A DNA stretch of 64,000 nt. Origin: Owenweeksia sp. (GTDB taxonomy: Bacteria; Bacteroidota; Bacteroidia; Flavobacteriales; Schleiferiaceae). A program made the position numbers and the translations under genes. The DNA is taken from assembly GCA_028277105.1 (NCBI GenBank), contig JANQHO010000120.1, positions 1 through 64,000 of the forward strand, written 5' to 3'. This document shows, piece by piece, positions 1 through 64,000 of this stretch. The first letter of the stretch is position 1. Every line of letters starts with the position of its first letter. The notes under the pieces were generated by a model. That model ran no database searches, had not been told where the DNA came from, and worked only from the letters and a program-made list of their open reading frames with translations.

Positions 1-1
1 T

Positions 2-91
2 TATAGTCTGTATATTGCGAGCGGGAGTTATGGTTTGGTGGAGACCGGCTCTACGATTTTAACGATTACTTACACTATGATCGATAATTAA
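2..91 (+). CDS. 3' end of a probable secreted protein (partial)
   Basis: An open frame runs in from the left edge and stops at TAA 89-91, leaving 29 residues. The visible end (VETGSTILTITYTMIDN) is an alternating hydrophobic/polar strand pattern, like the last strand of a beta-sandwich. It resembles the end of the next gene (EIVFTLYGD), whose ATG lies 4 bp after this stop, so the two are probably operon partners with similar folds. The start and most of the protein lie outside the window, so no function can be given. Confidence 0.6.
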   Translation, partial: YSLYIASGSYGLVETGSTILTITYTMIDN

Positions 92-95
92 GAGG

Positions 96-608
96 ATGAG
101 GAAGAACGTTTTTTTAATACTACAATTTATCCTGATCTTTAATTTGCTATGGAGTTATAGCAGCAGGGCCCAGGCCATCAGGTTACAGAAAAACAACTGG
201 TTTGAAGTTCTCAATGCCAGCGACCTTACTATTTCCGGAGAAGCAGGCTCAGACCTGAACCCTACTCTAGAAACTAGTACGAACTACAATCAGCTGGACA
301 TCAGAAACCTAGGTAGTACAATAAATTGGAAGGTTACGGTTAGTAAAAGAGATATCAACTGGCCTTCGGCTTTTATGCCTTTTGTAATTAGGAACAGTAA
401 CGGAACATCCTGTGGAGGCTGTACTGGCATTAATACCGGTACTTCAGTGAGCGGCTATATTCAGATCACTAACCTGGAACAGGACTTCATATATGGTACC
501 GGCAGGGTTGATGATATAGACCTTCAATTTAAAATAGAAGGTATAACCCTGGCAGTAAGCGCTCAAAATTATCAAACAGAAATAGTTTTTACCCTTTACG
601 GAGACTGA
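96..608 (+). CDS. Secreted protein of unknown function, beta-sandwich-like
   Basis: 170 residues. Residues 1-26 form a signal peptide (MRK, a hydrophobic stretch, then SRAQA cleavage), so the mature protein is exported. The rest is rich in N, T, S and G with alternating strand patterns. It has one Cys pair in a CGGC motif near residue 108, which could form a disulfide or bind a metal. There is no T9SS sorting domain. It follows the upstream partial gene by 4 bp and appears co-transcribed with it. The overall look (short exported beta domain in tandem with a similar one) recalls fimbrial or spore-coat-U-like subunits, but I do not recognise the family. The ATG at 96 is the only sensible start because the signal peptide begins there. 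Confidence 0.75.
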   Translation: MRKNVFLILQFILIFNLLWSYSSRAQAIRLQKNNWFEVLNASDLTISGEAGSDLNPTLETSTNYNQLDIRNLGSTINWKVTVSKRDINWPSAFMPFVIRNSNGTSCGGCTGINTGTSVSGYIQITNLEQDFIYGTGRVDDIDLQFKIEGITLAVSAQNYQTEIVFTLYGD

Positions 609-1277
609 TCAAATCCCTTCTGTTAGTAAAAGGGTAATCTTAACAGTTTTTTGCGGAGACTTATTATCCGGTCATGAAGGCAGGATCATTAAAAACCCAG
701 TTACATTTCTGCCAAAAAGAAGGGTATAATCATAGGATTGAATACCATATATGGTTAAAGGTATCTGTCTGAAGTTTCAGAGTCTTATATCAGTAGCTAG
801 TAGTAAAGCATTTTCCGGGAGAAAAGTATCAGTAAAATGATGTTATCAGATAATGCCAGGATACAGAGATTTACCTGAAGACTAAGAAAAAAGTAGAGTA
901 GAGGTATTTCCATACATGATAAAAAGCTAACACTACAGAAGACACACTAAAGGTTAAGCAAAAAATAAAGGAAATAGGAACAGAAATCGAATCGCTGAAA
1001 GGAAGAATAAAGCACCCGATAATAAGATTTCAAGGGGTATGCTTAATATTAACTATTACCAGGAAATCCCTCGACTTATGAAGCATTGGGATCCATATTC
1101 CAATAAGCTCAACAATAGTTGCGATAGGATGCCTTGAAATCATGAAACCCTTCATTTATATATGGTATTGATAGGAATTGCCCATATAATAATTTTTTAT
1201 CTTTACTATAAGAAGAGGATAGCCTGCCTAAAGGAAATAGGAGGGCTAAATCGTCTTTAAGGCAGGTGTAGAAATAA
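609..1277. other. Gene-poor stretch, no recognised gene
   Basis: About 670 bp between the secreted protein and a terminator. It is AT-rich with stop codons in all frames. One short frame near 953-1075 encodes a lysine-rich helical stretch (KIKEIGTEIESLKGRIKHP), and another near 1030-1135 encodes NYYQEIPRLMKHWDPYS. Neither has a convincing start or a known family. They may be remains of an eroded gene, or chance. Confidence 0.4.
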
Positions 1278-1308
1278 CAAAAGCGGCTTTAAAAGCCGCT
1301 TTTTTATT
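1278..1308. terminator. Bidirectional rho-independent terminator
   Basis: AAAGCGGC (1280-1287) pairs with GCCGCTTT (1295-1302) around a TTTAAAA loop. A T-run follows on the plus strand, and a T-rich tract (TTTTGTTATTT) on the minus strand. It could end the minus-strand 61-residue gene at 1375 and any transcript from the secreted-protein genes. Confidence 0.7.
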
Positions 1309-1374
1309 GACCTTCTGCCAATTACCCCCGCGCAGAAGGCCACAGTTAACCAAGATTAACCTTAATCTTTATAT

Positions 1375-1560
1375 TTACTTATTTGTAGAGTGAGGAAATG
1401 CATTGTCGCGATTAGTACTCGTCATAATTTCATTATTTCGGGCCAGCAACTCCTGGAGTTCCGCCTTGGAATTTTCGGTCAGTTCGTTCCACTTCGCGAG
1501 TAAATGATCTATTTCCTCGTTAGTCATTCTTTTTTTAATAGAAGAATGCGGTTTATCCAT
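1375..1560 (-). CDS. Small acidic/helical protein, unknown
   Basis: 61 residues with an ATG start. The centre (NEEIDHLLAKWNELTENSKAE) is a predicted amphipathic helix, and both ends are polar and probably disordered. There is no signal peptide and no known motif. It is divergent from an XRE-type regulator 157 bp away, with two inverted repeats between them. That arrangement is typical of a regulator and its target, or of a small toxin-antitoxin or phage-type switch. It is followed by a good terminator. Its reality rests on the ATG, the terminator and the paired layout. Confidence 0.5.
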   Translation of the reverse strand: MDKPHSSIKKRMTNEEIDHLLAKWNELTENSKAELQELLARNNEIMTSTNRDNAFPHSTNK

Positions 1561-1623
1561 ACATATATTATTTGTTAATGTGAGGTAAACTGAAAATTAT
1601 AACAGCGGGCAATAGAAATTCTT

Positions 1624-1638
1624 GCGCTAAATGTGCGC
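1624..1638. promoter_or_regulatory. Inverted repeat GCGC-N7-GCGC, possible operator
   Basis: Two GCGC half-sites (1624-1627 and 1635-1638) stand out in a very AT-rich intergenic region between the divergent 61-residue gene and the XRE regulator. Centre-to-centre spacing is 11 bp, one helical turn. Suggestive only. Confidence 0.3.
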
Positions 1639-1664
1639 TTTTTTAAATAAATTAATAAAGCAAA

Positions 1665-1683
1665 GCTATATAAAATATTTAGC
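1665..1683. promoter_or_regulatory. Imperfect palindrome upstream of XRE regulator
   Basis: GCTATATA-AAA-TATTTAGC has 8-bp arms with one mismatch and a 3-bp spacer. It lies 34 bp before the regulator's ATG, in the promoter zone. Autoregulation by the HTH protein is the simplest reading. Confidence 0.35.
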
Positions 1684-1717
1684 AAAAACAAGAAAAACTA
1701 TATATAAAAGTTAGTTG

Positions 1718-2119
1718 ATGGTTCACATAGGCAGCAAATTAAAGTACTTGATTGAAAAGAAGAGGCTTAGCAAAAAGGTTATGGCAAAGGAACTTAACAT
1801 GACTGAGGCTAACTTTTACAGGATACTTGGTAAGGAACATTTGAGGACTGACCTTTTAATTGAGTTTTGTAAACGTTTGGACGTTCATCCTTGCGATTTC
1901 TTCAAAGATTGGGAACACCCGAACCCGGAAGTCAATATGACCAACAAAGTTTTCGCCAACGATGAAAGTGTGGTTCATGAAGATGACCACGAGTACTTTC
2001 GTCCTGATATTTTCCGCAGGGCGGAAAAGCTTTACCGCGAATTACTCGATGAAAAGGATTCCAGGATTGTAGAACTGAAAGACCATATTTCTTCACTCAA
2101 AGATCGTCCGGCTAATTGA
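1718..2119 (+). CDS. XRE-family helix-turn-helix regulator
   Basis: 133 residues. Residues ~5-65 form an HTH_3/XRE domain: IGSKLKYLIEKKRLSKKVMA (helices 1-2), then KELNMTEANFYRILGKE (turn and recognition helix), then a third part with LRTDLLIEFCKRLDVHPCDFF. The C-terminus (residues ~85-130) is charged and helical with heptad-like spacing (LYRELLDEKDSRIVELKDHI), likely a coiled coil for dimerisation. A TTG lies immediately before the ATG; the ATG at 1718 is preferred. It is divergent from the small gene at 1375-1560 and ends directly against the convergent waaA stop. It probably binds DNA and controls itself and its neighbour. Confidence 0.8.
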   Translation: MVHIGSKLKYLIEKKRLSKKVMAKELNMTEANFYRILGKEHLRTDLLIEFCKRLDVHPCDFFKDWEHPNPEVNMTNKVFANDESVVHEDDHEYFRPDIFRRAEKLYRELLDEKDSRIVELKDHISSLKDRPAN

Positions 2120-3361
2120 TCAGCTTTCCAATAATCTTTTTATTGTATTAATGATAGTTTTAACCGAACCGGTTTTACTATTTGCATATCCTTTAGCTTT
2201 AGCAGATACACTTTGCAAGTGATCAGGCTGATCTAAAAAAGTTTGAATTTTTGTCAATAATTCCTCCGCTTCCCTCACCTCAAAACCAATTCCTTGTTGT
2301 AACATTTCGCCAGGCTCAATAAAAGAAGAGTGCTCAGGCCCGAAAATTACCGGTAAACCATAACCTACCGGCTCCACGGTGCTGTGAACATTACCCGAAA
2401 AACCACCTCCTATGTAAGCCAGTTGGCCAAAACGGTAAAGACGCGATAACATACCGATATTATCGATGATCAAAACCCTTGAGTTGTTTCCCGGAACAGG
2501 TTTTTGGCTGTAACGGATACAGTACTCGTTGCCAATCAGGCCGATAGTTTTCTCAATATTGTTCTCCTCTACATGATGTGGAGCCAGTATCCACTTTACA
2601 CCCGGTAAACCGCGAATAACCTCACCCAGCAGTTTATCATCGGGCGGCCAGGTACTGCCTGCCACAATGGTAAAGCTACCGGCTGTAAAATTTGTGATGT
2701 ATTCATCTTCAAAAGGAGCATTCACAATTTCCAGTACCCGGTCAAAGCGGGTATCCCCGCAAACTTCTACCTGTTCGATATCATTTTTTTGCAAAAGGAC
2801 AGCTGAAGCTTCGTTTTGCACCAAGAAACGCGAAACGGATTGAAGTACTTTTTTAAAAAAGGCATTTGCCGGTTTTCGGAAATAAATATGATCAGGCCGG
2901 AAAATAGCCGGGGCTACGATTAGGGGAATATTTCTCTTCTTCAATTTTAGGAAATAGTTAGGCCATATTTCATATTTTATGAAAAAAGCCAGTTCAGGCT
3001 TTACTATATCCAAAAAAGCGGTGGCGTTAGAGGGAGTATCTATGGGTAGGTATGCAACGGCATCAATCAGAGATTCTTCCTTAAAGTGCTCATAACCGCT
3101 GGGCGAAAAAAAAGTGATCAAAAAAGAGTGCTCTTTAAAAGATTGTCGCGCTTCTCTTATAATAGGTAAGCCCTGTTCCATTTCGCCCAGAGAAGCTGCG
3201 TGAAACCATATGATACGACTTGAATTCTCCGTTTTTTCAGCCAGGTGTTTTTGCCAGTGCCTACGCCCGGCTACAAATTTTTTAGCCTTGGAATTTTTTA
3301 TCGAAGCCAGCTTAACGGCAAAAGCATAAAGCCCAACAGAAATATTGTAAAAAAAGTGCAT
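2120..3361 (-). CDS. waaA: 3-deoxy-D-manno-octulosonic acid (Kdo) transferase
   Basis: 413 residues, the usual length for WaaA/KdtA. It moves Kdo from CMP-Kdo onto lipid A precursor at the inner face of the inner membrane, an essential early step of LPS core synthesis. Residues 1-20 are hydrophobic and fit the N-terminal membrane anchor. Residues ~30-200 match the Kdo-transferase N-terminal domain, with ASLGEMEQG carrying the family's catalytic Glu. Residues ~210-400 are the GT-B nucleotide-sugar domain (VAGSTWPPDD, LAPHHVEE, YIGGGFSGNVHSTVEP). The ATG overlaps the stop of the upstream barrel gene by one base, so the two are translationally coupled. Confidence 0.95.
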   Translation of the reverse strand: MHFFYNISVGLYAFAVKLASIKNSKAKKFVAGRRHWQKHLAEKTENSSRIIWFHAASLGEMEQGLPIIREARQSFKEHSFLITFFSPSGYEHFKEESLIDAVAYLPIDTPSNATAFLDIVKPELAFFIKYEIWPNYFLKLKKRNIPLIVAPAIFRPDHIYFRKPANAFFKKVLQSVSRFLVQNEASAVLLQKNDIEQVEVCGDTRFDRVLEIVNAPFEDEYITNFTAGSFTIVAGSTWPPDDKLLGEVIRGLPGVKWILAPHHVEENNIEKTIGLIGNEYCIRYSQKPVPGNNSRVLIIDNIGMLSRLYRFGQLAYIGGGFSGNVHSTVEPVGYGLPVIFGPEHSSFIEPGEMLQQGIGFEVREAEELLTKIQTFLDQPDHLQSVSAKAKGYANSKTGSVKTIINTIKRLLES

Positions 3362-4122
3362 TAATCAAAGTAATAAGTCTGCCCCCCTTTGTCTTGATAA
3401 ATCGGCAGATACCATCTCAGGGTGATGCCATATAGAAGATCGGTCCTGGTATCATTTTCTGTAGTTCCTGTACCATAGCTGTAACCCCTTAGGTTTTGGG
3501 TAAAGGCCTGCATAAAGTCAAAAGAAATGTCAAAATTGATCCTGCGTTGCGAAGAAAGGTAAGTATAACCTATTGATTGTTTGATGTAAGGTCCCGCTGT
3601 TAGCAGATCATAACCCTTGCTAAATTCTTCATCTACAAGTTGTGCCACGTCATTCCCGGGATTGATATTTTCTACCCAGTGCCACATATAACCTCCACCT
3701 ATATATAAAGAAAGGCCTGAATTGGCATTTACACCAATAAAATTAAATACTTTACCCAATTTTCCACCGTAAGAAATCCCCCTTTGAGCAACGGAAACAT
3801 TGGCAAAATTACCGGCTGAGTTAAGTATCGAACCATTTCCGGTGAGCAAAGGCAACAGTATTTGAGCGGAATTTTTCACTTCGTTTCCAAACAGAAAAGA
3901 GCCATCTACCCCAAAAGCAAAGTTTGAAGAAGTCTTATAGCTGCATCCCACTCCAATATTATAGTTGATGCCAAAACGCTCTTCCATATCACCTCCCGGC
4001 ATTTGTGTACCGGCTGAAATCTCTATCAGATAGGCAGGTTGACCTTTATCTTTATTTTCCTGGGCATGGGTAACAGGGAAAAACAAGAAGCATACTATAG
4101 TAAGTATAATTATACTGCGCAT
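3361..4122 (-). CDS. Outer-membrane beta-barrel protein, conserved hypothetical
   Basis: 253 residues from the ATG at 4122; an in-frame TTG lies 3 codons upstream. Residues 1-21 are a signal peptide (MRSIIILTIVCFLFFPVTHA then Q). The mature protein alternates aromatic/hydrophobic and polar residues in strands such as LIEISAGTQMPGG, AFGVDGSFLFG and LYIGGGYMWHW. The last strand ends TYYFD, the C-terminal aromatic typical of outer-membrane barrels. It overlaps waaA by one base and is presumably co-transcribed, which would fit a role at the LPS layer. No specific function can be assigned. Confidence 0.8.
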   Translation of the reverse strand: MRSIIILTIVCFLFFPVTHAQENKDKGQPAYLIEISAGTQMPGGDMEERFGINYNIGVGCSYKTSSNFAFGVDGSFLFGNEVKNSAQILLPLLTGNGSILNSAGNFANVSVAQRGISYGGKLGKVFNFIGVNANSGLSLYIGGGYMWHWVENINPGNDVAQLVDEEFSKGYDLLTAGPYIKQSIGYTYLSSQRRINFDISFDFMQAFTQNLRGYSYGTGTTENDTRTDLLYGITLRWYLPIYQDKGGQTYYFD

Positions 4123-4160
4123 ATACGGCAAATTTAAGCTTTCAATAATATACCTATCCC

Positions 4161-4168
4161 TATATTTG
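4161..4168 (+). promoter_or_regulatory. Possible -7 element TATATTTG for the sugar-nucleotide operon
   Basis: This is an exact match to the Bacteroidota TAnnTTTG element, 12 bp before the ATG at 4181. No clear TTG -33 element is seen at the right distance. The transcript would have a very short leader. Confidence 0.4.
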
Positions 4169-4180
4169 TTCCCTTAAAAT

Positions 4181-5323
4181 ATGTTGATGAATAATATACA
4201 GATGGTTGACCTGCTCAGCCAGTATGAAAAAATCAAGAACGAGATAGATACAGCCATTACCGATGTTGTTCGTTCTTCAGCCTACATTAACGGTCCCGAA
4301 GTCAAAAAATTTCAAGCAGAACTAGAAGAATACCTCAGGGTAAAACACGTAATCCCTTGTGCTAACGGCACAGATGCCTTGCAGGTTGTTATGATGGCAT
4401 TGAACCTGAAACCCGGAGATGAAGTAATTACACCTTCATTCACCTACATTGCAACCGTAGAGGTGATTGCCCTTTTAAAACTGACCCCGGTTTTAGTTGA
4501 CGTTGATCCCGATACCTTTTGTATAGATACAGAACAAATAAAAAAAGCTATAACACCTGATACCAAGGCTATTGTACCAGTACACCTTTTCGGGCAATGC
4601 GCTAATATGGAGGAGATCACGGACATAGCCCGCGAACATGACCTTTTCGTGATTGAAGATACCGCTCAGGCCATCGGAGCAGATTATACTTTCAGCGATG
4701 GTCGTACTGCTAAAGCCGGAACCATAGGTGATGCAGGAGCTACCTCATTTTTTCCCAGTAAAAATTTGGGATGCTATGGCGATGGGGGGGCTATTTTTAC
4801 CAACAATGATGAACTGGCTGCGCGTATAAGGATGATCGTAAATCACGGACAATCTAAAAGATACTACCACGATGATATTGGCGTTAACTCCCGTTTAGAT
4901 AGTATACAGGCCGCTATACTCCGGAGAAAACTGCCTCATCTCGATACATACAATACTAATCGCAATAAAGCAGCTGCGCATTACAACAAAGCTTTTACAG
5001 ACAACCCTCATATTAAAACACCGGTGAGAGCAGCGTATAGCAGTCATGTTTTTCATCAGTATACCTTGCAGCTTTTTGGAGTAGACAGAGACGGACTAAA
5101 GGAATACCTCAGTGAAAAAGGCATTCCTGCCATGATCTATTATCCCGTTCCGGCTCACAAGCAAAAAGCCTATCAGAATGCACAATTCGATAACAGCGAT
5201 TTTCCTGTTACCGATGAGCTTTCAGAAAAAGTGATCTCCCTCCCGATGCACTCAGAACTCAATGAAGAACAATTGGAATTTATCAGTAGCTCCGTACTGG
5301 AATACATAAATCAAAATAATTAA
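4181..5323 (+). CDS. DegT/DnrJ/EryC1/StrS sugar aminotransferase
   Basis: 380 residues. A PLP enzyme that transaminates a keto sugar nucleotide, usually during synthesis of an amino sugar for O-antigen or capsule. The N-terminal IQMVDLLSQYEKIKNEID is typical of the WlbE/PglE-like branch. CANGTDALQ binds the cofactor phosphate, VIEDTAQAIGA carries the Asp that contacts the PLP ring nitrogen, and FFPSKNLGCYGDGGA contains the Schiff-base Lys (about residue 194). The ATG at 4187 is an alternative start. It is the first gene of a same-strand run with ugd, a UDP-glucuronate decarboxylase and galE; the next ATG is 2 bp after its stop. The exact substrate cannot be told from sequence. Confidence 0.93.
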   Translation: MLMNNIQMVDLLSQYEKIKNEIDTAITDVVRSSAYINGPEVKKFQAELEEYLRVKHVIPCANGTDALQVVMMALNLKPGDEVITPSFTYIATVEVIALLKLTPVLVDVDPDTFCIDTEQIKKAITPDTKAIVPVHLFGQCANMEEITDIAREHDLFVIEDTAQAIGADYTFSDGRTAKAGTIGDAGATSFFPSKNLGCYGDGGAIFTNNDELAARIRMIVNHGQSKRYYHDDIGVNSRLDSIQAAILRRKLPHLDTYNTNRNKAAAHYNKAFTDNPHIKTPVRAAYSSHVFHQYTLQLFGVDRDGLKEYLSEKGIPAMIYYPVPAHKQKAYQNAQFDNSDFPVTDELSEKVISLPMHSELNEEQLEFISSSVLEYINQNN

Positions 5324-5325
5324 AA

Positions 5326-6651
5326 ATGAAAATAGTAGTAGTAGGAACGGGCTATGTAGGTTTAGTTACAGGTACATGTCTTGCCGATGTAGGTATAGAC
5401 GTGATTTGTGTTGATGTTAATAAAGAAAAAATAGAAAACCTTAAAAAAGGCATTCTTCCCATATATGAGCCAGGGCTCGATAAACTGGTGCATCGCAATT
5501 TTAAGAAAGGTCGTTTGCAGTTCAGTACAGATTTACCCCATAGTATTAAAGGAGCTGACGTGGCTTTTATAGCGGTTGGAACTCCTCCGGGAGAAGATGG
5601 CAGTGCCGACCTGCAGTACGTTTTGGCAGTGGCCCGTGAAATCGGTGAAAATATGAATGACTACGGTGTAATAGTCACCAAGTCAACAGTTCCCGTTGGA
5701 ACTGCAGCCAAAGTAAAGGGAGAAATTGAGGAAGCCTTAAACCGTAGAGGAGTTGATATTCCTTTTGATGTAGCTTCTAACCCTGAATTCCTGAAAGAAG
5801 GAGCGGCTGTAAATGATTTTATGAAACCAGACCGCATAGTAGTAGGAGTAGAAAGCGAAAGAGCCCGTGAAATACTGACCCAATTATACCATCCGTTTAC
5901 CCTGAACGGCCATCCGGTAATATTTATGGACATTCCATCAGCTGAAATGACCAAATATGCCGCTAATGCCATGCTGGCCACCAAAATCAGCTTTATGAAT
6001 GATATCGCCAATTTGTGTGAGATCATGGGAGCCGATGTGAACTTGGTACGCAAGGGAATCGGTTCCGATCCTAGAATAGGGAATAAGTTTATTTATCCTG
6101 GTATAGGTTATGGAGGAAGTTGCTTCCCTAAAGACGTAAAAGCCCTTATCCGTACTGCCCGGGAAAATGATTATCCTATGCGTATTCTGCAATCGGTAGA
6201 AGATGTAAACGATGATCAAAAATCAGTGCTGTTTAACAAAGTAAAAAACGAGTTTGGCGACCTCAATGGAAAGCATTTTGCCATTTGGGGCTTATCTTTT
6301 AAACCCAATACTGATGATATGCGAGAGGCGCCTTCTGTAGTTATAATTGAGCAATTACTGGCTCATGGTGCCACCGTAACAGCTTATGACCCCGTAGCTA
6401 TGGATGAAGCTAAACACAGCCTTGGCAACCAAATAAATTACGCAGAAAATGAATATCAGGCACTGGAGAATGCCGATGCCCTTTTAGTGGTTACTGAGTG
6501 GAGCGAGTTCCGCATACCTGACTTTGGTGAGATCAAAGCTAAACTCAACAACCCTCTCATATTTGACGGAAGAAATATTTTTGAGCATTCTGTAATGCAA
6601 AAAGAGGGTATTGAGTACCATTGCATAGGGGTTAAAACTATCAACCAGTGA
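5326..6651 (+). CDS. ugd: UDP-glucose 6-dehydrogenase
   Basis: 441 residues. It oxidises UDP-glucose to UDP-glucuronate using two NAD+ in the cytoplasm. The N-terminal Rossmann motif is [29 protein letters not shown] and [10 protein letters not shown] are family signatures. [10 protein letters not shown] holds the catalytic cysteine at about residue 266. The C-terminal UDP-binding domain includes [17 protein letters not shown]. The product is the direct substrate of the next gene, which overlaps by 4 bp (GTGA), so the two steps are coupled in one operon. GDP-mannose dehydrogenase is a less likely alternative because the partner is a UDP-glucuronate decarboxylase. Confidence 0.95.
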
Positions 6652-7640
6652 AAAGAATACTGATAACCGGGGCAGCAGGCTTCTTAGGTTCACATTTGTG
6701 CGACCGCTTCATAAAAGAAGGCTATCGTGTAGTGGGCATGGACAATCTTATTACCGGTGATCTGAAGAACATTGAGCACCTCTTTAAACTAGAGGAGTTT
6801 GAGTTCTACCACCAAGATGTTTCTACCTTCATCCACGTTCCCGGTTCATTGGACTACATATTGCATTTTGCTTCTCCGGCCAGCCCTATAGATTATCTCA
6901 AGATCCCGATACAAACCCTCAAAGTCGGCTCGCTGGGGACCCATAATTGCCTGGGGTTAGCCATGGCCAAAGGAGCGCGTATACTGGTTGCCTCTACTTC
7001 CGAAGTTTATGGCGATCCTACAGTACATCCTCAAACCGAAGAATATTGGGGTAATGTAAACCCGGTAGGTCCGCGGGGAGTTTACGATGAGGCCAAGCGC
7101 TTTCAGGAAGCCATGACAATGGCTTATCACACTTACCACGGCCTTGAAACCAGGATAGTGAGGATATTCAACACCTACGGCCCGAGGATGAGATTAAATG
7201 ACGGGCGTGTTTTACCGGCTTTCATCGGCCAGGCTTTGCGGGGTGAAGATCTCACCGTTTTCGGAGATGGTTCTCAAACCCGTTCTTTCTGTTACGTTGA
7301 CGATCTGATAGAAGGTATTTACCGCCTGTTATTAAGTGACTACCCTCACCCGGTTAATATCGGCAATCCGGATGAGATCACTATTGGCGATTTTGCCGAA
7401 GAGATCATTAAACTTACCGGAACAGACCAAAAAATAGTATATAAACCTTTACCCAAAGACGATCCTACCCAGCGCAGACCCGACATCAGTAAAGCCAGGG
7501 AGATTTTAAGTTGGGAACCTAAAGTGAACCGGGCCGAAGGACTTAAAATAACCTACGAATACTTCAAAAGCCTACCGGAGGAAGAGCTCTACAAAAAAGA
7601 ACACAAAGATTTTGAGGCTTATATTCGTAAGTCTAAGTGA
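6648..7640 (+). CDS. UDP-glucuronate decarboxylase (UDP-xylose synthase)
   Basis: 330 residues, GTG start overlapping ugd by 4 bp. An extended short-chain dehydrogenase that converts UDP-glucuronate to UDP-xylose. The NAD site is [16 protein letters not shown]. The family-specific stretch is [20 protein letters not shown], and the active site has STSEVYGDP and YDEAKRFQE (Tyr-X3-Lys). [17 protein letters not shown] completes the UXS signature. Pairing with ugd gives a UDP-glucose to UDP-glucuronate to UDP-xylose branch, suggesting xylose in the cell's surface glycan or protein glycosylation. It overlaps the following reading frame by 4 bp if that gene starts at GTG. Confidence 0.93.
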
Positions 7641-7645
7641 ATTCC

Positions 7646-8671
7646 ATGAAGAAAATACTGGTTACCGGAGGTTTGGGCTATATCGGCTCACATACAGTGG
7701 TTGAATTGATCAAGGCCGGATATGAACCGGTAGTGATCGACAATCTTTCGGAATCGGATTACGAAGTAAAAGGCCGGATTGAACAGATCGTAGGGCGGGA
7801 AATTATTTTTGAGCAGGTAGAGATGTGTGAGAAAGCCGAACTGCAGGCCTGCTTTGCAAGATATCCGGAACTACTCGGTATTATTCATTTTGCCGCTTTT
7901 TTACTGGTAGACGAATCGGTAAACCAACCCCTGAAATACTACCGTAACAATCTTCTTTCTACCATTAATTTATTGGTGTGCATGATAGAGTATAAGGTTC
8001 ATCCTGTAGTGTTTTCTTCTTCCTGTACGGTTTACGGCAATCCTGAAAAATTGCCTGTTGACGAGAGCGCTCCCATTCAACCGGCTGTATCGCCTTATGG
8101 CAATACCAAGCAAATAGGGGAAGATATTTTACGCGATGCGGCTAAAGCCAATGAGATCAAAGTGATCTCTCTCCGCTATTTCAATCCCATTGGTGCGCAC
8201 GAGAGTGCATTGATCGGAGAATTCCAGGATGGTCCACCTCACCATCTGGTACCTTATATAACTGAAACAGCGCGCGGCTTACGCCAGGAACTAAGGGTTT
8301 TTGGCAAGGATTGGAACACTCACGATGGCACTTGTATTCGCGATTACATTCACGTAGTAGACGTTGCCAAAGCTCATATTAGTGCTGTAGAGCGTTTGCT
8401 GCAAAACGCCACTCAAGAAAAATTCGAGGTCTTTAACCTGGGTATGGGGGTTGGAGTGTCTGTATTGGATATGATCAAAGCCTTTGAAGAAGCTACCGGA
8501 ATTGCTATCCCTTATTCTTTTGCTCCCCGAAGGGCTGGTGATGTAGAAGCTGTATATGCTGATACAGCCAAAGCAAATGAAATCTTAGGCTGGCAAACCG
8601 AAAAATCCCTGGCCGATGCCATGCGCGATGCCTGGCGCTGGGAGCAGGCATTGGATGAAGAAAAATCTTAA
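7646..8671 (+). CDS. galE: UDP-glucose 4-epimerase
   Basis: 341 residues from the ATG at 7646 (MKKILVTGGLGYIGSHTV). A GTG three codons earlier overlaps the previous gene and is less likely. It interconverts UDP-glucose and UDP-galactose with tightly bound NAD. Key parts are GGLGYIGSH (NAD binding), FSSSCTVYGNP with the catalytic Ser/Thr, and SPYGNTKQIGED with Tyr-X3-Lys. RYFNPIGAHESALIGE and the CIRDYIHVVDVA stretch are typical of GalE. It ends the four-gene sugar-nucleotide run. Its stop overlaps the convergent barrel gene by 4 bp. Confidence 0.95.
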   Translation: MKKILVTGGLGYIGSHTVVELIKAGYEPVVIDNLSESDYEVKGRIEQIVGREIIFEQVEMCEKAELQACFARYPELLGIIHFAAFLLVDESVNQPLKYYRNNLLSTINLLVCMIEYKVHPVVFSSSCTVYGNPEKLPVDESAPIQPAVSPYGNTKQIGEDILRDAAKANEIKVISLRYFNPIGAHESALIGEFQDGPPHHLVPYITETARGLRQELRVFGKDWNTHDGTCIRDYIHVVDVAKAHISAVERLLQNATQEKFEVFNLGMGVGVSVLDMIKAFEEATGIAIPYSFAPRRAGDVEAVYADTAKANEILGWQTEKSLADAMRDAWRWEQALDEEKS

Positions 8672-9192
8672 AAACCGATCCCCAATTTGAGCATTGGTAT
8701 TGGATCTCCAGAATGCTCATAATGCCCCGTTTGGGAAAAGTCTCCAAAATGCATTAGAATACCCGCACCTATGGTATATCTTATTTTTCCTGTTTTAAAC
8801 TTGTAATCAAGGCTGTTGAACCACAGATAATTCCCGTCTTCCATAGTTCCTCCGATATAAGGATCATCAGAAGAGCCTAGCCTGAAAAAGGGGCTTTCAA
8901 AAATGTAGCTGGCATTGGAGCTTAATTCCAAAGCGTGTTTTTCATTAAACTGGTATCCTGCCGACAGTCCAAACTGTAGGGTCATTGCATTTTCCCAATT
9001 AAAAATGTGGCCTACACCAATTTTTGGCGCCAGATAAAGCGGGCTGGTTTTAGAAAGTTGGAATTTGTAGGAGGTAGACAATCCTATACCTGTGAAATTA
9101 GAGCCGCCTGCTTCTAAATCTAGTTGGATCTGGCTGAAAAGGCTGAGGGAAGAAAAGGTAAGCAAAGCAATAAAAAGAGTTTTCCTCATCAT
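8668..9192 (-). CDS. Small outer-membrane beta-barrel-like protein
   Basis: 174 residues. It has a signal peptide (MMRKTLFIALLTFSSLSLFS then Q). The remainder consists of alternating strands (GIGLSTSYKFQL, LYLAPKIGVGHIF, MTLQFGLSAGYQF) with aromatic residues at strand ends and a final Phe, as in porin-like barrels. It sits on the opposite strand inside the sugar-nucleotide region, convergent with galE and overlapping its stop by 4 bp. It also diverges from rfbB by about 75 bp. Two in-frame ATGs at the start are equally possible. Function unknown. Confidence 0.75.
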   Translation of the reverse strand: MMRKTLFIALLTFSSLSLFSQIQLDLEAGGSNFTGIGLSTSYKFQLSKTSPLYLAPKIGVGHIFNWENAMTLQFGLSAGYQFNEKHALELSSNASYIFESPFFRLGSSDDPYIGGTMEDGNYLWFNSLDYKFKTGKIRYTIGAGILMHFGDFSQTGHYEHSGDPIPMLKLGIGF

Positions 9193-9266
9193 GCTTAGGT
9201 AGTTTATGATACTCTTATGACACTACAATTTACGATTTTAGTTTCTTTGTGATGAAAATTTATAGA

Positions 9267-10322
9267 ATGACTCACAAAATCCTCATTACCGGAGGGGCTG
9301 GTTTTATCGGCTCTCATGTTATACGTCTTTTTGTTAACCAATACCCAAATTACCAGATATATAACCTGGACAAGCTGACCTATGCCGGTAACCTGGAAAA
9401 CCTCAAGGATATAGAAGATCAACCCAACTATCATTTCATTAAAGCAGATATTACTGATGGTGAGCAAATGAATGAGTTGTTCGGGGAATATCGCTTTAAT
9501 GCCGTGATCCACCTGGCAGCCGAATCACACGTAGACCGTTCTATAACAGATCCACTGGCTTTTGTAAAAACCAATGTGATCGGTACGGTAAACCTGCTCA
9601 ACGCCTTCCGCGATACCTGGAAAGATGATTTTCAAGACAAGCTCTTTTACCACATCAGTACCGATGAAGTATACGGTACTTTAGGCGAAAGCGGGCTTTT
9701 TACAGAAACCACCCCTTATGACCCCAATTCACCTTATTCAGCTTCCAAAGCAAGCTCTGATCATTTTGTGAGGGCTTATGGGGAGACCTATGGCCTGCCT
9801 TATATCATTACCAATTGCTCCAATAATTACGGCCCTAATCAGTTCCCTGAAAAGCTGATCCCACTTTTTATCCATAACATTAAGAACAACAAACCTTTAC
9901 CTGTATACGGAGACGGTAAATATACCCGCGACTGGTTGTTTGTAATTGATCATGCCAGAGCCATTAACCTGGTTTTTCATAAAGGGAAACAAGGGGAAAC
10001 CTACAATATAGGCGGTTTTAACGAATGGCAGAACATTGAACTGATCAAAGTGCTTTGTGAACAAATGGACCGGAAACTAAACCGGGCTCCGGGAAAATCG
10101 GAAAAATTGATTACCTATGTAAAAGATCGGCCCGGCCACGACCGCAGGTATGCTATCGATGCCAGCAAGATCAATAAAGAATTGGGCTGGATACCTTCAG
10201 TGACCTTTGAAGAAGGTTTGGCTCAAACTATTGATTGGTATTTGGCTAATGAAGAATGGTTAAACAATGTTACTTCAGGCGACTATAAAAAATACTACGA
10301 TGAAATGTACACCAACCGCTAA
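9267..10322 (+). CDS. rfbB: dTDP-glucose 4,6-dehydratase
   Basis: 351 residues from the ATG at 9267, chosen because family members begin a few residues before the Rossmann motif (here MTHKILITGGAGFIGSHVIR). ATG 9252 and GTG 9249 are in-frame alternatives. The enzyme converts dTDP-glucose to dTDP-4-keto-6-deoxyglucose, the entry to dTDP-rhamnose and other deoxy sugars. HLAAESHVDRSI, STDEVYGTLGE and YSASKASSDHFVRA (catalytic Tyr-X3-Lys) are hallmark motifs. NNYGPNQFPEKLIPLF and DRPGHDRRYAID are also present. rfbA, rfbC and rfbD are not in the window, so the rest of the pathway must be elsewhere. Confidence 0.95.
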   Translation: MTHKILITGGAGFIGSHVIRLFVNQYPNYQIYNLDKLTYAGNLENLKDIEDQPNYHFIKADITDGEQMNELFGEYRFNAVIHLAAESHVDRSITDPLAFVKTNVIGTVNLLNAFRDTWKDDFQDKLFYHISTDEVYGTLGESGLFTETTPYDPNSPYSASKASSDHFVRAYGETYGLPYIITNCSNNYGPNQFPEKLIPLFIHNIKNNKPLPVYGDGKYTRDWLFVIDHARAINLVFHKGKQGETYNIGGFNEWQNIELIKVLCEQMDRKLNRAPGKSEKLITYVKDRPGHDRRYAIDASKINKELGWIPSVTFEEGLAQTIDWYLANEEWLNNVTSGDYKKYYDEMYTNR

Positions 10323-11028
10323 ATTTTGGATGGTTTTTACCTCTTTTGCTATAGTACTAACATCCTGTACCAATCATATTTACAATCCGGCCCTCAATCT
10401 TCCGGCCAAGCCCTTACAGCAAGGCGAGGTCAATGTTAGCGGTAATTTTGGCTATGCCCCGGAAGCCAATGCTGCAGCTACCAGCAGTATTGTTTCCCCT
10501 ATGGGGGCTGTCTCTGTAAGAGTTGGCATTATAGATAACTTAATGTTGCAGGCCGAAGGATGGACGGATTTTACCCCGGATGACTTTTTTTCAAGAGGGG
10601 GTTATGCTTTCAGTGTGATGTATACTTTCAGCAAAGCGGAAAATAGTCTCTTTACCTATGGCATTATGCCCAAATATGGCTTTGTATTGAGTGGCAGCAA
10701 CTTTTTTGATGACGGAATAACAGTAGGTGGGCACGGTTTTGGACTGTCTTTTCTGGCCTATTTAAATCGCGAAGAGTATCGTACCAAGCCCTATTTTGGT
10801 ATTACTCCTATTTACGGTTTCCGGAACCTGGAAAATATAAATGATAACGATGGTCATGCCCTGGCCTTGCAAGCCGGGCTCAATTATGAATTCAATTCCT
10901 GGCTAAATCTCAATGTGGAATTACCTCTTGTTTATCAGTATAACAACAGCCGGGAGATCGCTCATCTGATACCAGCTCCTACCATTGGATTCAATGTGGA
11001 TTTGAGTATAGTTAAAAATGATTATTGA
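10300..11028 (+). CDS. Lipoprotein with outer-membrane-type beta structure
   Basis: 242 residues from the ATG at 10300. That start gives a charged n-region (MKCTPTAKFW) before the hydrophobic core and the lipobox LTSC. An ATG at 10330 would lack positive charges, and the frame is open back to 10267. The protein carries many beta strands (VNVSGNFGYAP, AVSVRVGIIDNLML, GYAFSVMYTFS, GLSFLAYL) and resembles the small barrel proteins common in Bacteroidota. Its start overlaps the rfbB end by 23 bp, implying co-transcription. Function unknown. Confidence 0.75.
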   Translation: MKCTPTAKFWMVFTSFAIVLTSCTNHIYNPALNLPAKPLQQGEVNVSGNFGYAPEANAAATSSIVSPMGAVSVRVGIIDNLMLQAEGWTDFTPDDFFSRGGYAFSVMYTFSKAENSLFTYGIMPKYGFVLSGSNFFDDGITVGGHGFGLSFLAYLNREEYRTKPYFGITPIYGFRNLENINDNDGHALALQAGLNYEFNSWLNLNVELPLVYQYNNSREIAHLIPAPTIGFNVDLSIVKNDY

Positions 11029-11118
11029 TTACTTTTTTTGGCAAACTGTTCCTTGCCGGGAAGAGAACATTTTTATATTCTAAAAAATACTCCTTGTATA
11101 AGTCTTAGCTTCTATTTC

Positions 11119-11679
11119 TCATTGAACATTGTAAGTCCCCGAGGCTACAATCATGTCATTATACTTTTTAGCGTAGGTGAATTTTTTATCGATAGTAGTA
11201 GTTAAGGGATTATTCCAATAATACCACCCCCAGGCTTCATCGTTAGTTTTTAATATATCATAGATCTCTTGCACGAAGTATTTTCCTTTAACATCCTGAA
11301 GATTCATTACGTTGGTACCGATTAAGCTGGATTGAAATCCATGAGCGAGAACATTGGCTACAGAATCCCAAACAAAAATGTATAGTTCGTTATCGATAAA
11401 ACTGCCGGCCGTGTCATTGAATTCTGCAAAGGCAGCAGTTTCCCCCACACTTTGTACATGGTTGATGGCGCTTTGCACAAAATCAACAACTCTTGTTTTT
11501 TCATTATCCGTTAGGCAGATAAAATTGCAGCTTCCATCATTTGAGTTAGCTGAGGAGTTATAATTACAGGCTTCTGTATTAGTACATCCGGATACGGTTT
11601 CATCATCGTCTTCACAAGAGGTAAGCAGTAGCACAGATGAAATGATGACTATAGCAATGGATAGATATCTTTTGATCAT
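11119..11679 (-). CDS. Cache-domain lipoprotein
   Basis: 186 residues. Signal peptide II with lipobox LTSC (about residue 22) followed by acidic residues. Next comes a short disulfide-rich module, CTNTEACNYNSSANSNDGSC, a repeat unit frequent in secreted Bacteroidota proteins. Residues ~60-180 resemble a single Cache (sCache_2-like) sensing domain: FIDNELYIFVWDSVANVLAH, VMNLQDVKGKYFVQEI and WGWYYWNNPLT, then KKFTYAKKYNDMIVASGTY. Cache domains normally sense small ligands outside chemoreceptors or kinases; here no signalling domain is attached. It may bind a small molecule at the outer membrane or periplasm. Confidence 0.75.
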   Translation of the reverse strand: MIKRYLSIAIVIISSVLLLTSCEDDDETVSGCTNTEACNYNSSANSNDGSCNFICLTDNEKTRVVDFVQSAINHVQSVGETAAFAEFNDTAGSFIDNELYIFVWDSVANVLAHGFQSSLIGTNVMNLQDVKGKYFVQEIYDILKTNDEAWGWYYWNNPLTTTIDKKFTYAKKYNDMIVASGTYNVQ

Positions 11680-11720
11680 TGTGAAGGTTTATGAAGTGAA
11701 ATTAACAAATTAGAATTATT

Positions 11721-12365
11721 TCATGTTTTTTTCCTGCAAACCATCAAGCCATCCCTTACCGGGAAGAGGACATTTTCCACCCGCTCATCCGCATGAACTT
11801 TTTTGTTATAAGCTTTTAAAGCAAGGGTTTCTTCGTCTTTGGGGTCGGCTTCTTCCAGTACTTTGCCGCTCCACAACACATTATCAGCTATAATGTAGCT
11901 GCCGGAGGGCATGCGGTCTATTACCAGATCATAATAATTGGAGTAGTTCTCTTTATCCGCATCGATGAAAACAATGTCCCAGGGCAGGTCTAAAGCCGGA
12001 ATAATTTCCAGGGCATTGCCGATGTGGAGTTCTATTTGATCATTATAACCGGCTTTGTCTATATAACTTTTCACCATATCCTCCAGTTCTTCATTTATAT
12101 CGATAGTATGGAGCTTACCGTCTTTTTGCAGACCTTCGGCCAGGCAAAGAGCAGAATAACCGGTATAGGTACCTATTTCCAGGATATATTTGGGTTTGAT
12201 CATCTGGCTGAAGGTAGCCAGAACACGGCCCTGTAGGTGGCCGCTCAACATGCGTGGTTGCAGCACTTTGTTCCAGGTGGTGCGGTTCAGATCAGCTAAA
12301 ACCTCGGATTCTTTAGCGGTGTGATCTTCAACGTATTTTTCGAGTTTTTCAGGTAGGAATTCCAT
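11721..12365 (-). CDS. O-methyltransferase (SAM-dependent, family 3 type)
   Basis: 214 residues. A class I Rossmann methyltransferase of the COMT-like/caffeoyl-CoA type. YILEIGTYTGYSALCLAEGL is the SAM-binding loop, LHTIDINEELE holds the acidic residue for the SAM ribose, and DIVFIDADKENYSNYYDLV carries the metal-binding Asp and Lys. IIADNVLWSGKV is the conserved post-V motif. The substrate is unknown. The start overlaps the end of the M16 peptidase gene by 17 bp, so the two are probably one operon. Confidence 0.92.
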   Translation of the reverse strand: MEFLPEKLEKYVEDHTAKESEVLADLNRTTWNKVLQPRMLSGHLQGRVLATFSQMIKPKYILEIGTYTGYSALCLAEGLQKDGKLHTIDINEELEDMVKSYIDKAGYNDQIELHIGNALEIIPALDLPWDIVFIDADKENYSNYYDLVIDRMPSGSYIIADNVLWSGKVLEEADPKDEETLALKAYNKKVHADERVENVLFPVRDGLMVCRKKT

Positions 12366-13599
12366 GTTTGTTTTGCGGTTCAGATTTATAGATCAGTGAA
12401 CTTAATATGTGGGGTTGTAAAATCTCATTGGCCACTTCCAGCAGATCGTCAGCCGTAATACCTTCGATCTTTTGGCGTATAACCTCAAAAGTATCTATTT
12501 TGTCAAAGGTTAACAGCGATTTGCCGTAGCCCAGCATAAGGGAAGTATTATTTTCCTGGGCCATCGCCACCTGACCTAACAATTGGCGTTTGGCTTTGCT
12601 CAACTGCAAAATCCCCAGTTTTTGCTCGCGTAGTTTTTTCAATTCCTTTTCCACCAGCTTGAGCGATTTGTCCATCGTACCCGGGTCGGTGCCCAGGTAA
12701 ATGCCGAAAAGCCCGGTATCGGAATAAGGGTTGTAAAAGGACTCTATGTGATAGGTAAAGCCGTATTTTTCTCTGATGTTGAGGTTGAGACGGGAATTCA
12801 TGCCCGGCCCTCCCAACAAATTGTTGAGCAACATCAGCACTCTGGCTTTTTCGTGATCGGCCGGATATGCTCTTCCTCCCAAAACTGCATGGCTTTGATA
12901 GCCTTGCCTTTGAACAATAACTTTCTGCGGATGGTAACCGTTGGGTCGTACCATATGCCGGGGTTTAAAACTCAAAGCTGTTTCCAGTTCTTTTTCCAGT
13001 ATTTTGCGCAAACGGGCAGACGATATTTTTCCCACCGAGCTGAAGACCATACGATTGGGGGCGTAGTTGCGCTGAATGAATTGTAAGATATGCTCCTGCT
13101 GAAAGGATTTAACCGAAGCGCTGGTTCCAAGGATGTTGCGACCCAGAGGGTGGCCGGCAAAAATCTGTGCTTCAAAATCGTCAAAAATACTTTCGGAAGG
13201 TGTATCAAGGTAGCTGTTGATCTCGTCAATGATAACTTCTTTCTCTTTTTGGATCTCCTTTTCGGGAAAGATAGAACGGAAAGCAATATCAGCTATTAAT
13301 TCTATGGCACGAGGATAATCACCGGCTAAAAAAGAGGTATAAATCACGGTTTCCTCTTTTGTTGTATATGCATTCAGCTCTCCACCCACATCTTCCATCC
13401 GGCTGAGCAGGTGAAAAGCCTTACGCTTTTGGGTGCCTTTAAAAAGACAGTGCTCAATGTAGTGGGCCAAACCTTCTTCGTGCTCCAGCTCATCACGCGA
13501 ACCGGCTGCTATATGAAGGCCACAGTGAGCCACTGGCCTGTCGGTGCTTTTGTGAACTACTCTTATACCATTGGATAATTCAAATATTTCAAACTCCAT
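12349..13599 (-). CDS. M16-family zinc metallopeptidase
   Basis: 416 residues. The inverted zinc motif HYIEH (HxxEH) lies within GLAHYIEHCLFKGTQKR near residue 44-48. A downstream Glu in NAYTTKEETVIYTSFL completes the site. Residues ~1-200 and ~200-410 form the two pitrilysin-like halves (GGPGMNSRLNLNIREKYGFTYH is the typical second-half motif). There is no signal peptide, so it is probably cytoplasmic. It resembles processing-protease-like peptidases of about 410-420 residues. It is followed with a 17-bp overlap by the O-methyltransferase. Confidence 0.93.
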   Translation of the reverse strand: MEFEIFELSNGIRVVHKSTDRPVAHCGLHIAAGSRDELEHEEGLAHYIEHCLFKGTQKRKAFHLLSRMEDVGGELNAYTTKEETVIYTSFLAGDYPRAIELIADIAFRSIFPEKEIQKEKEVIIDEINSYLDTPSESIFDDFEAQIFAGHPLGRNILGTSASVKSFQQEHILQFIQRNYAPNRMVFSSVGKISSARLRKILEKELETALSFKPRHMVRPNGYHPQKVIVQRQGYQSHAVLGGRAYPADHEKARVLMLLNNLLGGPGMNSRLNLNIREKYGFTYHIESFYNPYSDTGLFGIYLGTDPGTMDKSLKLVEKELKKLREQKLGILQLSKAKRQLLGQVAMAQENNTSLMLGYGKSLLTFDKIDTFEVIRQKIEGITADDLLEVANEILQPHILSSLIYKSEPQNKHGIPT

Positions 13600-13615
13600 G
13601 CGATCGAAATGGAGG

Positions 13616-13623
13616 CAAAGGTA
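13616..13623 (-). promoter_or_regulatory. Possible -7 element TACCTTTG upstream of the M16 gene
   Basis: Exact TAnnTTTG match on the minus strand, ending 16 bp before the ATG at 13599. No -33 TTG is seen at 17-23 bp. Confidence 0.35.
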
Positions 13624-13653
13624 TAGAATGGAAAACAGTGTTGGTTAATAAAA

Positions 13654-14406
13654 TCAGTTGTCGAGCCAGGCCTTAAATCCAGCAGTGCGTTCCCGGCTTA
13701 CCAGAACATCTTCATCTTGATAATTTTTTAGTTTCAGTTTAAGGCGGTTGCTGCTATAGGCTACAACCTCTACTATTGAACGGATGTTGATCAGATATTT
13801 ACGGTTGATCCGGTAAAAAGAACGAGGGTCTATTATTTCCTGCAACTGATCCAGGCTTTGATCCAGGCTGTATTGCCTTCCATTTTCAGTTTGAACAAAA
13901 GTGGCTTTGTCAGCACTGAAAAAGAAAGAGATGTCTTTGGTTTCTATCAGTTGTAATTTGCTCCCCACTTTGGTAACAAAACGCTTTTTGTAGTTCTTCT
14001 CTTGTTGTTGTAGCAGGTGCAATAAAAGCTTTGGATCGGGAAGTTGAACCGGCTTCATTCTCTCATACTTTTCCAAAGCCTGTTTCAGATTTGCAGGGTC
14101 AACAGGCTTAAGAAGATAATCGATACTGTTCAGTTTAAAAGCTTCAATGGCATATTGGTCAAAAGCGGTACAGAAAATAACAGGTGAAGGAACATCCGTT
14201 TTTTTGAATATTTCAAATCCTGAGCCATCTGCCAGGTGTATATCCAAAAAGATCAGGTCAGGTGCGGGGTTATGATTAAGCCATTCTTCGCTTTTGGCAA
14301 CTCCGTTTAGCGGCCCTGAAATAGTAATATCCGGCAATTGATTTTCAAGCAAACGTATCAACTGATTGGCAGCGGGTATTTCATCTTCTATGATCAGAAT
14401 GTTCAT
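13654..14406 (-). CDS. LytTR-type response regulator
   Basis: 250 residues. Residues 1-120 are a receiver domain: IIEDE acidic pocket, phospho-acceptor Asp at about residue 55 in LIFLDIHLADGSG, then FCTAFDQYAIEAF and LLKPVDP with the conserved Lys. Residues ~145-248 are a LytTR DNA-binding domain (FVTKVGSKLQLIETKDISFF, SFYRINRKYLINIRSI, LVSRER). It follows its kinase by 5 bp and closes an operon that starts with a TonB receptor. It probably controls cell-surface or transport genes, perhaps its own operon. Confidence 0.95.
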   Translation of the reverse strand: MNILIIEDEIPAANQLIRLLENQLPDITISGPLNGVAKSEEWLNHNPAPDLIFLDIHLADGSGFEIFKKTDVPSPVIFCTAFDQYAIEAFKLNSIDYLLKPVDPANLKQALEKYERMKPVQLPDPKLLLHLLQQQEKNYKKRFVTKVGSKLQLIETKDISFFFSADKATFVQTENGRQYSLDQSLDQLQEIIDPRSFYRINRKYLINIRSIVEVVAYSSNRLKLKLKNYQDEDVLVSRERTAGFKAWLDN

Positions 14407-14411
14407 ACTTT

Positions 14412-15461
14412 TCAGTTTAGCGTTTTTAACAGGGGAAGCCTTACTTGAAACAGGTTTCCGGTAGAGTTAATATCTATTTCCTGATCACTTAGTGCACGGT
14501 AACGCTCGCTGATATTGTTTAAACCGATACCTGTGCTTTCACCGGGATTATTTCTCTTTTGCAGGTTATTTTCCACTATCAGCATGTTGTCATCAGCATA
14601 AACTTTTATGATTAAAGGGTTTTCGTGCTCTATTTTATTGTGCTTTATGGCATTTTCAAAAAGGAGTTGCAACACTAAAGGGGGAATTACGCTATCCGGA
14701 ACTTTATCCGGGAGCTGATATTGCAAAGCGTTGGTGCCAAAGCGGATCTGTTGTAACTCCAGGTAACTTTTGGCAAAATCCAATTCCCTTGAAAGAGGTA
14801 CTACCTCTTCATTTTGTACTTCCAGCACATAACGGTAAAACTGGCTGAGTTTTCTGATGTATTCCGAAGAACGATCAGCATCTTCATAAACCAGGTTGGT
14901 GAGAGCGTTGAGCGAATTAAAAAGAAAGTGAGGATTGAGTTGATCGCGTAATACCTGAACCTGGCCGCGATAACGTTCACTTCTGGCTTTCTCGTTCTTT
15001 ATAGCCTGATCGCGCCAATTGGTTAAAAAAGAACGGCTGATAAAAAAAGCAGTAATACCATAGCTAATAAACACAGGTGTGATACAGTTTTTTGCGATTT
15101 TCCCCCAAGGAAAATTATTCCAATCTATAAGACTAAAGGCACTAAAGAAAAGTACATTTACCGCAAATGCTGCAACAAATGAGAAAACGCTAACGCCAAT
15201 AATTTCCATAGCAAACCTTTTACCAGCGTACTTAAGCCAAGGGAGCTTTTTATCTAAAATTATCTCATTGAGTAATACCGATCCCGCGATAGCCCAAGCC
15301 AGTAAAAAGGAATAAAGCATATCATCCCAAAGGGAAATAAAGCCCTTAAGGGTATAATACCTTTCCGGCACATAGAAAAAAGGCATTATAATGCTGATGA
15401 GCGCATTTATTCCAATCAACCAGAATAGAAGCTTTGAGAGTCTTTTTTTGTCTTTGCTCAC
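14412..15461 (-). CDS. LytS/YehU-like sensor histidine kinase
   Basis: 349 residues, GTG start. Four to five membrane segments occupy residues ~10-160 (for example LLFWLIGINALISIIMPFFY and FSFVAAFAVNVLFFSAFSLI). The His_kinase domain follows, with the phospho-acceptor motif in LRDQLNPHFLFNSLNALTNL. The C-terminal ATPase part has LFENAIKHNKIEHENP (N box) and STGIGLNNISERYRAL (G box). There is no separate periplasmic sensor domain. It is 3 bp downstream of the TPR gene and 5 bp upstream of the LytTR regulator, so these act as a pair. Confidence 0.94.
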   Translation of the reverse strand: MSKDKKRLSKLLFWLIGINALISIIMPFFYVPERYYTLKGFISLWDDMLYSFLLAWAIAGSVLLNEIILDKKLPWLKYAGKRFAMEIIGVSVFSFVAAFAVNVLFFSAFSLIDWNNFPWGKIAKNCITPVFISYGITAFFISRSFLTNWRDQAIKNEKARSERYRGQVQVLRDQLNPHFLFNSLNALTNLVYEDADRSSEYIRKLSQFYRYVLEVQNEEVVPLSRELDFAKSYLELQQIRFGTNALQYQLPDKVPDSVIPPLVLQLLFENAIKHNKIEHENPLIIKVYADDNMLIVENNLQKRNNPGESTGIGLNNISERYRALSDQEIDINSTGNLFQVRLPLLKTLN

Positions 15462-15464
15462 CTT

Positions 15465-16118
15465 TTAATTTTCCTGTACACAGGCTTTTTCCATATCCAA
15501 AGCTATATCTAAACCCCAGTGTGGTGTTAAAGCTCCCGCATCTTGAGATTTGAATAAAGGTATGCTTTTAGCGACCATAGCGCAGGATTCTTCAATTGAC
15601 GAATTGAAGTAGCGGGCAGTACCGTATTTCCAGCGGGCTAACAAGATCAGTGCACGGGGATTTTGAGGATCCATACTTACGGCTTTTTGAAAATAAGCGC
15701 TAACCTGGGGTGACATAGAGGGGCCTCTCTCAGCCGGATTTACTGTTAGCCTGGCCATTTTGAGGTAACCCATTAGTATTGTTATTTCTACATTATTTTC
15801 ATTCAATTTATTTGCAGCATTAACCTTTTCAAGAGCTTTATCCAGGTATTGATCCCGTTGTTCAGGTGCCAGACTCTTGTCAAAACTCATATAAATATAA
15901 GAGAGGCCGGAATAATACAAGGGAAGCCATTCTCCCGGTTCAGCTATGGCTATTCGGTCAAACGTATTAGCCACTGTTTGGAACTCTTCCTGGGTTCTGG
16001 CGCTATCAAGCTCAGTAATGGCTTGCCTCATGGCTTTATCGTAACTATCCGGATCAGCGTGTAAATAAGTAGTGAGGCTAAGTGAGAATAACATCGTAAG
16101 CAAAACAGATTTTTTCAT
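15465..16118 (-). CDS. Periplasmic TPR-like protein
   Basis: 217 residues with a signal peptide (MKKSVLLTMLFSLSLTTYLH then A). Helical repeats of TPR type follow, such as WLPLYYSGLSYIYM and AYFQKAVSMDPQNPRALILLA. It lies between a TonB receptor (19 bp upstream) and a membrane histidine kinase (3 bp downstream). That placement makes it a candidate link between receptor occupancy and the kinase. No enzymatic motif was seen. Confidence 0.85.
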   Translation of the reverse strand: MKKSVLLTMLFSLSLTTYLHADPDSYDKAMRQAITELDSARTQEEFQTVANTFDRIAIAEPGEWLPLYYSGLSYIYMSFDKSLAPEQRDQYLDKALEKVNAANKLNENNVEITILMGYLKMARLTVNPAERGPSMSPQVSAYFQKAVSMDPQNPRALILLARWKYGTARYFNSSIEESCAMVAKSIPLFKSQDAGALTPHWGLDIALDMEKACVQEN

Positions 16119-16137
16119 GGATTTGGTTTTTAAAGGA

Positions 16138-18264
16138 TTATAAATTATTGAGTTGGTTAGCTTTTTTATCGCTGCTGATAGTGTAAAAGATTCCGATCAG
16201 GAAAAACCGGTCTGCCGTCTGTCCGTGCGGTAACTCATCGTAAAAACCATTGGTGTTAGGTTGTTGACTATAAGAGTAGCCAAAAATGTTTTTGCGACCG
16301 GTTACATTACTCAGGGCAACATGAATAATAAGATGAGGTTTTGGCAGGTAACTCCAGCTTAAGCTCATATTGCCGTAAAATTTGGTCTTGGATTCCTGTT
16401 GGCCCTCCTTATTAGGGTTGTCATAGGGATAACCATCGTTTAAGTTGTAAGAGAACCCCAGCTGTGACTTCAATTTTCTCACCCAATACTTTCCTATCAG
16501 GGATATGTTATGACGAGGGGCAAAGCCCGGTTGAACAAGAGTGGTAAATTGTCTATATAGCCTTTTGCTGTCTACAAAAGAATAAGTGACCCAGTAATCC
16601 AGGTTTTTAAAACTTTTGCGATCCCGGTAAAAGATGTCCATTCCGCGGGCATATCCAAAGCCTTTGGTTTCTAATTCACCGGGTAGTTGTGTGATCAGAT
16701 CATTGTAGTCTTTATGATAAAACTCTAACCGCAGTACGCGCAGATTTTTTTCCCATTGATAATTAAAAAGATAATGGCGGCTAAATGAGGGGATGAGATC
16801 GTTCTTTTGAACCAGGTAACGGTTGGCTTGCTGCTGGTAAAAGTCACCATAAGCCAGCGATAACTGATGGCTAGGAGAAATACGGCAAGCTAAGGAAACT
16901 CTTGGCATAAGGTGATGGTGATCGCTAAAGTATTCAGATCTCAAACCACCATTTAGGGCCAGTTCACTATTGAAATGATAGGAAGCCTCCAAATAATTTG
17001 CCGTAAGCGGTAAGCTTATATCTTGTTTGAAAAAATCAAAAGATTCTGAGTATTCTTGCCAGTAGTATTCACTCCCGAGTTTTAAGGAAAGGCGATTCAG
17101 GGGAAAGTAAGAGAGCTTGGCCTTAAAGTGAGCCAGCTTTTCGGTTTGTCTGATAGATAGGGTGTCAACCAGAACTTTATCGGAATTATGAGAAAATGAA
17201 ATACCCGTATGAAGCAGCCACTTACTACCTAATCCCTGTTCCAGAGTTGTATTAATATAGTTGTAGTGATTATCCAACTTAACCTTTTCAGCTGCCTCAT
17301 TACCCGGCTGAGGTTGTATTATTCCAAGACTTGAATTTTGATGGGTGTACAATGTTTTTATGATAGCATGCTTGTTAAAGCGATGGCGGTAAAGCAGTTG
17401 ACCATCATATCCTTGTGGAGCTTTTTCCCACTGAATGTTCTGGGGAATGAGAGCCTGGTAAGGTTGTAGGTAGAGATAAGAAAAGGAGGAAGTAAGGGCG
17501 TTTTTATTCCAAACTTTTGTGTGTGAAGCAGAGCCCCCAACGGACATCAACCCCAGATCAGTTTGAGTTCTGGCAGGCATGTCGATGGTGTTTAAAACCA
17601 GTACCGAGGAAAGAGCCTGACCGTATTCGGCTGAATAAGCTCCGGTACTGAAAAAAGTACCGGTAAAAAGCTGTGGGCTGAAACGGGTGCGTGTAGGAAT
17701 ACCTGAAAATGTACTACCGTAAGCATTATTGAGTTTTAAACCATCAATAAATATGGAAGTTTCCCTTGCTTCTCCGCCTCTAACAAAAAGGCGACCATCA
17801 TTGCCCACCGTAGCAGTACCTGGCAAAGTGCTCAATGCTCCTGCTATATCGCCCATAGCCCCTGGTATAGTTACTATATCCAGGGGTTTTAAAATTACGG
17901 ACCGGCTCTCATCACTGGCTTCTATTTTTCCAGCTGTTATGGTTACGGCTTTAAGTTTATCAAAGCTTTCTTTGAGGATGATATCTTGCGAAATAGTACT
18001 ACCCGTACAGTTAATAGTAGTTTGGAAGGTTTTGTAACCCAACATGGATACCATTAATATTTGTGATCCTGTTAATGAGGTTTTGAATTGATAGGCCCCC
18101 TCCCGATCAGAAGAAGCACCATCATAGCTGTTATCCACGTAAATATTGGCACCGGGTAAAGCTTGCCCTTTTTCGTCCAGAACCCTACCTGTAATAATAG
18201 TTTGGGCTCCGGAGTAAAGTGGGCTAAATAGAAAGGTTATGATAAGGATACGGTACAACTTCAC
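16138..18264 (-). CDS. TonB-dependent outer-membrane receptor
   Basis: 708 residues, GTG start, with an in-frame stop directly upstream. A signal peptide of ~20 residues is followed by a carboxypeptidase-regulatory-like beta-sandwich (IITGRVLDEKGQALPGANIY, ~22-105). A plug domain follows, ~110-230 (IPGAMGDIAGALSTLPG and GRLFVRGGEARETSIFIDG). The C-terminal barrel runs to residue ~695. The C-terminus ends in a charged tail (SSDKKANQLNNL) rather than the usual aromatic. It heads an operon with the TPR protein and the LytS/LytTR pair, so ligand import and signalling are probably connected. Substrate unknown. Confidence 0.93.
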   Translation of the reverse strand: MKLYRILIITFLFSPLYSGAQTIITGRVLDEKGQALPGANIYVDNSYDGASSDREGAYQFKTSLTGSQILMVSMLGYKTFQTTINCTGSTISQDIILKESFDKLKAVTITAGKIEASDESRSVILKPLDIVTIPGAMGDIAGALSTLPGTATVGNDGRLFVRGGEARETSIFIDGLKLNNAYGSTFSGIPTRTRFSPQLFTGTFFSTGAYSAEYGQALSSVLVLNTIDMPARTQTDLGLMSVGGSASHTKVWNKNALTSSFSYLYLQPYQALIPQNIQWEKAPQGYDGQLLYRHRFNKHAIIKTLYTHQNSSLGIIQPQPGNEAAEKVKLDNHYNYINTTLEQGLGSKWLLHTGISFSHNSDKVLVDTLSIRQTEKLAHFKAKLSYFPLNRLSLKLGSEYYWQEYSESFDFFKQDISLPLTANYLEASYHFNSELALNGGLRSEYFSDHHHLMPRVSLACRISPSHQLSLAYGDFYQQQANRYLVQKNDLIPSFSRHYLFNYQWEKNLRVLRLEFYHKDYNDLITQLPGELETKGFGYARGMDIFYRDRKSFKNLDYWVTYSFVDSKRLYRQFTTLVQPGFAPRHNISLIGKYWVRKLKSQLGFSYNLNDGYPYDNPNKEGQQESKTKFYGNMSLSWSYLPKPHLIIHVALSNVTGRKNIFGYSYSQQPNTNGFYDELPHGQTADRFFLIGIFYTISSDKKANQLNNL

Positions 18265-18349
18265 TTATTTTTCTTCGAAACTAAGCGCGGTTACCTCTTT
18301 GTTTAAAAGAAAAGGCGATGAGCCGTTATATAGGCAGGATGAACCGTAA

Positions 18350-18381
18350 AAAGTAAAGCCGCTTCATTTTAAGCGGCTTTA
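18350..18381 (-). terminator. Rho-independent terminator of the S9 peptidase gene
   Basis: On the minus strand AAAGCCGCTT (18371-18380) pairs with AAGCGGCTTT (18355-18364) around a 6-nt loop, followed by ACTTTTT. It lies 20 bp after the peptidase stop and before the TonB receptor start. Confidence 0.75.
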
Positions 18382-18400
18382 AATTGTTTTTAGGGCAAGC

Positions 18401-20455
18401 TTATTTTAACCATTGATCCAGCCAGCCAAAAAACTGGTCGTGCCAAACCAGACCATTCTGGGGCTTCAGTATCCAATGCCCTTCATTAGGGAAATACAGA
18501 AAACGCGCAGGAATACCCTGTAGTTTAGCCGCCTGGAAAGCTGCCATACCCTGGGCTTCGGGTACCCTGAAATCCAGCCCTCCGTGTATAACCAAAATAG
18601 GGGTATCCCAGTTTTTGATGTAATCTTTAGGGTCGTGTTGCTGATAGGCATTTTTTAGCTCAGGCTTCCAGAAAGGACCGCCCAGATCCTGGTTAGCAAA
18701 GAACAATTCTTCGGTAGTCAGGTACCAGTTTTCCAGATCGAAGAGACCACAATGTGAAATAAAGGCGCTAAAACGTTTGTCGTGATTACCAGCTAACCAA
18801 TACACGGAATAACCGCCATAACTGGCACCAATACAACCCCTGTTTTCTTTGTCTACGTAGGATTCTTCACTAACAGCATCTATGGCAGCGAGATAATCTT
18901 TCATGGCTTGCCCACCCCAGTCGCCTGAGATCTGTTCGTTCCATTCACGGCCAAAACCTGGTAAACCCCTGCGATTGGGGGCTACTACTATATAGCCCTG
19001 GGCTGCCATCAGTTGAAAGTTCCAGCGAAAGCTGTAAAACTGGGAGACCTGGCTTTGAGGGCCACCCTGGCAATACAATAGAGTGGGATATTTTTTATTC
19101 GGATCGAAATCGGGCGGATAGATAACCCAGGTAAGCATGTTTTTCCCATCTGAAGTAGTTACAGCTCTTTTTTCAACTTTGCTGAGGGTGATGTTATCGT
19201 AAATATCATCATTAACATGGGTTAGTTGATCGGCCTCTTTATTTTTAGGGTTAATGCGGTAGATCTCGGTGGCGTGGTTCATGTCTTGCCTTTCACCTAC
19301 CAGCATTTTACCGGCTACTTCAAAGTGATTGTAGTTGTATTGCCCTTCTGTAACGGGATTTAAGGATACTTTCCCTCCCGCAGCTTTAATGGTTTTGGGA
19401 AGTTTTACCTCTATTATTTGGTTAGTACCATCGGTGGGAACACCCCCATAAATGGTTTTTTCATCTTTCCAGGCATAAGAGTGGAAAGTAAGATCATCGT
19501 ACATAGCAGCTGCAATCAGTACGTGCATTTTCTCCCTTGTCTCTATATCCATGATCACCAGGTCATTTACATCGCTTTCATAGCCTTCAGTTTTCATGCT
19601 TAGCCAGGCCAGTTTGCTGCCGTCTGGAGAAAAACTGGGCTCTTTGTCATAACCCATCATCCCTTCGGTAATATTGACGGTTGTACCTTTCTCAATATCG
19701 TACATATAGAGATCAGAATTAGTGCTTACCGCCCATTCCAATCCTTTTTTTCTTTTTGTTTCATAAACTATTGTTTTACCATCAGGGCTCATGGTGTATG
19801 ATTCAGGGCCTCCAAATGGATTTAGTGGGGAGTCGTATTCAATATCACCCATGATATCTACCAATGTGAAATTATTAGGGTTCTTATCGTCATAATAGGA
19901 TAAGAATATATGGTTTGATCTATAATCATCCCAGCTGTCCCAATGGCGGTACATCAGGTCATCTATAACCTTAAATTCAGCTTTGGGGAGGTCTGGATAA
20001 AGCTCGGAGGGAGTTTTAGTAGTTTTTACTGTTTTCGTAAAAAGTAAAGCTATACGCCCATCTTTTTGAGGAAAAGCTTTAACACCGCTGATGCCACTTT
20101 CTATATCGGTGATCTGTTTTTTGTTTTCCCCATTCTTATCGGCTATGTGAAATTGTCCTTTGTAGCTGAACCCGATCTTGTCGTTGATGAACTGAGCATC
20201 GTATTCGCCTCCTTCGGTATCCGTTAATTTTTTTCTGTCCAAACTATTTACATTCATCAGGTAAAGGTCGCGATTGCCTTTATTGGCTTCAGTATTGTAT
20301 TTGGTTACACCGTAAAGAAAAGTTTTGCCGTCCTCTGAAACAGCACTGAGGCTTACCCGGCCCAATTCCCAGAGTTTTTCAGGTGTCATTACCTCCTGGG
20401 CGGTAAGTGAAAACGATAAGCCGGATACAATAAAAAGAGTAAGTAATTTTTGCAT
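18401..20455 (-). CDS. S9-family prolyl oligopeptidase-like peptidase
   Basis: 684 residues from the ATG at 20455, where the signal peptide starts (MQKLLTLFIVSGLSFSLTAQ); an in-frame TTG lies 11 codons upstream. Residues ~25-420 form a WD40/propeller-like region (YTMSPDGKTIVYETKRKKG, PSFSPDGSKLAWLS). Residues ~430-684 are the alpha/beta hydrolase with the nucleophile Ser in GASYGGYS, Asp in HGGLDFRVPEAQG and His in NEGHW. It is exported and probably digests peptides in the periplasm, as acylaminoacyl or dipeptidyl peptidase types do. A good terminator follows. Confidence 0.93.
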   Translation of the reverse strand: MQKLLTLFIVSGLSFSLTAQEVMTPEKLWELGRVSLSAVSEDGKTFLYGVTKYNTEANKGNRDLYLMNVNSLDRKKLTDTEGGEYDAQFINDKIGFSYKGQFHIADKNGENKKQITDIESGISGVKAFPQKDGRIALLFTKTVKTTKTPSELYPDLPKAEFKVIDDLMYRHWDSWDDYRSNHIFLSYYDDKNPNNFTLVDIMGDIEYDSPLNPFGGPESYTMSPDGKTIVYETKRKKGLEWAVSTNSDLYMYDIEKGTTVNITEGMMGYDKEPSFSPDGSKLAWLSMKTEGYESDVNDLVIMDIETREKMHVLIAAAMYDDLTFHSYAWKDEKTIYGGVPTDGTNQIIEVKLPKTIKAAGGKVSLNPVTEGQYNYNHFEVAGKMLVGERQDMNHATEIYRINPKNKEADQLTHVNDDIYDNITLSKVEKRAVTTSDGKNMLTWVIYPPDFDPNKKYPTLLYCQGGPQSQVSQFYSFRWNFQLMAAQGYIVVAPNRRGLPGFGREWNEQISGDWGGQAMKDYLAAIDAVSEESYVDKENRGCIGASYGGYSVYWLAGNHDKRFSAFISHCGLFDLENWYLTTEELFFANQDLGGPFWKPELKNAYQQHDPKDYIKNWDTPILVIHGGLDFRVPEAQGMAAFQAAKLQGIPARFLYFPNEGHWILKPQNGLVWHDQFFGWLDQWLK

Positions 20456-20506
20456 GATGATCTTATTTTGATGCTCGAAATTAAGCAAAAGGATAAAGGG
20501 TTTCCA

Positions 20507-21203
20507 TTATTTTGGATTAATGGTATAAACCACTACCACCCGGAGAATATCGCGGTCGAAAAAATCAATCCCGCTGGGCTGTTGTTGGAACCAATTGATA
20601 TAAGTGAGATCGGCTTTCCAGTTTTTATCAATGGAGTAACGGATACTCCCACCCAAGCGGTTTTGATCAAAAACATTGTTGGTGATATTGCTCCCGATAT
20701 TCAATAAAACTTCGTTAAACGCCACAACGTATACCTTTTCCATAAGTTGATAATTAATACTCAACTGGTAACGAAAGCGAATATTGCCGTATTCAATACT
20801 GTTGTTATCATTTTCAAAAAAGCGAAACTCGTTCCAGTAGCGGTGGGAAAGATTCCATTTACCTGAAAGGACTTGCTCGTAATCCAGTTCGATCTGTGGC
20901 CTCAACTCCGTGCGGTTTATTATTTCATCTGACTCAGTATCCTGGGGCAGTGTTTGCAAAAAATAGGTAAAAGCCGCTCCAACTTTTTTCCAATAAACGG
21001 GAAGCGCGTGTTGTGGTAAGGAACTGGTGTTGGCGTCCATTAGTGTAGAGACGGTTTTCTATATCCTGGCTGAATTTCCAACGATCGTTCAAGTGGTAAT
21101 TAACGACAAAGGTTCCCCAAAAAAGGCTTTGCTCCACAATATTTTTTTGAGAAAGAAGCAGGTAGGTGAGTAAACAAAAAAATAGAGAAAAGAACAATTT
21201 CAT
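20507..21203 (-). pseudogene. DUF2490-like exported protein, interrupted by a frameshift
   Basis: Two overlapping frames together make one protein of about 230 residues. The first starts with ATG at 21203 and a signal peptide (MKLFFSLFFCLLTYLLLS), then NYHLNDRWKFSQDIENRLY. The second continues from about 20990 with VGAAFTYFLQTLPQDTESDE and runs to residues resembling the DUF2490 barrel (RYWNEFRFFENDNNSIEYGN). The switch falls at a run of six A on the minus strand (T6 at 20984-20989). Removing one A would read LLEKVGAAF continuously. It may be a real mutation, a slippage-prone tract or a sequence error. Confidence 0.75.
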
Positions 21204-21214
21204 CTATTCAAAGC

Positions 21215-21248
21215 TAAAAAAAGAAAACCCCTGCCAATTGGCGAGGGT
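21215..21248 (-). terminator. Terminator after rng
   Basis: On the minus strand ACCCTCGCC-AATT-GGCAGGGGT makes a 9-bp stem with one mismatch and one wobble, followed by TTTTCTTTTTTT. It begins about 7 bp after the rng stop codon. Confidence 0.7.
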
Positions 21249-21254
21249 CTAAAT

Positions 21255-22811
21255 TCATTTAAATTCAAACATTTCGTCTTTACTGTTGAAAAAATGGTAT
21301 TCTAAGAATTTATAAGAGTCGCGGGGAATAACTTTGAGGTTTCGCTTGTGCTTTTTAGACCATTTCTTTCTGATACTGTTGTCAATTAAGCCTCTCTTTT
21401 TAGTAAGATAAGCAGCTATAAAAGGATGGGCATGCAGGAAGATATTGTTGTCTTTTTCCTGGTTGGCAATAAGCTCTAAACGGTTTTCCATCTCATCAAT
21501 GATCAGGATGGGAGCTTCTACCTCACCGTTGCCATCCGGGTTTTCCTCCCGGGTTTGGATGTGCATCTCAGGGCGGACCCGCTGGCGGGTGATCTCAATG
21601 AGGCCAAAGCGGGAGGGGGGTAAGATCTTGTGTTTAGCCCGGTCAGATCTCATCTCCTGTTTAAGCTTCTCGAAAAGCTTTTTGCGGTTTTCCGATCGGT
21701 GCAGGTCGATGAAGTCAACCACTATAATACCACCCATATCGCGTAATCTGAGCTGGCGGGCTATTTCTTCGGCTGCAGACAGGTTTACCGCCAGGGCATT
21801 TTCCTCCTGATTTTCATTGCTATTGGTGCGATTCCCGCTGTTCACGTCAATTACGTGCATGGCTTCTGTATGCTCAATGATAAGGTAAGCCCCCTTGCCC
21901 ATAGAAACAGAACGGCCAAAGGAACTTTTGATCTGCCGCTCTACGCCAAAGTGCTCAAAAATAGGAATACGACCCTGGTAAAGCTTGGCCATTTTCTCCT
22001 TTTCCGGTTCTATGGATGTGAGGTAATCCTTGATTTCTGTGAACAGATCCTCATCATCAACCACTATGCTGTTAAAGGAGTCGTTGAGGATATCACGCAA
22101 TAAGGCAGAAACGCGGTTAAGTTCCCTCAAGGCGCGGGCGGGAGCTTTAACCCTTCTGATCTGGCGATGGAGTGTTTTCCATTTATTGGCCAGGCTCTGC
22201 AGATCAGAATCCAATTCGGCTACCGAGCAATCTTCAGCTGCGGTACGCACAATCACTCCAAAGCCCTTGGGTTTAATGCTTTGTACTAACCTGCGCAAAC
22301 GGTCTTTTTCTTCTTTGTCGCGCAATTTGGAACTCACACTGATGCGGTCGGAAAAGGGAACTAACACCAAATAGCGCCCTGCCAGGGAAAGTTCGGAAGT
22401 AATGCGTGGTCCTTTGGTAGAAATGGGCTCCTTGGCTATTTGTACCAATATATTTTGTCCAGGCTTCAAAACCTGGTCTACACTGCCGTTTTTATCAATG
22501 TCCGGCTCATTTTCAAAGTCGCTGAGCGACCAACGCTGTTTGCCGGTAAGGGTACGCTTGGTAAACTTGTTAAGGGATTTGATCTGCGGGCCTAAGTCGT
22601 GATAATGGAGAAAAGCGTCTTTCTCATAACCCACATCTACAAAGGCTGCGTTAAGCCCGGGAACTACTTTTTTAATTTTTCCAAGATAGATGTCGCCTAC
22701 AGCAAAATCCTCTGAGTTGTCATAATGTAGTTCGGAAAGTTTACCATCCTTAAGTAGCGCTATGGCTACTTCATCGGCAGTACGTGAATTTATGATCAAT
22801 TCTGTACTCAC
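21255..22811 (-). CDS. rng: Ribonuclease G family endoribonuclease
   Basis: 518 residues, GTG start. An endonuclease that processes rRNA and mRNA. Residues ~35-130 hold an S1 RNA-binding domain (GDIYLGKIKKVVPGLNAAFV) with the family's inserted loop. The catalytic core has HVIDVNSGNRTNSNENQEEN and GGIIVVDFIDLHRSENR, carrying the metal-binding Asp residues, then KILPPSRFGLIEITRQRVRP. It lacks the long C-terminal scaffold of RNase E, so it is the short RNase G form. It lies downstream of the 29-residue ribosomal protein, the TPR protein and HU, a grouping that joins RNA, ribosome and nucleoid functions. Confidence 0.95.
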   Translation of the reverse strand: MSTELIINSRTADEVAIALLKDGKLSELHYDNSEDFAVGDIYLGKIKKVVPGLNAAFVDVGYEKDAFLHYHDLGPQIKSLNKFTKRTLTGKQRWSLSDFENEPDIDKNGSVDQVLKPGQNILVQIAKEPISTKGPRITSELSLAGRYLVLVPFSDRISVSSKLRDKEEKDRLRRLVQSIKPKGFGVIVRTAAEDCSVAELDSDLQSLANKWKTLHRQIRRVKAPARALRELNRVSALLRDILNDSFNSIVVDDEDLFTEIKDYLTSIEPEKEKMAKLYQGRIPIFEHFGVERQIKSSFGRSVSMGKGAYLIIEHTEAMHVIDVNSGNRTNSNENQEENALAVNLSAAEEIARQLRLRDMGGIIVVDFIDLHRSENRKKLFEKLKQEMRSDRAKHKILPPSRFGLIEITRQRVRPEMHIQTREENPDGNGEVEAPILIIDEMENRLELIANQEKDNNIFLHAHPFIAAYLTKKRGLIDNSIRKKWSKKHKRNLKVIPRDSYKFLEYHFFNSKDEMFEFK

Positions 22812-22902
22812 CTTTATAGTATTTTAAATCGTAAATAAGGATAGTCAAAAAAGGTAAAACTGCTGTAATAAGCAGGAATTACCAAACCAAAAGAAAGGTC
22901 GA

Positions 22903-22992
22903 TTACTTTTTCTTATGACGATTTTTTCTCAAACGCTTTTTGCGCTTGTGAGTTGACATCTTATGTCTTTTTCTTTTTTTTCCGCTTGGCAT
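22903..22992 (-). CDS. AURKAIP1/COX24-domain small ribosomal protein (mS38-like)
   Basis: 29 residues, almost entirely basic: MPSGKKRKRHKM then STHKRKKRLRKNRHKKK, read from ATG 22992 to TAA 22903. This is the Bacteroidota short AURKAIP1/COX24 domain, related to the C-terminus of mitochondrial small-subunit protein mS38. In that family the basic helix binds rRNA. It is 11 bp downstream of the TPR gene and about 90 bp upstream of rng. A weak hairpin (CTGCT/AGCAG at 22860-22875, followed by TTTT) lies before rng. Easily missed because of its size. Confidence 0.85.
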   Translation of the reverse strand: MPSGKKRKRHKMSTHKRKKRLRKNRHKKK

Positions 22993-23003
22993 TTTTTAAA
23001 GTT

Positions 23004-23495
23004 TTAATTAGTACTCAGGTTTTTGATCTCCTGTTCAATTTCGCTTTTGGCAGTTTCATCCGCTAAAGACAGGGCTTTGTTATAAGTGTCAAGAGCAGCT
23101 ACCGTATCTCCGGTATTGAGGAGGGCTTGTGCTAAAAAACGGTGAGCCTCCAGGTCTTCCGGCTCATTTTTTATCACTGTTTGAAACCGGCTGATGGCTT
23201 TGTCGTACTGGGCTGTTTGCATAGACAGTAATCCCAGGGTATAGTTAGCCTTAATATTGTCCGGGTAATCTTCTGCCACCTTTCTTATTTTTAAAATGGC
23301 CTCCATAGGCGGGGTGGCTCCCGATCTCAGTTCTTCCAAAGCCTTATCTACCTGCTCATCAGGATTGTACTCGCTTTGTTCGGTTTCTTTTGCCTCAACA
23401 GTATTAGTCTCGGCCGGGGGTATTACGGGCGAAAAATACAGGAACGCTAAAAGGGCAATACCTATTGCAATAATTATGGCAGGCCCTTTTTTCAT
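23004..23495 (-). CDS. Membrane-anchored TPR protein
   Basis: 163 residues. An N-terminal uncleaved membrane segment (AIIIAIGIALLAFLYFSPVI, ~6-25) precedes an acidic linker. Then come two to three TPR units (NIKANYTLGLLSMQTAQYDK, AHRFLAQALLNTGDTVAALD). The TPR part would face the periplasm. It sits 3 bp downstream of the HU gene and upstream of the mS38-like gene in one operon. No catalytic motif; probably a protein-interaction scaffold. Confidence 0.85.
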   Translation of the reverse strand: MKKGPAIIIAIGIALLAFLYFSPVIPPAETNTVEAKETEQSEYNPDEQVDKALEELRSGATPPMEAILKIRKVAEDYPDNIKANYTLGLLSMQTAQYDKAISRFQTVIKNEPEDLEAHRFLAQALLNTGDTVAALDTYNKALSLADETAKSEIEQEIKNLSTN

Positions 23496-23498
23496 GTG

Positions 23499-23789
23499 TT
23501 ACTTAACTTTTACTTTTCTTTTAACTGCATCGACAAAAGTCTTGGCAGGTTTAAAAGAGGGGATATTGTGAGCAGGAATAATGATGGTGGTGTTCTTAGA
23601 GATGTTACGACCAGTTTTTTCTGCTCTCTTTTTAATAATAAAGCTACCGAAACCCCTCAGGTATACGTTGTCACCCGACTCTAGGGAGTTTCTTACTTCT
23701 TTCATGAAAGCTTCTACAGTAGCTTGAACATCAGCTTTTTCCATACCAGTCTTATCAGAAATCCTGGTTACAATGTCAGCTTTAGTCAT
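23499..23789 (-). CDS. hup: HU-family histone-like DNA-binding protein
   Basis: 96 residues, the usual size. MTKADIVTRISDKTGMEKAD forms the dimerisation helices. The body VYLRGFGSFIIKKRAEKTGRN and the PAHNIPSFKPAKTF arm carry the classic GFG and the DNA-intercalating IPAHNIPSFKP arm. It bends and compacts DNA as a dimer. It starts an operon with the TPR and mS38-like genes, behind a good TAnnTTTG promoter. Confidence 0.96.
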   Translation of the reverse strand: MTKADIVTRISDKTGMEKADVQATVEAFMKEVRNSLESGDNVYLRGFGSFIIKKRAEKTGRNISKNTTIIIPAHNIPSFKPAKTFVDAVKRKVKVK

Positions 23790-23831
23790 TTGTATGTCAA
23801 TTAATTGTTAAACTCTTAATTTTGAGGGGTG

Positions 23832-23858
23832 CAAATATAAACTGAAAATTCCTTTCAA
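23832..23858 (-). promoter_or_regulatory. Promoter of the hup operon
   Basis: TATATTTG (23832-23839, minus strand) matches the Bacteroidota -7 element TAnnTTTG exactly. A TTG lies at 23856-23858 (16-bp spacer), with another TTG at 23864-23866 (24-bp spacer). The start point would lie about 35 nt before the hup ATG. Confidence 0.6.
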
Positions 23859-23910
23859 TTGCACAAAAAGGTATTTTTTTGTTTTTCTAAATGCTTCAAA
23901 TACAAATAAT

Positions 23911-24984
23911 TTGCCTAAATCTCATTTTCAAAAACGTCTCGAGGGCTGGTATCAAAAGCACAAAAGGGACTTGCCCTGGCGACAAACCAAAGATCCCTAT
24001 TACATCTGGCTTTCGGAGATCATGTTACAGCAAACCCGGGTAGACCAGGGTTTGCCTTACTATCAAAAATTTGTAGAGAATTATCCTACGGTTCACGACC
24101 TGGCCAGGGCTCCGGAAGACAATGTTTTAAAAGACTGGGAAGGATTGGGGTACTACAGCCGGGCCCGCAACCTTCATTTTACGGCAAAGCATGTATCCGA
24201 AGAATTAGACGGAATTTTTCCCGGTTCTTACTCAGAATTATTGAAATTAAAGGGGATAGGGGATTATACGGCTGCCGCTGTTTCATCTATGAGCTTTGAC
24301 GAGGTCCAGCCCGTAGTGGATGGCAACGTATTCCGGGTATTGGCCCGTTATCTTGGCATTGACAAAGCGATAAACAGTACCGAAGGTAAAAAGGCTTTTA
24401 AAGAGGCGGCCTGGGAAATGCTGGACCGGGAAGACCCGGGACTTTATAACCAGGCTATTATGGAATTTGGCGCTCTGCAATGTGTGCCTAAAAGCCCCGA
24501 TTGCAGTCAATGTCCGTTGCAGGAAAACTGCAGCGCTTTCCTGCAGGGAAAGGTGGGAGAGCTTCCCCATAAAATAAAGAAGAAATACAACCGGGAACGC
24601 TTTTTCAATTATTTCATAATCAAAAAGAAAAACGAGGTGCTGGTTTCTAAAAGGGAGGAAAGCGATATCTGGAAAGGCTTGTTTGAATTCCCTTTAGTTG
24701 AAAGAATGGAAGATTTAGAGGAAGATTTTGCCGGAATAAGCTCGTTTTTGGGATACAATCCTGATTTTACGGTAAGACAAAGAGCCTTGCTCAAACCCCA
24801 TAAATTAAGCCATCAAACCATTTATATCACAGTATGGCAACTGGAACTCAGCGCGACTGAAGATCATATAATCCAGAATAAGAGGCTGGTATGGCAACCG
24901 ACTGACAAATTAGGCGAGTTGGCTTTTCCAAGGCCTTTGCGAAAGTTTCTCGATGAAAAACAGTTACTTTTGCCTTTTGGCTAA
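23911..24984 (+). CDS. mutY: A/G-specific adenine DNA glycosylase
   Basis: 357 residues, TTG start (no in-frame ATG nearby). It removes adenine mispaired with 8-oxoguanine. DLPWRQTKDPYYIWLSEIML and QQTRVDQGLPYYQKF start the glycosylase fold. The helix-hairpin-helix LKGIGDYTAAAVSSM and VDGNVFRV hold the catalytic Asp region. The 4Fe-4S loop is C-X6-C-X2-C-X5-C in CVPKSPDCSQCPLQENC. Residues ~225-357 form the NUDIX-like domain that recognises 8-oxoG. It is followed by ssb, gldE and gldD, the standard Bacteroidota order. Confidence 0.96.
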   Translation: MPKSHFQKRLEGWYQKHKRDLPWRQTKDPYYIWLSEIMLQQTRVDQGLPYYQKFVENYPTVHDLARAPEDNVLKDWEGLGYYSRARNLHFTAKHVSEELDGIFPGSYSELLKLKGIGDYTAAAVSSMSFDEVQPVVDGNVFRVLARYLGIDKAINSTEGKKAFKEAAWEMLDREDPGLYNQAIMEFGALQCVPKSPDCSQCPLQENCSAFLQGKVGELPHKIKKKYNRERFFNYFIIKKKNEVLVSKREESDIWKGLFEFPLVERMEDLEEDFAGISSFLGYNPDFTVRQRALLKPHKLSHQTIYITVWQLELSATEDHIIQNKRLVWQPTDKLGELAFPRPLRKFLDEKQLLLPFG

Positions 24985-24995
24985 AGCCTATTTTT

Positions 24996-25003
24996 TAAAT
25001 TTG
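24996..25003 (+). promoter_or_regulatory. -7 element TAAATTTG upstream of ssb
   Basis: Exact TAnnTTTG match 17 bp before the ssb ATG. TTG sequences lie at 24970-24972 (23-bp spacer) and 24977-24979 (16-bp spacer). ssb may therefore have its own promoter in addition to read-through from mutY. Confidence 0.5.
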
Positions 25004-25019
25004 TTAGAAATCAAAAAAT

Positions 25020-25460
25020 ATGTCTGGCTCTCTTAATAAGGTAATGCTGATCGGAAACCTCGGAAAAGATCCTGAGATCAAAACATTTGAAGGGGGAAAT
25101 TCCCTGGCCCGTTTTCCAGTGGCCACCTCAGAATCGTATACCAATAAGCAAACCAATGAAAAGGTTACTACGACCGAATGGCATACGGTGGTTTTGAGGA
25201 GAGGGCTGGCAGAAGTTGCTGAAAAATACCTTCACAAGGGCGATAAAGTCTTCATAGAAGGGAGGATAAAAACCCGCAGTTGGGAAGACGACAAAGGGGA
25301 GCGCAAGTACGCTACAGAGGTACACGCGGATAATATGACCATGTTGGGAGGCGCCCGCAGAGCTGATGATGAAAACAGCAGTAGCGCCTATTCCGGCACC
25401 GGGTCTGCAGAGCCGGCAGATTTGGCAAGAGAGGAAGATGATGACGATCTGCCTTTCTGA
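25020..25460 (+). CDS. ssb: Single-stranded DNA-binding protein
   Basis: 146 residues. The N-terminal OB-fold (residues ~1-110) starts NKVMLIGNLGKDPEI and contains WHTVVLRRGLAEVAEKYLHK and GDKVFIEGRIKTRSW. A flexible linker follows, and the acidic tip ends DDDDLPF, the standard protein-interaction tail of SSB. It coats single-stranded DNA during replication, repair and recombination. It lies 35 bp after mutY and 22 bp before gldE. Confidence 0.97.
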   Translation: MSGSLNKVMLIGNLGKDPEIKTFEGGNSLARFPVATSESYTNKQTNEKVTTTEWHTVVLRRGLAEVAEKYLHKGDKVFIEGRIKTRSWEDDKGERKYATEVHADNMTMLGGARRADDENSSSAYSGTGSAEPADLAREEDDDDLPF

Positions 25461-25482
25461 AGTTTAACTAATTCTACCTGAT

Positions 25483-26826
25483 TTGGACCCTGAGCCTTCG
25501 AGTTACCTCCTGCTTGCCGACATATTACAGCCTTTTGATCTTACCCTTTTGATCCCCCTGGGAATATTGGTACTACTACTGATAGGTTCTGCTTTAGTAA
25601 GCGGTTCGGAAGTAGCCTTCTTTTCTCTTAAACCCCATGACGTTGAGTCCCTCAAGAATGATAATAAAACTGCATACGAGAGTTTAACAGATCTGCTTGA
25701 TCATCCCAATACTTTGCTGGCTACTATCCTGATCGCCAATAATTTTATCAATGTTGGGATCGTTATACTGTCATCTTATATTACCAATGAATCTTTCGAT
25801 TTCAGTAGTAGTCCCACCCTGGGTTTTGTTATACAGGTAGTTGCCATCACTTTTCTGATCCTGTTTTTTGGGGAAGTTTTGCCTAAAGTTTACGCCAACC
25901 GGAGAGCTATAACTTTTTCGGCTTACATGAGCAGGCCCATGTTCTTTTTGCGTTGGCTTTTTCGCCCATTTAGCCGCTTGCTGGTGCGTTCGTCCAGGCT
26001 TATTGAAAAGCGATTACAAAGCAAAACAGAAAACCTTTCGGTGGATGATCTTAGCCAGGCCCTGGAGTTGACCAATGATGAGGATACTACTGATGAAGAG
26101 CAAAAGATATTGCAGGGGATAGTGAATTTTGGCAATACCAATGTCAAGCAGATCATGAAGCCGCGTATGGATGTGGTTTGTGTGGACGTGGAATGGAATT
26201 ATCACAAAGTACTGGATACTATACTGGACTCGGGCTACTCCCGTATACCGGCTTACGAAGAGAACTTTGATAAAGTAAAAGGCGTACTTTATATTAAAGA
26301 TCTGTTGCCGCACGTGGAAGGGGAAGAAGAGTTTAAATGGCAGGAATTATTGCGCGATCCTTTTTTTGTGCCGGAAAACAAAAAGATCGATGATCTGCTC
26401 AAAGAATTTCAGGAGCGCAAGATACACCTGGCGGTAGTAGTAGATGAATTTGGCGGTACCTCGGGCATTATTACCCTGGAGGATGTAATTGAAGAGATCG
26501 TAGGAGATATCAGCGATGAATTTGACGATGAGGAACTGGTTTATTCCAAGCTGGACGAAAAGAATTACGTTTTTGAAGGAAAGATACATCTCAAGGACTT
26601 TTTTAAGGTGCTTAAAATAGATGAAGAGATTTTTGAAGATGCCATTGGCGATGCCGATACCCTGGCCGGGTTTTTACTGGAAGTGGCGGGCAAGTTTCCC
26701 GAGAAAAGCGAAGAGATACAGTTCAAGAATTACCTGTTCAAAGTGGAAAGCCTGGACGGAAGGCGGATCAAACGCATTAAAGTAACCATAGCAGATGAGG
26801 CTAAAGATGAGGTGGAAAAAGAGTAG
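25483..26826 (+). CDS. gldE: Gliding motility-associated protein GldE (CorC/HlyC family)
   Basis: 447 residues, TTG start giving MDPEPSSYLLLADI, the usual N-terminus in this family. The membrane part has three to four segments: LLIPLGILVLLLIGSALVSG, a DUF21/CNNM-type region with SEVAFFSL and LLATILIANNFINVGIVILS, and VVAITFLILFFGEVLPKVYA. Two CBS domains follow (~205-335), then a CorC/HlyC C-terminal domain (~355-440). In flavobacteria GldE works with GldD in gliding and T9SS function. It overlaps gldD by 20 bp. Confidence 0.95.
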   Translation: MDPEPSSYLLLADILQPFDLTLLIPLGILVLLLIGSALVSGSEVAFFSLKPHDVESLKNDNKTAYESLTDLLDHPNTLLATILIANNFINVGIVILSSYITNESFDFSSSPTLGFVIQVVAITFLILFFGEVLPKVYANRRAITFSAYMSRPMFFLRWLFRPFSRLLVRSSRLIEKRLQSKTENLSVDDLSQALELTNDEDTTDEEQKILQGIVNFGNTNVKQIMKPRMDVVCVDVEWNYHKVLDTILDSGYSRIPAYEENFDKVKGVLYIKDLLPHVEGEEEFKWQELLRDPFFVPENKKIDDLLKEFQERKIHLAVVVDEFGGTSGIITLEDVIEEIVGDISDEFDDEELVYSKLDEKNYVFEGKIHLKDFFKVLKIDEEIFEDAIGDADTLAGFLLEVAGKFPEKSEEIQFKNYLFKVESLDGRRIKRIKVTIADEAKDEVEKE

Positions 26827-27373
26827 CTTACTGTTATTAGTATTGGCTTTGGCGTGTGGTGAAGAGAAGTACAGCCCTAAACCAAGAGGATATTTCAGGA
26901 TAGATTTACCTGAAAAAAAATATGAGTTACTGGGTACGGATTGTCCTTATACTTTTGAGAAGAACGTCAATGCACAATGGGTTGATAAGGGAAGAGAGTG
27001 TTGGGGTGATGTATATTATCCCAGCCTTAAAGCCCGGCTGCAACTAACTTACAAAAAGGTAAGCGAAACTACCCTTGATACTTTGCTGGAAGATGGCCGT
27101 AACCTGGCTTATAAGCATACAGTAAAAGCTGATGGTATAAGGGAAAAACTCTTTACCAGTCCCGAAAAGGAAGTTTACGGCATCCTTTACAAAATACAGG
27201 GCGAGGCAGCTACCAGTACCCAGTTTTTTATGACGGACAGTACCCGGCATTTCCTGCGGGGGGTTTTGTATTTTTATGCAGAACCCAACGAAGATTCCTT
27301 AAAGCCGGTGAACGATTTTATGTATGATGAAGTTATACGGCTGGTAGAAACCCTGCAATGGCAGAACTCGTAA
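26807..27373 (+). CDS. gldD: Gliding motility lipoprotein GldD
   Basis: 188 residues from ATG 26807 (an ATG four codons upstream is also in frame). The lipoprotein signal is MRWKKSSLLLLVLALACGEE, with the lipobox Cys at about residue 17. YSPKPRGYFRIDLPEKKY is the family hallmark, followed by CPYTFEKN, W-C-DVYYP and the central GEAATSTQFFMTDSTRHFLRG block. GldD is required for gliding and T9SS in flavobacteria. It begins within the gldE gene, and the DUF2007 gene starts inside its 3' end (16-bp overlap), so all three are translationally coupled. Confidence 0.95.
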   Translation: MRWKKSSLLLLVLALACGEEKYSPKPRGYFRIDLPEKKYELLGTDCPYTFEKNVNAQWVDKGRECWGDVYYPSLKARLQLTYKKVSETTLDTLLEDGRNLAYKHTVKADGIREKLFTSPEKEVYGILYKIQGEAATSTQFFMTDSTRHFLRGVLYFYAEPNEDSLKPVNDFMYDEVIRLVETLQWQNS

Positions 27374-27567
27374 CCATAGCTGAATTTGACAATGTAAACC
27401 AGGCCTATGTACTGAAAAGCCGCCTGGAAGCAGAGGGTATTCGGGTTTATCTGCAAAATGAGAATATTAACACCATTCTACCGGCTTACCAGGCCTTTGG
27501 CGGGGTTAAAGTACAGGTGAACCTGCACGATTCCTTTAAGGCAATGGATATTATTTATGAGCAATAA
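27358..27567 (+). CDS. DUF2007 putative signal-transducing protein
   Basis: 69 residues. ELVTIAEFDNVNQAYVLKSR, LEAEGIRVYLQNENINTILP and GGVKVQVNLHDSFKAMDII match the small DUF2007 fold, related to PII-like ferredoxin-type domains. No signal peptide, so cytoplasmic. It overlaps the end of gldD by 16 bp. The role is not known. Confidence 0.85.
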   Translation: MAELVTIAEFDNVNQAYVLKSRLEAEGIRVYLQNENINTILPAYQAFGGVKVQVNLHDSFKAMDIIYEQ

Positions 27568-27599
27568 TTGGGCTGTAAAAATAATATCTTAATTATGAA

Positions 27600-27787
27600 G
27601 CTTATGCCGGGCGCAGCTTAGTGGAGACCCGGCATCTCTCATATTAAACCAGAAACCCCGGCTTTATGGCCGGTATGATGCCAGAAAGGTTTAATTCATC
27701 ACGGGCGAAGACCCGCGATTTCAGGTGGACATGTATTTCGACTGTATCTTTCTAGCTCTGGTAAGAGCTTAGGACAGACTGTATCTG
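27600..27787. ncRNA. Candidate structured RNA with four hairpins
   Basis: The 226-bp gap between two convergent genes is unusually rich in pairing. (1) ATGCCGGG (27604-27611) pairs with CCCGGCAT (27628-27635). (2) TTAAACC (27644-27650) pairs with GGTTTAA (27688-27694), enclosing CCGGC (27658-27662) with GCCGG (27669-27673). (3) CGGG (27702-27705) pairs with CCCG (27712-27715). (4) AGCTCT (27754-27759) pairs with AGAGCT (27764-27769) around GGTA. The direct repeat GACTGTATCT flanks the last hairpin (27740-27749, 27777-27786). There is no ORF and no known RNA family recognised. Strand unknown; it could also serve as a convergent terminator region. Confidence 0.4.
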
Positions 27788-27793
27788 AAGAAA

Positions 27794-28207
27794 CTATTGA
27801 CACTGATCACAAACCCCGCCTAACAGTAAAAACTTTTCATCTACCCTGAAGCCATGAGGGCTTTTTAAAGATGGGATTTCGTAATCTTCTAAACAAATGG
27901 TATCGCCACATTCGTGGCATTTAAAATGAGCGTGATCATCAGAATGATGATGTTCTACCGAATGGTCGTGATCACAGAGGGCGTATTTTACCGATACTTC
28001 ATCATCCGGTATTTTGTGAAGGATGCCACACTTTTCAAAGGCATCAAGTATGCGGTAAAGGGTAACACGATCCATGTTACTCCCCATTTTGGCCTGGATC
28101 TCACTGTGTGAAAAAGCCTTGCTGTGCCCGGCAAATAAGCTGAGCACGGCAAGGCGGTTTCCGGTTTTTCGCAATTTGTGTTTGAGGAGAAGCTCTTCGG
28201 CTTTCAT
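27794..28207 (-). CDS. Fur-family metalloregulator, Zur-like
   Basis: 137 residues. Residues ~1-80 are the winged helix (LRKTGNRLAVLSLFAGHSKA, FSHSEIQAKMGSNMDRVTLY, RILDAFEKCGILHKI). Residues ~80-137 are the metal/dimer domain with two CxxC pairs (CHEC, CDQC) forming the structural zinc site. It also has an unusual His cluster, HDHSVEHHHSDDHAHF. Zur is favoured over Fur or PerR because the next genes encode a His-rich lipoprotein and TonB receptor, but that is inference. It lies 1 bp after the lipoprotein gene, so it is in the same operon and probably represses it. Confidence 0.88.
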   Translation of the reverse strand: MKAEELLLKHKLRKTGNRLAVLSLFAGHSKAFSHSEIQAKMGSNMDRVTLYRILDAFEKCGILHKIPDDEVSVKYALCDHDHSVEHHHSDDHAHFKCHECGDTICLEDYEIPSLKSPHGFRVDEKFLLLGGVCDQCQ

Positions 28208-28208
28208 T

Positions 28209-29024
28209 CTATTCTACATGTACTTCGCCTTCAAAGATACTGATGTTGCCATCATTGTCTTTAGCTGTAATTTCCAAGGCATAATGTCCTTCTTCAGCAT
28301 CGGAAGGAATAGAAATAACAACGTTACCGTCTGTTTCAAAATCCCAGCTCAAATCATTGCTTCCATCTAAATCAAAATCAACATCGTATAGAGGGGTGTC
28401 ACTCTTTTTTCCGTGGGAGTGGTGGTCATCGTGTTCTTCTTCGAGAACTATGGTAATTTCATCCAGGTCAGTATCATCTGTAATTGTACCTTTCAAGCTA
28501 ATGCTTGCACCCTTGTCTACGTGAACTTCTGTAGAAAAATCAGGGTCAGTAACATCAATGGTAGGCTCACTGCCGTTAGAGATCATGAAATCAACCTCTA
28601 CAAACTCCCCTTCATTACCTTCTCCGTCAATCAAGCGGAAAATAGCGTGGTAAGGGCCGGCCGTAGCATTACCAGGAACGTCCATGTGTTCGTGTACAGT
28701 TTCGGTTTTACCTGAAAGTTGAATGATTTTAACTTCTGCCCAATCAATGCTACTTTTTTTACCGTGAGAGTGTCCGTCAAAAACATCGTGAACATCAATT
28801 TTCAACTCACCTAAAGCTTCATTGTCTTCCACTTCAACATCAAAATGTATTTCTGTACCAGCAGCTACAGTGATGTCTTCGTTACTGCCATTAATCATAG
28901 CGCTTGTGATAGTAGGCTTTACAGTATCCTGGTTATCGTTGTCGTTATCGTCATCTTTATCACAGGCTATAGAGACTGTTAAAAGCAGAGCTATTAAAGC
29001 GGGAAATTTTATAAACTTTTTCAT
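28209..29024 (-). CDS. DUF4625 lipoprotein, His-rich, probable metal binding
   Basis: 271 residues. Signal peptide II with lipobox near SIACDKDDD (Cys ~21) and an acidic linker. Two beta-sandwich repeats follow. Each carries HSHGKK (GHSHGKKSS and HHSHGKKSD), and further His-rich stretches appear (EHDDHHSH, VHEHMD). This is the DUF4625 layout. Paired with a TonB receptor and a Fur-family regulator, it most likely captures zinc or another transition metal on the cell surface. It has its own TAnnTTTG promoter covering an operator. Confidence 0.85.
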   Translation of the reverse strand: MKKFIKFPALIALLLTVSIACDKDDDNDNDNQDTVKPTITSAMINGSNEDITVAAGTEIHFDVEVEDNEALGELKIDVHDVFDGHSHGKKSSIDWAEVKIIQLSGKTETVHEHMDVPGNATAGPYHAIFRLIDGEGNEGEFVEVDFMISNGSEPTIDVTDPDFSTEVHVDKGASISLKGTITDDTDLDEITIVLEEEHDDHHSHGKKSDTPLYDVDFDLDGSNDLSWDFETDGNVVISIPSDAEEGHYALEITAKDNDGNISIFEGEVHVE

Positions 29025-29049
29025 CTAAGGAACGATTTTTAATTTACGG

Positions 29050-29079
29050 CAAATATAGTTAAATGAAACAATGTTGCAA
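29050..29079 (-). promoter_or_regulatory. Promoter and overlapping operator of the DUF4625-fur operon
   Basis: On the minus strand TTG (29077-29079), 19 bp, then TATATTTG (29050-29057): an ideal Bacteroidota promoter 26 bp before the ATG. The inverted repeat TGCAACATTGTTTCA (29064-29078) sits between the two elements, overlapping -33. It matches the site upstream of the TonB receptor at 12 of 15 positions. A repressor here would block RNA polymerase. Confidence 0.6.
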
Positions 29080-29082
29080 AAA

Positions 29083-31398
29083 TTAAAAGCTAACGGAAAG
29101 ATTGGCTACAATATTTCTTCCCTGCTCCGGTAAGTTTAGAATACGATAGCGGGATAAGTGATTGAGATAGGCGGTATTAGCCAGGTTGAGCACGGAAAGG
29201 CCTGCGGCAATTTTAGCTTTGCCAAGGCTGAACTTAACCCGGGTCTTGAGATTAGTTAACTGGTAAGCAGGTGTAGTAGCTTCATTGCGATCTACTCTCT
29301 CCTGGGCAGCGGCCCAACGGTGCTCCGCTGCTATAGACCAACTGGTTTTTTCGTTTTCCAGAATTTCATATTCCAGGCTAACAAGGTTGGAAAGAGGAGG
29401 GGTAAAGGGCAACGGCAGCCCAGTTGCCAGGTTGAGATTGTAAACGTATTCTACAGCAGTGGAAAGATGCAGCTGTTGGATGAGGTGATATTCTGCATAT
29501 AATTCGCCACCACTGTGAACGGCCTCGGTTTGGGAATAAATGTACAGCTGACCGGCATCCGGCAGTTGTGAAAAACTACCGCTGGGCCTCAGGTAGATAT
29601 AATTGCTGAAATAGTTGAAGAAAGGGGTTAATTTAACATAAAGGTCCTTTAATAAATAGCTGAAGCCGAGATCGAACTGGTAGCCTTCTTCGGCATTCAG
29701 GGTGGGGGTTCCCACTTCGTGGCGGAAAGTGCCGTGATGCACCCCGTTGCTCACCAACTCAGCTGCTACCGGTATTCTGAAGCTCTTGGCCAGGTTGAGA
29801 TTGATATTCCATTGGTCACCGGGCCGGTACACCAGCCCGTAACCCAGGGCGTAATTAAAAAAATGGCGTTCGTTTTGAGGAGATCGCAAAACCAGGGAGT
29901 CCAGGTCATTGAACCAGGGTTGCAGGTGTTCTTCGGAGGAGATATATCCGTAATCAAGGCGTAATCCCGCGTTCCAGTTCCAGTTTTCGTTAAAAGACCC
30001 TTCCAGTAGAGAATAAACACCACCATTGTAGGAGGTGTAACCGGGTAAGAGGTGTTCCCAACCGCTTTTTATATTTTGCTGGTACTGGTGGTTGGTACCC
30101 AGGTTGTACTTTATGCCCTGGCTTTCCCAACTATAGCTCGAGTTAAGGCTCAGAGTGTGTAAGTCCAGCCCAAGGGCCAGGGTATTGCCCTCTTCTATTT
30201 CTATTAAACCGTGAGAATGCGGATTGGAGTTTTCCTGCCGCCTGTTGTGCTGGTAACCCACATCAGTAGTCAGCCAATTATGGCCCAGCATAAGGTTTAG
30301 TTTGCCGTATATTTTGGTGTGGGTCACCTCCTGGTTGGGTAAACCGATATCGCTTACTTCTCCTATATTACCCACATCAAAAGCCCGGGGTATACCGGTT
30401 GCCCCGGGATAAAGCCCTACCTTTTGCCGGTATTGGCTCAACATCAGGCGGGCATTATAGGTAGCTTTTTGCAGACCGTAATTTAAGCGGTAGCTCAAAA
30501 GTTCTCCAGCCGTATTTTTAAGGCGGTTGTCCACTACGGGCAACACAAAACTGTTGTACACAAACTCTTCTGCCGGAATGCGGTAATCCTCGTAGCTTTG
30601 GTAACTCAGGCGGGCGGTTAAAAACTGTTGTTTTTGACGATAAGCCAGTTTTAACGATGAGCCTATGGTGTTGTTATTGGATTTATAAAGTCCGGTATAA
30701 CTGCCGGAAAGCCCTTGTACGGGAAGGGGCTCCGGTAATAATTTAATAAGCCCGCTCACCGCATCAGAACCATATTGTAAAGCTCCCGGCCCTTTAATGA
30801 TCTCCAGCCTTTCAGCATTAAAAGGATCTATTTCCAAACCGTGATCCATCCCCCACTGCTGGCCTTCCTGTTTTACACCCTGATCGTAAACAGCCACCCT
30901 GGTAGCTGTAAAACCCCTGATAACAGGCTTACCAATACCTACTCCGGTATTGTATGCTTCCAGGCCCGGTATTTTTTTCAGGGATTCGGCAAAAGAAGCT
31001 TCTAAGGCTTTTTCGCTTTCACCGTAATTGATGCGCTCTATGCTGAGGGAAGCATTGCGCTGCAGGGTTTTGGAAAGGCTTTCTTCTACCAGTACTTCTT
31101 TAAGCTCTAAATAAGTGGGCTTCATCAGAAAGGTTAAGCTTGTATCAGACCTGGCGATAAGGTTGAAGTCGCTGGCTTGATAACCCGGAGCTTCCAGGTG
31201 CAAATGATAATTGCCCGGCTGTAGCGCCATATTAAAACGGCCACTGGTGAATATCTGACCGGTTTCGTGGACTTCCAACCTGGCATTGCCGATGGGTGAT
31301 TCTGTACCGGCATCCAGAATTTGGATACTGATATTTATTTGAGCTTTAACGGAGAGAGATAAAACAGAGGAAAATATGAGTAAGCGCAAGGCTATCAA
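29083..31398 (-). CDS. TonB-dependent receptor of the metal-uptake module
   Basis: 771 residues, TTG start (an in-frame TAA lies five codons upstream and no ATG is available). Signal peptide of ~20 residues, carboxypeptidase-like domain (ISIQILDAGTESPIGNARLE), then plug with LEAYNTGVGIGKPVIRGF and ERLEIIKGPGALQYGSDAVS, then a barrel ending in Phe (NIVANLSVSF). A loop contains NSNPHSHGLIE, the same HSHG motif as the neighbouring DUF4625 lipoprotein. It probably imports zinc or a similar metal. Copper or nickel remain possible. An inverted repeat lies 17 bp before its start codon. Confidence 0.92.
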   Translation of the reverse strand: MIALRLLIFSSVLSLSVKAQINISIQILDAGTESPIGNARLEVHETGQIFTSGRFNMALQPGNYHLHLEAPGYQASDFNLIARSDTSLTFLMKPTYLELKEVLVEESLSKTLQRNASLSIERINYGESEKALEASFAESLKKIPGLEAYNTGVGIGKPVIRGFTATRVAVYDQGVKQEGQQWGMDHGLEIDPFNAERLEIIKGPGALQYGSDAVSGLIKLLPEPLPVQGLSGSYTGLYKSNNNTIGSSLKLAYRQKQQFLTARLSYQSYEDYRIPAEEFVYNSFVLPVVDNRLKNTAGELLSYRLNYGLQKATYNARLMLSQYRQKVGLYPGATGIPRAFDVGNIGEVSDIGLPNQEVTHTKIYGKLNLMLGHNWLTTDVGYQHNRRQENSNPHSHGLIEIEEGNTLALGLDLHTLSLNSSYSWESQGIKYNLGTNHQYQQNIKSGWEHLLPGYTSYNGGVYSLLEGSFNENWNWNAGLRLDYGYISSEEHLQPWFNDLDSLVLRSPQNERHFFNYALGYGLVYRPGDQWNINLNLAKSFRIPVAAELVSNGVHHGTFRHEVGTPTLNAEEGYQFDLGFSYLLKDLYVKLTPFFNYFSNYIYLRPSGSFSQLPDAGQLYIYSQTEAVHSGGELYAEYHLIQQLHLSTAVEYVYNLNLATGLPLPFTPPLSNLVSLEYEILENEKTSWSIAAEHRWAAAQERVDRNEATTPAYQLTNLKTRVKFSLGKAKIAAGLSVLNLANTAYLNHLSRYRILNLPEQGRNIVANLSVSF

Positions 31399-31414
31399 TA
31401 CAAATCTTTTTTAG

Positions 31415-31429
31415 CGCAACAAAGTTGCA
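31415..31429. promoter_or_regulatory. Operator-like inverted repeat upstream of the TonB receptor
   Basis: On the minus strand TGCAAC-TTT-GTTGCG has 5-bp perfect arms (GCAAC/GTTGC). The same motif (12/15) lies in the DUF4625 promoter. The conserved core TGCAACnTTGTTnC in two places in one metal module points to the Fur-family protein's binding site. Confidence 0.55.
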
Positions 31430-31507
31430 TAAAAGAGTCCGTTTGGCAAAGAAGGTCTGTAGAACTTCAAAACAGCCTATTTATCATACAGTAAAAATGG
31501 ACAAGCA

Positions 31508-32062
31508 TTATTTCCTGAATTTGTAAGTTACTGTGTATGTATTCTTTAGTAAGCCATTTTGGTACACTTTTTTAGCCATTGGCAATTGAGGGTAATTATA
31601 GCCGGGCATATATTCAAAAATCCAGGTTTCGGTACTTTCATCAGCAAAGCTTAGCAGGGTATGGCTTGGATTATCATATGTATTATAGGTTTCGCATTTG
31701 GCCAACAAACGTGGAGTATATGGCCTGGCAGAAAGAACTGAGGGATATGGATCCACAGTTTTTTCATCGGTAATTTCATGGTATTTATTGTAGCGGTAGG
31801 TAGTGGTTACCCATTTACTGCTATCCAGGCTAAAACCGTATTTTTTTTCTATCAAATTACCTTTATCGTCATATGTAAACTCGTATTGCGGGTACCTCGC
31901 TGTCTCTGTTCCAGCTGAATCATGATAGATTTTCCATTCCGTTATACTTTCGATTTTAAAACGTCTTACATCCCAGTAATCCAGATCAGTAAGCTGCCCG
32001 ATAACAGTGGCGTGTGTCAGGAGTACTATAATAACCGGGTAACAAAGCTTTTCATTTTTCAT
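31508..32062 (-). CDS. Exported protein with RHS-like YD motifs, unknown
   Basis: 184 residues. Signal peptide (MKNEKLCYPVIIVLLTHATV then IG). The body resembles short RHS/YD-repeat units (YEFTYDDKGNLIEKKYGF, TTYRYNKYHEI, YTVTYKFRK), a pattern of strand-turn pairs found in secreted Bacteroidota proteins. No toxin or catalytic motif. Upstream of its ATG the minus strand reads TGCAACGTTATTTT, a weak copy of the metal-operator core (10 of 14 positions), so membership of the same regulon is possible but unproven. Confidence 0.7.
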   Translation of the reverse strand: MKNEKLCYPVIIVLLTHATVIGQLTDLDYWDVRRFKIESITEWKIYHDSAGTETARYPQYEFTYDDKGNLIEKKYGFSLDSSKWVTTTYRYNKYHEITDEKTVDPYPSVLSARPYTPRLLAKCETYNTYDNPSHTLLSFADESTETWIFEYMPGYNYPQLPMAKKVYQNGLLKNTYTVTYKFRK

Positions 32063-32077
32063 AGCAACGGTTTATAT

Positions 32078-32092
32078 TAAAATAACGTTGCA
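32078..32092 (-). promoter_or_regulatory. Weak third copy of the TGCAAC operator
   Basis: TGCAACGTTATTTT on the minus strand keeps the left half-site TGCAAC and part of the right half. It lies ~15 bp upstream of the ATG at 32062. It may be chance. Confidence 0.2.
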
Positions 32093-32134
32093 TTATAGAA
32101 AAGTATTAGACTGTCAACCAGACAATAGCATATT

Positions 32135-32560
32135 TTATTTGGTAGTTTCTCCCCCCATACGGGTAAAAACGATGTCTACGGGTTCCCAAAGTTCAATTTT
32201 ATGGCCTTCGTGGTCCATTATATGAACAAATTTCCCGTATTCATATTCTTCAATTTTGTCTACTATGGTTACACCGTTTTCCCGGAGCTTTTTCACCAGA
32301 CCTTTAATATTCTGTACCCGGTAATTGATCATAAATTCCTTACCAGAAGGATTGAAATATTCTGTTTTTTCATCAAAGGGGCTCCACTGTAAGTAATTGA
32401 TCTCATCGGGACGGTGGGCATTACGGAATTCAAAAGACGAACCGTATTCATTTACGGCCAGCCCTAAATTCTGATGATACCATTCCCTGGCTTTTTGGGG
32501 ATCTTTTGAGCGGAAAAAAATTCCGCCTATACCGGTAACTTTTGGGGTGGTGTCGCTCAT
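32135..32560 (-). CDS. VOC-family protein (glyoxalase/dioxygenase-like)
   Basis: 141 residues, a single VOC module pair. VTGIGGIFFRSKDPQKAREW, YHQNLGLAVNEYGSSFEFRN and VHIMDHEGHKIELWEPVD follow the paired beta-alpha-beta-beta-beta pattern. The C-terminal DxEGHxIELWEP carries the Glu metal ligand used in glyoxalase-like enzymes. The substrate is unknown. A second VOC gene lies 45 bp upstream on the same strand, possibly co-transcribed. Confidence 0.88.
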   Translation of the reverse strand: MSDTTPKVTGIGGIFFRSKDPQKAREWYHQNLGLAVNEYGSSFEFRNAHRPDEINYLQWSPFDEKTEYFNPSGKEFMINYRVQNIKGLVKKLRENGVTIVDKIEEYEYGKFVHIMDHEGHKIELWEPVDIVFTRMGGETTK

Positions 32561-32605
32561 TTCTGCTGCTTTTATTTGAGTTTATCTGTTTTTGCTTAAA
32601 AAGAA

Positions 32606-32959
32606 TTAGTCTTTGGCAGGAGTGATCATCCCTACAATATTGTCATCAAGGTCGGTAAACCAGGCAAATTTTTGTCCATTGGGCAGATCGATGGGTCCCA
32701 CCCAGGTCTTTCCACCTTTTTCTTCAATTTTAGTGAGATGCTCTTCTATATCCTCTACTTCTATATAAATATTGATGTAATTATGAGGTTCGTGTCCCAG
32801 TGAAGTAATGTGGCCGTGTACCCCTCGGTCGGATTGGGTATCAATTTTTAAAGAGGGGCCATTAGGTGTTATATCCCAGCCAAAAATACCGGCATAGAAT
32901 TCTTTGGTTTTTTCTTTGTCGCGACAACCGATCTCAAAATGTACAACGGGGTTTTTCAT
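32606..32959 (-). CDS. VOC-family protein
   Basis: 117 residues from ATG 32959 (a TTG directly before it is also in frame). VVHFEIGCRDKEKTKEFYAG, IFGWDITPNGPSLKIDTQS and WVGPIDLPNGQKFAWFTDLD match VOC proteins of the glyoxalase/27-kDa-antigen type. GMITPAKD ends the second half. It lies 45 bp upstream of another VOC gene. Role not known; such proteins often act in small-molecule resistance or metabolism. Confidence 0.88.
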   Translation of the reverse strand: MKNPVVHFEIGCRDKEKTKEFYAGIFGWDITPNGPSLKIDTQSDRGVHGHITSLGHEPHNYINIYIEVEDIEEHLTKIEEKGGKTWVGPIDLPNGQKFAWFTDLDDNIVGMITPAKD

Positions 32960-33082
32960 CAATATAAGTTTTAATGGTGTTATGTAGAATTGACAGGTTC
33001 AAAGTAACAGATCGTCAGGCAAAGAAATCTCACCCTAAAGTACTAATTGGTCAAATTCATGCTAAAGAATGAGGTCGGTTAT

Positions 33083-33430
33083 TCATTTATAAAAGCTTAG
33101 GGCCTTATCCAATATGGTGTTAATGGTTTCCAGGGGTATGTCCAGTTCCGGATCTATCAAAAGGATCTTCATGCGTGAACGTTTGGCCTGTACCAATAAG
33201 GGATGATCGATCTTGCGGCCTTCCACTATGCCGAGGTAGGGTTTGCCGCTTTTCTTCTCAATCCATAAATAACAAAACATTTTGCCTTTGTAAAGAAACA
33301 TAGGCATACGGTATTTCCAGGCTTCGGAAAGTTCAGAATTGTAATTCAAGATATATTCCCGCAGGAATTGCAGACAGCTTTTGGCGGGTTCCTCCTTATT
33401 TAAATAATATTCGTCCAGTGGATTTTGCAC
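33083..33430 (-). CDS. DUF1801 protein
   Basis: 115 residues, GTG start. SEAWKYRMPMFLYKGKMFCY and YLWIEKKSGKPYLGIVEGRK and the LLIDPE stretch match DUF1801 (YdhG-like) proteins. A related DUF1801 gene lies at 62216-62569. Function is unknown in the whole family. No membrane or export signal. Confidence 0.8.
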   Translation of the reverse strand: MQNPLDEYYLNKEEPAKSCLQFLREYILNYNSELSEAWKYRMPMFLYKGKMFCYLWIEKKSGKPYLGIVEGRKIDHPLLVQAKRSRMKILLIDPELDIPLETINTILDKALSFYK

Positions 33431-33574
33431 AGAACCAAGATACTGTTTAAGTGATAAAATAAAACTGATGTAAATAAACTATACTTTAGGGCGAGTACTG
33501 TATTACAGGTAAGTGCTATTTATATCTGTTATCTGGAGCGCAATCAGGTAAAAGCCGGTAGAGAGTTGTTTCTT

Positions 33575-33582
33575 TAAATTTG
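33575..33582 (+). promoter_or_regulatory. Possible -7 element TAAATTTG before tex
   Basis: TAAATTTG matches TAnnTTTG exactly and lies 19 bp before the tex ATG at 33602. No TTG occurs at 17-23 bp upstream, so the -33 element is missing or degenerate. Confidence 0.4.
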
Positions 33583-33601
33583 GAGCCTCTAAAAGTATCC
33601 C

Positions 33602-35725
33602 ATGCCCACAGCCCTCTCCTACATTGCTAAAAGCACTAACATTCCCAGCCCACAAATAGACGCTACCTTAAAGCTGCTGGATGAAGAGGCTACGATTCCC
33701 TTTATAGCCCGCTACCGCAAAGAAGCGACCGGAAACCTCAATGAAGTAGAAATAGAACAGATCCAAAAGCTGAACCGGGCTTTTACAGAGCTGGAGAAAC
33801 GCAAGGAATACATTTTAAAAACTATAGCTGAACAAGATAAACTTACCGCTGAGCTCCAAAAGGCAATTGAAGACTGTGTTGATCTGACCACTTTGGAAGA
33901 CCTGTATTTACCCTATAAGTCTAAACGGGAAACCAAGGCCGATAAAGCACGAAAGCAGGGCCTGGAGCCTTTAGCCAGGATCATTATGGCGCAGAACAAT
34001 CCGGATATTGATAGAGCTGCTGCTCAATTCACAAAGGGAGAAGTGAAATCTAAAGAAGAAGCTTTGCAGGGCGCCCGCTTGATCATGGCCGAATGGATGA
34101 ACGAACGGACGGCTCTGAGAGACCAGCTCAGGCGAATGATGCAGCGGCAGGGAAAAGTGACATCCAGCGTAGTAAAAAGCAAAACTGAAGAAGCGGAAAA
34201 ATTCAAAGATTACTTTCAATGGGAAGAAGATCTGTACCGCATACCGGCTCATCGCTTCCTGGCTATCAGCCGGGGTGAGAATCTGGGTTTTCTCAAATTT
34301 AAGATCACTTTGCCTCCACAAGAGGTAGAAAATAAAATACGGAGCTTTTTTATCCGGGGAAATAACCCCGAGGCTCATGAGCAGATCGAATTGGCGGCCA
34401 AAGATGCCTGGAAACGTCTCCTCCACCCAGCCCTGGAAAATGAGTTTAAGAAGCTGCACAAATTGAAAGCGGATGAAACTTCGATTAAAGTTTTTGGTGA
34501 AAATTTAAAGCAGCTTTTATTAGGTGCCCCCTTAGGTGAAAAAAGGATCATGGCTATTGATCCGGGCTTCAGAACGGGTTGTAAAGTGGTTTGCCTGGAC
34601 GAGACAGGCCATTTGCTATACAATGAGACCATTTATCCCCACCCGCCTAAAAACGAAAGCAAGCAGGCCATGAGGAAAATATCCACCCTGGCCAGTGCCT
34701 ATAAGATAGAGGCCATTGCTATAGGCGATGGCACAGCAGGACGGGAAACAGAGCAACTTATTCAGAGGATCACCTTTGACCGCAAGATATTTTCCTGTAT
34801 GGTGAATGAAAACGGGGCCTCGGTTTACTCTGCCTCCAAAGTGGCGCGGGAAGAATTCCCCAACTATGATGTTACCGTTAGAGGAGCTGTTTCTATCGGA
34901 AGGCGACTGATGGACCCTTTAGCTGAACTGGTTAAAATTGAGCCTAAATCAATAGGTGTAGGTCAGTACCAGCACGATGTTGATCAAAAATTGCTGAAGG
35001 AATCACTGGATCGGGTGGTGGAATATTCGGTGAACAAAGTGGGAGTGAACCTGAATACCGCTTCCAAACATTTGTTGCAATACGTATCGGGTTTGGGCAA
35101 AAGCCTGGCCGAACGCATAGTGGAATACCGGGAGGCAAACGGAAGCTTTACTTCTCTAGCCGATCTGAAAAAGATCAAAGGCCTGGGAGAAAAAGCCTTT
35201 CAGCAGTCTGCAGGCTTTTTAAGGGTTTACAAAGACCGTTTCAGTCTCGATCAAACAGGCATACACCCGGAGATCTACCGGGAAGTAGAACAGATCCTCA
35301 AAGCCCATAAGATCAAAATTGAAGAAGTAAAAGACAAGAAAGAGCAAATTGCCCAGATCGATTTTAAAAGCTATGTAAAGCCCCATCTGGGCGAACTAAC
35401 GCTGCTGGATGCCGGGGAAGAGTTGCTGAATGCAGGAGCAGACTTGCGGAAAAAGAAAAAGGCTTTTGATTTTGATCCCCAAGTAAAAAGTGTTGATGAT
35501 CTGAAAGTAGGCATGACTTTGCCAGGCCTGGTTTCCAACATCACCAATTTTGGGGCTTTTGTGAACATTGGCATTAAGCAGGATGGCCTGATACACGTTT
35601 CCAATATGGCCAATGAATTTGTAAAAGATCCCAATGACTACGTTCACCTGGGCATGGAAGTACAGGTTAAAGTACTGGACATTGACAAAGCCAGAAACCG
35701 CATACAGTTGAGTATGAAGGACTAA
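33602..35725 (+). CDS. tex: Tex-like RNA-binding transcription accessory protein
   Basis: 707 residues. Tex N-terminal helical domain (ATIPFIARYRKEATGNLNEV), central YqgF/RNase H-like domain around IMAIDPGFRTGCKVVCLDE, two helix-hairpin-helix motifs (LLQYVSGLGKSLAERIVEYR, LKKIKGLGEKAFQQSAGFL) and a C-terminal S1 RNA-binding domain (VGMTLPGLVSNITNFGAFVN). Tex binds nucleic acid and affects transcription. It ends in a 4-bp convergent overlap with the CHAT gene, so no terminator separates them. Confidence 0.95.
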   Translation: MPTALSYIAKSTNIPSPQIDATLKLLDEEATIPFIARYRKEATGNLNEVEIEQIQKLNRAFTELEKRKEYILKTIAEQDKLTAELQKAIEDCVDLTTLEDLYLPYKSKRETKADKARKQGLEPLARIIMAQNNPDIDRAAAQFTKGEVKSKEEALQGARLIMAEWMNERTALRDQLRRMMQRQGKVTSSVVKSKTEEAEKFKDYFQWEEDLYRIPAHRFLAISRGENLGFLKFKITLPPQEVENKIRSFFIRGNNPEAHEQIELAAKDAWKRLLHPALENEFKKLHKLKADETSIKVFGENLKQLLLGAPLGEKRIMAIDPGFRTGCKVVCLDETGHLLYNETIYPHPPKNESKQAMRKISTLASAYKIEAIAIGDGTAGRETEQLIQRITFDRKIFSCMVNENGASVYSASKVAREEFPNYDVTVRGAVSIGRRLMDPLAELVKIEPKSIGVGQYQHDVDQKLLKESLDRVVEYSVNKVGVNLNTASKHLLQYVSGLGKSLAERIVEYREANGSFTSLADLKKIKGLGEKAFQQSAGFLRVYKDRFSLDQTGIHPEIYREVEQILKAHKIKIEEVKDKKEQIAQIDFKSYVKPHLGELTLLDAGEELLNAGADLRKKKKAFDFDPQVKSVDDLKVGMTLPGLVSNITNFGAFVNIGIKQDGLIHVSNMANEFVKDPNDYVHLGMEVQVKVLDIDKARNRIQLSMKD

Positions 35726-38700
35726 CTTCTTTTTTTAGCCAGCAGATACCAGCTTATAGCACCTAAAATAAGGATCAGCACTATAGCTGTTAAATAAATA
35801 TGCGGGTACCCTCTATGAACAGGGCTGGTATCTCCACTAAGTGTATAAGCTGCCCAAAAGAAGGGGGCCGCATAAGCCTCCTCTCTGATAAAGGCCAATT
35901 TGCTGTTTCTCAATGCCTGGTGTTTGTCCAAACCTTTTTTAAGCTCTTTGTAAAACTCTGGCATAAAGCTTCCTGTTGATTGATCGGCTATTTTCCATAG
36001 GGTTGATATCTGGCTGCTTACCCCGGCAAAGGCCAATGCTTTGGATAAGCTTACCACTCCCATTCCTTTCTTCAGTTCACCTATGCCCGTTTCACAGGCA
36101 CTTAATACCACCAGCTCGCTATTGAGCTCCATCTGATACAGATCTTCTACAAAAAGTATATGTTCTAAATTTTTACCGGCAGAATCTGAAGAAAAAGCCA
36201 GATAGGAGTACACCCCTTTATTGTGGTAAGATTTACCGTGGGTGGCCAGGTGTAAGATACGGTAATGTTGGGCCGCATCTTCAAATGCCTTTTTGTTGGA
36301 TAGACTGTCTAAATAGAGTTTGGACTCATAAACCTTTGCTATAGATTCCGCTTCTAAAACATTGTATTTCAGTGGTTCTGATTTAAAGCGTAAGTCTGTA
36401 CGGTGCTTTTGCAGTAGTTCGTTTATATTGCTGTGATACGTAGGGGCAAAAACGGCTACTTTATTACTCAGATCTTTCTGCTCTTTATGTCGACTGCGGT
36501 ACATTTCATAGGCAGAAAACTGATAGGTGATCAGTTTCTCCCGTATCCAGTAAGGCATTTCTGTATAGCTTGCAGAGGCCGCAACCTCTTTCGTTAGTAA
36601 AGCCTCAAAAGGGATGAAATTTAGGACCCCATCAGCTACTATCACTACTTCTTTCCGCAAGTGATCCTCAACGGGTTTTATCAGTTTATTATAGAGCGAA
36701 TAAGCAAGGGATGTATATTGCTGTTTATTGGCATGGTATAGAGAATCACTTCCTTTAAAGGCCGTATAATAATCATAAATACTGCTGCGCAGTTGTTCTA
36801 CTTCTTCTTTCAGCGAAAAGTTAAGAAGCGCTCTATGAAGCTGAAAGTTATCTTCATTTACCACAAAAATGTAGAGCGTACTATCGCCAACAAAGTATTC
36901 CAGGAGAGTTTGGTCTGTCCGGAGCATCTGCTGGTATTGTTCGACACTAAATTGAAAAGGCTTACAGTTTAACTCGTAATAGGCGGGAATATCTTCTTTA
37001 ATGGCCAGTAGTAGCCGGGCCTGATCATTTTTTAAACCGAGCAGACTGTCTCTGTAATGCTGTTGCTGCTCTTTTATGTTTCCCTCATTTTTCTCCTCCA
37101 GTTCAAACAGCCGTTTTTCGCAATAGTTGATGGACTCTTTTATCTCTTCATAAACAATTAGTAAGCTGTCTGATAATAAGTTTGATACGGCATTGTAGAA
37201 CCCCTCTCCCAATTGCTTTTTTTTACTGCTTTCAGCAATAACAAAGGCCTCTTTTTGATAGTTGGGTAAACCCGCCTGGCTAAAAGTGTGAATGGCCTCT
37301 TCATAAGCATCGTAAATGCTCTCGTTGTAAAAATCACGGGCTTCAGCGTTTGTCAGCTGAACGTGCCGGGCCTCTATCGCTGCCAGTTTATACCAATGGT
37401 TTTTTAGTATAGAATCTTTATACGCAGGCATTTCTGGCTGCTTTTCAAAAAACAACTGCCGGGCTTCAAAATAAGTTTGAAGCTCTCTTAAATAGATAAC
37501 CTGTTGGAATACCAAAGGCTGCCCGGGTTTATAGTTAAATGCATTGGCAGCTTGCTCCAAGGCTTTTCCGGCTTTGGTAAACAGACCTTTTTTACTGTAA
37601 ATAACAGAGATCCTGCAGTAGAGATAAGCTATCCTGATGTGGTGTGGCGAGTACTTTTCCTTTAGGTGTCTGTAACTTTCCTGGTAATTCTTTAAGGCCT
37701 CATCCAGTTCCCCCATATCTTCATAAGCCATAGCCACTCTGAAAAAGCTATTCCCAATAGACGCACTGGAAGTGTCGGAAAGGGATTGATGCATGTTTAA
37801 GGCCTTAAGGTTAAAGAGCAGGGCTTCTTGATATTTCTTTTGCTTGCTCAGCACAGCCCCTATTTCCAGATAAGTACTTGCAGAATATTTGTTGTTTATT
37901 CCGTAGTGGTGGGTATAAATGGCAATAGCCTCATCAAAATAAAAGAGCGCCTCTTCAAACTGCCCCATATGGCTCTTAATAGTACCAATATTTGAATACG
38001 ATGCAGCTAATTTGGGATGCCTGGCTTCCAGTACAACTTTTCGTATTGCCAATGCTTCCTCTCCATAATGTAAGGCCTTATCCAGCTCAACCGTATAGAT
38101 GTACAGGGTTGATATATTGCTGTAAATACCGGCTAGCCAATCATTTTTTTTATTGGGAAAGTTAATTTGATAGGCATTTAGAGCTTTAAAATACAGCTCC
38201 TCTGCCCTGTTGTATTTCCCCAATGCTATATAAGCTCTTCCTGTATTTATATAAGGAGAGATCAGGCGTGGGTGATCGGCCCCAAGGTTCTCTGCCATAA
38301 GCTTTAAGCCCTCTTTAAGTTTTGGAATAGCCTTTTGGTGTAAACCCATGGAATTATAGGTTTTTCCTATGCTGATTTTACTCAGGGCAGTTGAACTATG
38401 CCTGGGGCCATTGAATTCAATGGAAAGCTGATGGGCTTTTTTAAAGCAGGCTAATGCCTCTTTATGCCTGAGTAAACTGCTATAAGCTGAACCCAGATTT
38501 TGGTAGGCCTTGGCCAGGCCCTTATCCCTGCCCAGTCTCAATCGGATATTTAGGGCAGCTTTCATGTTCTTTAAGGATTCTTCAGACTTTCCCATTTTAA
38601 CATAACAGGCTCCCATAATATTATATATCAAAGGCTTATATTTCAAACCTGATAAATCATCGGATAATTTCAAGGCTGTGTCTCCATAAGCCAGTGCTTC

Positions 38701-38949
38701 AGTATAATTTCCACTGTAAAACTTATTGGCGGCCAAAAGGCGGTAGCTTAAAACTCCCAGGCTGTCTTCTTTTTGAAAAGCTCTTTGTTTTACCAATTGA
38801 TAGCAGAGTTCTATTGAAGCACTGTACTTGCCTGCCGTATAAAGAGAATCTGCTTTGGAGTATATTATTTCATTGGAGAGCTTGGCCTGTGCCAAAAACA
38901 AATGTGGTAAGACTGAAAGTAAAAAGACTCCGTTGAAATACCTTCTCAT
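35722..38949 (-). CDS. TPR-CHAT protease homologue, periplasmic and membrane anchored
   Basis: 1075 residues. Signal peptide ~1-22 (GVFLLSVLPHLFLAQA). About ten TPR units span ~30-480 (YNIMGACYVKMGKSEESLKN, AKAYQNLGSAYSSLLRHKEA), then a helical coiled-coil region (~560-640). The CHAT caspase-like domain (~760-1040) has the dyad His904 in LHLATHG and Cys952 in LSACETG. A C-terminal membrane segment (IYLTAIVLILILGAISWYLL) ends in KKRS, so TPR and CHAT should face the periplasm. It overlaps the anti-sigma-like gene by 4 bp. It probably senses an envelope signal and cleaves a partner. Confidence 0.92.
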   Translation of the reverse strand: MRRYFNGVFLLSVLPHLFLAQAKLSNEIIYSKADSLYTAGKYSASIELCYQLVKQRAFQKEDSLGVLSYRLLAANKFYSGNYTEALAYGDTALKLSDDLSGLKYKPLIYNIMGACYVKMGKSEESLKNMKAALNIRLRLGRDKGLAKAYQNLGSAYSSLLRHKEALACFKKAHQLSIEFNGPRHSSTALSKISIGKTYNSMGLHQKAIPKLKEGLKLMAENLGADHPRLISPYINTGRAYIALGKYNRAEELYFKALNAYQINFPNKKNDWLAGIYSNISTLYIYTVELDKALHYGEEALAIRKVVLEARHPKLAASYSNIGTIKSHMGQFEEALFYFDEAIAIYTHHYGINNKYSASTYLEIGAVLSKQKKYQEALLFNLKALNMHQSLSDTSSASIGNSFFRVAMAYEDMGELDEALKNYQESYRHLKEKYSPHHIRIAYLYCRISVIYSKKGLFTKAGKALEQAANAFNYKPGQPLVFQQVIYLRELQTYFEARQLFFEKQPEMPAYKDSILKNHWYKLAAIEARHVQLTNAEARDFYNESIYDAYEEAIHTFSQAGLPNYQKEAFVIAESSKKKQLGEGFYNAVSNLLSDSLLIVYEEIKESINYCEKRLFELEEKNEGNIKEQQQHYRDSLLGLKNDQARLLLAIKEDIPAYYELNCKPFQFSVEQYQQMLRTDQTLLEYFVGDSTLYIFVVNEDNFQLHRALLNFSLKEEVEQLRSSIYDYYTAFKGSDSLYHANKQQYTSLAYSLYNKLIKPVEDHLRKEVVIVADGVLNFIPFEALLTKEVAASASYTEMPYWIREKLITYQFSAYEMYRSRHKEQKDLSNKVAVFAPTYHSNINELLQKHRTDLRFKSEPLKYNVLEAESIAKVYESKLYLDSLSNKKAFEDAAQHYRILHLATHGKSYHNKGVYSYLAFSSDSAGKNLEHILFVEDLYQMELNSELVVLSACETGIGELKKGMGVVSLSKALAFAGVSSQISTLWKIADQSTGSFMPEFYKELKKGLDKHQALRNSKLAFIREEAYAAPFFWAAYTLSGDTSPVHRGYPHIYLTAIVLILILGAISWYLLAKKRS

Positions 38950-39725
38950 CGTTCTGCTTCTACTTGATCGATCAGCTGGATCAATTGATCTGCTTTTTCC
39001 TTGATTTTCCCATCCTGTTTTTTAAGCTGGTTTAAAGCCGATCTGACCTTCTGGACATCTCTTAACTCCAGGTAATTAAGGCTTTCGTACCACCACAGGT
39101 ATATTTGTTGTTCTGTATTGGCTGTAGCTTTCATTTTTGACAAGGTCAATAACGATGCCTGGTATTCTTTTAATTCATAATGGCTGATAGCACTTAATAA
39201 CAGAGCATCCTCATAATAAGGATCATCAACGGTAACTACGCTGAAAAGCACTATTGCTTTCCGGTAGTTTTCTGACAGGAGCAAAGCATATCCATCTTTT
39301 AATATTTCTTCTTCTAGCACAGGGTTTTCTCCTCTGAGCAAACGATAATTCAGGTCTGGTGTCATCGTTTTGGCTTTGACCAGTAAATCGCTCCAGTTTT
39401 GCGGCTTATCTTCTTTTAACCAAAAGCTGGTGGCCCATAGCCCAACAAGCAATAAAATGCCGGCAGCCCATCCCAGGTAAGTCCGCTTAGCATAATTTTT
39501 TTTGCTCTTATCCCCCTGAAGGAGTTTCTCCCAGGCCATTACTCTTTCACGCTCTTCCGCAGAATTGTAAAATTCCCTGGCTGTTTTATGGGCGAGGTGA
39601 TAATCCAATACTTTTTGAGTGAGTACGGCATCCTGTTCCATCCTGCTTTCAAAATCTTTAAGCTCACTATCTGATAATAGAAAATTATAGTATCGCTCTA
39701 TCAGTGTTAAGTCCTTGTCTACCAT
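38946..39725 (-). CDS. Anti-sigma-like single-pass membrane protein with TPR-like domain
   Basis: 259 residues. The cytoplasmic part (1-80) begins LTLIERYYNFLLSDSELKDF and ESRMEQDAVLTQKVLDYHLA, the pattern common in Bacteroidota anti-sigma factors next to ECF genes. A membrane segment spans ~83-103 (YLGWAAGILLLVGLWATSFW). The periplasmic part (104-259) is helical with TPR-like repeats. It overlaps the sigma gene by 7 bp and the CHAT gene by 4 bp. I infer it holds the sigma factor at the membrane until its outer domain is cleaved or bound. No zinc motif of the ZAS type was seen. Confidence 0.8.
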   Translation of the reverse strand: MVDKDLTLIERYYNFLLSDSELKDFESRMEQDAVLTQKVLDYHLAHKTAREFYNSAEERERVMAWEKLLQGDKSKKNYAKRTYLGWAAGILLLVGLWATSFWLKEDKPQNWSDLLVKAKTMTPDLNYRLLRGENPVLEEEILKDGYALLLSENYRKAIVLFSVVTVDDPYYEDALLLSAISHYELKEYQASLLTLSKMKATANTEQQIYLWWYESLNYLELRDVQKVRSALNQLKKQDGKIKEKADQLIQLIDQVEAER

Positions 39726-40327
39726 AATTTCTTCATTTTTTTACGCTTGTTGAGTTGAAGAAAAATATAGTCTCCCAATTTCTTTTTGCAGTTGTATTTA
39801 GCCTGTACAATTGCTTCGTAACTTTTGTAACCTAAACTTTGCCATATTTCCCTAAGTCTTTGTTTGCCATTAATATGCAGTTCTATTATTTTTTTACACT
39901 TCTCAGAGATCTTATCAATAGCTTCAGCTAAAATCCTTTCAATAAATAGCTCCTGTTCTTCTTTGTATTTTACTTCTTCAGCAGTCATTGTTTCAGCATC
40001 CGCTATTTCTTTGTGTATACTGTTAATGTCTGTAATGTAAAACTTGTTTTGCTCCTGCCTTTTTTCCAGGCGCCACTCATTTCTACATATGGTATAGAGG
40101 TAGGCATTGCTATTGTGGGGAGCCGGGTTTCCCTCTCTGGTACAGTGTTCCCAAAGGATAGTCATTCCCCTCACAAAAAAATTACTCGCTTCTTTTTCAG
40201 ATCCGGTTAGCGATATTAAAGGCTTTTGCAGTGCCCCCCAGCTTTTCTGGAAGAAATAGTTAAAGGCTTTGGTATCGCCTCGAACAGCTTGCTTAAAAAC
40301 GGCATCCTCTTCATAAGAAATAGGCAT
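39719..40327 (-). CDS. ECF-type sigma-70 factor
   Basis: 202 residues from ATG 40327 (MPISYEEDAVFKQAVRGDTK); an upstream in-frame GTG at 40369 would add 14 residues. Region 2 spans ~10-75 (AFNYFFQKSWGALQKPLISL, SNAYLYTICRNEWRLEKR). Region 4 spans ~135-190 (ISEKCKKIIELHINGKQRLR, IWQSLGYKSYEAIVQAKYNC). It has no region 1.1 or 3, as expected for ECF. First gene of the operon; sits divergently from a secreted metalloprotease, a likely target. Confidence 0.9.
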   Translation of the reverse strand: MPISYEEDAVFKQAVRGDTKAFNYFFQKSWGALQKPLISLTGSEKEASNFFVRGMTILWEHCTREGNPAPHNSNAYLYTICRNEWRLEKRQEQNKFYITDINSIHKEIADAETMTAEEVKYKEEQELFIERILAEAIDKISEKCKKIIELHINGKQRLREIWQSLGYKSYEAIVQAKYNCKKKLGDYIFLQLNKRKKMKKLW

Positions 40328-40471
40328 TCTTCTGGGGTTTTTAGCTATAGTGAATAAAAGAAAACTCACGCTATAATTCCCAACAATACTAAGGAAAATC
40401 TAATTCTGATAATCTAAATTTTAAAATATTGTTATGTTTTCTCAATAGGGACTCTTTAGGGTAAAAGCATA

Positions 40472-40486
40472 TAGTAACATTTACTA
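40472..40486. promoter_or_regulatory. Perfect inverted repeat in the sigma/protease divergent promoter region
   Basis: TAGTAA-CAT-TTACTA has perfect 6-bp arms and a 3-bp spacer. It lies 16 bp before the protease ATG in the 175-bp region shared with the sigma operon. A binding site is possible; no regulator is known. Confidence 0.35.
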
Positions 40487-40502
40487 AATCCTATTGTTTA
40501 CC

Positions 40503-43500
40503 ATGCACTTGAAAACTAAAATTATTAGCCTGTTAACGGTTTTGCTTAGTATGACATCACTTTTTGGGCAAAAAGAGTCTTTTTCTTTTGGATGTTATAC
40601 GGATTATCTCAGAGAACAGGAGCTAAAAGAAAGACCGGAACTCCAGCAAATATTTGATCAGCGCGATCTCAGAATCAGACAAAACCTGCCTGCTACACCA
40701 GCATCAGCGCAAAGAACCGCACAGAATACCAATCCTATTATCATTCCTGTTTTGGTTCAGATCATTCATAATAATGGTTCTGAAAATATTACTGATCAGC
40801 AGGTATTTAGCCAGATAACGGCTTTGAACAATGCCTTTCAGGGACAGGGAATAGAATTCTGTTTGGCAACAGCCAGAGCAGGTAATGCTCTGAACTATCC
40901 CGGCAGTACAACCCCTGGAATACTGAGAAGAGAAAGTAATTATACAGTCCATGCTCCGGGTACACAGGATGAAATAGACATGAAGCTGCTGTTTCCCAAT
41001 TTTGACCCTAATAATTATTTAAGAGTATGGGTAGTTGATAGTATTGTATCTGCTATACCCGGTATTATAATCGGAGGGTATTCCAGACTTCCCGGAGGTG
41101 TTAGTCCTGTACTTGACGGGGTAGTGGTTCGGGCTGATGCTTTTGGTGAAATAACTGCCTGTGGAAGTGGTTGCCATTTAAGCCAAAATAATACGGATGG
41201 TGATGTTATGGTACATGAAGTAGGACATTACCTGGGTTTGTATCACACCTTTGAGGGAGGTTGCAGTGGAATGACTACTACAGATTGTGATAGTTTAGGC
41301 GATCAGGTCTGTGACACTCCTCCTGTAGCTGTTTCAAACAGTGGCTGTCCTTCGGGAATGAACAGTTGTGCCGAATCCCTGGACTTTCCTGACCTGATTG
41401 ATAACTATATGGACTATACCAGTGAAGCGTGTAGAGCCTCCTTTACCACAGGGCAGGCAAATAGAATGTTAACGGCTATTTCACTGTACAGAAGTGGACT
41501 ATCAACAGCATTAAACCATGCGTATACAGGTATAAATTGTTCTGCGGGCTTGGCTGCTTTTTTTACAGCCAATAAGTATACTGCCTGTTTAAATGAAAAT
41601 ATCACATTCATAGCATTAAATCAATCGGGAGCTACTTACCACTGGGATCTTGGCGACACGGTATTATTTGGACAGGTTGTATCACATTCATTTGCATCAG
41701 CGCACAATCCGTTAGATGTAGAATTGACTGTTTTCCTGAATGGTGATTCTGCATCTACCAGCATTCCTTTTTTTATAGAAGATTGCTCACCAATTGTGGA
41801 TCCTAATTCCACCTGGTTTTTTGGAAGAGAAGATGGAGTGAATTTTACTTCAGGAGTAGCAGCATATGATAATAGTGCCAGGATCAACGGATCCATAAAC
41901 ACCAATGAGCCCTCTGCTATACAGGGTGATGCCAGTGGCAACTTATTGTTTTTTACAGATGGGCGTTTTGTATATGATGCCAATCATAACCTGGTAAATA
42001 CAAATCCTAATGATACACTTACATGCCATGAAAGCACCCTAAGAGGAACGCTAATCATTCCAGATCCGGCCAATGCCAATGAGTATTATATCTTTTATTC
42101 TACTGCTAACTTTCCATCAAACACACAACTAAGAGGATTTAGCTATAGTAAAGTATCGGTAGCTGCAAATGGAACGGTTAGCATGCTACCCAACCTCAAT
42201 ACTTTTGTTCCCCTCCCGCCAGGAGGATTTTTTAATACCCTTCCGGCAGGTGGCCTTGCTACCGGAGAAGCCATATCAGCTGTAGAATACTGTGATGGCT
42301 ACTGGTTATTATGTACAGCAGATTCTGCTTCTAAAAAGTTTCTTCTTACCTACCAGGTATCATCTACAGGCATTAGTTATGTAGGAGCCACGGACATCTT
42401 ATTAGCAGCTAGTTCTAATAATCGTGGAAGAACAGTTAATATTTGCCCTTCTCCAAATGGAAATAAAGTAGCTGTATCCAGTATAAATCATCATTCTGGA
42501 GAATCAATAGGGCTTAGAGTACTTGAATTTGACAAACAAACAGGCTCGTTGGGTAATATTTTACTGGAAGATAATTTCATTGGAGTTACAGCACAAGCAG
42601 GGTACTATGGATTGTCTTTTAGTCCCAATTCAAAACTATTATATGCTAATACCCGGACATCACATTTGCAAATTGTTCAGTATAACCTAAATTCTGCATC
42701 ACCGCTTTCAACGCGTACTGACATCGGGTATAAATATGTAGCCTCTTCAGGGCAAATGCAGTTGGGGCCTGATAACAAAATTTATATAACAGGTTATTCC
42801 AGAAGAAGATTAGCCGTAATTCACCGACCAAATGAAGTAGGCCTAAATTGCCTTTACAGTGATTACGGCCCAACTAAACCATTCACCAGTGGAGGATACC
42901 TGGGCGCCCTGCCTAATATTATAGATGCCACTATTAGCAATACCTATGATAATACCATAAGTAGCCAAATAGTAAACTGCACCACTTTCCGGTTTCAACC
43001 CAACTTATGCGGACAAACATTTAGCTGGAATTTTGGAGATGCAGCTTCAGGCGCTAATAATACAGCCAATGGTTCCCTGGTGGAGCATAACTTTTCCGGC
43101 CCTGGAACTTACATTGTTTCTGTAGCCAATAATTTTGGAACAACCATTAGTGATACTATTGTAATAGATCCTGTACCTGCTCCCGAAATCATTGGAATTA
43201 CCTGCGACAGCTTAATGCAATTGACCAATTACTCTACCAACAGCTCAGCAAGTTCTTATCAGTGGACTGTAAGTGGCGGTACAATTGCAGGTCTTTCTAC
43301 CATTTCCAAGGTGGATGTGGTGTGGAATACTTTCCCGGCAACGACCACATTAACTGTTACAGATGAAAACGAGTGCTCCAACAGTAGTTCTTTAACCGTT
43401 ACAGATTGTTCCGATAATTGTCCTTGCGACCTGAATGCTGGTTTTGTCATCAGTAAAAACGGATGTGAGATCAGTTTTCGCAGAAGGAGAATTTCTGCCT

Positions 43501-44855
43501 TATGCGGAACACTCTTTTCTACCTGGACCATTCAGGGAGCTGCTGCGCCATTATATGGCAGTAGCGGAAGCTATACTTTTCCACAATCGGGTAATTATGA
43601 GATCTGCCACCGCATAGAAGTGAGAGGTCTTTTTGATCAGGTAATCTGTTTTGCTGAAACATGTGAAATAGTAGAAGTAATCGACTGTTCCCCTGGATCT
43701 TGTGAAGATGAATGCGAAATAGCCCCTGATATTAAAGTAGAGAGAAAGAACTCATGCACTTTTAATTTTGAAGGACTAAATAATGGAAAAGATTGTGCTT
43801 CACAACAGTATGAATGGCTCATTTACAACAGTAACGGAACTTTAGTCAATCAGTTGCTAAGCAAAGATCTGTTGAATTACACTTTTCCGGCATCCGGTAT
43901 GTACACTGTTTGTTTAAACATTTTTGTGGAAAAAGAAGACGGCAGTTTAAAATGTGAAAAGCAAAAATGTGTGGAGGTAGAAGTGGAATGTGAGCGCTGT
44001 GACAAGGAGTGTTCCATTAAACCAGTGATCAAAGTAGAAAAAGAAAACTCCTGTGAGTTTGATTTCTTTGGGTTTAACGATGATACTCCATGTCCGGCTC
44101 AGATTTTTGAATGGACAATTTACAATGGTGCCGGGCATATTGTGGCTACACATACCGGTCAGGCCTTTAACAGTTTCTTATTCCCGGTTTCCGGAGTTTA
44201 CAGAGTATGCCTTGAGATCTATGTATTAGACGATAAGGGAATGAAGAAATGCAAAGAAATGGAATGCATCAACCTGGAAGTTTCCTGCGAATCATGCGAG
44301 AAAGAGTGCGATGTGAGTCCGGATATCAAGCCAATTAGTGAAGATAATTGCACTTTTGACCTCAGAGGAATAAACAATGGAGCTCATTGCCCCTCTCAGG
44401 TTTATCAGTGGCATATTTATGATGAAAACGGCAATTTAATTCATTTTGCCGTAGGTGGGGATCTTCTCAACTACACCTTCCAGGGACAAGGTCCTTTTAA
44501 GATCTGTTTAACCATTGTTGTATACAAGTCAGATGGAAGTATAAAATGCCAAAAAGAAAGGTGTATAGAGCTTGGAGATCTTTGTTCAGAAAGCGCTGGC
44601 TTAATTGCAATTAATGCTACTCCTAATCCGGCTGATCATCAATTGACTTTTGATGTAATCAACAAAATACCAGATGTATCTACAGGTAAAATATCCTTAT
44701 ACGATATGTATGGAAATATTGTGATGGAGAAAACTATTTTGCTCCATGAAAAACTTACAGTTGATGTTAGTAGTTTACCAATAGGTAGCTATTTCTATCA
44801 GCTGACAACGGATAAACATAATACACCTATGAAAACTATAATTGTAGTTCGTTAA
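40503..44855 (+). CDS. Secreted M43 (pappalysin-like) metalloprotease with propeller, PKD-like repeats and T9SS signal
   Basis: 1450 residues from ATG 40503 (an in-frame TTG is three codons earlier). Signal peptide, propeptide, then a zinc protease with HEVGHYLGLYH (HExxHxxGxxH, first His ~238) and Met-turn DNYMDYTSEACRASF, as in cytophagalysin. Residues ~440-790 form a propeller-like domain (NSTWFFGREDGVNFTSG) related to the four proteins at 49860-56806. Several PKD-like and Cys-rich repeats follow (~850-1360; DIKVERKNSCTFNF repeats three times). The T9SS type A sorting domain ends it (ATPNPADHQ). A strong terminator follows. Confidence 0.93.
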   Translation: MHLKTKIISLLTVLLSMTSLFGQKESFSFGCYTDYLREQELKERPELQQIFDQRDLRIRQNLPATPASAQRTAQNTNPIIIPVLVQIIHNNGSENITDQQVFSQITALNNAFQGQGIEFCLATARAGNALNYPGSTTPGILRRESNYTVHAPGTQDEIDMKLLFPNFDPNNYLRVWVVDSIVSAIPGIIIGGYSRLPGGVSPVLDGVVVRADAFGEITACGSGCHLSQNNTDGDVMVHEVGHYLGLYHTFEGGCSGMTTTDCDSLGDQVCDTPPVAVSNSGCPSGMNSCAESLDFPDLIDNYMDYTSEACRASFTTGQANRMLTAISLYRSGLSTALNHAYTGINCSAGLAAFFTANKYTACLNENITFIALNQSGATYHWDLGDTVLFGQVVSHSFASAHNPLDVELTVFLNGDSASTSIPFFIEDCSPIVDPNSTWFFGREDGVNFTSGVAAYDNSARINGSINTNEPSAIQGDASGNLLFFTDGRFVYDANHNLVNTNPNDTLTCHESTLRGTLIIPDPANANEYYIFYSTANFPSNTQLRGFSYSKVSVAANGTVSMLPNLNTFVPLPPGGFFNTLPAGGLATGEAISAVEYCDGYWLLCTADSASKKFLLTYQVSSTGISYVGATDILLAASSNNRGRTVNICPSPNGNKVAVSSINHHSGESIGLRVLEFDKQTGSLGNILLEDNFIGVTAQAGYYGLSFSPNSKLLYANTRTSHLQIVQYNLNSASPLSTRTDIGYKYVASSGQMQLGPDNKIYITGYSRRRLAVIHRPNEVGLNCLYSDYGPTKPFTSGGYLGALPNIIDATISNTYDNTISSQIVNCTTFRFQPNLCGQTFSWNFGDAASGANNTANGSLVEHNFSGPGTYIVSVANNFGTTISDTIVIDPVPAPEIIGITCDSLMQLTNYSTNSSASSYQWTVSGGTIAGLSTISKVDVVWNTFPATTTLTVTDENECSNSSSLTVTDCSDNCPCDLNAGFVISKNGCEISFRRRRISALCGTLFSTWTIQGAAAPLYGSSGSYTFPQSGNYEICHRIEVRGLFDQVICFAETCEIVEVIDCSPGSCEDECEIAPDIKVERKNSCTFNFEGLNNGKDCASQQYEWLIYNSNGTLVNQLLSKDLLNYTFPASGMYTVCLNIFVEKEDGSLKCEKQKCVEVEVECERCDKECSIKPVIKVEKENSCEFDFFGFNDDTPCPAQIFEWTIYNGAGHIVATHTGQAFNSFLFPVSGVYRVCLEIYVLDDKGMKKCKEMECINLEVSCESCEKECDVSPDIKPISEDNCTFDLRGINNGAHCPSQVYQWHIYDENGNLIHFAVGGDLLNYTFQGQGPFKICLTIVVYKSDGSIKCQKERCIELGDLCSESAGLIAINATPNPADHQLTFDVINKIPDVSTGKISLYDMYGNIVMEKTILLHEKLTVDVSSLPIGSYFYQLTTDKHNTPMKTIIVVR

Positions 44856-44877
44856 AATAATTGACCGCTCCATTATA

Positions 44878-44915
44878 ACAAAGGGTTTCTGAAAATAAAC
44901 CCTTTGTTTGTTTTT
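44878..44915 (+). terminator. Terminator of the metalloprotease gene
   Basis: ACAAAGGGTTT (44878-44888) pairs perfectly with AAACCCTTTGT (44897-44907) around an 8-nt loop, followed by TTGTTTTT. It starts 23 bp after the stop codon. Confidence 0.85.
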
Positions 44916-45117
44916 ATGGTTCACAGGTCTGAATCAAAACACCTGTCAGCCTGATGCTTTTCATATTTAGGCCTGATGTGCCATACTGCTGGTAATGATG
45001 TAACAGGCAGATAAGACGGTTAACTCTTCGTACAGAACTCTCTTGTTGTAATTGATGATGAGTGTAATATTTATGCAAATATTAATCTAAGTCTGTAAGC
45101 ATAAAGCTATTTACACA

Positions 45118-45579
45118 TTAACAGATGGTTTCAATAATATTTTGATGACCATTAAAGCTAAACATTTCTCCGGCCTCCTTTAGCAGCATAGCCTGGGCTA
45201 CAGGAGAGGAAGGCGCTACTACGAAAACGTTTTGCCCTTCTACCTCAATGGGACCTAAACCAATGGCCAAAAAGTATAGCCCCTGTTCTGTTTTTACCAA
45301 AGCCCCGCTTTCCACTTTTTGGTGTTTTTTCCGGTAGGGGACCTGTATTAACGCGTTTCTGGCTTTTTGGATCTCACGGAGCTGTTTACCTAGTTTTTCT
45401 TGCTCCAACTGTATCATAGCCCGGCCGGTTTCGTGTTTATCTCCAGCCGTACTTTTAGCTTCAGAGGCCAGGGCTTCTTGGGTATCAGCCATAGCCTGCT
45501 TGAGTTGCAACAGTTTCTGTTCTAGCTGTTGTAGGCATAAATGAAAGAGCTGTTCTTTGAATTCCCGGAGGCTGATCAC
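45118..45579 (-). CDS. GreA/GreB-like transcription elongation factor-related protein
   Basis: 153 residues from a GTG at 45579 (MISLREFKEQLFHLCLQQLE); an open frame with TTG at 45669 extends upstream but does not look conserved. The N-terminal coiled coil includes AMADTQEALASEAKSTAGDK and HETGRAMIQLEQEKL. A C-terminal FKBP-like half follows (SGALVKTEQGLYFLAIGLGP, VFVVAPSSPVAQAMLLKEAG). This is the short Bacteroidota Gre-related family that databases often mislabel as 3-oxoacyl-ACP synthase. It probably acts on RNA polymerase. Confidence 0.75.
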   Translation of the reverse strand: MISLREFKEQLFHLCLQQLEQKLLQLKQAMADTQEALASEAKSTAGDKHETGRAMIQLEQEKLGKQLREIQKARNALIQVPYRKKHQKVESGALVKTEQGLYFLAIGLGPIEVEGQNVFVVAPSSPVAQAMLLKEAGEMFSFNGHQNIIETIC

Positions 45580-45703
45580 TTGTAAAGAGCTATTATTGTT
45601 TAGCGAATGAAGTAAAAATATATACCGGCCAATATTACAAAAGAAGCTAAAACAATTTTTTACTGCCAATAAATCGTAATACTACAGAACCTAATATTTA
45701 TAA

Positions 45704-45728
45704 CAAAAAACTGCCCCCGGAGGGGCAG
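45704..45728 (-). terminator. Terminator of the CBM-PKD protein gene
   Basis: CTGCCCC-(TCCG)-GGGGCAG stem with TTTTTT on the minus strand (stem 45711-45728). An almost identical hairpin follows the paralogous gene at 56944. Confidence 0.8.
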
Positions 45729-45759
45729 CTATCAAAGGCCTGTAAGGGAAAATCTGCTG

Positions 45760-47157
45760 TTATTGCTTGATGAACTTCTTTTTATAGGTCTTCCCATTTA
45801 CCTCTATATTAAGGATGTACAACCCGGCCGGTAAGGCAGTTGTATTGAGGATAAGTTCACGGGAACCTTGCTCTAGGGTTGCTTGTTTCGACAGATCAGT
45901 AAACAGCTGGCCCGAACTGTCAAAGATATGAACTGATCCCACCCTGGGTTTTTCAGCTACATTGCCGATGTTGATGCGAAGGGAACCGTTATTGGGATTG
46001 GGGAACAGCTCCAGATCCTGAGTATGAGCTTCCCTTGTTCTGGAATTAACCGGAGTATTTTGTTTAATGATACGCGCCTGAGGGCCGGTGCAGCAATCTT
46101 CTTCTATTATAACCTCATCGCATACTTCATAGGTACAGCATTGTCCTTTGCCATCAATGGCTAATACCTTAAGGCATACGGTATAGGTTCCCGTACCGCC
46201 AAAGGTATGCAAAGGATTGGGGTCATTGGAAGTTGTACCGTCCCCAAAATCCCAATGGTAACCAATTACCCGTCCATTGGTGGAGATGTTCCTGGTAAAC
46301 TGGAAAGAACAATTGTCGGTCTTTTTTATTGTGAAGTCCCCACTGATATCGCAAGGGCCTATCTCACAACTTACTTCGATTTCTATACATTTTTTGTCAG
46401 AGCAACAATCTCCCTGGGCATTGATGGCATAGGTGGTAAGGCACACGGTATACACACCGTTTTTGGAATAGTAATGCACCGGGTTGGGATCGGTAGAGGT
46501 GGCTCCATCACCAAATTCCCAGAAATAACCCACAATTTGAGTACTGCCGTTACTCGGGGCAGACAGGGCGGTAAACTCCCATTCGCAAGTGTTTCTATTG
46601 ACCTGAGCATCGAAATCACTGTCTACCAGGCAGGGCTCTATGACGGTAATCAGCTCCAGGTCGTCCAGGTTAAAGTCTGTTGCTAAGCCGGAGTTAACCT
46701 GCCTGATCTCCAGGTTTATATTGGTAACAGCTCCACCGGTGGTAAAATTAACGGGCTGATTTTGCCAGGCGCCAGTAGGAGTAAAGATGAAGTCCCCCTG
46801 GCTTACCCCGTCTACGAATACCTCTACATGAGCTGTACTACCAGTTCTGGGATCTATCCAAAAGGAGAAGTCGTAGTTGGTGTTAGGGTTTACGTTTACG
46901 TTTTGACCCCATACTAAATTACCTTGGGTGCTGTCATTACGTCCATCCAGGCGCATTAGGCTGTCCCCGGGCTGATCGTGGCTGGTGCGGCCGTTCCAGC
47001 CTGTGTTCACAATATCGTGGGTGTAGGTCCCAAACCCTTCAGGATAGTTTGTATTAAAAGTAGGCGGGTTGTTTCCGGCTTCAAAGTCTCCGTTGTTGAT
47101 CTGTGCATACCCCAGGGTAGCTCCCAGGAACATTGCAATTAATAGAGTTTTTTTCAT
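45760..47157 (-). CDS. Secreted carbohydrate-binding-like, PKD and T9SS protein
   Basis: 465 residues. Signal peptide (MKKTLLIAMFLGATLGYA). Residues ~19-170 form a carbohydrate-binding-like jelly roll (INNGDFEAGNNPPTFN, WGQNVNVNPNTNYDFSFWID). Two PKD domains follow (~175-260 with FWEFGDGATSTDPNPVHYYS; ~265-350 with HWDFGDGTTSNDPNPLHTFG). A T9SS type A sorting domain ends it (ELFPNPNNGSLRINI, ending KKFIKQ). It is displayed or released through T9SS. The gene at 56944-57765 is a shorter paralogue lacking both PKD domains. Confidence 0.9.
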   Translation of the reverse strand: MKKTLLIAMFLGATLGYAQINNGDFEAGNNPPTFNTNYPEGFGTYTHDIVNTGWNGRTSHDQPGDSLMRLDGRNDSTQGNLVWGQNVNVNPNTNYDFSFWIDPRTGSTAHVEVFVDGVSQGDFIFTPTGAWQNQPVNFTTGGAVTNINLEIRQVNSGLATDFNLDDLELITVIEPCLVDSDFDAQVNRNTCEWEFTALSAPSNGSTQIVGYFWEFGDGATSTDPNPVHYYSKNGVYTVCLTTYAINAQGDCCSDKKCIEIEVSCEIGPCDISGDFTIKKTDNCSFQFTRNISTNGRVIGYHWDFGDGTTSNDPNPLHTFGGTGTYTVCLKVLAIDGKGQCCTYEVCDEVIIEEDCCTGPQARIIKQNTPVNSRTREAHTQDLELFPNPNNGSLRINIGNVAEKPRVGSVHIFDSSGQLFTDLSKQATLEQGSRELILNTTALPAGLYILNIEVNGKTYKKKFIKQ

Positions 47158-47949
47158 GATTACTTGAAATTTTAAATTATTAATGATCTGAAAGTAGGAA
47201 GAGGGATTATTTTCTAAAAGCTATAATATATGAATGGGACTTTTTAATACTACAATGTGGTATATGAAAACAGGAACGTTTTAAAGTGAAATATAAATAT
47301 TAATTTTTTGATGCTATTGGGATATCAAAATATTAAATAAATTATTTGTGAAAATTCTAATATCATAATTATATGATAATGTGTTGTGAAAAGGAAATAT
47401 AAAAAAATAATTACCAGCTTAATTGTTGCTAATTCTCCTGATTGTAAAAAGTGTTAAGGGATTCTTGCTTACGTAATATTTGTCTGAAATTATATACATC
47501 TGACAGTTTACCTATTCATTATAAATAAGTCGAATGATCTTTTTATAAAGCTTTTCATAGCTCACAATAAAAAATGGTAATCAAATTATACCCTAAGGTG
47601 AAGAATGTATAAATTAATATAATGACATTAAAAAATAGTTCACCAGATAATTCTTTGTATAAATAAATAGGTAAGATTCGGTTAACTTAATTTCAATTCT
47701 GTAAGTAGCTTTTTTATAGCGATTTTATATTAATGTAAAATTTTGTTTACGTGAGTAAATTGCCGATTTCGATTAAAAAAATAGCGTATTCAGGATGGAA
47801 TTAACCTTTTAAATGATGGATACAACCGTATTCAGAGTTTTAATTTTTGAGGCTCCCCGATAGGCTACTTTCACCCTGTTCGACTCGTGGATTTGGTCAA
47901 GAAAATAAAATCCAATCTCTAATTAACCTGAAATTAAATCATTACAATT
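47158..47949. other. Long AT-rich intergenic region between two divergent surface-protein genes
   Basis: 792 bp, very AT-rich, no convincing ORF. It must hold the promoters of the minus-strand CBM-PKD gene and the plus-strand tail-fibre/propeller operon. The 9-mer CGTATTCAG occurs twice (47785-47793, 47827-47835), 42 bp apart, or four helical turns. I saw no exact TAnnTTTG promoter. Confidence 0.45.
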
Positions 47950-49857
47950 ATGAAAAGCAGACTACTAAGACCGGCTATTGCCGTGATTTTACTTTCTTGT
48001 GTTACTTCAATGTATGCCCAGGATTGGCTACCTCCTTTTGCCAATGAAGAGGAAGATATAACGAGGAGAGGAAGGGTTTCCCTGGGGCTTTGGAACCATC
48101 AATCTTTTGACCCTTTTAACTACACTCGCCTGTTGGTTACACCCTATGTAAATACTGCTACCCACCCGAGTTCAGAGGCTGGCATGATCGGCCACTTGCA
48201 AAGCGGTCGATTCGGTGAGGAGTATGGCGCTCAGTGGATCGGTATAGGCATGTTTAATCAGGGAAGTCATTTCGGCAATTATGGGATGAGTATTTACAGA
48301 GGAGAAATGTTCAGTAATCACTTTGTTGAAACCACTAGCGGGAATGTTCTCTTACAGTGGGGTGGCGACATGAGCCGAAAAATGTTATTTCAGTATCGCG
48401 ATCCAGTTTTACCAGATCCAGCTACTTTGATGAGCTTTCAATACAATGGTACAGAAGGATATATAGGTGTGGGACTTGATCCTATTTACAATGCCACCGA
48501 AAGACTGGATATTAACGGCCGCCTCAGGGTAAGAACTATTGATGAGGATGCTTCCCAACAAGCTACCCGTGTTCTTTTAGCGGATAATGACGGGGTAGTT
48601 CAATTCCGCGATATTAATACTCTAGGTGGAGGCCAGGGCGGGCAAGACGCGGATTGGGCCGTTAATGGGAATAACATGACCAGCATTCCTACTGGCAATG
48701 TAGGTATAGGTACGACTACTCCTAATGCTAGGCTACATGTAAATGGAGCTATACGCGCTGCCGGCTTACCCTTTGGGCAAACTACACTTCCTTACTGGAC
48801 TGACCTGGAGACTGGTTTTTTCACTACGATTGGTAGCGATGGTGGAGGGCTGTTTGCCTGGGACCAGGATGCTCCACTAAATGATCATGCTGACCTGGTA
48901 TTGTACTACGGGGATGATCACAATGTTGACTTGCGGATCATCAAAACTTCCTGGACAGGCTCGGAGCAAATTTTTACCGATGTAATGACTTTTAAAGCGA
49001 ATCAGCTAGTGGGTATCAATACTACCGACCCCACCGAAAGGTTGGATGTTAACGGTTCACTCCGGGTACGTAATATAACCCAGGATGATAATTTAGATAA
49101 CTTTCTGGTTGCCGATGCCAATGGAGTTATACATTACCGTACCGTCAATTCTTTGGGTGGGAGTGAGTATTGGGCGCTCAATGGAAATAATTTGACTCCC
49201 ATACCAAGCGGAAATGTAGGTATTGGTGTTAGTACACCCCTTGAAAAACTTGAAGTAAATGGAAATTTTCGTCTCTCCAACAGCAGCGGGATAAGCACTA
49301 TTAAAACCGGTTTACTTAGCAATGAGTTAAACCTATACGTTGCTAATGATGCTATAGACAGTCCAACATACATCGAAATGAAAAATAATGGTAATGGAGA
49401 GGGGAATCTTAAACTGGCCGGTACTTCCGTGGATTTCTATTACAATACTAATAATACCAGTAGAGGTGATTATGGTATGAGTTTGAAATCCACCGGCCAG
49501 TTAGTAATTGGTAATGTTGCTGGTCTGGATACAGATAGCGATGTGTATAAGTTATTTGTAGAAAAAGGTATCCGCACGGAGCTCCTACGGGTAGACCTTC
49601 AGGGTGATTGGTCTGATTATGTATTTGAGGATGATTATGAATTAAAGAGCATAGCTGAGGTACAGGATTATGTAAAAACCTACAAGCACTTACCTGGCAT
49701 GCCCTCTGCCGCTGAAGTGGGAGAAAAAGGCATAAATGTAGCTGAGATGGATGCCCTATTGCTGCGTCAGCTGGAAGAGATATGGCTACACCTGATGGAA
49801 TTGCAAGAGGAAAACGAAGCTTTAAAAGCCGAAGTGGAGCACCTGAAAAGTAAATAG
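47950..49857 (+). CDS. Tail-fibre-like secreted protein
   Basis: 635 residues. Signal peptide (MKSRLLRPAIAVILLSCVTS then MYA). The middle has repeats of GNVGIGTTTPNARLHVNGAI type: NVGIGTTTP, VGINTTDPTERLDVNGSL and NVGIGVSTPLEKLEVNG, which form trimeric beta structure in phage-fibre-like adhesins. The C-terminus (~555-635) has WSDYVFEDDYELKSIAEVQD, a YKHLPGMPSAAEV stretch and a coiled coil (EEIWLHLMELQEENEALKAE). This is the usual Bacteroidota tail-fibre-domain end. There is no T9SS sorting domain. The next gene starts 2 bp after it, so it leads the propeller operon. Confidence 0.85.
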   Translation: MKSRLLRPAIAVILLSCVTSMYAQDWLPPFANEEEDITRRGRVSLGLWNHQSFDPFNYTRLLVTPYVNTATHPSSEAGMIGHLQSGRFGEEYGAQWIGIGMFNQGSHFGNYGMSIYRGEMFSNHFVETTSGNVLLQWGGDMSRKMLFQYRDPVLPDPATLMSFQYNGTEGYIGVGLDPIYNATERLDINGRLRVRTIDEDASQQATRVLLADNDGVVQFRDINTLGGGQGGQDADWAVNGNNMTSIPTGNVGIGTTTPNARLHVNGAIRAAGLPFGQTTLPYWTDLETGFFTTIGSDGGGLFAWDQDAPLNDHADLVLYYGDDHNVDLRIIKTSWTGSEQIFTDVMTFKANQLVGINTTDPTERLDVNGSLRVRNITQDDNLDNFLVADANGVIHYRTVNSLGGSEYWALNGNNLTPIPSGNVGIGVSTPLEKLEVNGNFRLSNSSGISTIKTGLLSNELNLYVANDAIDSPTYIEMKNNGNGEGNLKLAGTSVDFYYNTNNTSRGDYGMSLKSTGQLVIGNVAGLDTDSDVYKLFVEKGIRTELLRVDLQGDWSDYVFEDDYELKSIAEVQDYVKTYKHLPGMPSAAEVGEKGINVAEMDALLLRQLEEIWLHLMELQEENEALKAEVEHLKSK

Positions 49858-49859
49858 GG

Positions 49860-51563
49860 ATGAGAACACGGGCAATCTCTCTGAAGGCTGGTGTTTCTAT
49901 TGCCTTTGCCGTTGCATGTTTTTTGACCTCAACTGCTATACAGGCGCAACAACACATGCGCAGCAACTTCTGGTATTTTGGTAAAAATGCCGGTATCGAT
50001 TTTAATTTGGATGGGAATGGTATCCCTGAACCTATTGAGGGCTCACTTAATCATTACGAGTGTGCTGCCAGTATATCTGATGAGGAAGGAAAACTACTTT
50101 TCTACACTGATGGTAGAACTGTTTACGATAAATCTGATACCAAAATGCGAAACGGAGAAAATTTAGATGGGGCTTACTCTGAATCACAAGTTTTAATAGT
50201 ACCTCATCCAGGGAATTCAGATTTGTATTACATTTTTACAACAGGTGCAGGTGCTTCAATAGATCATGAGTATTCTTTGGTTAATATGAAATTGAATGGT
50301 GGTTTGGGAGATGTAGAACCTTTGCAAAAGAATATACCTTTAAATATGGCTTCTAATATGATGGAGCAAATTTCGGGTATTGCTTGCTCAAATGGAGATA
50401 TTTGGATTATTACTCATAGGATGAATAGTAAAAAATTCTTAGCCTATAAAATTGATACATATGGCTTACATAATGCCCCAATAGAATCAATAGCAAATCT
50501 ATTTGCAACTTCTACAGGTCCAGGTGCGATCAAATTTTCTCATGATGGTACTAAGATTGTTATGAATAGAAAAAGAAGTAGTGGTGATGTCGTTATATTC
50601 GATTTTGATTCTACCACTGGACTGGTTTCGACCGATCCCGTAATAATAACGACTTCTTTAGATATGATTTATGGTGTTGAATTCTCCCCTGATAATACAA
50701 AGCTTTATGTGGCAGGTAAAGATATTATTCAAATCGATCTATCTAATAATTACACTCAAACTGTTTTTCAGCCTTCATCTATTGACGGATGGGCTTATAA
50801 TTTATTATTAGGGCCTGATGGGAAAATATACTCAAGTACTATTGGAAACTCATTAAATGTCATTAACTATCCCAATCGGGTTGGAGTAGAAGCTGAGTTT
50901 GTTCAAGAGGGGTTTACTTTGTTACCTGGAACATCATCTGGAGGCTACTCACTACCTAATTTTGTTCAGAATTACACGGTTCTACCTTGCACTTCTTCGT
51001 TGGTATTCAACAGTGATAATCAGCTTCCAGACTATGTAACCATGGTTTCAGATTTTATTAGGGCGGGTAGTGCTTATAACAGTGGAGATAAAAATCGAAT
51101 CAAAACAGTAAAATCTGGCTCAGCTTTATATACTATACTTCAAGCAGGGAATTATGTGGAATTAGGCCATAACTTTGAAGTAAAGCCTTTGGCTAGAACA
51201 TTCTTTAAGGCTTTTATTACAGTATCCTGTAACAGTCCTGCATGTAATAGTGGTACAGGCAAAAGATCAATAGAAGTAGAGAGCACTGATGAAGAAAGCA
51301 AGGTCATCGACTTGCACCTCTTTCCTAACCCATTGCATAGTAGTGAATTACAACTGGAATACACCCTGGCAGAAGATAAACCGGTGAGCATTTTTCTTTA
51401 CAATGCCGTAGGGCAGGAAGTCAGGCGTTTACTAGATGGTACAAGGCCAGGAGCCGGTTCTTATTCCCATAGCTTCAATGTATCCGATCTGGCTTCAGGC
51501 ATTTATACCTGCCGTATGCAGGCCGGGGAAAAAGTGATCAATCGAAAGCTGATAGTACAGTAA
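49860..51563 (+). CDS. Secreted beta-propeller T9SS protein, copy 1
   Basis: 567 residues. Signal peptide to ~30 (STAIQAQQ). Residues ~32-375 form a propeller-like domain (NFWYFGKNAGIDFNLDGNGI, VEFSPDNTKLYVAGKDII, LLLGPDGKIYSSTI). Residues ~380-460 match the 3-coathanger stack (LQAGNYVELGHNFEVKP). An acidic linker after GKRS precedes the T9SS type A domain (LHLFPNPLHSSELQLEYTLA). It starts 2 bp after the tail-fibre gene. Probably a surface-displayed binding protein; the ligand is unknown. First of four tandem copies. Confidence 0.9.
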   Translation: MRTRAISLKAGVSIAFAVACFLTSTAIQAQQHMRSNFWYFGKNAGIDFNLDGNGIPEPIEGSLNHYECAASISDEEGKLLFYTDGRTVYDKSDTKMRNGENLDGAYSESQVLIVPHPGNSDLYYIFTTGAGASIDHEYSLVNMKLNGGLGDVEPLQKNIPLNMASNMMEQISGIACSNGDIWIITHRMNSKKFLAYKIDTYGLHNAPIESIANLFATSTGPGAIKFSHDGTKIVMNRKRSSGDVVIFDFDSTTGLVSTDPVIITTSLDMIYGVEFSPDNTKLYVAGKDIIQIDLSNNYTQTVFQPSSIDGWAYNLLLGPDGKIYSSTIGNSLNVINYPNRVGVEAEFVQEGFTLLPGTSSGGYSLPNFVQNYTVLPCTSSLVFNSDNQLPDYVTMVSDFIRAGSAYNSGDKNRIKTVKSGSALYTILQAGNYVELGHNFEVKPLARTFFKAFITVSCNSPACNSGTGKRSIEVESTDEESKVIDLHLFPNPLHSSELQLEYTLAEDKPVSIFLYNAVGQEVRRLLDGTRPGAGSYSHSFNVSDLASGIYTCRMQAGEKVINRKLIVQ

Positions 51564-51608
51564 AGGTAGGAAGAGAGAAAGCTATTGTCAAACCCTTTAA
51601 TCATTGAG

Positions 51609-53294
51609 ATGATGAACTTAGTTTCTTTTAAAAAAAATACAATATTCTTTCTGATCTTCCTTTGTTTTTCTGCTTTACATGGCCAACAACATTTCAGAAG
51701 TAATATCTGGTATTTTGGTAAAAATGCCGGTATCGATTTTAACCTGGATGGGAATGGTGTCCCGGAACCTATCAGAGGGGAACTTGATCACTTTGAAGGA
51801 ACAGCATCTATATCGGACGAAATGGGGAATTTGCTATTCTACTCCGATGGGATAACGGTTTATGATCGCAATGGCGATATGATGCCTGAAGGAACAGGTT
51901 TAGGTGGAGATTATTCTGCAGCACAGATGTTGATCGTACCTCATCCCGGTGACCCTAACCTGTATTATATCTTCACTGCGGACGCTCATGAGGATGATGA
52001 TATAGTTGAACATGAATTTACTTTGGTAGACACGAGCCTGAATGATGGATTGGGTGATGTTCTTCAAAAGAATGAGCCGTTAACCGATGCATCGGGGAAT
52101 ATGGCAGAAGCCATTTGCGGTGTAGCATGTCCCAATGGAATAAGCTGGATTATTACTCATAGATGGAATAGCAACAAATTTTTGGCATACAAGATCGATA
52201 AAAACGGATTGCATAACACTCCTGTTGAATCAGAGGTAGGGCCAGCTTTAACTGAACGAAGAAATGGAAAGATGAAATTTTCTCACGATGGTACTAAAAT
52301 CGTAACTACTGATATTAAAATAGGGGATCCAACGGAGATTATGTTATGTGACTTTGACCCGGTTTCGGGGAAAGTGCGAAATCCAGAGATAATTTCACTT
52401 CCACTTTATATCAGTTCCAGTATTGAATTCTCCCCAGATAATACTAAACTGTATGTGGCAAACGCGGATTTAATTCAGATTGACTTAGTGAACAATAATG
52501 CGCAATTCTCTTTTCCAAGAGATTACCATAGAGTTGGCAGATTAGCATTAGGGCCTAATGGGAAAATATATTGTACAAGCAATACACGGGAAGCACTACA
52601 TGTAATTAACGAGCCTAACCGAGTTGGAATAAGAGCGAATTTTGTTATTAATGGATTTCAGTTATTACCGGGAACAAGCACAAGATCCTCTCTACCTGAT
52701 TTTATGGCAAACTTAACAATCCCTGAATGCACTGTTTCAGAAGTGTACAATAATAATGATCAGCTTCCCTATTTACTAACCATGGTTTCAGATTTCATTT
52801 GGGCAGGTAGTAGTTATGATGGAGGTAATGCATCTTTAATGGTAGCTTCAGGTTCAGCCAACACTACTACTCTTCAGGCAGAAAATTATGTAGAACTAGG
52901 CCCTGATTTTGAAGCAAAGCCTTCAGCCAATACTTACTTTTTAGCGTTGATTTCCCCTTGTTATAGTTCTGCCTGTAACGGGGGGGCTGGAAAAAGATCA
53001 ATGGAAGAAGAAAGTACAGAGGAAGAAGACGAGTTTGCCGATCTGTATCTCTTTCCCAACCCATTATATGGTAGTGAATTACAACTGGAATATACCCTGG
53101 CAGAAGATCAGCCGGTGAGTATTTTTCTGTACAATGCCGTAGGGCAGGAAGTCAGGCGTTTACTAGATGGTGTAAGGCCAGGAGCAGGTTCTTATTCCCA
53201 TAGCTTTAATGTATCCGATCTGGCTTCAGGCATTTATACCTGCCGTATGCAGGCCGGGGAAAAAGTGATCAATCGAAAGCTGATAGTACAGTAA
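51609..53294 (+). CDS. Secreted beta-propeller T9SS protein, copy 2
   Basis: 561 residues from ATG 51609. An in-frame TTG at 51585 adds 8 residues that are not signal-peptide-like. Signal peptide MNLVSFKKNTIFFLIFLCFS. Same layout as copy 1: propeller (WYFGKNAGIDFNLDGNGVPE), 3-coathanger stack (LQAENYVELGPDFEAKPS), acidic linker after GKRS, T9SS domain. Its 3' third is nearly identical at DNA level to copy 1, while its 5' end and upstream 45 bp match copy 3, so it is a mosaic. Confidence 0.9.
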   Translation: MMNLVSFKKNTIFFLIFLCFSALHGQQHFRSNIWYFGKNAGIDFNLDGNGVPEPIRGELDHFEGTASISDEMGNLLFYSDGITVYDRNGDMMPEGTGLGGDYSAAQMLIVPHPGDPNLYYIFTADAHEDDDIVEHEFTLVDTSLNDGLGDVLQKNEPLTDASGNMAEAICGVACPNGISWIITHRWNSNKFLAYKIDKNGLHNTPVESEVGPALTERRNGKMKFSHDGTKIVTTDIKIGDPTEIMLCDFDPVSGKVRNPEIISLPLYISSSIEFSPDNTKLYVANADLIQIDLVNNNAQFSFPRDYHRVGRLALGPNGKIYCTSNTREALHVINEPNRVGIRANFVINGFQLLPGTSTRSSLPDFMANLTIPECTVSEVYNNNDQLPYLLTMVSDFIWAGSSYDGGNASLMVASGSANTTTLQAENYVELGPDFEAKPSANTYFLALISPCYSSACNGGAGKRSMEEESTEEEDEFADLYLFPNPLYGSELQLEYTLAEDQPVSIFLYNAVGQEVRRLLDGVRPGAGSYSHSFNVSDLASGIYTCRMQAGEKVINRKLIVQ

Positions 53295-53339
53295 AGGCAG
53301 GAAGAGAGAAAGCTATTGTCAAACCCTTTAATCATTGAG

Positions 53340-55046
53340 ATGATGAATTTAGTTTCTTTTAAAAAAAATACGATAATCTTTCTGATCTTCCTCTGTTTTT
53401 CTGCTTTACATGGCCAACAACATTTCAGAAGTAATATCTGGTATTTTGGTAAAAATGCCGGTATCAATTTTAAATTGGGCACCGCCTGTCCTCCTGAGCC
53501 TATTAGAGGACCGTTTGAAACTTATGAGGCAGCGGCCGTTATGTCTGATCTGGAAGGTAATGTATTATTTTCAACCGATGCAGTAACAGTTTATGACCGC
53601 AATGGCGATCCAATGCCTAATGGAAGTGGCTTGGCTGGTAGCATTTCTGAAAAACAGGTATTGATCATGCCACATCCCGGTAACCCTGATCAATACTACA
53701 TTTATACCACGGGCGAAGGAATACCGCTGGTACATGAGTATACTTTGATCGATATGAGCCTGAATGATGATTTGGGTGATGTGGTTATGTCTCCTTTACC
53801 ACAAAAGAACTTACCGTTGGCAGGCGCTACTCAAATGATAGAAGGAGTTACCGGTATCGTTTGTGCTGATAAGAGTTGGATAGTTTCACAAGTATTTGAT
53901 GATAATAAATATCTGGCCTATAAGGTAGATCACAACGGACTTCATGCTAATTCTCCAGAAGTGTCGAAAATAGGGCCGGTTTCAGGCAATACTACAAACT
54001 CCATGAAGTTTTCTCATGATGGGGCTAAGATTGCCATAGAACATTTTAAATACAGGGCTCCATTAGAAAAAGCGTTATTGCTAGGCGATTTTGATCTTAG
54101 TACAGGAGAAATCTTTGATATGGATACAATAATACTTGAAGACGAAACAATAACCGGTTTTGAGTTTTCCCCTGATAATACAAAACTATATGTTGCTGCT
54201 TTTTATAAAATTATTCAAGTTGATTTAGCCAATAATAATACTCAAACAGTTATTTACTCTGATCGGGATCACTCCTATTTTTCGGGTTTGTCACTGGGCC
54301 CCGATGGAAAAATATATGTAGCATCAATTAGGCGTTCTATTTTAAGTGTTATTAATCAACCTGATATGGCTGGTACTGCAGCAGATTTTGACTTCAACGG
54401 TTTTCGATTATTAAGAGGTACTGCTACGGTTGTAGGTTTTATAAATTTTGTCCAGAATTATACTGTTTCCACTTGTACAGATATAATGCTAAGCTATACT
54501 AACAATGATCAATTACCCGATCTTTTCACTTCAGCTTCAACCTCTATTAAGGCAGGTAGTGGTGTTGGGTCTTCAACCGTAACTTCAGGTACTACTAATA
54601 AAACTAGCCTTCAGGCTGGAAATTATATAGAATTAAGCCCCAATTTTGAAGCAAAGCCTTCAATAGAGGCATATTTTTCAGCTTACATTTCTCCTTGTAA
54701 TGGCTCAATATGTAGTGGCGGTTCCGATAAAAGATCAATGGAAGGAGCAAACATGGTGGAAGAAAACAGCGAAGAAGAAAGAGAAGTTATCAGTCTGCAA
54801 CTCTTTCCCAACCCATTGAAAAGTAGTGAATTACAACTGAAATACACCCTGGCGGAAGATAAACCGGTGAGCATTTTTCTGTACAATGCTGTAGGGCAGG
54901 AAGTCAGGCGTTTGGCAGATGGTATAAGGCCTGGAGCTGGCTCTCATTCTCACACTTTTGATGTTTCCGGCCTGGCAGCCGGTATTTATACCTGCCGTAT
55001 GCAGGCTGGGGAGAAAGTGGTGAACCAAAAACTGGTAGTGCCGTAA
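53340..55046 (+). CDS. Secreted beta-propeller T9SS protein, copy 3
   Basis: 568 residues from ATG 53340, with the same duplicated leader and 45-bp spacer as copy 2. The propeller diverges early (FKLGTACPPEPIRGPFE in place of FNLDGNGVPEPI). The 3-coathanger part is LQAGNYIELSPNFEAKPS, and the acidic linker after DKRS is the longest of the four (MVEENSEEERE). Its T9SS end matches copy 4 rather than copy 2. Function presumed the same: surface display and ligand binding. Confidence 0.9.
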   Translation: MMNLVSFKKNTIIFLIFLCFSALHGQQHFRSNIWYFGKNAGINFKLGTACPPEPIRGPFETYEAAAVMSDLEGNVLFSTDAVTVYDRNGDPMPNGSGLAGSISEKQVLIMPHPGNPDQYYIYTTGEGIPLVHEYTLIDMSLNDDLGDVVMSPLPQKNLPLAGATQMIEGVTGIVCADKSWIVSQVFDDNKYLAYKVDHNGLHANSPEVSKIGPVSGNTTNSMKFSHDGAKIAIEHFKYRAPLEKALLLGDFDLSTGEIFDMDTIILEDETITGFEFSPDNTKLYVAAFYKIIQVDLANNNTQTVIYSDRDHSYFSGLSLGPDGKIYVASIRRSILSVINQPDMAGTAADFDFNGFRLLRGTATVVGFINFVQNYTVSTCTDIMLSYTNNDQLPDLFTSASTSIKAGSGVGSSTVTSGTTNKTSLQAGNYIELSPNFEAKPSIEAYFSAYISPCNGSICSGGSDKRSMEGANMVEENSEEEREVISLQLFPNPLKSSELQLKYTLAEDKPVSIFLYNAVGQEVRRLADGIRPGAGSHSHTFDVSGLAAGIYTCRMQAGEKVVNQKLVVP

Positions 55047-55102
55047 ATGTTGTAAGTACAAGCAGTTGATCAATATTATCTGGAAATCAAACCTGTTAAA
55101 CC

Positions 55103-56806
55103 ATGAAAAAGAATGAAGTTTTTGCAAAAACAATCCTGGGAGTTTTGTTAACGGCTTTCTGTTTTACAGCTTCACAGGCGCAACAATACATGCGTAGTAA
55201 CTTCTGGTATTTTGGCAAAAATGCAGGCATCGATTTCAATCTGGATGGCAATGGTATTCCCGAGCCAATTAGCGGGCCAATAGATCAACTTGAAGGTACT
55301 GCTATTATGTCTGACTTACAGGGCAATGTGTTGTTTTCTACAGATGGGGTCTCCGTTTATGATCGCAATGGGAATTCAATGCCTAATGGCAGGGGGTTAA
55401 GCGGACATGAATCCACATCACAAGTATTGATCGTACCTCATCTCGGTAATCCCGATCAGTATTACATCTTCACTACAGATGCAGGAAAATTTGAGCACCA
55501 CTATAGCCTAGTAGATATGAGCTTGAATAACGGTTTGGGTGATGTTGACCGGTTACAAAGGAATATTCCAATAGCCAGGGGTTCCAAAACAACAGAAGGG
55601 ATTTCAGGTATTATTTGTAATGACGAAAAGGGCTGGATTATTACTCATAACGGTCAGAATAATAAATTCTTGGCTTATGAAATCAACAGAACCGGATTGC
55701 ATAATTCCCCGGTGGAATCAGCAATTGGCCCAGATTTTCGATATGCGGATCATACGGGCCAAATAAAATTCTCACATGACGGTACTAAGCTAGTTGTTCC
55801 CTATTATGATTACATAAGCTATATATACAGTGTTTTATTATGTGATTTTGATCCCGGTACAGGAGAGGTATTGGATGTGGATACTATAATGCTACCTGAT
55901 AAGTTTAATCCTTATGGTACAGAATTTTCTCCTGACGACACAAAAATATATTTGACACAGAGAGGAGGGGGAAATTCAATTATTCAAATTGATCTGGCCA
56001 ATAATGCCCGGTTAAACACTATTGCTTTTGCCTCTGGTAATGATCTGTATGCTATGTTGCTGGGGCCTGACGGGAAGATATATATTAACCGTAATAGTAA
56101 TTCGTTGAGTGTGATTAATCAACCCAACGAGGTAGGAGGAGCGACAGATTTTGTTTTAAATGGCTTTCCTTTATTGCCAGGCTTGGAAGGGAATATAGGA
56201 ATCCCTAATTTTTCACAGAATTATACGGTTCCCGAATGTGATGCTACGGTATTGATCTACAATAATGATGATCAATTACCTAACCTTTTAGCCACAGCCT
56301 CTGATTATATTCTTGCAGGCAGCCGCTACGATGCTGGTAGTCCCTCATCATTGGTTACTTCGGTTCCTGTTAATAACACCCGTTTACAAGCCGGCAACTA
56401 CATTGAACTAGGCTCTGATTTTGAAGCAGCACCTTTGACGCAGGCCTCCTTTTCAGCTTTTATTTCAACTTGTTCCAGTGTTGTTTGTGATGACGGTACC
56501 AGTAAAAGATCGATAGTGGAAGAAAACAGTGAAGAAGAAAGTGAAGTTGCCGGCCTACATCTCTTCCCTAACCCATTATATGGCAGTGAATTACAACTGG
56601 AATATACCCTGGCAGAAGATAAGCCAGTAAGCATTTTTCTGTACAATGCCGTGGGGCAGGAAGTCAGGCGTTTGGAAGATGGTATAAGGCCTGGAGCCGG
56701 CTCTCATTCTCACACTTTTGATGTTTCCGGCCTGGCAGCCGGTATTTATACCTGCCGTATGCAGGCCGGGGAGAAAGTAGCGAACCAAAAGCTGGTAGTG
56801 CCATAA
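55103..56806 (+). CDS. Secreted beta-propeller T9SS protein, copy 4
   Basis: 567 residues. Signal peptide MKKNEVFAKTILGVLLTAFC then FTASQAQQ. The propeller start resembles copy 1 (MRSNFWYFGKNAGIDFNLDG), while the T9SS end resembles copy 3. 3-coathanger stack at LQAGNYIELGSDFEAAP; acidic linker VEENSEEESE. The 56-bp spacer before it is unlike those before copies 2 and 3. Last gene of the operon, followed by a shared bidirectional terminator. Confidence 0.9.
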   Translation: MKKNEVFAKTILGVLLTAFCFTASQAQQYMRSNFWYFGKNAGIDFNLDGNGIPEPISGPIDQLEGTAIMSDLQGNVLFSTDGVSVYDRNGNSMPNGRGLSGHESTSQVLIVPHLGNPDQYYIFTTDAGKFEHHYSLVDMSLNNGLGDVDRLQRNIPIARGSKTTEGISGIICNDEKGWIITHNGQNNKFLAYEINRTGLHNSPVESAIGPDFRYADHTGQIKFSHDGTKLVVPYYDYISYIYSVLLCDFDPGTGEVLDVDTIMLPDKFNPYGTEFSPDDTKIYLTQRGGGNSIIQIDLANNARLNTIAFASGNDLYAMLLGPDGKIYINRNSNSLSVINQPNEVGGATDFVLNGFPLLPGLEGNIGIPNFSQNYTVPECDATVLIYNNDDQLPNLLATASDYILAGSRYDAGSPSSLVTSVPVNNTRLQAGNYIELGSDFEAAPLTQASFSAFISTCSSVVCDDGTSKRSIVEENSEEESEVAGLHLFPNPLYGSELQLEYTLAEDKPVSIFLYNAVGQEVRRLEDGIRPGAGSHSHTFDVSGLAAGIYTCRMQAGEKVANQKLVVP

Positions 56807-56890
56807 ATCCAAACGGTTGATCAATGCTACATTTTTACTACCAATAATCCGTAGAAAGCAGGATACTACATAGCCTACTATTTATAACAA

Positions 56891-56916
56891 AAAGCTGCCC
56901 CCGGAGGGGCAGCTTT
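56891..56916. terminator. Bidirectional terminator between copy 4 and the short CBM-like gene
   Basis: AAAGCTGCCCC (56891-56901) pairs with GGGGCAGCTTT (56906-56916), loop CGGA. Flanking A- and T-rich tracts make it usable in both directions. Almost the same hairpin follows the CBM-PKD gene near 45720. Confidence 0.8.
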
Positions 56917-56943
56917 CAAAGACCTGTGAGGGAAAATCTTCTG

Positions 56944-57765
56944 TTATTGCTTGATGAACTTCTTTTTATGAGCCTTTCCGTTTACTTCTATATGCAGGAT
57001 ATAAAGCCCGGCTGGTAAAGCAGTCGTATTGAGGATAATTTCATTGGTAACTTGTTCTACGGTTGCTTGTCTCGAAAGATCGGAAACCAGTCGACCTGAG
57101 CTGTCAAAGATGAGGGTCGACCCTACCTTCGGCTTTTCCTTTGCATCGTCAATTTTAAGGCGAAGGGAACCGTTATTGGGGTTGGGAAACAACTTGATAT
57201 GAGCCTCCTTGCTTGTGGAATTTACAGGGGTGCTTTCGCCAACGCCAAGCCCCTGAGAGCTGAGCTCCAGGTCGTCCAGGTTAAAGTCTGTGAAATGACC
57301 AAAGTTAGCCTGCCTGATCTCGAGGTTTATACTGGTACCTGGTCCGGTGGTAAAATTAACGAGCTGATTTTGCCAGCCGCCAGTAGGAGTAAAGGTGAAG
57401 ACCCCCTGGCTCGCACTGTTCACGAATACCTCTACCACAGCAGTACAGTTTGTTCTGGGATCTATCCAAAAGGAAAAATCATAATTAGTATTAGGGTTTA
57501 CGCTTACGTTTTGCCCCCACACTAAATTGTTTTCAGAGTTGCTAAGCCGTCCATCCAGGCGCATTAAGCTATCTCCCGGCTGATCGTGACTAGTGCGGTT
57601 ATTCCACCCGGCATTTACGATCTCATGGGTGTATACTCCAAAGCCAACAGGGTAGTCGGTATTGAAAGTAGGTGGGGTGTTTCCGGATTCAAAATCTCCG
57701 TTGTTGATCTGTGCATATCCCCCAATAGCTCCCATGAGCATCACTAATAGTAAAGCTTTTTTCAT
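56944..57765 (-). CDS. Secreted carbohydrate-binding-like T9SS protein, short paralogue
   Basis: 273 residues. Signal peptide (MKKALLLVMLMGAIGGYA), jelly-roll carbohydrate-binding-like domain (INNGDFESGNTPPTFNTDYP, WGQNVSVNPNTNYDFSFWID), then directly the T9SS type A domain (KLFPNPNNGSLRLKI, ending KKFIKQ). Compared with 45760-47157 it lacks both PKD domains; the join is near LDDLELSSQGLGVGES. The terminator and the sequence just past the stop are shared with the long copy, so the duplication included flanking DNA. Confidence 0.9.
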   Translation of the reverse strand: MKKALLLVMLMGAIGGYAQINNGDFESGNTPPTFNTDYPVGFGVYTHEIVNAGWNNRTSHDQPGDSLMRLDGRLSNSENNLVWGQNVSVNPNTNYDFSFWIDPRTNCTAVVEVFVNSASQGVFTFTPTGGWQNQLVNFTTGPGTSINLEIRQANFGHFTDFNLDDLELSSQGLGVGESTPVNSTSKEAHIKLFPNPNNGSLRLKIDDAKEKPKVGSTLIFDSSGRLVSDLSRQATVEQVTNEIILNTTALPAGLYILHIEVNGKAHKKKFIKQ

Positions 57766-57999
57766 GTTCAGGTACAGTTTTTAATAATTTGAAAATAAAT
57801 AAGGGGATAAGCCCTGGCAAGCTTTAATGCATGAACGAGACTTATGGATACATCAGCGCAACCATTTTCTTAATGAATGTTTTTTGAAAAAGGCTTTTGT
57901 TTGAGTAATTGACTATCAAATAATTAGAATAAGAAAAATCTTTCCCGTATAAACCGTGATTAAATTTTTTGAGTAAAGGGGTTACTGATGTTAGACCTT

Positions 58000-59655
<1,656 letters not shown>

Positions 59656-59712
59656 GCAAGAATAAATGGTCTTTAACTATACAGGCTGATTATTACAGTG
59701 TTAAACTGCAAC

Positions 59713-60177
59713 TCAAAATTGCCAGTTGAAAGAACCGTTCGTCATGTTAAGAGTATCGGTATTACTGAAGGCAGAAGCTACCATAGTATTAAAAGTGCCG
59801 GAGATGGAATTCTGATTGTTAGTAGTAATGGTTATGCTTCCGGAGAGGTTATTATTCCACAGCACATTATCTTTTGTGTAAGCCACGGTGATTATTGAAG
59901 AGGTAGCAAAATTGAAAGTTCCGGTGGTATCTTCCGGAAAGAATATCTGTACTGAGGAGTTATCACTGTTTTTGAAGGCATTTACCTGGGTTGTACCCCC
60001 GGAAGTAGCAGTGTTGCTAATGGTATTTTGCCAAACACTACCGTCAATGGTAACGGTCAGCTGGTTGCTGTTTTGATTATCCTGATCATCATCGTCTTTG
60101 GAGCAACTTATAGCCAAAAAAGAGGCCATCAAAACCGGGATCAAAAAATTTTGGAACTTGAATATTGTCATCGTCAT
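59713..60177 (-). CDS. Small lipoprotein, DUF6252-like
   Basis: 154 residues from ATG 60177 (the frame is open to a TTG at 60210). Signal peptide II ending LAISC with a D-rich linker (SKDDDDQDNQNSN). The body is a beta-sandwich (LTVTIDGSVWQNTISNTA, SVQIFFPEDTTGTFNFATSS, GSITITTNNQNSISGTFN) as in the common Bacteroidota DUF6252-type lipoproteins. Function unknown. It precedes the ABC-F gene on the same strand, with a gap of ~85 bp. Confidence 0.75.
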   Translation of the reverse strand: MTMTIFKFQNFLIPVLMASFLAISCSKDDDDQDNQNSNQLTVTIDGSVWQNTISNTATSGGTTQVNAFKNSDNSSVQIFFPEDTTGTFNFATSSIITVAYTKDNVLWNNNLSGSITITTNNQNSISGTFNTMVASAFSNTDTLNMTNGSFNWQF

Positions 60178-60217
60178 AATGAGTTTAAACGAATAAAGGT
60201 AAGCTAACAACCTTTAT

Positions 60218-60901
60218 TTAAAAAACTCCTGACAAGCTTATGCTTACCTGCTGATGGTCTGGCAAGTGATATAAGAGTTTTACAAAACCATATTCTTCGT
60301 GGAAAAAGTAACTTCCGGTAATAGCGCCTGTCTCCGAAGTAGCCGTTGCTATGGTTTGATGAGCCAGGATGTTTTGCCGCAGGGGGATGTTGATCCTGTG
60401 AAGGCCATTGTACTTTTGAGTGGTTTTCACTTTGGTGATGGTTTCCCCTTCATAGTTTTTAGCCATAGTAATGCTTCCCTCAGAGGAATAGCGGTAAGTA
60501 GTATCTTCCAGTACTTTGGAGTTGAGGGAAGGGAATTCGGCAAAGCTGAGAATGTAGAGCTCACCAACCCGCGGAGGGTGAATAAAAAACTCTTCTTCAC
60601 TGTCTATTACCCCGGTACTGTTGGTGAGTTCAGTTGTCTCTCCTCCGGCAGACTGGTAATAGGTCCAGATGATTTTGGTTTGCTTTCTTTCGGGATAAAA
60701 GCCATCGGTAACTTCCAGTTTCAGAGAATCAGTTTTCAGGAGCTGACCGGTACTGTCGGTAAACTGTACTAAAAAGCTGAATTCTTTGCCCGGAATATAA
60801 ATGCGGTTATCGCTGTTCTTATTCCAACTGCAAGACCCTAAGGTTATAGTGATAAGGAAGAGCGTGAATGTTCTGGGAAGCAGATATGTTTTATTCTTCA
60901 A
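60218..60901 (-). CDS. Lipoprotein, unknown
   Basis: 227 residues from a TTG at 60901 (giving MKNKTYLLPRTFTLFLITIT then LGSC lipobox); an in-frame GTG at 60943 would add 14 residues and lengthen the overlap with the gene before it. The body is beta-rich (FSFLVQFTDSTGQLLKTDSL, VGELYILSFAEFPS). The TTG start overlaps the stop of the NTF2-like gene, so they are probably coupled. I do not recognise the family. Confidence 0.65.
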   Translation of the reverse strand: MKNKTYLLPRTFTLFLITITLGSCSWNKNSDNRIYIPGKEFSFLVQFTDSTGQLLKTDSLKLEVTDGFYPERKQTKIIWTYYQSAGGETTELTNSTGVIDSEEEFFIHPPRVGELYILSFAEFPSLNSKVLEDTTYRYSSEGSITMAKNYEGETITKVKTTQKYNGLHRINIPLRQNILAHQTIATATSETGAITGSYFFHEEYGFVKLLYHLPDHQQVSISLSGVF

Positions 60902-61361
60902 CCGCAATTTCGCGATAGGTTTTGTTGACCAGCTTCCAGCCACCGGGATATTTATAAAGGGCCAGAAAATCGATATACCGGGCTTTGTTGCCTACTAAAA
61001 AAGTAAGTTTTACATTGGCCAGCTGGCCTTCCACATCAATTTTATGGTAGCGAACGGAAACCTGTTCCTGGGGTGGGAGGGGATACTTTCCGGCTGCTTT
61101 ATTCTTTTCAACCCTTTTGATGAGGTCTGCATAAGTTACAATCCTGGTTTGGCCGTTCTCCTCCAGTCCGATCATCTCAAAGTGCTCGCTAAAGCCGAGT
61201 TCGATATTCCTGACCACGCCTTTGTTGAACACTCCGTTTACATAGGCTTCCCTGATCAGTTCACGTATGGCCAATTCGTCTTCGCGGGTTTGCTGGGCAT
61301 GAGCAGAGAAAGTAATAACCAAAAAGGTAATGATGGGTAATATCTGTTTCCAGTTTTTCAT
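60891..61361 (-). CDS. Exported NTF2-like (lumazine-binding-type) protein
   Basis: 156 residues from ATG 61361 (a TTG immediately before is in frame). Signal peptide (MKNWKQILPIITFLVITFSA then HA). TREDELAIRELIREAYVNGV, GFSEHFEMIGL and ALYKYPGGWKLVNKTYREI match the SnoaL/NTF2-like fold typed Lumazine_bd_2 in Bacteroidota. The pocket may bind a small ligand; no catalysis is evident. It overlaps the lipoprotein downstream by 11 bp. Confidence 0.85.
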   Translation of the reverse strand: MKNWKQILPIITFLVITFSAHAQQTREDELAIRELIREAYVNGVFNKGVVRNIELGFSEHFEMIGLEENGQTRIVTYADLIKRVEKNKAAGKYPLPPQEQVSVRYHKIDVEGQLANVKLTFLVGNKARYIDFLALYKYPGGWKLVNKTYREIAVEE

Positions 61362-61382
61362 CAAAAAAATATGAGTTTACCG

Positions 61383-61390
61383 CAAACTTA
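61383..61390 (-). promoter_or_regulatory. Possible -7 element TAAGTTTG for the NTF2-like gene
   Basis: TAAGTTTG on the minus strand fits TAnnTTTG, 22 bp before the ATG at 61361. It overlaps the stop codon of the gene at 61388. The -33 element is not seen. Confidence 0.3.
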
Positions 61391-61783
61391 ATGGTTGCGT
61401 TTAATCACTATTCTTAATTGATCTTTTTTATCAGTTAATTTTAATCTTATTTCTACTTTATCCTTTTGCTTAATGATATCATGGATCAGGATAGCTTCCA
61501 TATTGGACCACCCCAATTGAAAAGCGGTACCTTTCCATTCTTCCGTATAGAATATGGCAACTCTTCCCAATGAGGTCTCAATAGTTTCATGACCTACTTT
61601 GTCTTCACAAGCGTAGGGACATACTATAACGGCTTTTATTTCAGGCCTGAAATATTCTTTGAGCTCATTGTTGTAAACCAGTTTTTGTATGATTTCTTCC
61701 ATCTCCAATGCCTCCTGGGCAATCAGCTTATTGAAGCCTAAGAGAAGAAATACCAATAATGTGAGTGTAATGGGTTTTTTCAT
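61388..61783 (-). CDS. Exported protein, unknown
   Basis: 131 residues. Signal peptide (MKKPITLTLLVFLLLGFNKL then IAQ). The mature part has two Cys (CPYACED) that could form a disulfide and a beta-rich C-terminus (DKVEIRLKLTDKKDQLRIVI). It is coupled to the upstream VOC gene by a 4-bp overlap. I do not recognise the family. Confidence 0.7.
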   Translation of the reverse strand: MKKPITLTLLVFLLLGFNKLIAQEALEMEEIIQKLVYNNELKEYFRPEIKAVIVCPYACEDKVGHETIETSLGRVAIFYTEEWKGTAFQLGWSNMEAILIHDIIKQKDKVEIRLKLTDKKDQLRIVIKRNH

Positions 61784-62136
61784 ATTGGGGAGTTGATGTT
61801 TTGTCCAAAGCGGATTAAATTTCCATCTAAATCTACGATAGCAAATTCACGCATACCCCAGGGTTGGTCCTGCAGCTTTCCGTTGGGATGGATCACCCCG
61901 GCCTGTTGCATTTCCTCATAAAGTTGGTCAACTTCGGTTACGTCTACGTAGCAACTGGTGTTTTCGGGAAAGATCTTATCGTCACAATGCCAGAAGTGAA
62001 TGGTGATCTCATCACGGCTTACAATACCGTAGCCTTCGTCTTTCCAAAGAGGGCGAAAGCCCAGTGTATTCTCGTAAAAAGCTACAGTTTCTTGAATATC
62101 CAGAGAAGCCAGAACGGGATGTGAGCGTTGGAGCAT
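61780..62136 (-). CDS. VOC-family (bleomycin-resistance-like) protein
   Basis: 118 residues. SHPVLASLDIQETVAFYENT, LGFRPLWKDEGYGIVSRDEI, YVDVTEVDQLYEEM and FAIVDLDGNLIRFG match the VOC fold of the bleomycin-binding type (dimeric, small-molecule binding). The start codon lies inside a 14-bp perfect inverted repeat that could hide it in the mRNA. It overlaps the downstream exported protein by 4 bp. Confidence 0.88.
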   Translation of the reverse strand: MLQRSHPVLASLDIQETVAFYENTLGFRPLWKDEGYGIVSRDEITIHFWHCDDKIFPENTSCYVDVTEVDQLYEEMQQAGVIHPNGKLQDQPWGMREFAIVDLDGNLIRFGQNINSPI

Positions 62137-62184
62137 TTTAAGGTTTTAGATGTATTGCAATTTAACTTTTAAACCTTAAAATGC
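62133..62184 (-). repeat. 14-bp perfect inverted repeat covering the VOC start codon
   Basis: GCATTTTAAGGTTT (62133-62146) and AAACCTTAAAATGC (62171-62184) are exact reverse complements with 24 bp between. In the minus-strand mRNA the stem would contain the ATG (62134-62136) of the VOC gene. Confidence 0.75.
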
Positions 62185-62215
62185 ATCTTATAGCTGAGGA
62201 GATTAATAAACTTTT

Positions 62216-62569
62216 TTACAAACCTTTCTCCAGCGACTGACGTACCAGATCCAAGATAGCTTCGGTGTTTACGGAATCTTTTTCGGTTGTTTTATAAGTA
62301 CGTGCTTTGGCTCCGTTACCGGATAGAATATGGTGTTTATCGTCTAGGGAGGCTCCTTCCATGAAGAGTAGGGTAACGTGATTTTTGGCTATTCTGTAAC
62401 CGCAAATATTTTTCTTATTAAAAAAGGCGATACTACCCCATTTAATGCCTTCTTTTACCCTGTTATCGGCAGAAAGTACAGCTTCCCTTATTTCCAGTAC
62501 CAGTTTCTTTTGTAGTTCCGGCAGCCCGTTTACATAGCGTTCGATCTCAGTATTGCTGTATTCAATCAT
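62216..62569 (-). CDS. DUF1801 protein, second copy
   Basis: 117 residues. YVNGLPELQKKLVLEIREAV, VKEGIKWGSIAFFNKKNICG and YRIAKNHVTLLFMEGASLDD match DUF1801. It is distantly related to the gene at 33083-33430. It overlaps the upstream membrane protein by 8 bp. Role unknown. Confidence 0.82.
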   Translation of the reverse strand: MIEYSNTEIERYVNGLPELQKKLVLEIREAVLSADNRVKEGIKWGSIAFFNKKNICGYRIAKNHVTLLFMEGASLDDKHHILSGNGAKARTYKTTEKDSVNTEAILDLVRQSLEKGL

Positions 62570-62969
62570 GGTTGGGATTTTTATAATTGTAAATAAATGC
62601 TATGGCTAAACCTATTATCCCACCTATGAGGAGATGAGCGAGAGTATTTAAGACAAAAATGAGATTGAAATCTACTTTCCAGATAGCTCTTACCACTATG
62701 GCCTGAGGTAGAAACATCAGTGTAGCGGCCAAGCAGCCAAAAACAAACCCCCGGCCTGTTTGGGGACTTGTTTTATAATAAAAGGGGAACAGGTAAACTA
62801 TTAATCCGACATAGAGTAGATGGTTTAGCATCAAGGCCGGATAATTTATTTCATCTCTCCGGTAGGGCACCGTATTTGCTTCATCCGTCAACATGTACCA
62901 AACAGTGGTAAGCAGGTTACTCAACACAAAGGCCACTATTACTGCCAGTACCATTTTTTTAGTATTCAT
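62562..62969 (-). CDS. Integral membrane protein, four segments
   Basis: 135 residues with four predicted membrane helices (VLAVIVAFVLSNLLTTVWYM, LLYVGLIVYLFPFYY, GFVFGCLAATLMFLPQAIVV and LAHLLIGGIIGLAIAFIYNY). No family is recognised; the size and layout recall DUF1761-like proteins. It is coupled to the DUF1801 gene by an 8-bp overlap, so they may act together. Confidence 0.75.
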   Translation of the reverse strand: MNTKKMVLAVIVAFVLSNLLTTVWYMLTDEANTVPYRRDEINYPALMLNHLLYVGLIVYLFPFYYKTSPQTGRGFVFGCLAATLMFLPQAIVVRAIWKVDFNLIFVLNTLAHLLIGGIIGLAIAFIYNYKNPNHD

Positions 62970-63039
62970 AGGAGGTTTATTAAGTTTTCAGCAAAGTTGC
63001 TTTTTACCTTTTGGGAAAAATTGACATTTTGCGACATAT

Positions 63040-64000
63040 TTGATCACGGTGTTTTTTGCAGGAAAATTTGTGTTGGACCTGGCGGAGTTTGCGGAGAGTA
63101 AAGGTCTCTCCCGCAGGCATGTTATCCTGACTTCCGGTAAGTCGGAAGAGCAGCTTGTGAAAGAAGGCTGCCTGGTGGATTACGACTGTATCGCCAATGT
63201 TTTTACTGCCATTAAAAAGGAGGGGGTTGTACAAGATTTTGGCCTGCTGATGGGCGAGCAGATCAATCTGCAGGCAACGGCTTACCTGGACCGCTTAATG
63301 GAAAGTTGTTCCGGGGTAGAGGAAGCTTTTCAATATGCAGTAGCTTACAGCAAACTGATCAGTGATGCTATGGATTGTAGCCTGGAAATTTCGGAAGACA
63401 ACTTCAGGGTAAATTTTGAATTAAATCCCAATTGGGTTTTAAAGGACGATTACGCTATTCATCAAAACCTCAACCTGGCTTTGATATGTACCAAGAACTC
63501 CCTGTTCCGGCTTACTCAAAGGGAATACTTCCCTCTTGAAGTGCATTTCTATTATCCCAAGCCCAGAAAACTGTTGGAATACTACCGGCTTTTCAATTGC
63601 CGCTTAAAGTTTAATGCGAAGGTTTCGACTATTGTATTTCACCGGCATATTCTCGGTAGGCCTAATCAAAGAGCCGATAGTGACCTGAGAGAACAACTAA
63701 AAGAGGCAGCAGATAAAGTAATCACCAGCTTGCCCAATGAGAACCAGTTGCTCAGTAAGGTTAAAAAACTGATCCTTGAAGCTGTTTCTGCCAATTTGTC
63801 TCCCATAGACCAGGTGGCTGAGAAGCTCAATATGAGTCCCAGGACTTTGCAACGCAAGCTTAAGGCTCTGAATACTTCTTTCCGGCACATTCAAAATGAG
63901 GTTAAATTGCAATTGGCGCAAAAGCTCATCAGAAAAGGAATAAATAATGTGGATGAGATCGCTTATTTAACAGGATATTCGGAATCCAGTGCTTTGATAA
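63040..64000 (+). CDS. AraC-family transcriptional regulator with arabinose-binding-like domain (3' end cut)
   Basis: 320 residues visible, open to the right edge, so the C-terminus is missing. The start is uncertain: TTG 63040 (MITVFFAGKFVLDLAEF) or GTG 63049; an in-frame TGA lies at 63022. Residues ~20-200 match the Arabinose_bd-type regulator domain (FGLLMGEQINLQATAYLDRL, LEVHFYYPKPRKLLEYYRLF). The HTH_18 part starts ~245 (NLSPIDQVAEKLNMSPRTLQ, then the second helix pair NVDEIAYLTGYSESSA). A CATATTTG near-match to the -7 box lies at 63035-63042. Target unknown. Confidence 0.88.
   Translation, partial: MITVFFAGKFVLDLAEFAESKGLSRRHVILTSGKSEEQLVKEGCLVDYDCIANVFTAIKKEGVVQDFGLLMGEQINLQATAYLDRLMESCSGVEEAFQYAVAYSKLISDAMDCSLEISEDNFRVNFELNPNWVLKDDYAIHQNLNLALICTKNSLFRLTQREYFPLEVHFYYPKPRKLLEYYRLFNCRLKFNAKVSTIVFHRHILGRPNQRADSDLREQLKEAADKVITSLPNENQLLSKVKKLILEAVSANLSPIDQVAEKLNMSPRTLQRKLKALNTSFRHIQNEVKLQLAQKLIRKGINNVDEIAYLTGYSESSALI

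Follow-up and report, generated by a model that had tools for sequence, protein, structure and literature searches.

The described regulators closest to the one analysed here are Escherichia coli Zur and Mycobacterium tuberculosis FurB. The module reported below resembles both in its Fur-fold regulator, with a structural Cys4 pair and a Zur-type site-B cysteine, and in a palindromic operator over uptake promoters and a regulon that includes COG0523 proteins and transporters. It differs from both in the sequence of its operator, TGCAACnnnGTTGCA, and DUF4625, MerC-type and TrxR-like proteins were not found in the described portions of their regulons. Residue C88 of E. coli Zur is given as the most conserved site-B residue and as essential in the excerpted text of PMC4219657, and an RNNNY contact rule was reported for the same protein (PMC6103462, in excerpt). 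Neisseria meningitidis ZnuD is the best sequence and fold match of the module's receptor. Its high-affinity zinc ligands are printed as D90/H100/E340/H499, where D90 seems to stand for D99 through a printing error, judging by the 14-residue offset. Unlike ZnuD, the module's receptor has an adjacent His-rich lipoprotein. In this it recalls the Bacteroides BtuB–BtuG pair for vitamin B12, in which the TonB receptor has a lipoprotein as its lid (PMC10404256, in excerpt). Both systems combine a TonB receptor with a neighbouring lipoprotein for which surface exposure is predicted; in the module the partner is an Ig-like DUF4625 protein in place of BtuG, the substrate would be zinc rather than cobalamin, and the pairing is one of genes.

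Zinc control in Bacteroidota appears to be thinly described. Searches of open-licence papers found no Zur box for this phylum and no occurrence of the name DUF4625, and a term search of Zur reviews and of the COG0523 survey did not find Bacteroidota by name.

Gene order, operators and promoters

The window (the whole 64,000-nucleotide stretch of Owenweeksia sp. DNA that was analysed) holds adjoining genes for a Fur-family regulator of 137 aa (27794–28207), a DUF4625 lipoprotein of 271 aa (28209–29024), which lies 1 bp ahead of the regulator gene, and a TonB-dependent receptor of 771 aa starting at TTG (29083–31398), all on the minus strand. An earlier note on this DNA had listed them in the order regulator, lipoprotein, receptor; the three genes are there, but transcription runs from receptor to lipoprotein to regulator. 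We consider it very probable that the module serves Zur-controlled zinc acquisition, with zinc as the ligand and the regulator acting as a repressor. In this the interpretation of the earlier note is largely supported. The assignment as a Zur module is itself well supported, and zinc uptake may here take a new, lipoprotein-assisted form.

Two 15-bp elements, 12/15 identical, were located where the earlier note had placed them. That note's motif, TGCAACnTTGTTnC, was replaced by the palindrome TGCAACnnnGTTGCA, the form that describes the operator best and of which both elements are copies. Putative Zur box 1, TGCAACATTGTTTCA (29064–29078, read on the minus strand), fills the spacer of the lipoprotein–regulator promoter. 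The −33/−7 placement proposed for this promoter was found to be correct: a −33-like TTTTTG (29077–29082, minus strand), whose last TG is shared with the operator, is followed after 19 nt by the −7 box TATATTTG (29050–29057, minus strand). Putative Zur box 2, TGCAACTTTGTTGCG (31415–31429, read on the minus strand), precedes the receptor gene and ends just 16 nt before its TTG start; the five closest relatives have it too. This second promoter is less canonical, consisting of TTATG, 19 nt and the −7-like AAGATTTG (31401–31408, minus strand), which has one mismatch to TAnnTTTG.

A scan of the source genome found exact TGCAACNTTGTTNC only twice in 3,902,815 bases, both times in the module, with zero control matches. 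When the operator was combined with 6 nt and TAnnTTTG into one composite pattern, the two module promoters ranked first (no mismatches) and second (one mismatch) in the genome; the remaining five of the seven matches had two mismatches each and so stand at the level of the controls, which gave 6 matches. Within the window, allowing two mismatches to the motif gave 9 matches where 6.4 were expected, and 21 of 100 shuffles gave as many. Such matches are at chance, and window-level motif statistics were dropped as proof. A third candidate, TGCAACGTTATTTT, before the open reading frame at 31508–32062, was not accepted; it has two mismatches to the earlier motif and, counted by eye, three to the palindrome.

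Operator conservation and the wider regulon

The motif recurs in orthologous promoters: of 16 same-family operons encoding a TonB receptor, DUF4625 and Zur, 13 have it with no more than one mismatch and 15 with no more than two. The cultured relative Phaeocystidibacter luteus also carries this operon. Across 64 zur-upstream regions, from relatives that are not independent samples (many are Chitinophaga), TGCAACnnnGTTGCA occurred with at most one mismatch in 44, whereas none of 179 scrambled controls reached more than 3, and exactly in 29, against at most 1 for scrambled half-sites. A half-site spacer of 3 was the only length that worked in these regions. The box was absent even at two mismatches from 18 of the 64, including all five Hymenobacter loci. 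Promoter register is likewise conserved: the operator stands 6–7 nt ahead of TAnnTTTG in the window and in 11 of the 14 relatives shown, and the other three have two operators each, placed on either side of the −7 box or overlapping it.

Thirty loci in the family carry the exact palindrome. According to phmmer, 23 of them adjoin a gene of the set described here, and one more has MerC; weak phmmer labels for other reading frames in three loci were disregarded, as they conflict with strong labels. Exact palindromes inside coding sequences (rpoB, SusD-like and others; five loci) were rejected as targets, as were one locus with no zinc-type neighbour and, in one family, repeated matches within the same conserved coding genes.

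Other genes behind the box encode a ZigA-type GTPase, MerC-type proteins, some ZIP transporters and a further lipoprotein–receptor pair. The ZigA-like gene, comparable to the COG0523/ZigA zinc GTPases, has the box ahead of it in Chitinophaga and in some members of the family; the GTPase scored 585.6 bits against a cut-off of 600. Since COG0523, TrxR-like and MerC partners were not found in the source genome, it is through relatives that the wider regulon is tied to zinc. The source genome has a ZIP site, TGCAACAGGTTTGCA, with one mismatch, 99 bp ahead of the ZIP match; we do not accept it as a proven target because it lies within the upstream coding sequence and is absent from the nearest relatives. 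A sequence-defined operator common to many relatives makes zinc regulons readable from genomes across Bacteroidota, hints at a function for the uncharacterised domain DUF4625 and marks MerC-type and TrxR-like proteins as candidates for zinc-response genes.

The regulator, the receptor and their probable metal

The regulator matched PF01475 (FUR) with 44.2 bits (cut-off 23.1). It has Cys78 at the site-B position, CxxC pairs at 97–100 and 133–136, and DRVTLYR in the DNA-contact region. C78 and the four cysteines of the two CxxC pairs (C97, C100, C133 and C136, the structural Cys4 site) are invariant in 13 aligned orthologs. C78 aligns with the FurB cysteine, and M. tuberculosis FurB/Zur (2o03) is the best solved relative. 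His-rich loops also bind nickel and cobalt, and the regulator scored 30.1 bits with the NCBIfam Zur equivalog PRK11639, the highest of the three equivalogs listed but far below the cut-off of 167, a threshold that does not itself define Zur biologically. These points would fit a regulator that senses nickel, manganese or cobalt, with a receptor importing that metal or its chelate. We regard this as unlikely, given the Zur-type cysteine and both CxxC pairs, the box before the ZigA-like GTPase and some ZIP genes, and the equivalents of ZnuD ligands H100 and H499 kept in the receptor.

The receptor, which has plug and barrel domains, gave ZnuD as its best match by sequence (3.2e-16; profile 1e-36), and ZnuD took the top four places in the fold search, with 17–18% identity in the structure alignment. 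In a profile alignment (4rdr), plug Asp185-His186 (30841–30846, minus strand) pairs with the Asp-His of the ZnuD plug, of which the His is zinc ligand H100, and is invariant in 14/14 aligned receptors. In the barrel His554-His555 pair (29734–29739, minus strand), His554 aligns with zinc ligand H499; this equivalent is also invariant in 14/14. The receptor retains counterparts of H100, of the Asp next to it and of H499; the fourth ligand, E340, was not alignable. The HSHG loop claimed for the receptor is present as one PHSHG, whose HSH lies at 30211–30219 (minus strand; H396 in 14/14, H394 in 13/14). We call the protein ZnuD-like, not ZnuD, because it scored 99.5 bits with the ZnuD 'exception' model NF038289, far below the cut-off of 950.

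The same NCBIfam comparison ranks TonB-hemin above ZnuD (123 bits, cut-off 316.85), and SCO1/SenC also occurs in Chitinophaga zur operons; both points would fit a Fur/PerR unit for iron, haem or oxidative stress with a haem-type receptor. However, these NCBIfam scores are all sub-threshold, ZnuD outranks haem receptors by sequence and fold, and the source genome has a separate Fur-family gene whose product lacks the Zur-type cysteine and both CxxC pairs, making such a unit very improbable. The earlier note had set a zinc-type regulator against an iron- or peroxide-type one; Cys78, the CxxC pairs, a receptor closest to ZnuD and the genes behind the box all point to the zinc type.

We give equally little credence to the palindrome being the site of another regulator, with the Fur-family gene a mere neighbour. 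The box does occur away from zur, before TrxR-like, MerC and COG0523 genes, but it tracks zur across genera and remains there when partner genes change. In addition, its two half-sites, GCAAC and GTTGC, conform to the RNNNY contact rule reported for E. coli Zur (PMC6103462). Copper import by an OprC-like receptor with a copper-binding lipoprotein is hardly credible: OprC is the next fold match, but it ranks below ZnuD in sequence and fold, the receptor keeps the ZnuD-type Asp-His and His, and the regulator and regulon are zinc-type.

Proposed mechanism and the DUF4625 lipoprotein

For the Zur-controlled module we propose the following. When zinc is sufficient, a zinc-loaded Zur dimer would bind TGCAACnnnGTTGCA, which overlaps both core promoters, that of the receptor gene and that of the lipoprotein–zur pair, and would block RNA polymerase; through the latter promoter Zur would regulate its own expression. 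As zinc falls, Zur would be released from its operators. The DUF4625 lipoprotein, which probably sits at the cell surface, would then catch zinc with two flexible HSHGKK loops and offer it to the ZnuD-like receptor, which would carry it across the outer membrane. Entry into the cytoplasm is probably by a ZIP protein, because no ZnuA was found in the source genome.

The lipoprotein matched PF15418 (2.1e-42; 144.9 bits, cut-off 27). In its AlphaFold2 model (pLDDT 83), two Ig-like sandwiches are predicted, each with a disordered HSHGKK loop. Both motifs noticed earlier are present: residues 85–90 (28755–28772, minus strand), with H85 and H87 unchanged throughout an alignment of 15 lipoproteins, and residues 202–207 (28404–28421, minus strand), with H204 invariant in the same set. 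A fold search with the model returned nothing beyond generic Ig-like matches (TM to query ≤0.40). Together with an export signal, the Ig-like domains and loops suggest a surface zinc-capture partner. More tentatively, and with some doubt, DUF4625 might act as a surface zinc-capturing lid or hand-over partner of the ZnuD-like receptor, in a regulon that also recruits MerC-type inner-membrane zinc importers. The export signal follows from the lipobox, where Cys21 is succeeded by D-K-D-D-D (28947–28964, minus strand), an exact match to the optimal Bacteroidetes surface-export signal C-X-K-(D/E)2-X (PMC5080379, in excerpt). Compared with CDKDDD in the window, a lysine and two acidic residues occupy +3 to +5 in 6/15 aligned lipoproteins, and the remaining nine have other acidic runs.

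Operators of the module and their genome-wide occurrence

The module occupies the minus strand, with the TonB-dependent receptor gene (29083-31398) first in transcription order, the DUF4625 lipoprotein gene (28209-29024) starting 58 bp past it, and the Fur-family regulator gene, zur (27794-28207), third and 1 bp past the lipoprotein. The host genome is 3.9 Mb in size and 98% complete, and the window lies within its contig C45. An earlier note proposed that one operator is shared by the module promoters. In a genome scan for its motif, exact TGCAACNTTGTTNC occurred twice, both times at the module, with no control matches. The elements before the lipoprotein-regulator pair (29064-29078) and before the receptor gene (31415-31429) are both copies of an imperfect palindrome, TGCAAC-nnn-GTTGCA. 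A whole-genome scan found no perfect palindrome; with one mismatch it was present in six places, two of which are the module operators. The promoter consensus of Bacteroidota consists of -33 and -7 elements. When the operator was combined with a 6-nt gap and a -7 box, the module promoters ranked first and second genome-wide, and the five remaining matches were at control level. The simplest account of the module is that it is a predicted Zur-repressed zinc uptake system with autoregulation, the biochemical aspects of which we infer throughout. A weak operator-like element, TGCAACGTTATTTT, was also observed at 32079-32092, upstream of an ORF (31508-32062) with no Pfam or NCBIfam family.

Conservation of the box among relatives

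The regulator query matched 49 of 88 family genomes, and the operons of the 17 best relatives were read. The receptor-DUF4625-zur operon was found in 16 of them. The exception was G021 (locus L066), in which an ABC transporter (ATPase/permease) and a DUF3299 protein are encoded upstream of zur; this layout is reminiscent of the Vibrio zrg zinc operon. As anticipated for a genuine operator by the earlier note, the motif recurs in orthologous promoters: the receptor-lipoprotein gap contains the palindrome with one mismatch or none in 13 of the 16 operons, and 15 have it when two mismatches are allowed, G001 being the relative with no palindrome there at two mismatches. Upstream of the receptor gene, the palindrome was present in the five closest relatives (three with one mismatch, two with two), and the other 11 operons had none at one mismatch. 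Register at the lipoprotein promoter was compared in 14 of the 16 relatives, leaving out G001, for lack of a site, and G014, as a near duplicate of G015. The order palindrome, 6-7 nt, TAnnTTTG was kept in the window and 11 of these 14 relatives; the remaining three have two palindromes, located upstream of and over the -7 box.

We also scanned 1.5 kb before zur in 63 named loci and the window. The palindrome was exact in 29 of these 64 regions, within one mismatch in 44 and within two in 46, although the loci are not independent, 12 coming from genomes already represented by family loci and many from Chitinophaga. The best of 179 scrambled half-site controls gave 1, 3 and 17, respectively, in the same regions, and enrichment was obtained only with a 3-nt spacer. 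Even at two mismatches, no site was present before zur in 18 loci, among them all five from Hymenobacter. The operator and its spread in Bacteroidota seem to be new. No Bacteroidota Zur box was found in searches of open-licence papers; the available text of a Riemerella zinc paper describes ZntR and mentions Zur only generally (PMC11960050), and that of PMC9976891 mentions Zur of other phyla.

Probable metal and the predicted surface lipoprotein

The regulator retains both CxxC pairs and the Zur-marking cysteine, all of which the other Fur-family protein of the same genome lacks. Site B of E. coli Zur consists of His77, Cys88, His96 and Glu111, and its C88S substitution abolished repression (available text of PMC4219657). 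The half-sites GCAAC and GTTGC agree with the RNNNY rule of E. coli Zur, as given in the accessible part of PMC6103462.

The best solved relative of the receptor in single-sequence, profile and fold searches was the Neisseria meningitidis zinc receptor ZnuD, whose high-affinity zinc site appears in the methods of PMC4557270 as D90/H100/E340/H499; the numbering there differs from the crystal chain by 14 residues. With this offset, ZnuD H100 and H499 align with receptor His186 and His554. By the same count, the Asp next to H100 is residue 99 and aligns with Asp185; the printed residue 90 would be Thr. All 14 receptors aligned keep Asp185, His186 and His554, and no counterpart of E340 was placed in the alignment. 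Confidence of the receptor model is low exactly at 181-187, the candidate plug ligand stretch. ZnuA was present in 18 of 31 genomes searched and was not found in the host genome, so a ZIP protein is the likely inner-membrane zinc route there. A one-mismatch palindrome was observed 99 bp upstream of this ZIP gene (locus L037, 1501-1515), within the preceding methyltransferase-like coding sequence; it is not kept in the nearest relatives.

Directly after Cys21 the lipoprotein carries D-K-D-D-D, which fits exactly the optimal signal for surface export, C-X-K-(D/E)2-X, defined in the accessible text of PMC5080379. The structural model of the lipoprotein, at a mean pLDDT of 83, shows two Ig-like domains, and the HSHGKK loops (84-90 and 200-207) are the only stretches below pLDDT 50 past the N-terminus. 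H85, H87 and H204, as well as H79 and H126, are invariant in 15 aligned lipoproteins. A predicted surface lipoprotein adjoining a TonB receptor recalls BtuB-BtuG of Bacteroides, where lipoprotein-assisted uptake was proposed as general (available part of PMC10404256). The module is a likely case of lipoprotein-assisted zinc capture, a form that seems to be new.

Other genes behind the box

Exact palindromes numbered 43 in 36 of the 88 family genomes versus 9 in 7 for the control (by eye). Of 30 such loci read, 23 adjoin zur, DUF4625, COG0523, a TrxR-like oxidoreductase or a second receptor-operon lipoprotein, one further locus has MerC beside the palindrome, and six look like chance. At two mismatches or fewer, the box accompanied all seven TrxR-like genes found in the family. 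This gene encodes a TrxR/AhpF-like FAD oxidoreductase with the box upstream (L068, L073, L077, L196-L202); in G004 a MerC-type gene adjoining zur lies downstream of it. The box was found at three of six COG0523 genes, one of the six being cut by a contig end, and at three of eight MerC genes. For ZIP genes the counts were 3 of 30 at one mismatch and 5 of 30 at two; exact sites lie ~130 bp upstream of ZIP in G037 and G060, at loci outside the 30 fetched.

An order-level search of 393 genomes gave matches in 72. Exact sites were sparse outside the family, and many were in coding sequence; zur beside MerC-like genes (by eye), COG0523 and DUF4625 recurred among the 30 loci read. The Chitinophaga box separates an SCO1-zur pair from a divergent MerC-COG0523-TonB receptor cluster, the COG0523 protein of which scored 585.6 bits for ZigA, a zinc GTPase (cut-off 600). 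At Chitinophaga loci L137, L138, L141, L144-L147, L149, L156 and L157, and by eye at L215, L218 and L232, genes for small MerC-type membrane proteins are transcribed away from zur or its operon, and the box lies in the gap. The MerC-type proteins behind the box are candidates for zinc importers instead of mercury resistance proteins.

In genus g18 (L085-L096, L211), another lipoprotein, with an ELITTL...DGDGG motif and no Pfam or NCBIfam match, heads a receptor operon behind the box and apparently replaces DUF4625. Finally, two genomes from a different family, f3 (L216, L239), encode a small Cys/His-rich protein (CELCSPFCQCHCCHV) behind an exact box.

Follow-up and report, generated by a model that had tools for sequence, protein, structure and literature searches.

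Why should a TPR-CHAT protease be encoded in one run of overlapping genes with a sigma factor and an anti-sigma-like membrane protein? The three genes lie at 35722-40327 of the window, by which we mean the whole 64,000-nucleotide stretch of Owenweeksia sp. DNA analysed here, and we use the name Mid for the membrane protein:

39719-40327, minus strand: ECF-type sigma factor gene, 202 aa from the ATG, with matches to TIGR02985 and TIGR02937
38946-39725, minus strand: Mid gene, 259 aa, AF2 pLDDT 85.7
35722-38949, minus strand: TPR-CHAT protease gene, 1075 aa, product exported and membrane-anchored, Pfam TPR_12 and CHAT, AF2 pLDDT 84.6

The answer that we consider probable is that they form a switch across the inner membrane, in which a periplasmic CHAT protease of the caspase/separase fold controls an anti-sigma protein. 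An earlier note, made from the sequence alone, had described overlaps of 7 bp (Mid/sigma) and 4 bp (CHAT/Mid), which are exact on an ORF check; a GTG at 40369 is a possible alternative start for the sigma gene. Its reading of the products as an ECF sigma factor, a single-pass anti-sigma-like protein with a periplasmic TPR half, and a 1075-residue TPR-CHAT protein was confirmed by profiles, hydropathy, and AF2 models. The genes neighbouring the module encode surface proteins.

The most economical alternative is that unrelated genes have come to lie side by side by chance. In the host genome, which has only one CHAT gene, about 22 genes in 3.9 Mb are clearly ECF-like, and at that density a sigma gene would be expected within 6.5 kb about 7% of the time. 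CHAT genes were found in 35 of 296 genomes of the same order (59 matches in all), and when profiles made from the window genes and those of its relatives were run against their surroundings, the fetched regions held a sigma gene of the same kind for 49 of 61 CHAT ORFs and a Mid gene for 39; three further CHATs that have the C-terminal membrane anchor, but no Mid match in the fetched region, have a Mid gene 6-13 kb away. Among the order-level CHATs that lack this anchor, five of seven have no sigma or Mid gene nearby, whereas anchored ones nearly always do, and the CHATs with neither anchor nor sigma/Mid (L061, L067, L106, L113, and L116) provide a built-in control. A phylum-wide search starting from Mid recovered a CHAT gene within 6.5 kb in most of 40 fetched loci, together with some sigma-Mid pairs that have none within that distance. 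Named genomes were scanned with a narrow CHAT profile, since the full CHAT alignment proved too divergent as a query against contigs; the scan added Flavobacteriaceae (Winogradskyella, Aquimarina, Tenacibaculum, Dokdonia, and Algibacter), many Saprospiraceae and Chitinophagales, one Bacteroidales MAG, and one Gemmatimonadota MAG.

Sigma, Mid, and CHAT genes occur together in 80 distinct loci, spread over many Bacteroidota families and one Gemmatimonadota, and Mid lies downstream of sigma in all of them. The earlier note would have been refuted by a lack of co-occurrence in related genomes, and this is not what we observe. The arrangement of the loci is divergent in 32, convergent in 28, and co-directional in 20, with 16 changes on the best tree (whose branches are weakly supported), and a neighbourhood kept while gene order changes points to function rather than to read-through. 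The three-gene linkage is more than chance, and chance adjacency, which would have to recur in 80 loci and several arrangements, is refuted by these data; we give it practically no weight.

A few loci depart from the common pattern. In an Acidobacteriota MAG (L211), the CHAT gene is faced by a sigma gene and a different anti-sigma protein, a separate membrane protein with a zf-HC2 match above the curated cut-off. Remnants persist in two Flavobacteriaceae genomes of the sample without CHAT (G206 and G228), namely an in-frame sigma-Mid fusion (L136) and a Mid that has no sigma beside it (L151), and these two cases are no more than a hint that sigma decays upon loss of CHAT. A swap of CHAT for C14 caspases was considered and set aside as not general: they stand beside sigma-Mid in one genome (L126/L253) and in none of 19 other fetched C14 regions.

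The sigma factor is, by sequence, a divergent ECF protein, since its matches to TIGR02985 (E=1e-11) and TIGR02937 (E=2e-8) both fall below the curated cut-offs. The small gene is not a non-functional fragment, a possibility that we rejected because the family profile matches full ECF sigma structures (SigW, SigL, and RpoE). Mid can be divided into four parts:

39489-39725, minus strand: residues 1-79, predicted cytoplasmic class I anti-sigma-type domain whose zinc ligands are lost (AF2 helices; relatives with the zinc motif)
39417-39488, minus strand: residues 80-103, transmembrane helix, N-in/C-out (hydropathy, AF2, positive-inside rule)
39330-39335, minus strand: Arg131-Gly132, predicted CHAT cleavage site in a disordered periplasmic linker (conservation; co-variation with CHAT Glu866)
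38952-39317, minus strand: residues 137-258, periplasmic TPR domain (VIA-align)

In the AF2 model, helices at residues 4-13, 19-31, 33-54, and 56-69 are followed by the transmembrane helix at 80-103 (84-102 by hydropathy), a loose linker, and TPR helices from residue 137; residues 131-258 match TPR domains with a VIA-align Z of about 15. In class I anti-sigma domains (ASDI), three helices are used to bind sigma-4 and a further one to bind sigma-2, and the zinc motif Hx3Cx2C is optional, being found in about half of the members (PMC7406223). The Mid model has this helix plan, a three-helix bundle plus a fourth helix, and its gene meets the further ASDI criterion of adjacency to an ECF sigma gene. 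The window Mid lacks Hx3Cx2C, which is not disqualifying for an optional motif, and four of its relatives carry it at the same columns: L125, L132, L206, and L223, with Mid-profile E-values of 3e-41, 9e-37, 4e-24, and 5e-12, respectively, and with zf-HC2 matches below the curated cut-off. By predicted fold and by these relatives, the N-terminus of Mid is a class I anti-sigma domain; that it binds and inhibits sigma is inferred. Fold searches with Mid returned TPR proteins only and no solved anti-sigma structure, which is not evidence against such a domain.

The third protein carries the features of an exported protease:

38890-38949, minus strand: signal peptide, about residues 1-20 (hydrophobic N-terminus)
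37540-38826, minus strand: TPR superhelix, residues 42-470 (Pfam, AF2, fold match)
35830-36705, minus strand: CHAT protease domain, residues 749-1040 (PF12770)
36238-36240, minus strand: catalytic His904, H in all aligned CHATs
36094-36096, minus strand: catalytic Cys952, C in all aligned CHATs
35737-35793, minus strand: C-terminal membrane anchor, residues 1053-1071, then KKRS (hydropathy)

The CHAT domain, which follows many TPRs, matches PF12770 at E=1.5e-54 (185.8 bits against a cut-off of 24), and the AF2 model superimposes on Csx29 with Z of about 30 over residues 268-1042 and on the separase protease domain with Z of about 25 (3.3 A over 324 residues). Profile, His/Cys dyad, and caspase-haemoglobinase fold all meet the criteria for membership of PF12770; proteolytic activity is inferred from them. 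The signal peptide, dyad, and anchor that had been claimed for this protein are all present. A simple hydropathy rule finds an export signal in 88 of 89 Mid-linked CHATs, almost all Mids paired with those 89 have a transmembrane helix, and most CHAT relatives have the C-terminal hydrophobic helix with its K/R-rich tail. Because of the N-terminal export signal and this C-terminal helix, the most likely place for the protease domain is the periplasm, where the TPR domain of Mid also lies, although this topology is read from sequence. The earlier note had named a CHAT domain facing the cytoplasm and loss of the dyad in homologues as two further grounds for abandoning its proposal; neither applies, the first in view of the 88 signal peptides and the second because His and Cys are kept in all 181 CHATs whose alignment covers both positions.

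The invariant dyad also bears on a reading in which CHAT binds the TPR domain of Mid as a co-sensor without cutting it, and sigma is freed by conformational change. Both proteins do have TPR domains through which such contact could be made, but a non-catalytic role would permit loss of the dyad, and because the dyad is instead invariant such a role is unlikely.

Position 131 of Mid, between the transmembrane helix and the TPR domain, is Arg in 83 of 102 Mids and Lys in 7, and the next residue is small, mostly Gly or Ser. It is the sole conserved position in that interval and ranks seventh in conservation among all Mid columns, despite lying in a low-pLDDT linker. We scanned Mid-CHAT pairs without bias (1469 Mid by 2730 CHAT residue features, with CHAT limited to its last 430 residues), and the strongest pair was Mid R131 with CHAT E866 (table 64/1/4/11; Fisher 1.5e-9, uncorrected for ancestry). 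Three CHAT positions rank at or near the top in their association with R131:

36352-36354, minus strand: Glu866, predicted acid of the S1 pocket on helix alpha-1, whose association with Mid R131 ranks first
36100-36102, minus strand: Ser950, in loop L4 at Cys-2, a predicted S1 position that is Asp in CHATs of the Lys-linker group
35983-35985, minus strand: Asp989, after conserved Trp985 following beta-5 (L5 region), predicted S1 position, second-strongest CHAT position for R131

In clan CD proteases, three regions determine S1 specificity, namely helix alpha-1 and loops L4 and L5 (PMC4357240), and in our model E866 falls on alpha-1, S950 in L4, and D989 in the L5 region (the last by our own assignment). 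The pocket positions change where the linker Arg becomes Met or Lys: of the 12 CHATs without E866, nine are paired with Met linkers and three with Lys linkers and an Asp950 in CHAT. Asp950 accompanies four of five Lys linkers, among them L086 with both acids, and three loci (L158, L160, and L161) break the rule by keeping E866 without R131. Judged from the alignments, the departures from R131/E866 fit a specificity code.

This pattern has clear limits. The R131-E866 pair ranks only 876 of 89088 by MI-APC, the co-variation rests on about three clades, and tests on independent pairs are low in power. E866 is kept in 64 of 65 CHATs without a sigma gene nearby and is not specific to partnership with Mid; R131 is likewise retained in most Mids without CHAT within 6.5 kb. 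Whole-gene distance correlations are weak and uninformative (0.04 for CHAT against sigma and 0.15 for CHAT against periplasmic Mid), and the Csx29 equivalent of Glu866 could not be read, since the profile alignments begin after helix alpha-1. Even so, because R131 co-varies with S1 positions, a cut at Arg131|Gly132 is predicted, on the evidence of about three clades and without biochemistry, and the co-variation adds sequence evidence for cutting and not only for binding. It also counts against a co-sensor that does not cut, as the co-varying positions belong to the S1 pocket and not to TPR surfaces (within the C-terminal 430 CHAT residues scanned), and we regard that reading as improbable.

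A different possibility is that CHAT is only an output: sigma would transcribe a periplasmic protease that acts on other envelope proteins, the neighbourhood would reflect shared regulation, and Mid would sense alone. In Flavobacteriaceae and Saprospiraceae, the motif GGTAAC-N17-GATA is found 38 times against 1 expected upstream of sigma-adjacent genes, where it precedes operons that include CHAT, and it stands with a spacing of 15 before sigma itself in two loci (L138 and L140); read by eye, the region upstream of the window's own sigma does not contain it. This two-box motif resembles an ECF promoter, and from it we infer a positive feedback in which, in several lineages, sigma seems to drive its own protease. 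Promoters of this kind (GGTAAC-N15-17-GATA) and those sigma-Mid pairs that lack a CHAT gene within 6.5 kb are what a mere output would lead one to expect, but a mere output leaves unexplained both the conserved Arg in a disordered linker and the pairings of R131 with E866, K131 with D950, and Met linkers with loss of E866. As a complete account we think it unlikely, if worth keeping in mind; it may be partly true, being compatible with the proteolytic switch as its feedback.

The switch that we favour would work as follows. With its cytoplasmic anti-sigma domain (class I), Mid would keep the ECF sigma factor at the inner membrane, and the exported CHAT protease would be anchored in the same membrane with its protease domain outside. 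An envelope signal, for which the likely sensor is either the TPR superhelix of CHAT or the surface proteins encoded nearby, would activate CHAT, which would cut the Mid linker after Arg131 and shed the TPR domain (a site-1 cut); an RseP-type site-2 protease and cytoplasmic proteases would then free sigma, which in several lineages would drive the CHAT-containing operon. The host genome encodes an RseP (TIGR00054 at 254 bits). The earlier note had proposed that CHAT cuts or binds the outer half of Mid and so frees sigma, and the proposal gains support from observations made computationally, namely linkage, domain identity, topology, dyad conservation, and linker/S1 co-variation, whereas cleavage and its site, the second cut, the release of sigma, the feedback, and the signal remain inferences without biochemistry behind them.

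If the switch is real, it bears on a wider problem, the control of most Bacteroidota ECF sigma factors, which is an open question: with published profiles, a class I anti-sigma gene is found near an ECF sigma gene in 6% of cases in Bacteroidota versus 32% over all phyla (PMC7406223). What the module offers is an anti-sigma family without zinc and with TPRs, which may escape those profiles, together with the protease that would switch it. Within the limited literature searched, CHAT proteases would here take on an envelope signalling role for the first time, and we found no account there of an exported CHAT protease encoded with sigma and anti-sigma genes. The predictions are sharp: a cut at Arg131|Gly132 of the window Mid, and the specificity code.

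Several known systems resemble parts of this module. In the RseA-DegS-RseP pathway, also cited in PMC10028731, regulated intramembrane proteolysis of a membrane anti-sigma protein frees sigma-E, and the site-1 protease, DegS, is a PDZ serine protease. The likenesses are a membrane-spanning anti-sigma protein, a periplasmic site-1 cut (proposed for Mid), and an RseP in the genome; in contrast, the proposed site-1 protease here is a cysteine protease of clan CD, Mid has a TPR domain outside the membrane, and the window operon has no gene for a DegS-type PDZ serine protease. Separase (C50) shares a helical-repeat superhelix followed by a caspase-fold protease, and Arg at P1 (PMC4357240, PMC9729208), but the window CHAT is bacterial and exported, has another substrate, and has no identified securin-like inhibitor. 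Neighbourhoods that combine a caspase-fold protease (EACC2), an ECF sigma factor, and a TPR protein (DUF1822) are described by Kaur et al. 2021 (PMC8195603), in passages that propose autopeptidase activation and not anti-sigma cleavage; EACC2 belongs to another caspase-fold family, neither EACC2 nor DUF1822 was found at the window locus, and a Pfam profile search gave no DUF1822 match in Mid.

The closest parallel is type III-E CRISPR, in which the TPR-CHAT protein Csx29 cuts Csx30, the inhibitor of the ECF-like CASP-sigma (PMC10028731, PMC9729208), in agreement with the background that the earlier note had given, of a TPR-CHAT protease cutting the restrainer of an RpoE-type sigma factor (PMC10028731). 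CHAT proteases act in this system and in gasdermin systems (PMC10028731, PMC9729208), which raises the possibility that the module serves in anti-phage defence or cell death, as Craspase or gasdermin systems do. We think this very improbable: the protease is exported, the neighbours are surface proteins, PADLOC finds no defence model at the locus beyond generic TPR, and no Cas7-11 (gRAMP) or gasdermin was recognised among the adjacent ORFs. The locus had been called CRISPR-free, which holds for the locus as far as neighbouring ORFs go (a repeat array was outside the search); a cas1 gene lies on another contig of the genome.

The proteolytic switch shares with Craspase a TPR-CHAT of the same fold (Csx29 Z about 30; sequence E about 1e-7), a substrate that inhibits an ECF sigma factor (proposed, in the case of Mid), and cleavage in a flexible loop. 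It differs in that the window protease is exported and membrane-anchored whereas the TPR-CHAT of Craspase is cytoplasmic, in that Mid is a transmembrane protein, and in that neither Cas7-11 nor an RNA guide is seen at the window locus. The predicted P1 in Mid is Arg, whereas cleavage of Csx30 takes place at 427-429 or, in another system, after L407. By analogy, the module would work like Craspase, but with an exported protease, a membrane-spanning inhibitor, and no Cas7-11 seen near, it is not a member. A concept previously known only from one rare CRISPR system appears to be present in many Bacteroidota. A broader generalisation, on which our own judgement is evenly balanced, is that, in Bacteroidota and some other phyla, a large class of membrane anti-sigma proteins has exported TPR-CHATs as its dedicated site-1 proteases, each paired with its own linker by a P1/S1 code (Arg with Glu866, Lys with Asp950, and Met with no acid), and that Craspase is their cytoplasmic, RNA-triggered relative. 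The module also hints at where Craspase may have obtained its sigma/anti-sigma logic.

The two-box promoter-like motif GGTAAC-N17-GATA was observed 38 times against 1 expected, in relatives' loci L089, L092, L096, L099, L101, L107, L214 and others, and the genes beside the ECF-type sigma factor gene (sigma) that carry it upstream include those for a lipoprotein and a 99-aa membrane protein, as well as PKD genes. In the window, a large gene diverges from sigma:

Window 40494-44855, + strand: large secreted protein

As read from the sequence, its product has PKD-like repeats, a metalloprotease-like motif (HEVGHYLGLYHTF) and a C-terminus resembling those of type IX secretion substrates; by inference, the gene is a possible sigma target.

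Several genes flank that of the predicted exported TPR-CHAT protease (CHAT) in relatives:

L083 3439-3876; L094 3375-3836; L102 6892-7329 (Flavobacteriaceae): retropepsin-like aspartic protease (PF13650 match in L102), immediately downstream of CHAT
L083 6601-8553; L102 2227-4182; L139 3727-5697: PKD-DUF7619-DUF7849 protein, immediately upstream of CHAT, same strand
L187 2761-4440 (deltaproteobacterial MAG): membrane protein that contains a trypsin domain and the motif HLRSCPAC, encoded between the sigma and CHAT genes

The PKD-DUF7619-DUF7849 protein is a candidate surface sensor or partner. Exported CHAT genes also stand in tandem, up to five per array, in Tenacibaculum and relatives, and Aureispira has numerous anchored CHATs with no sigma in their surroundings (loci for these observations: L190, L188, L071).

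Sigma and the membrane anti-sigma-like protein (Mid) also occur without CHAT, either as a pair adjoining a row of several C14 caspases or, in two CHAT-less Flavobacteriaceae, with sigma fused in frame to Mid or absent:

L126 4254-5453; L253: C14 caspases
L136 6005-6976: sigma-Mid fusion
L151 6407-7138: Mid without sigma

As for CRISPR-related genes, the window's genome carries a cas1 gene outside this locus (contig C80, 21340-22032).
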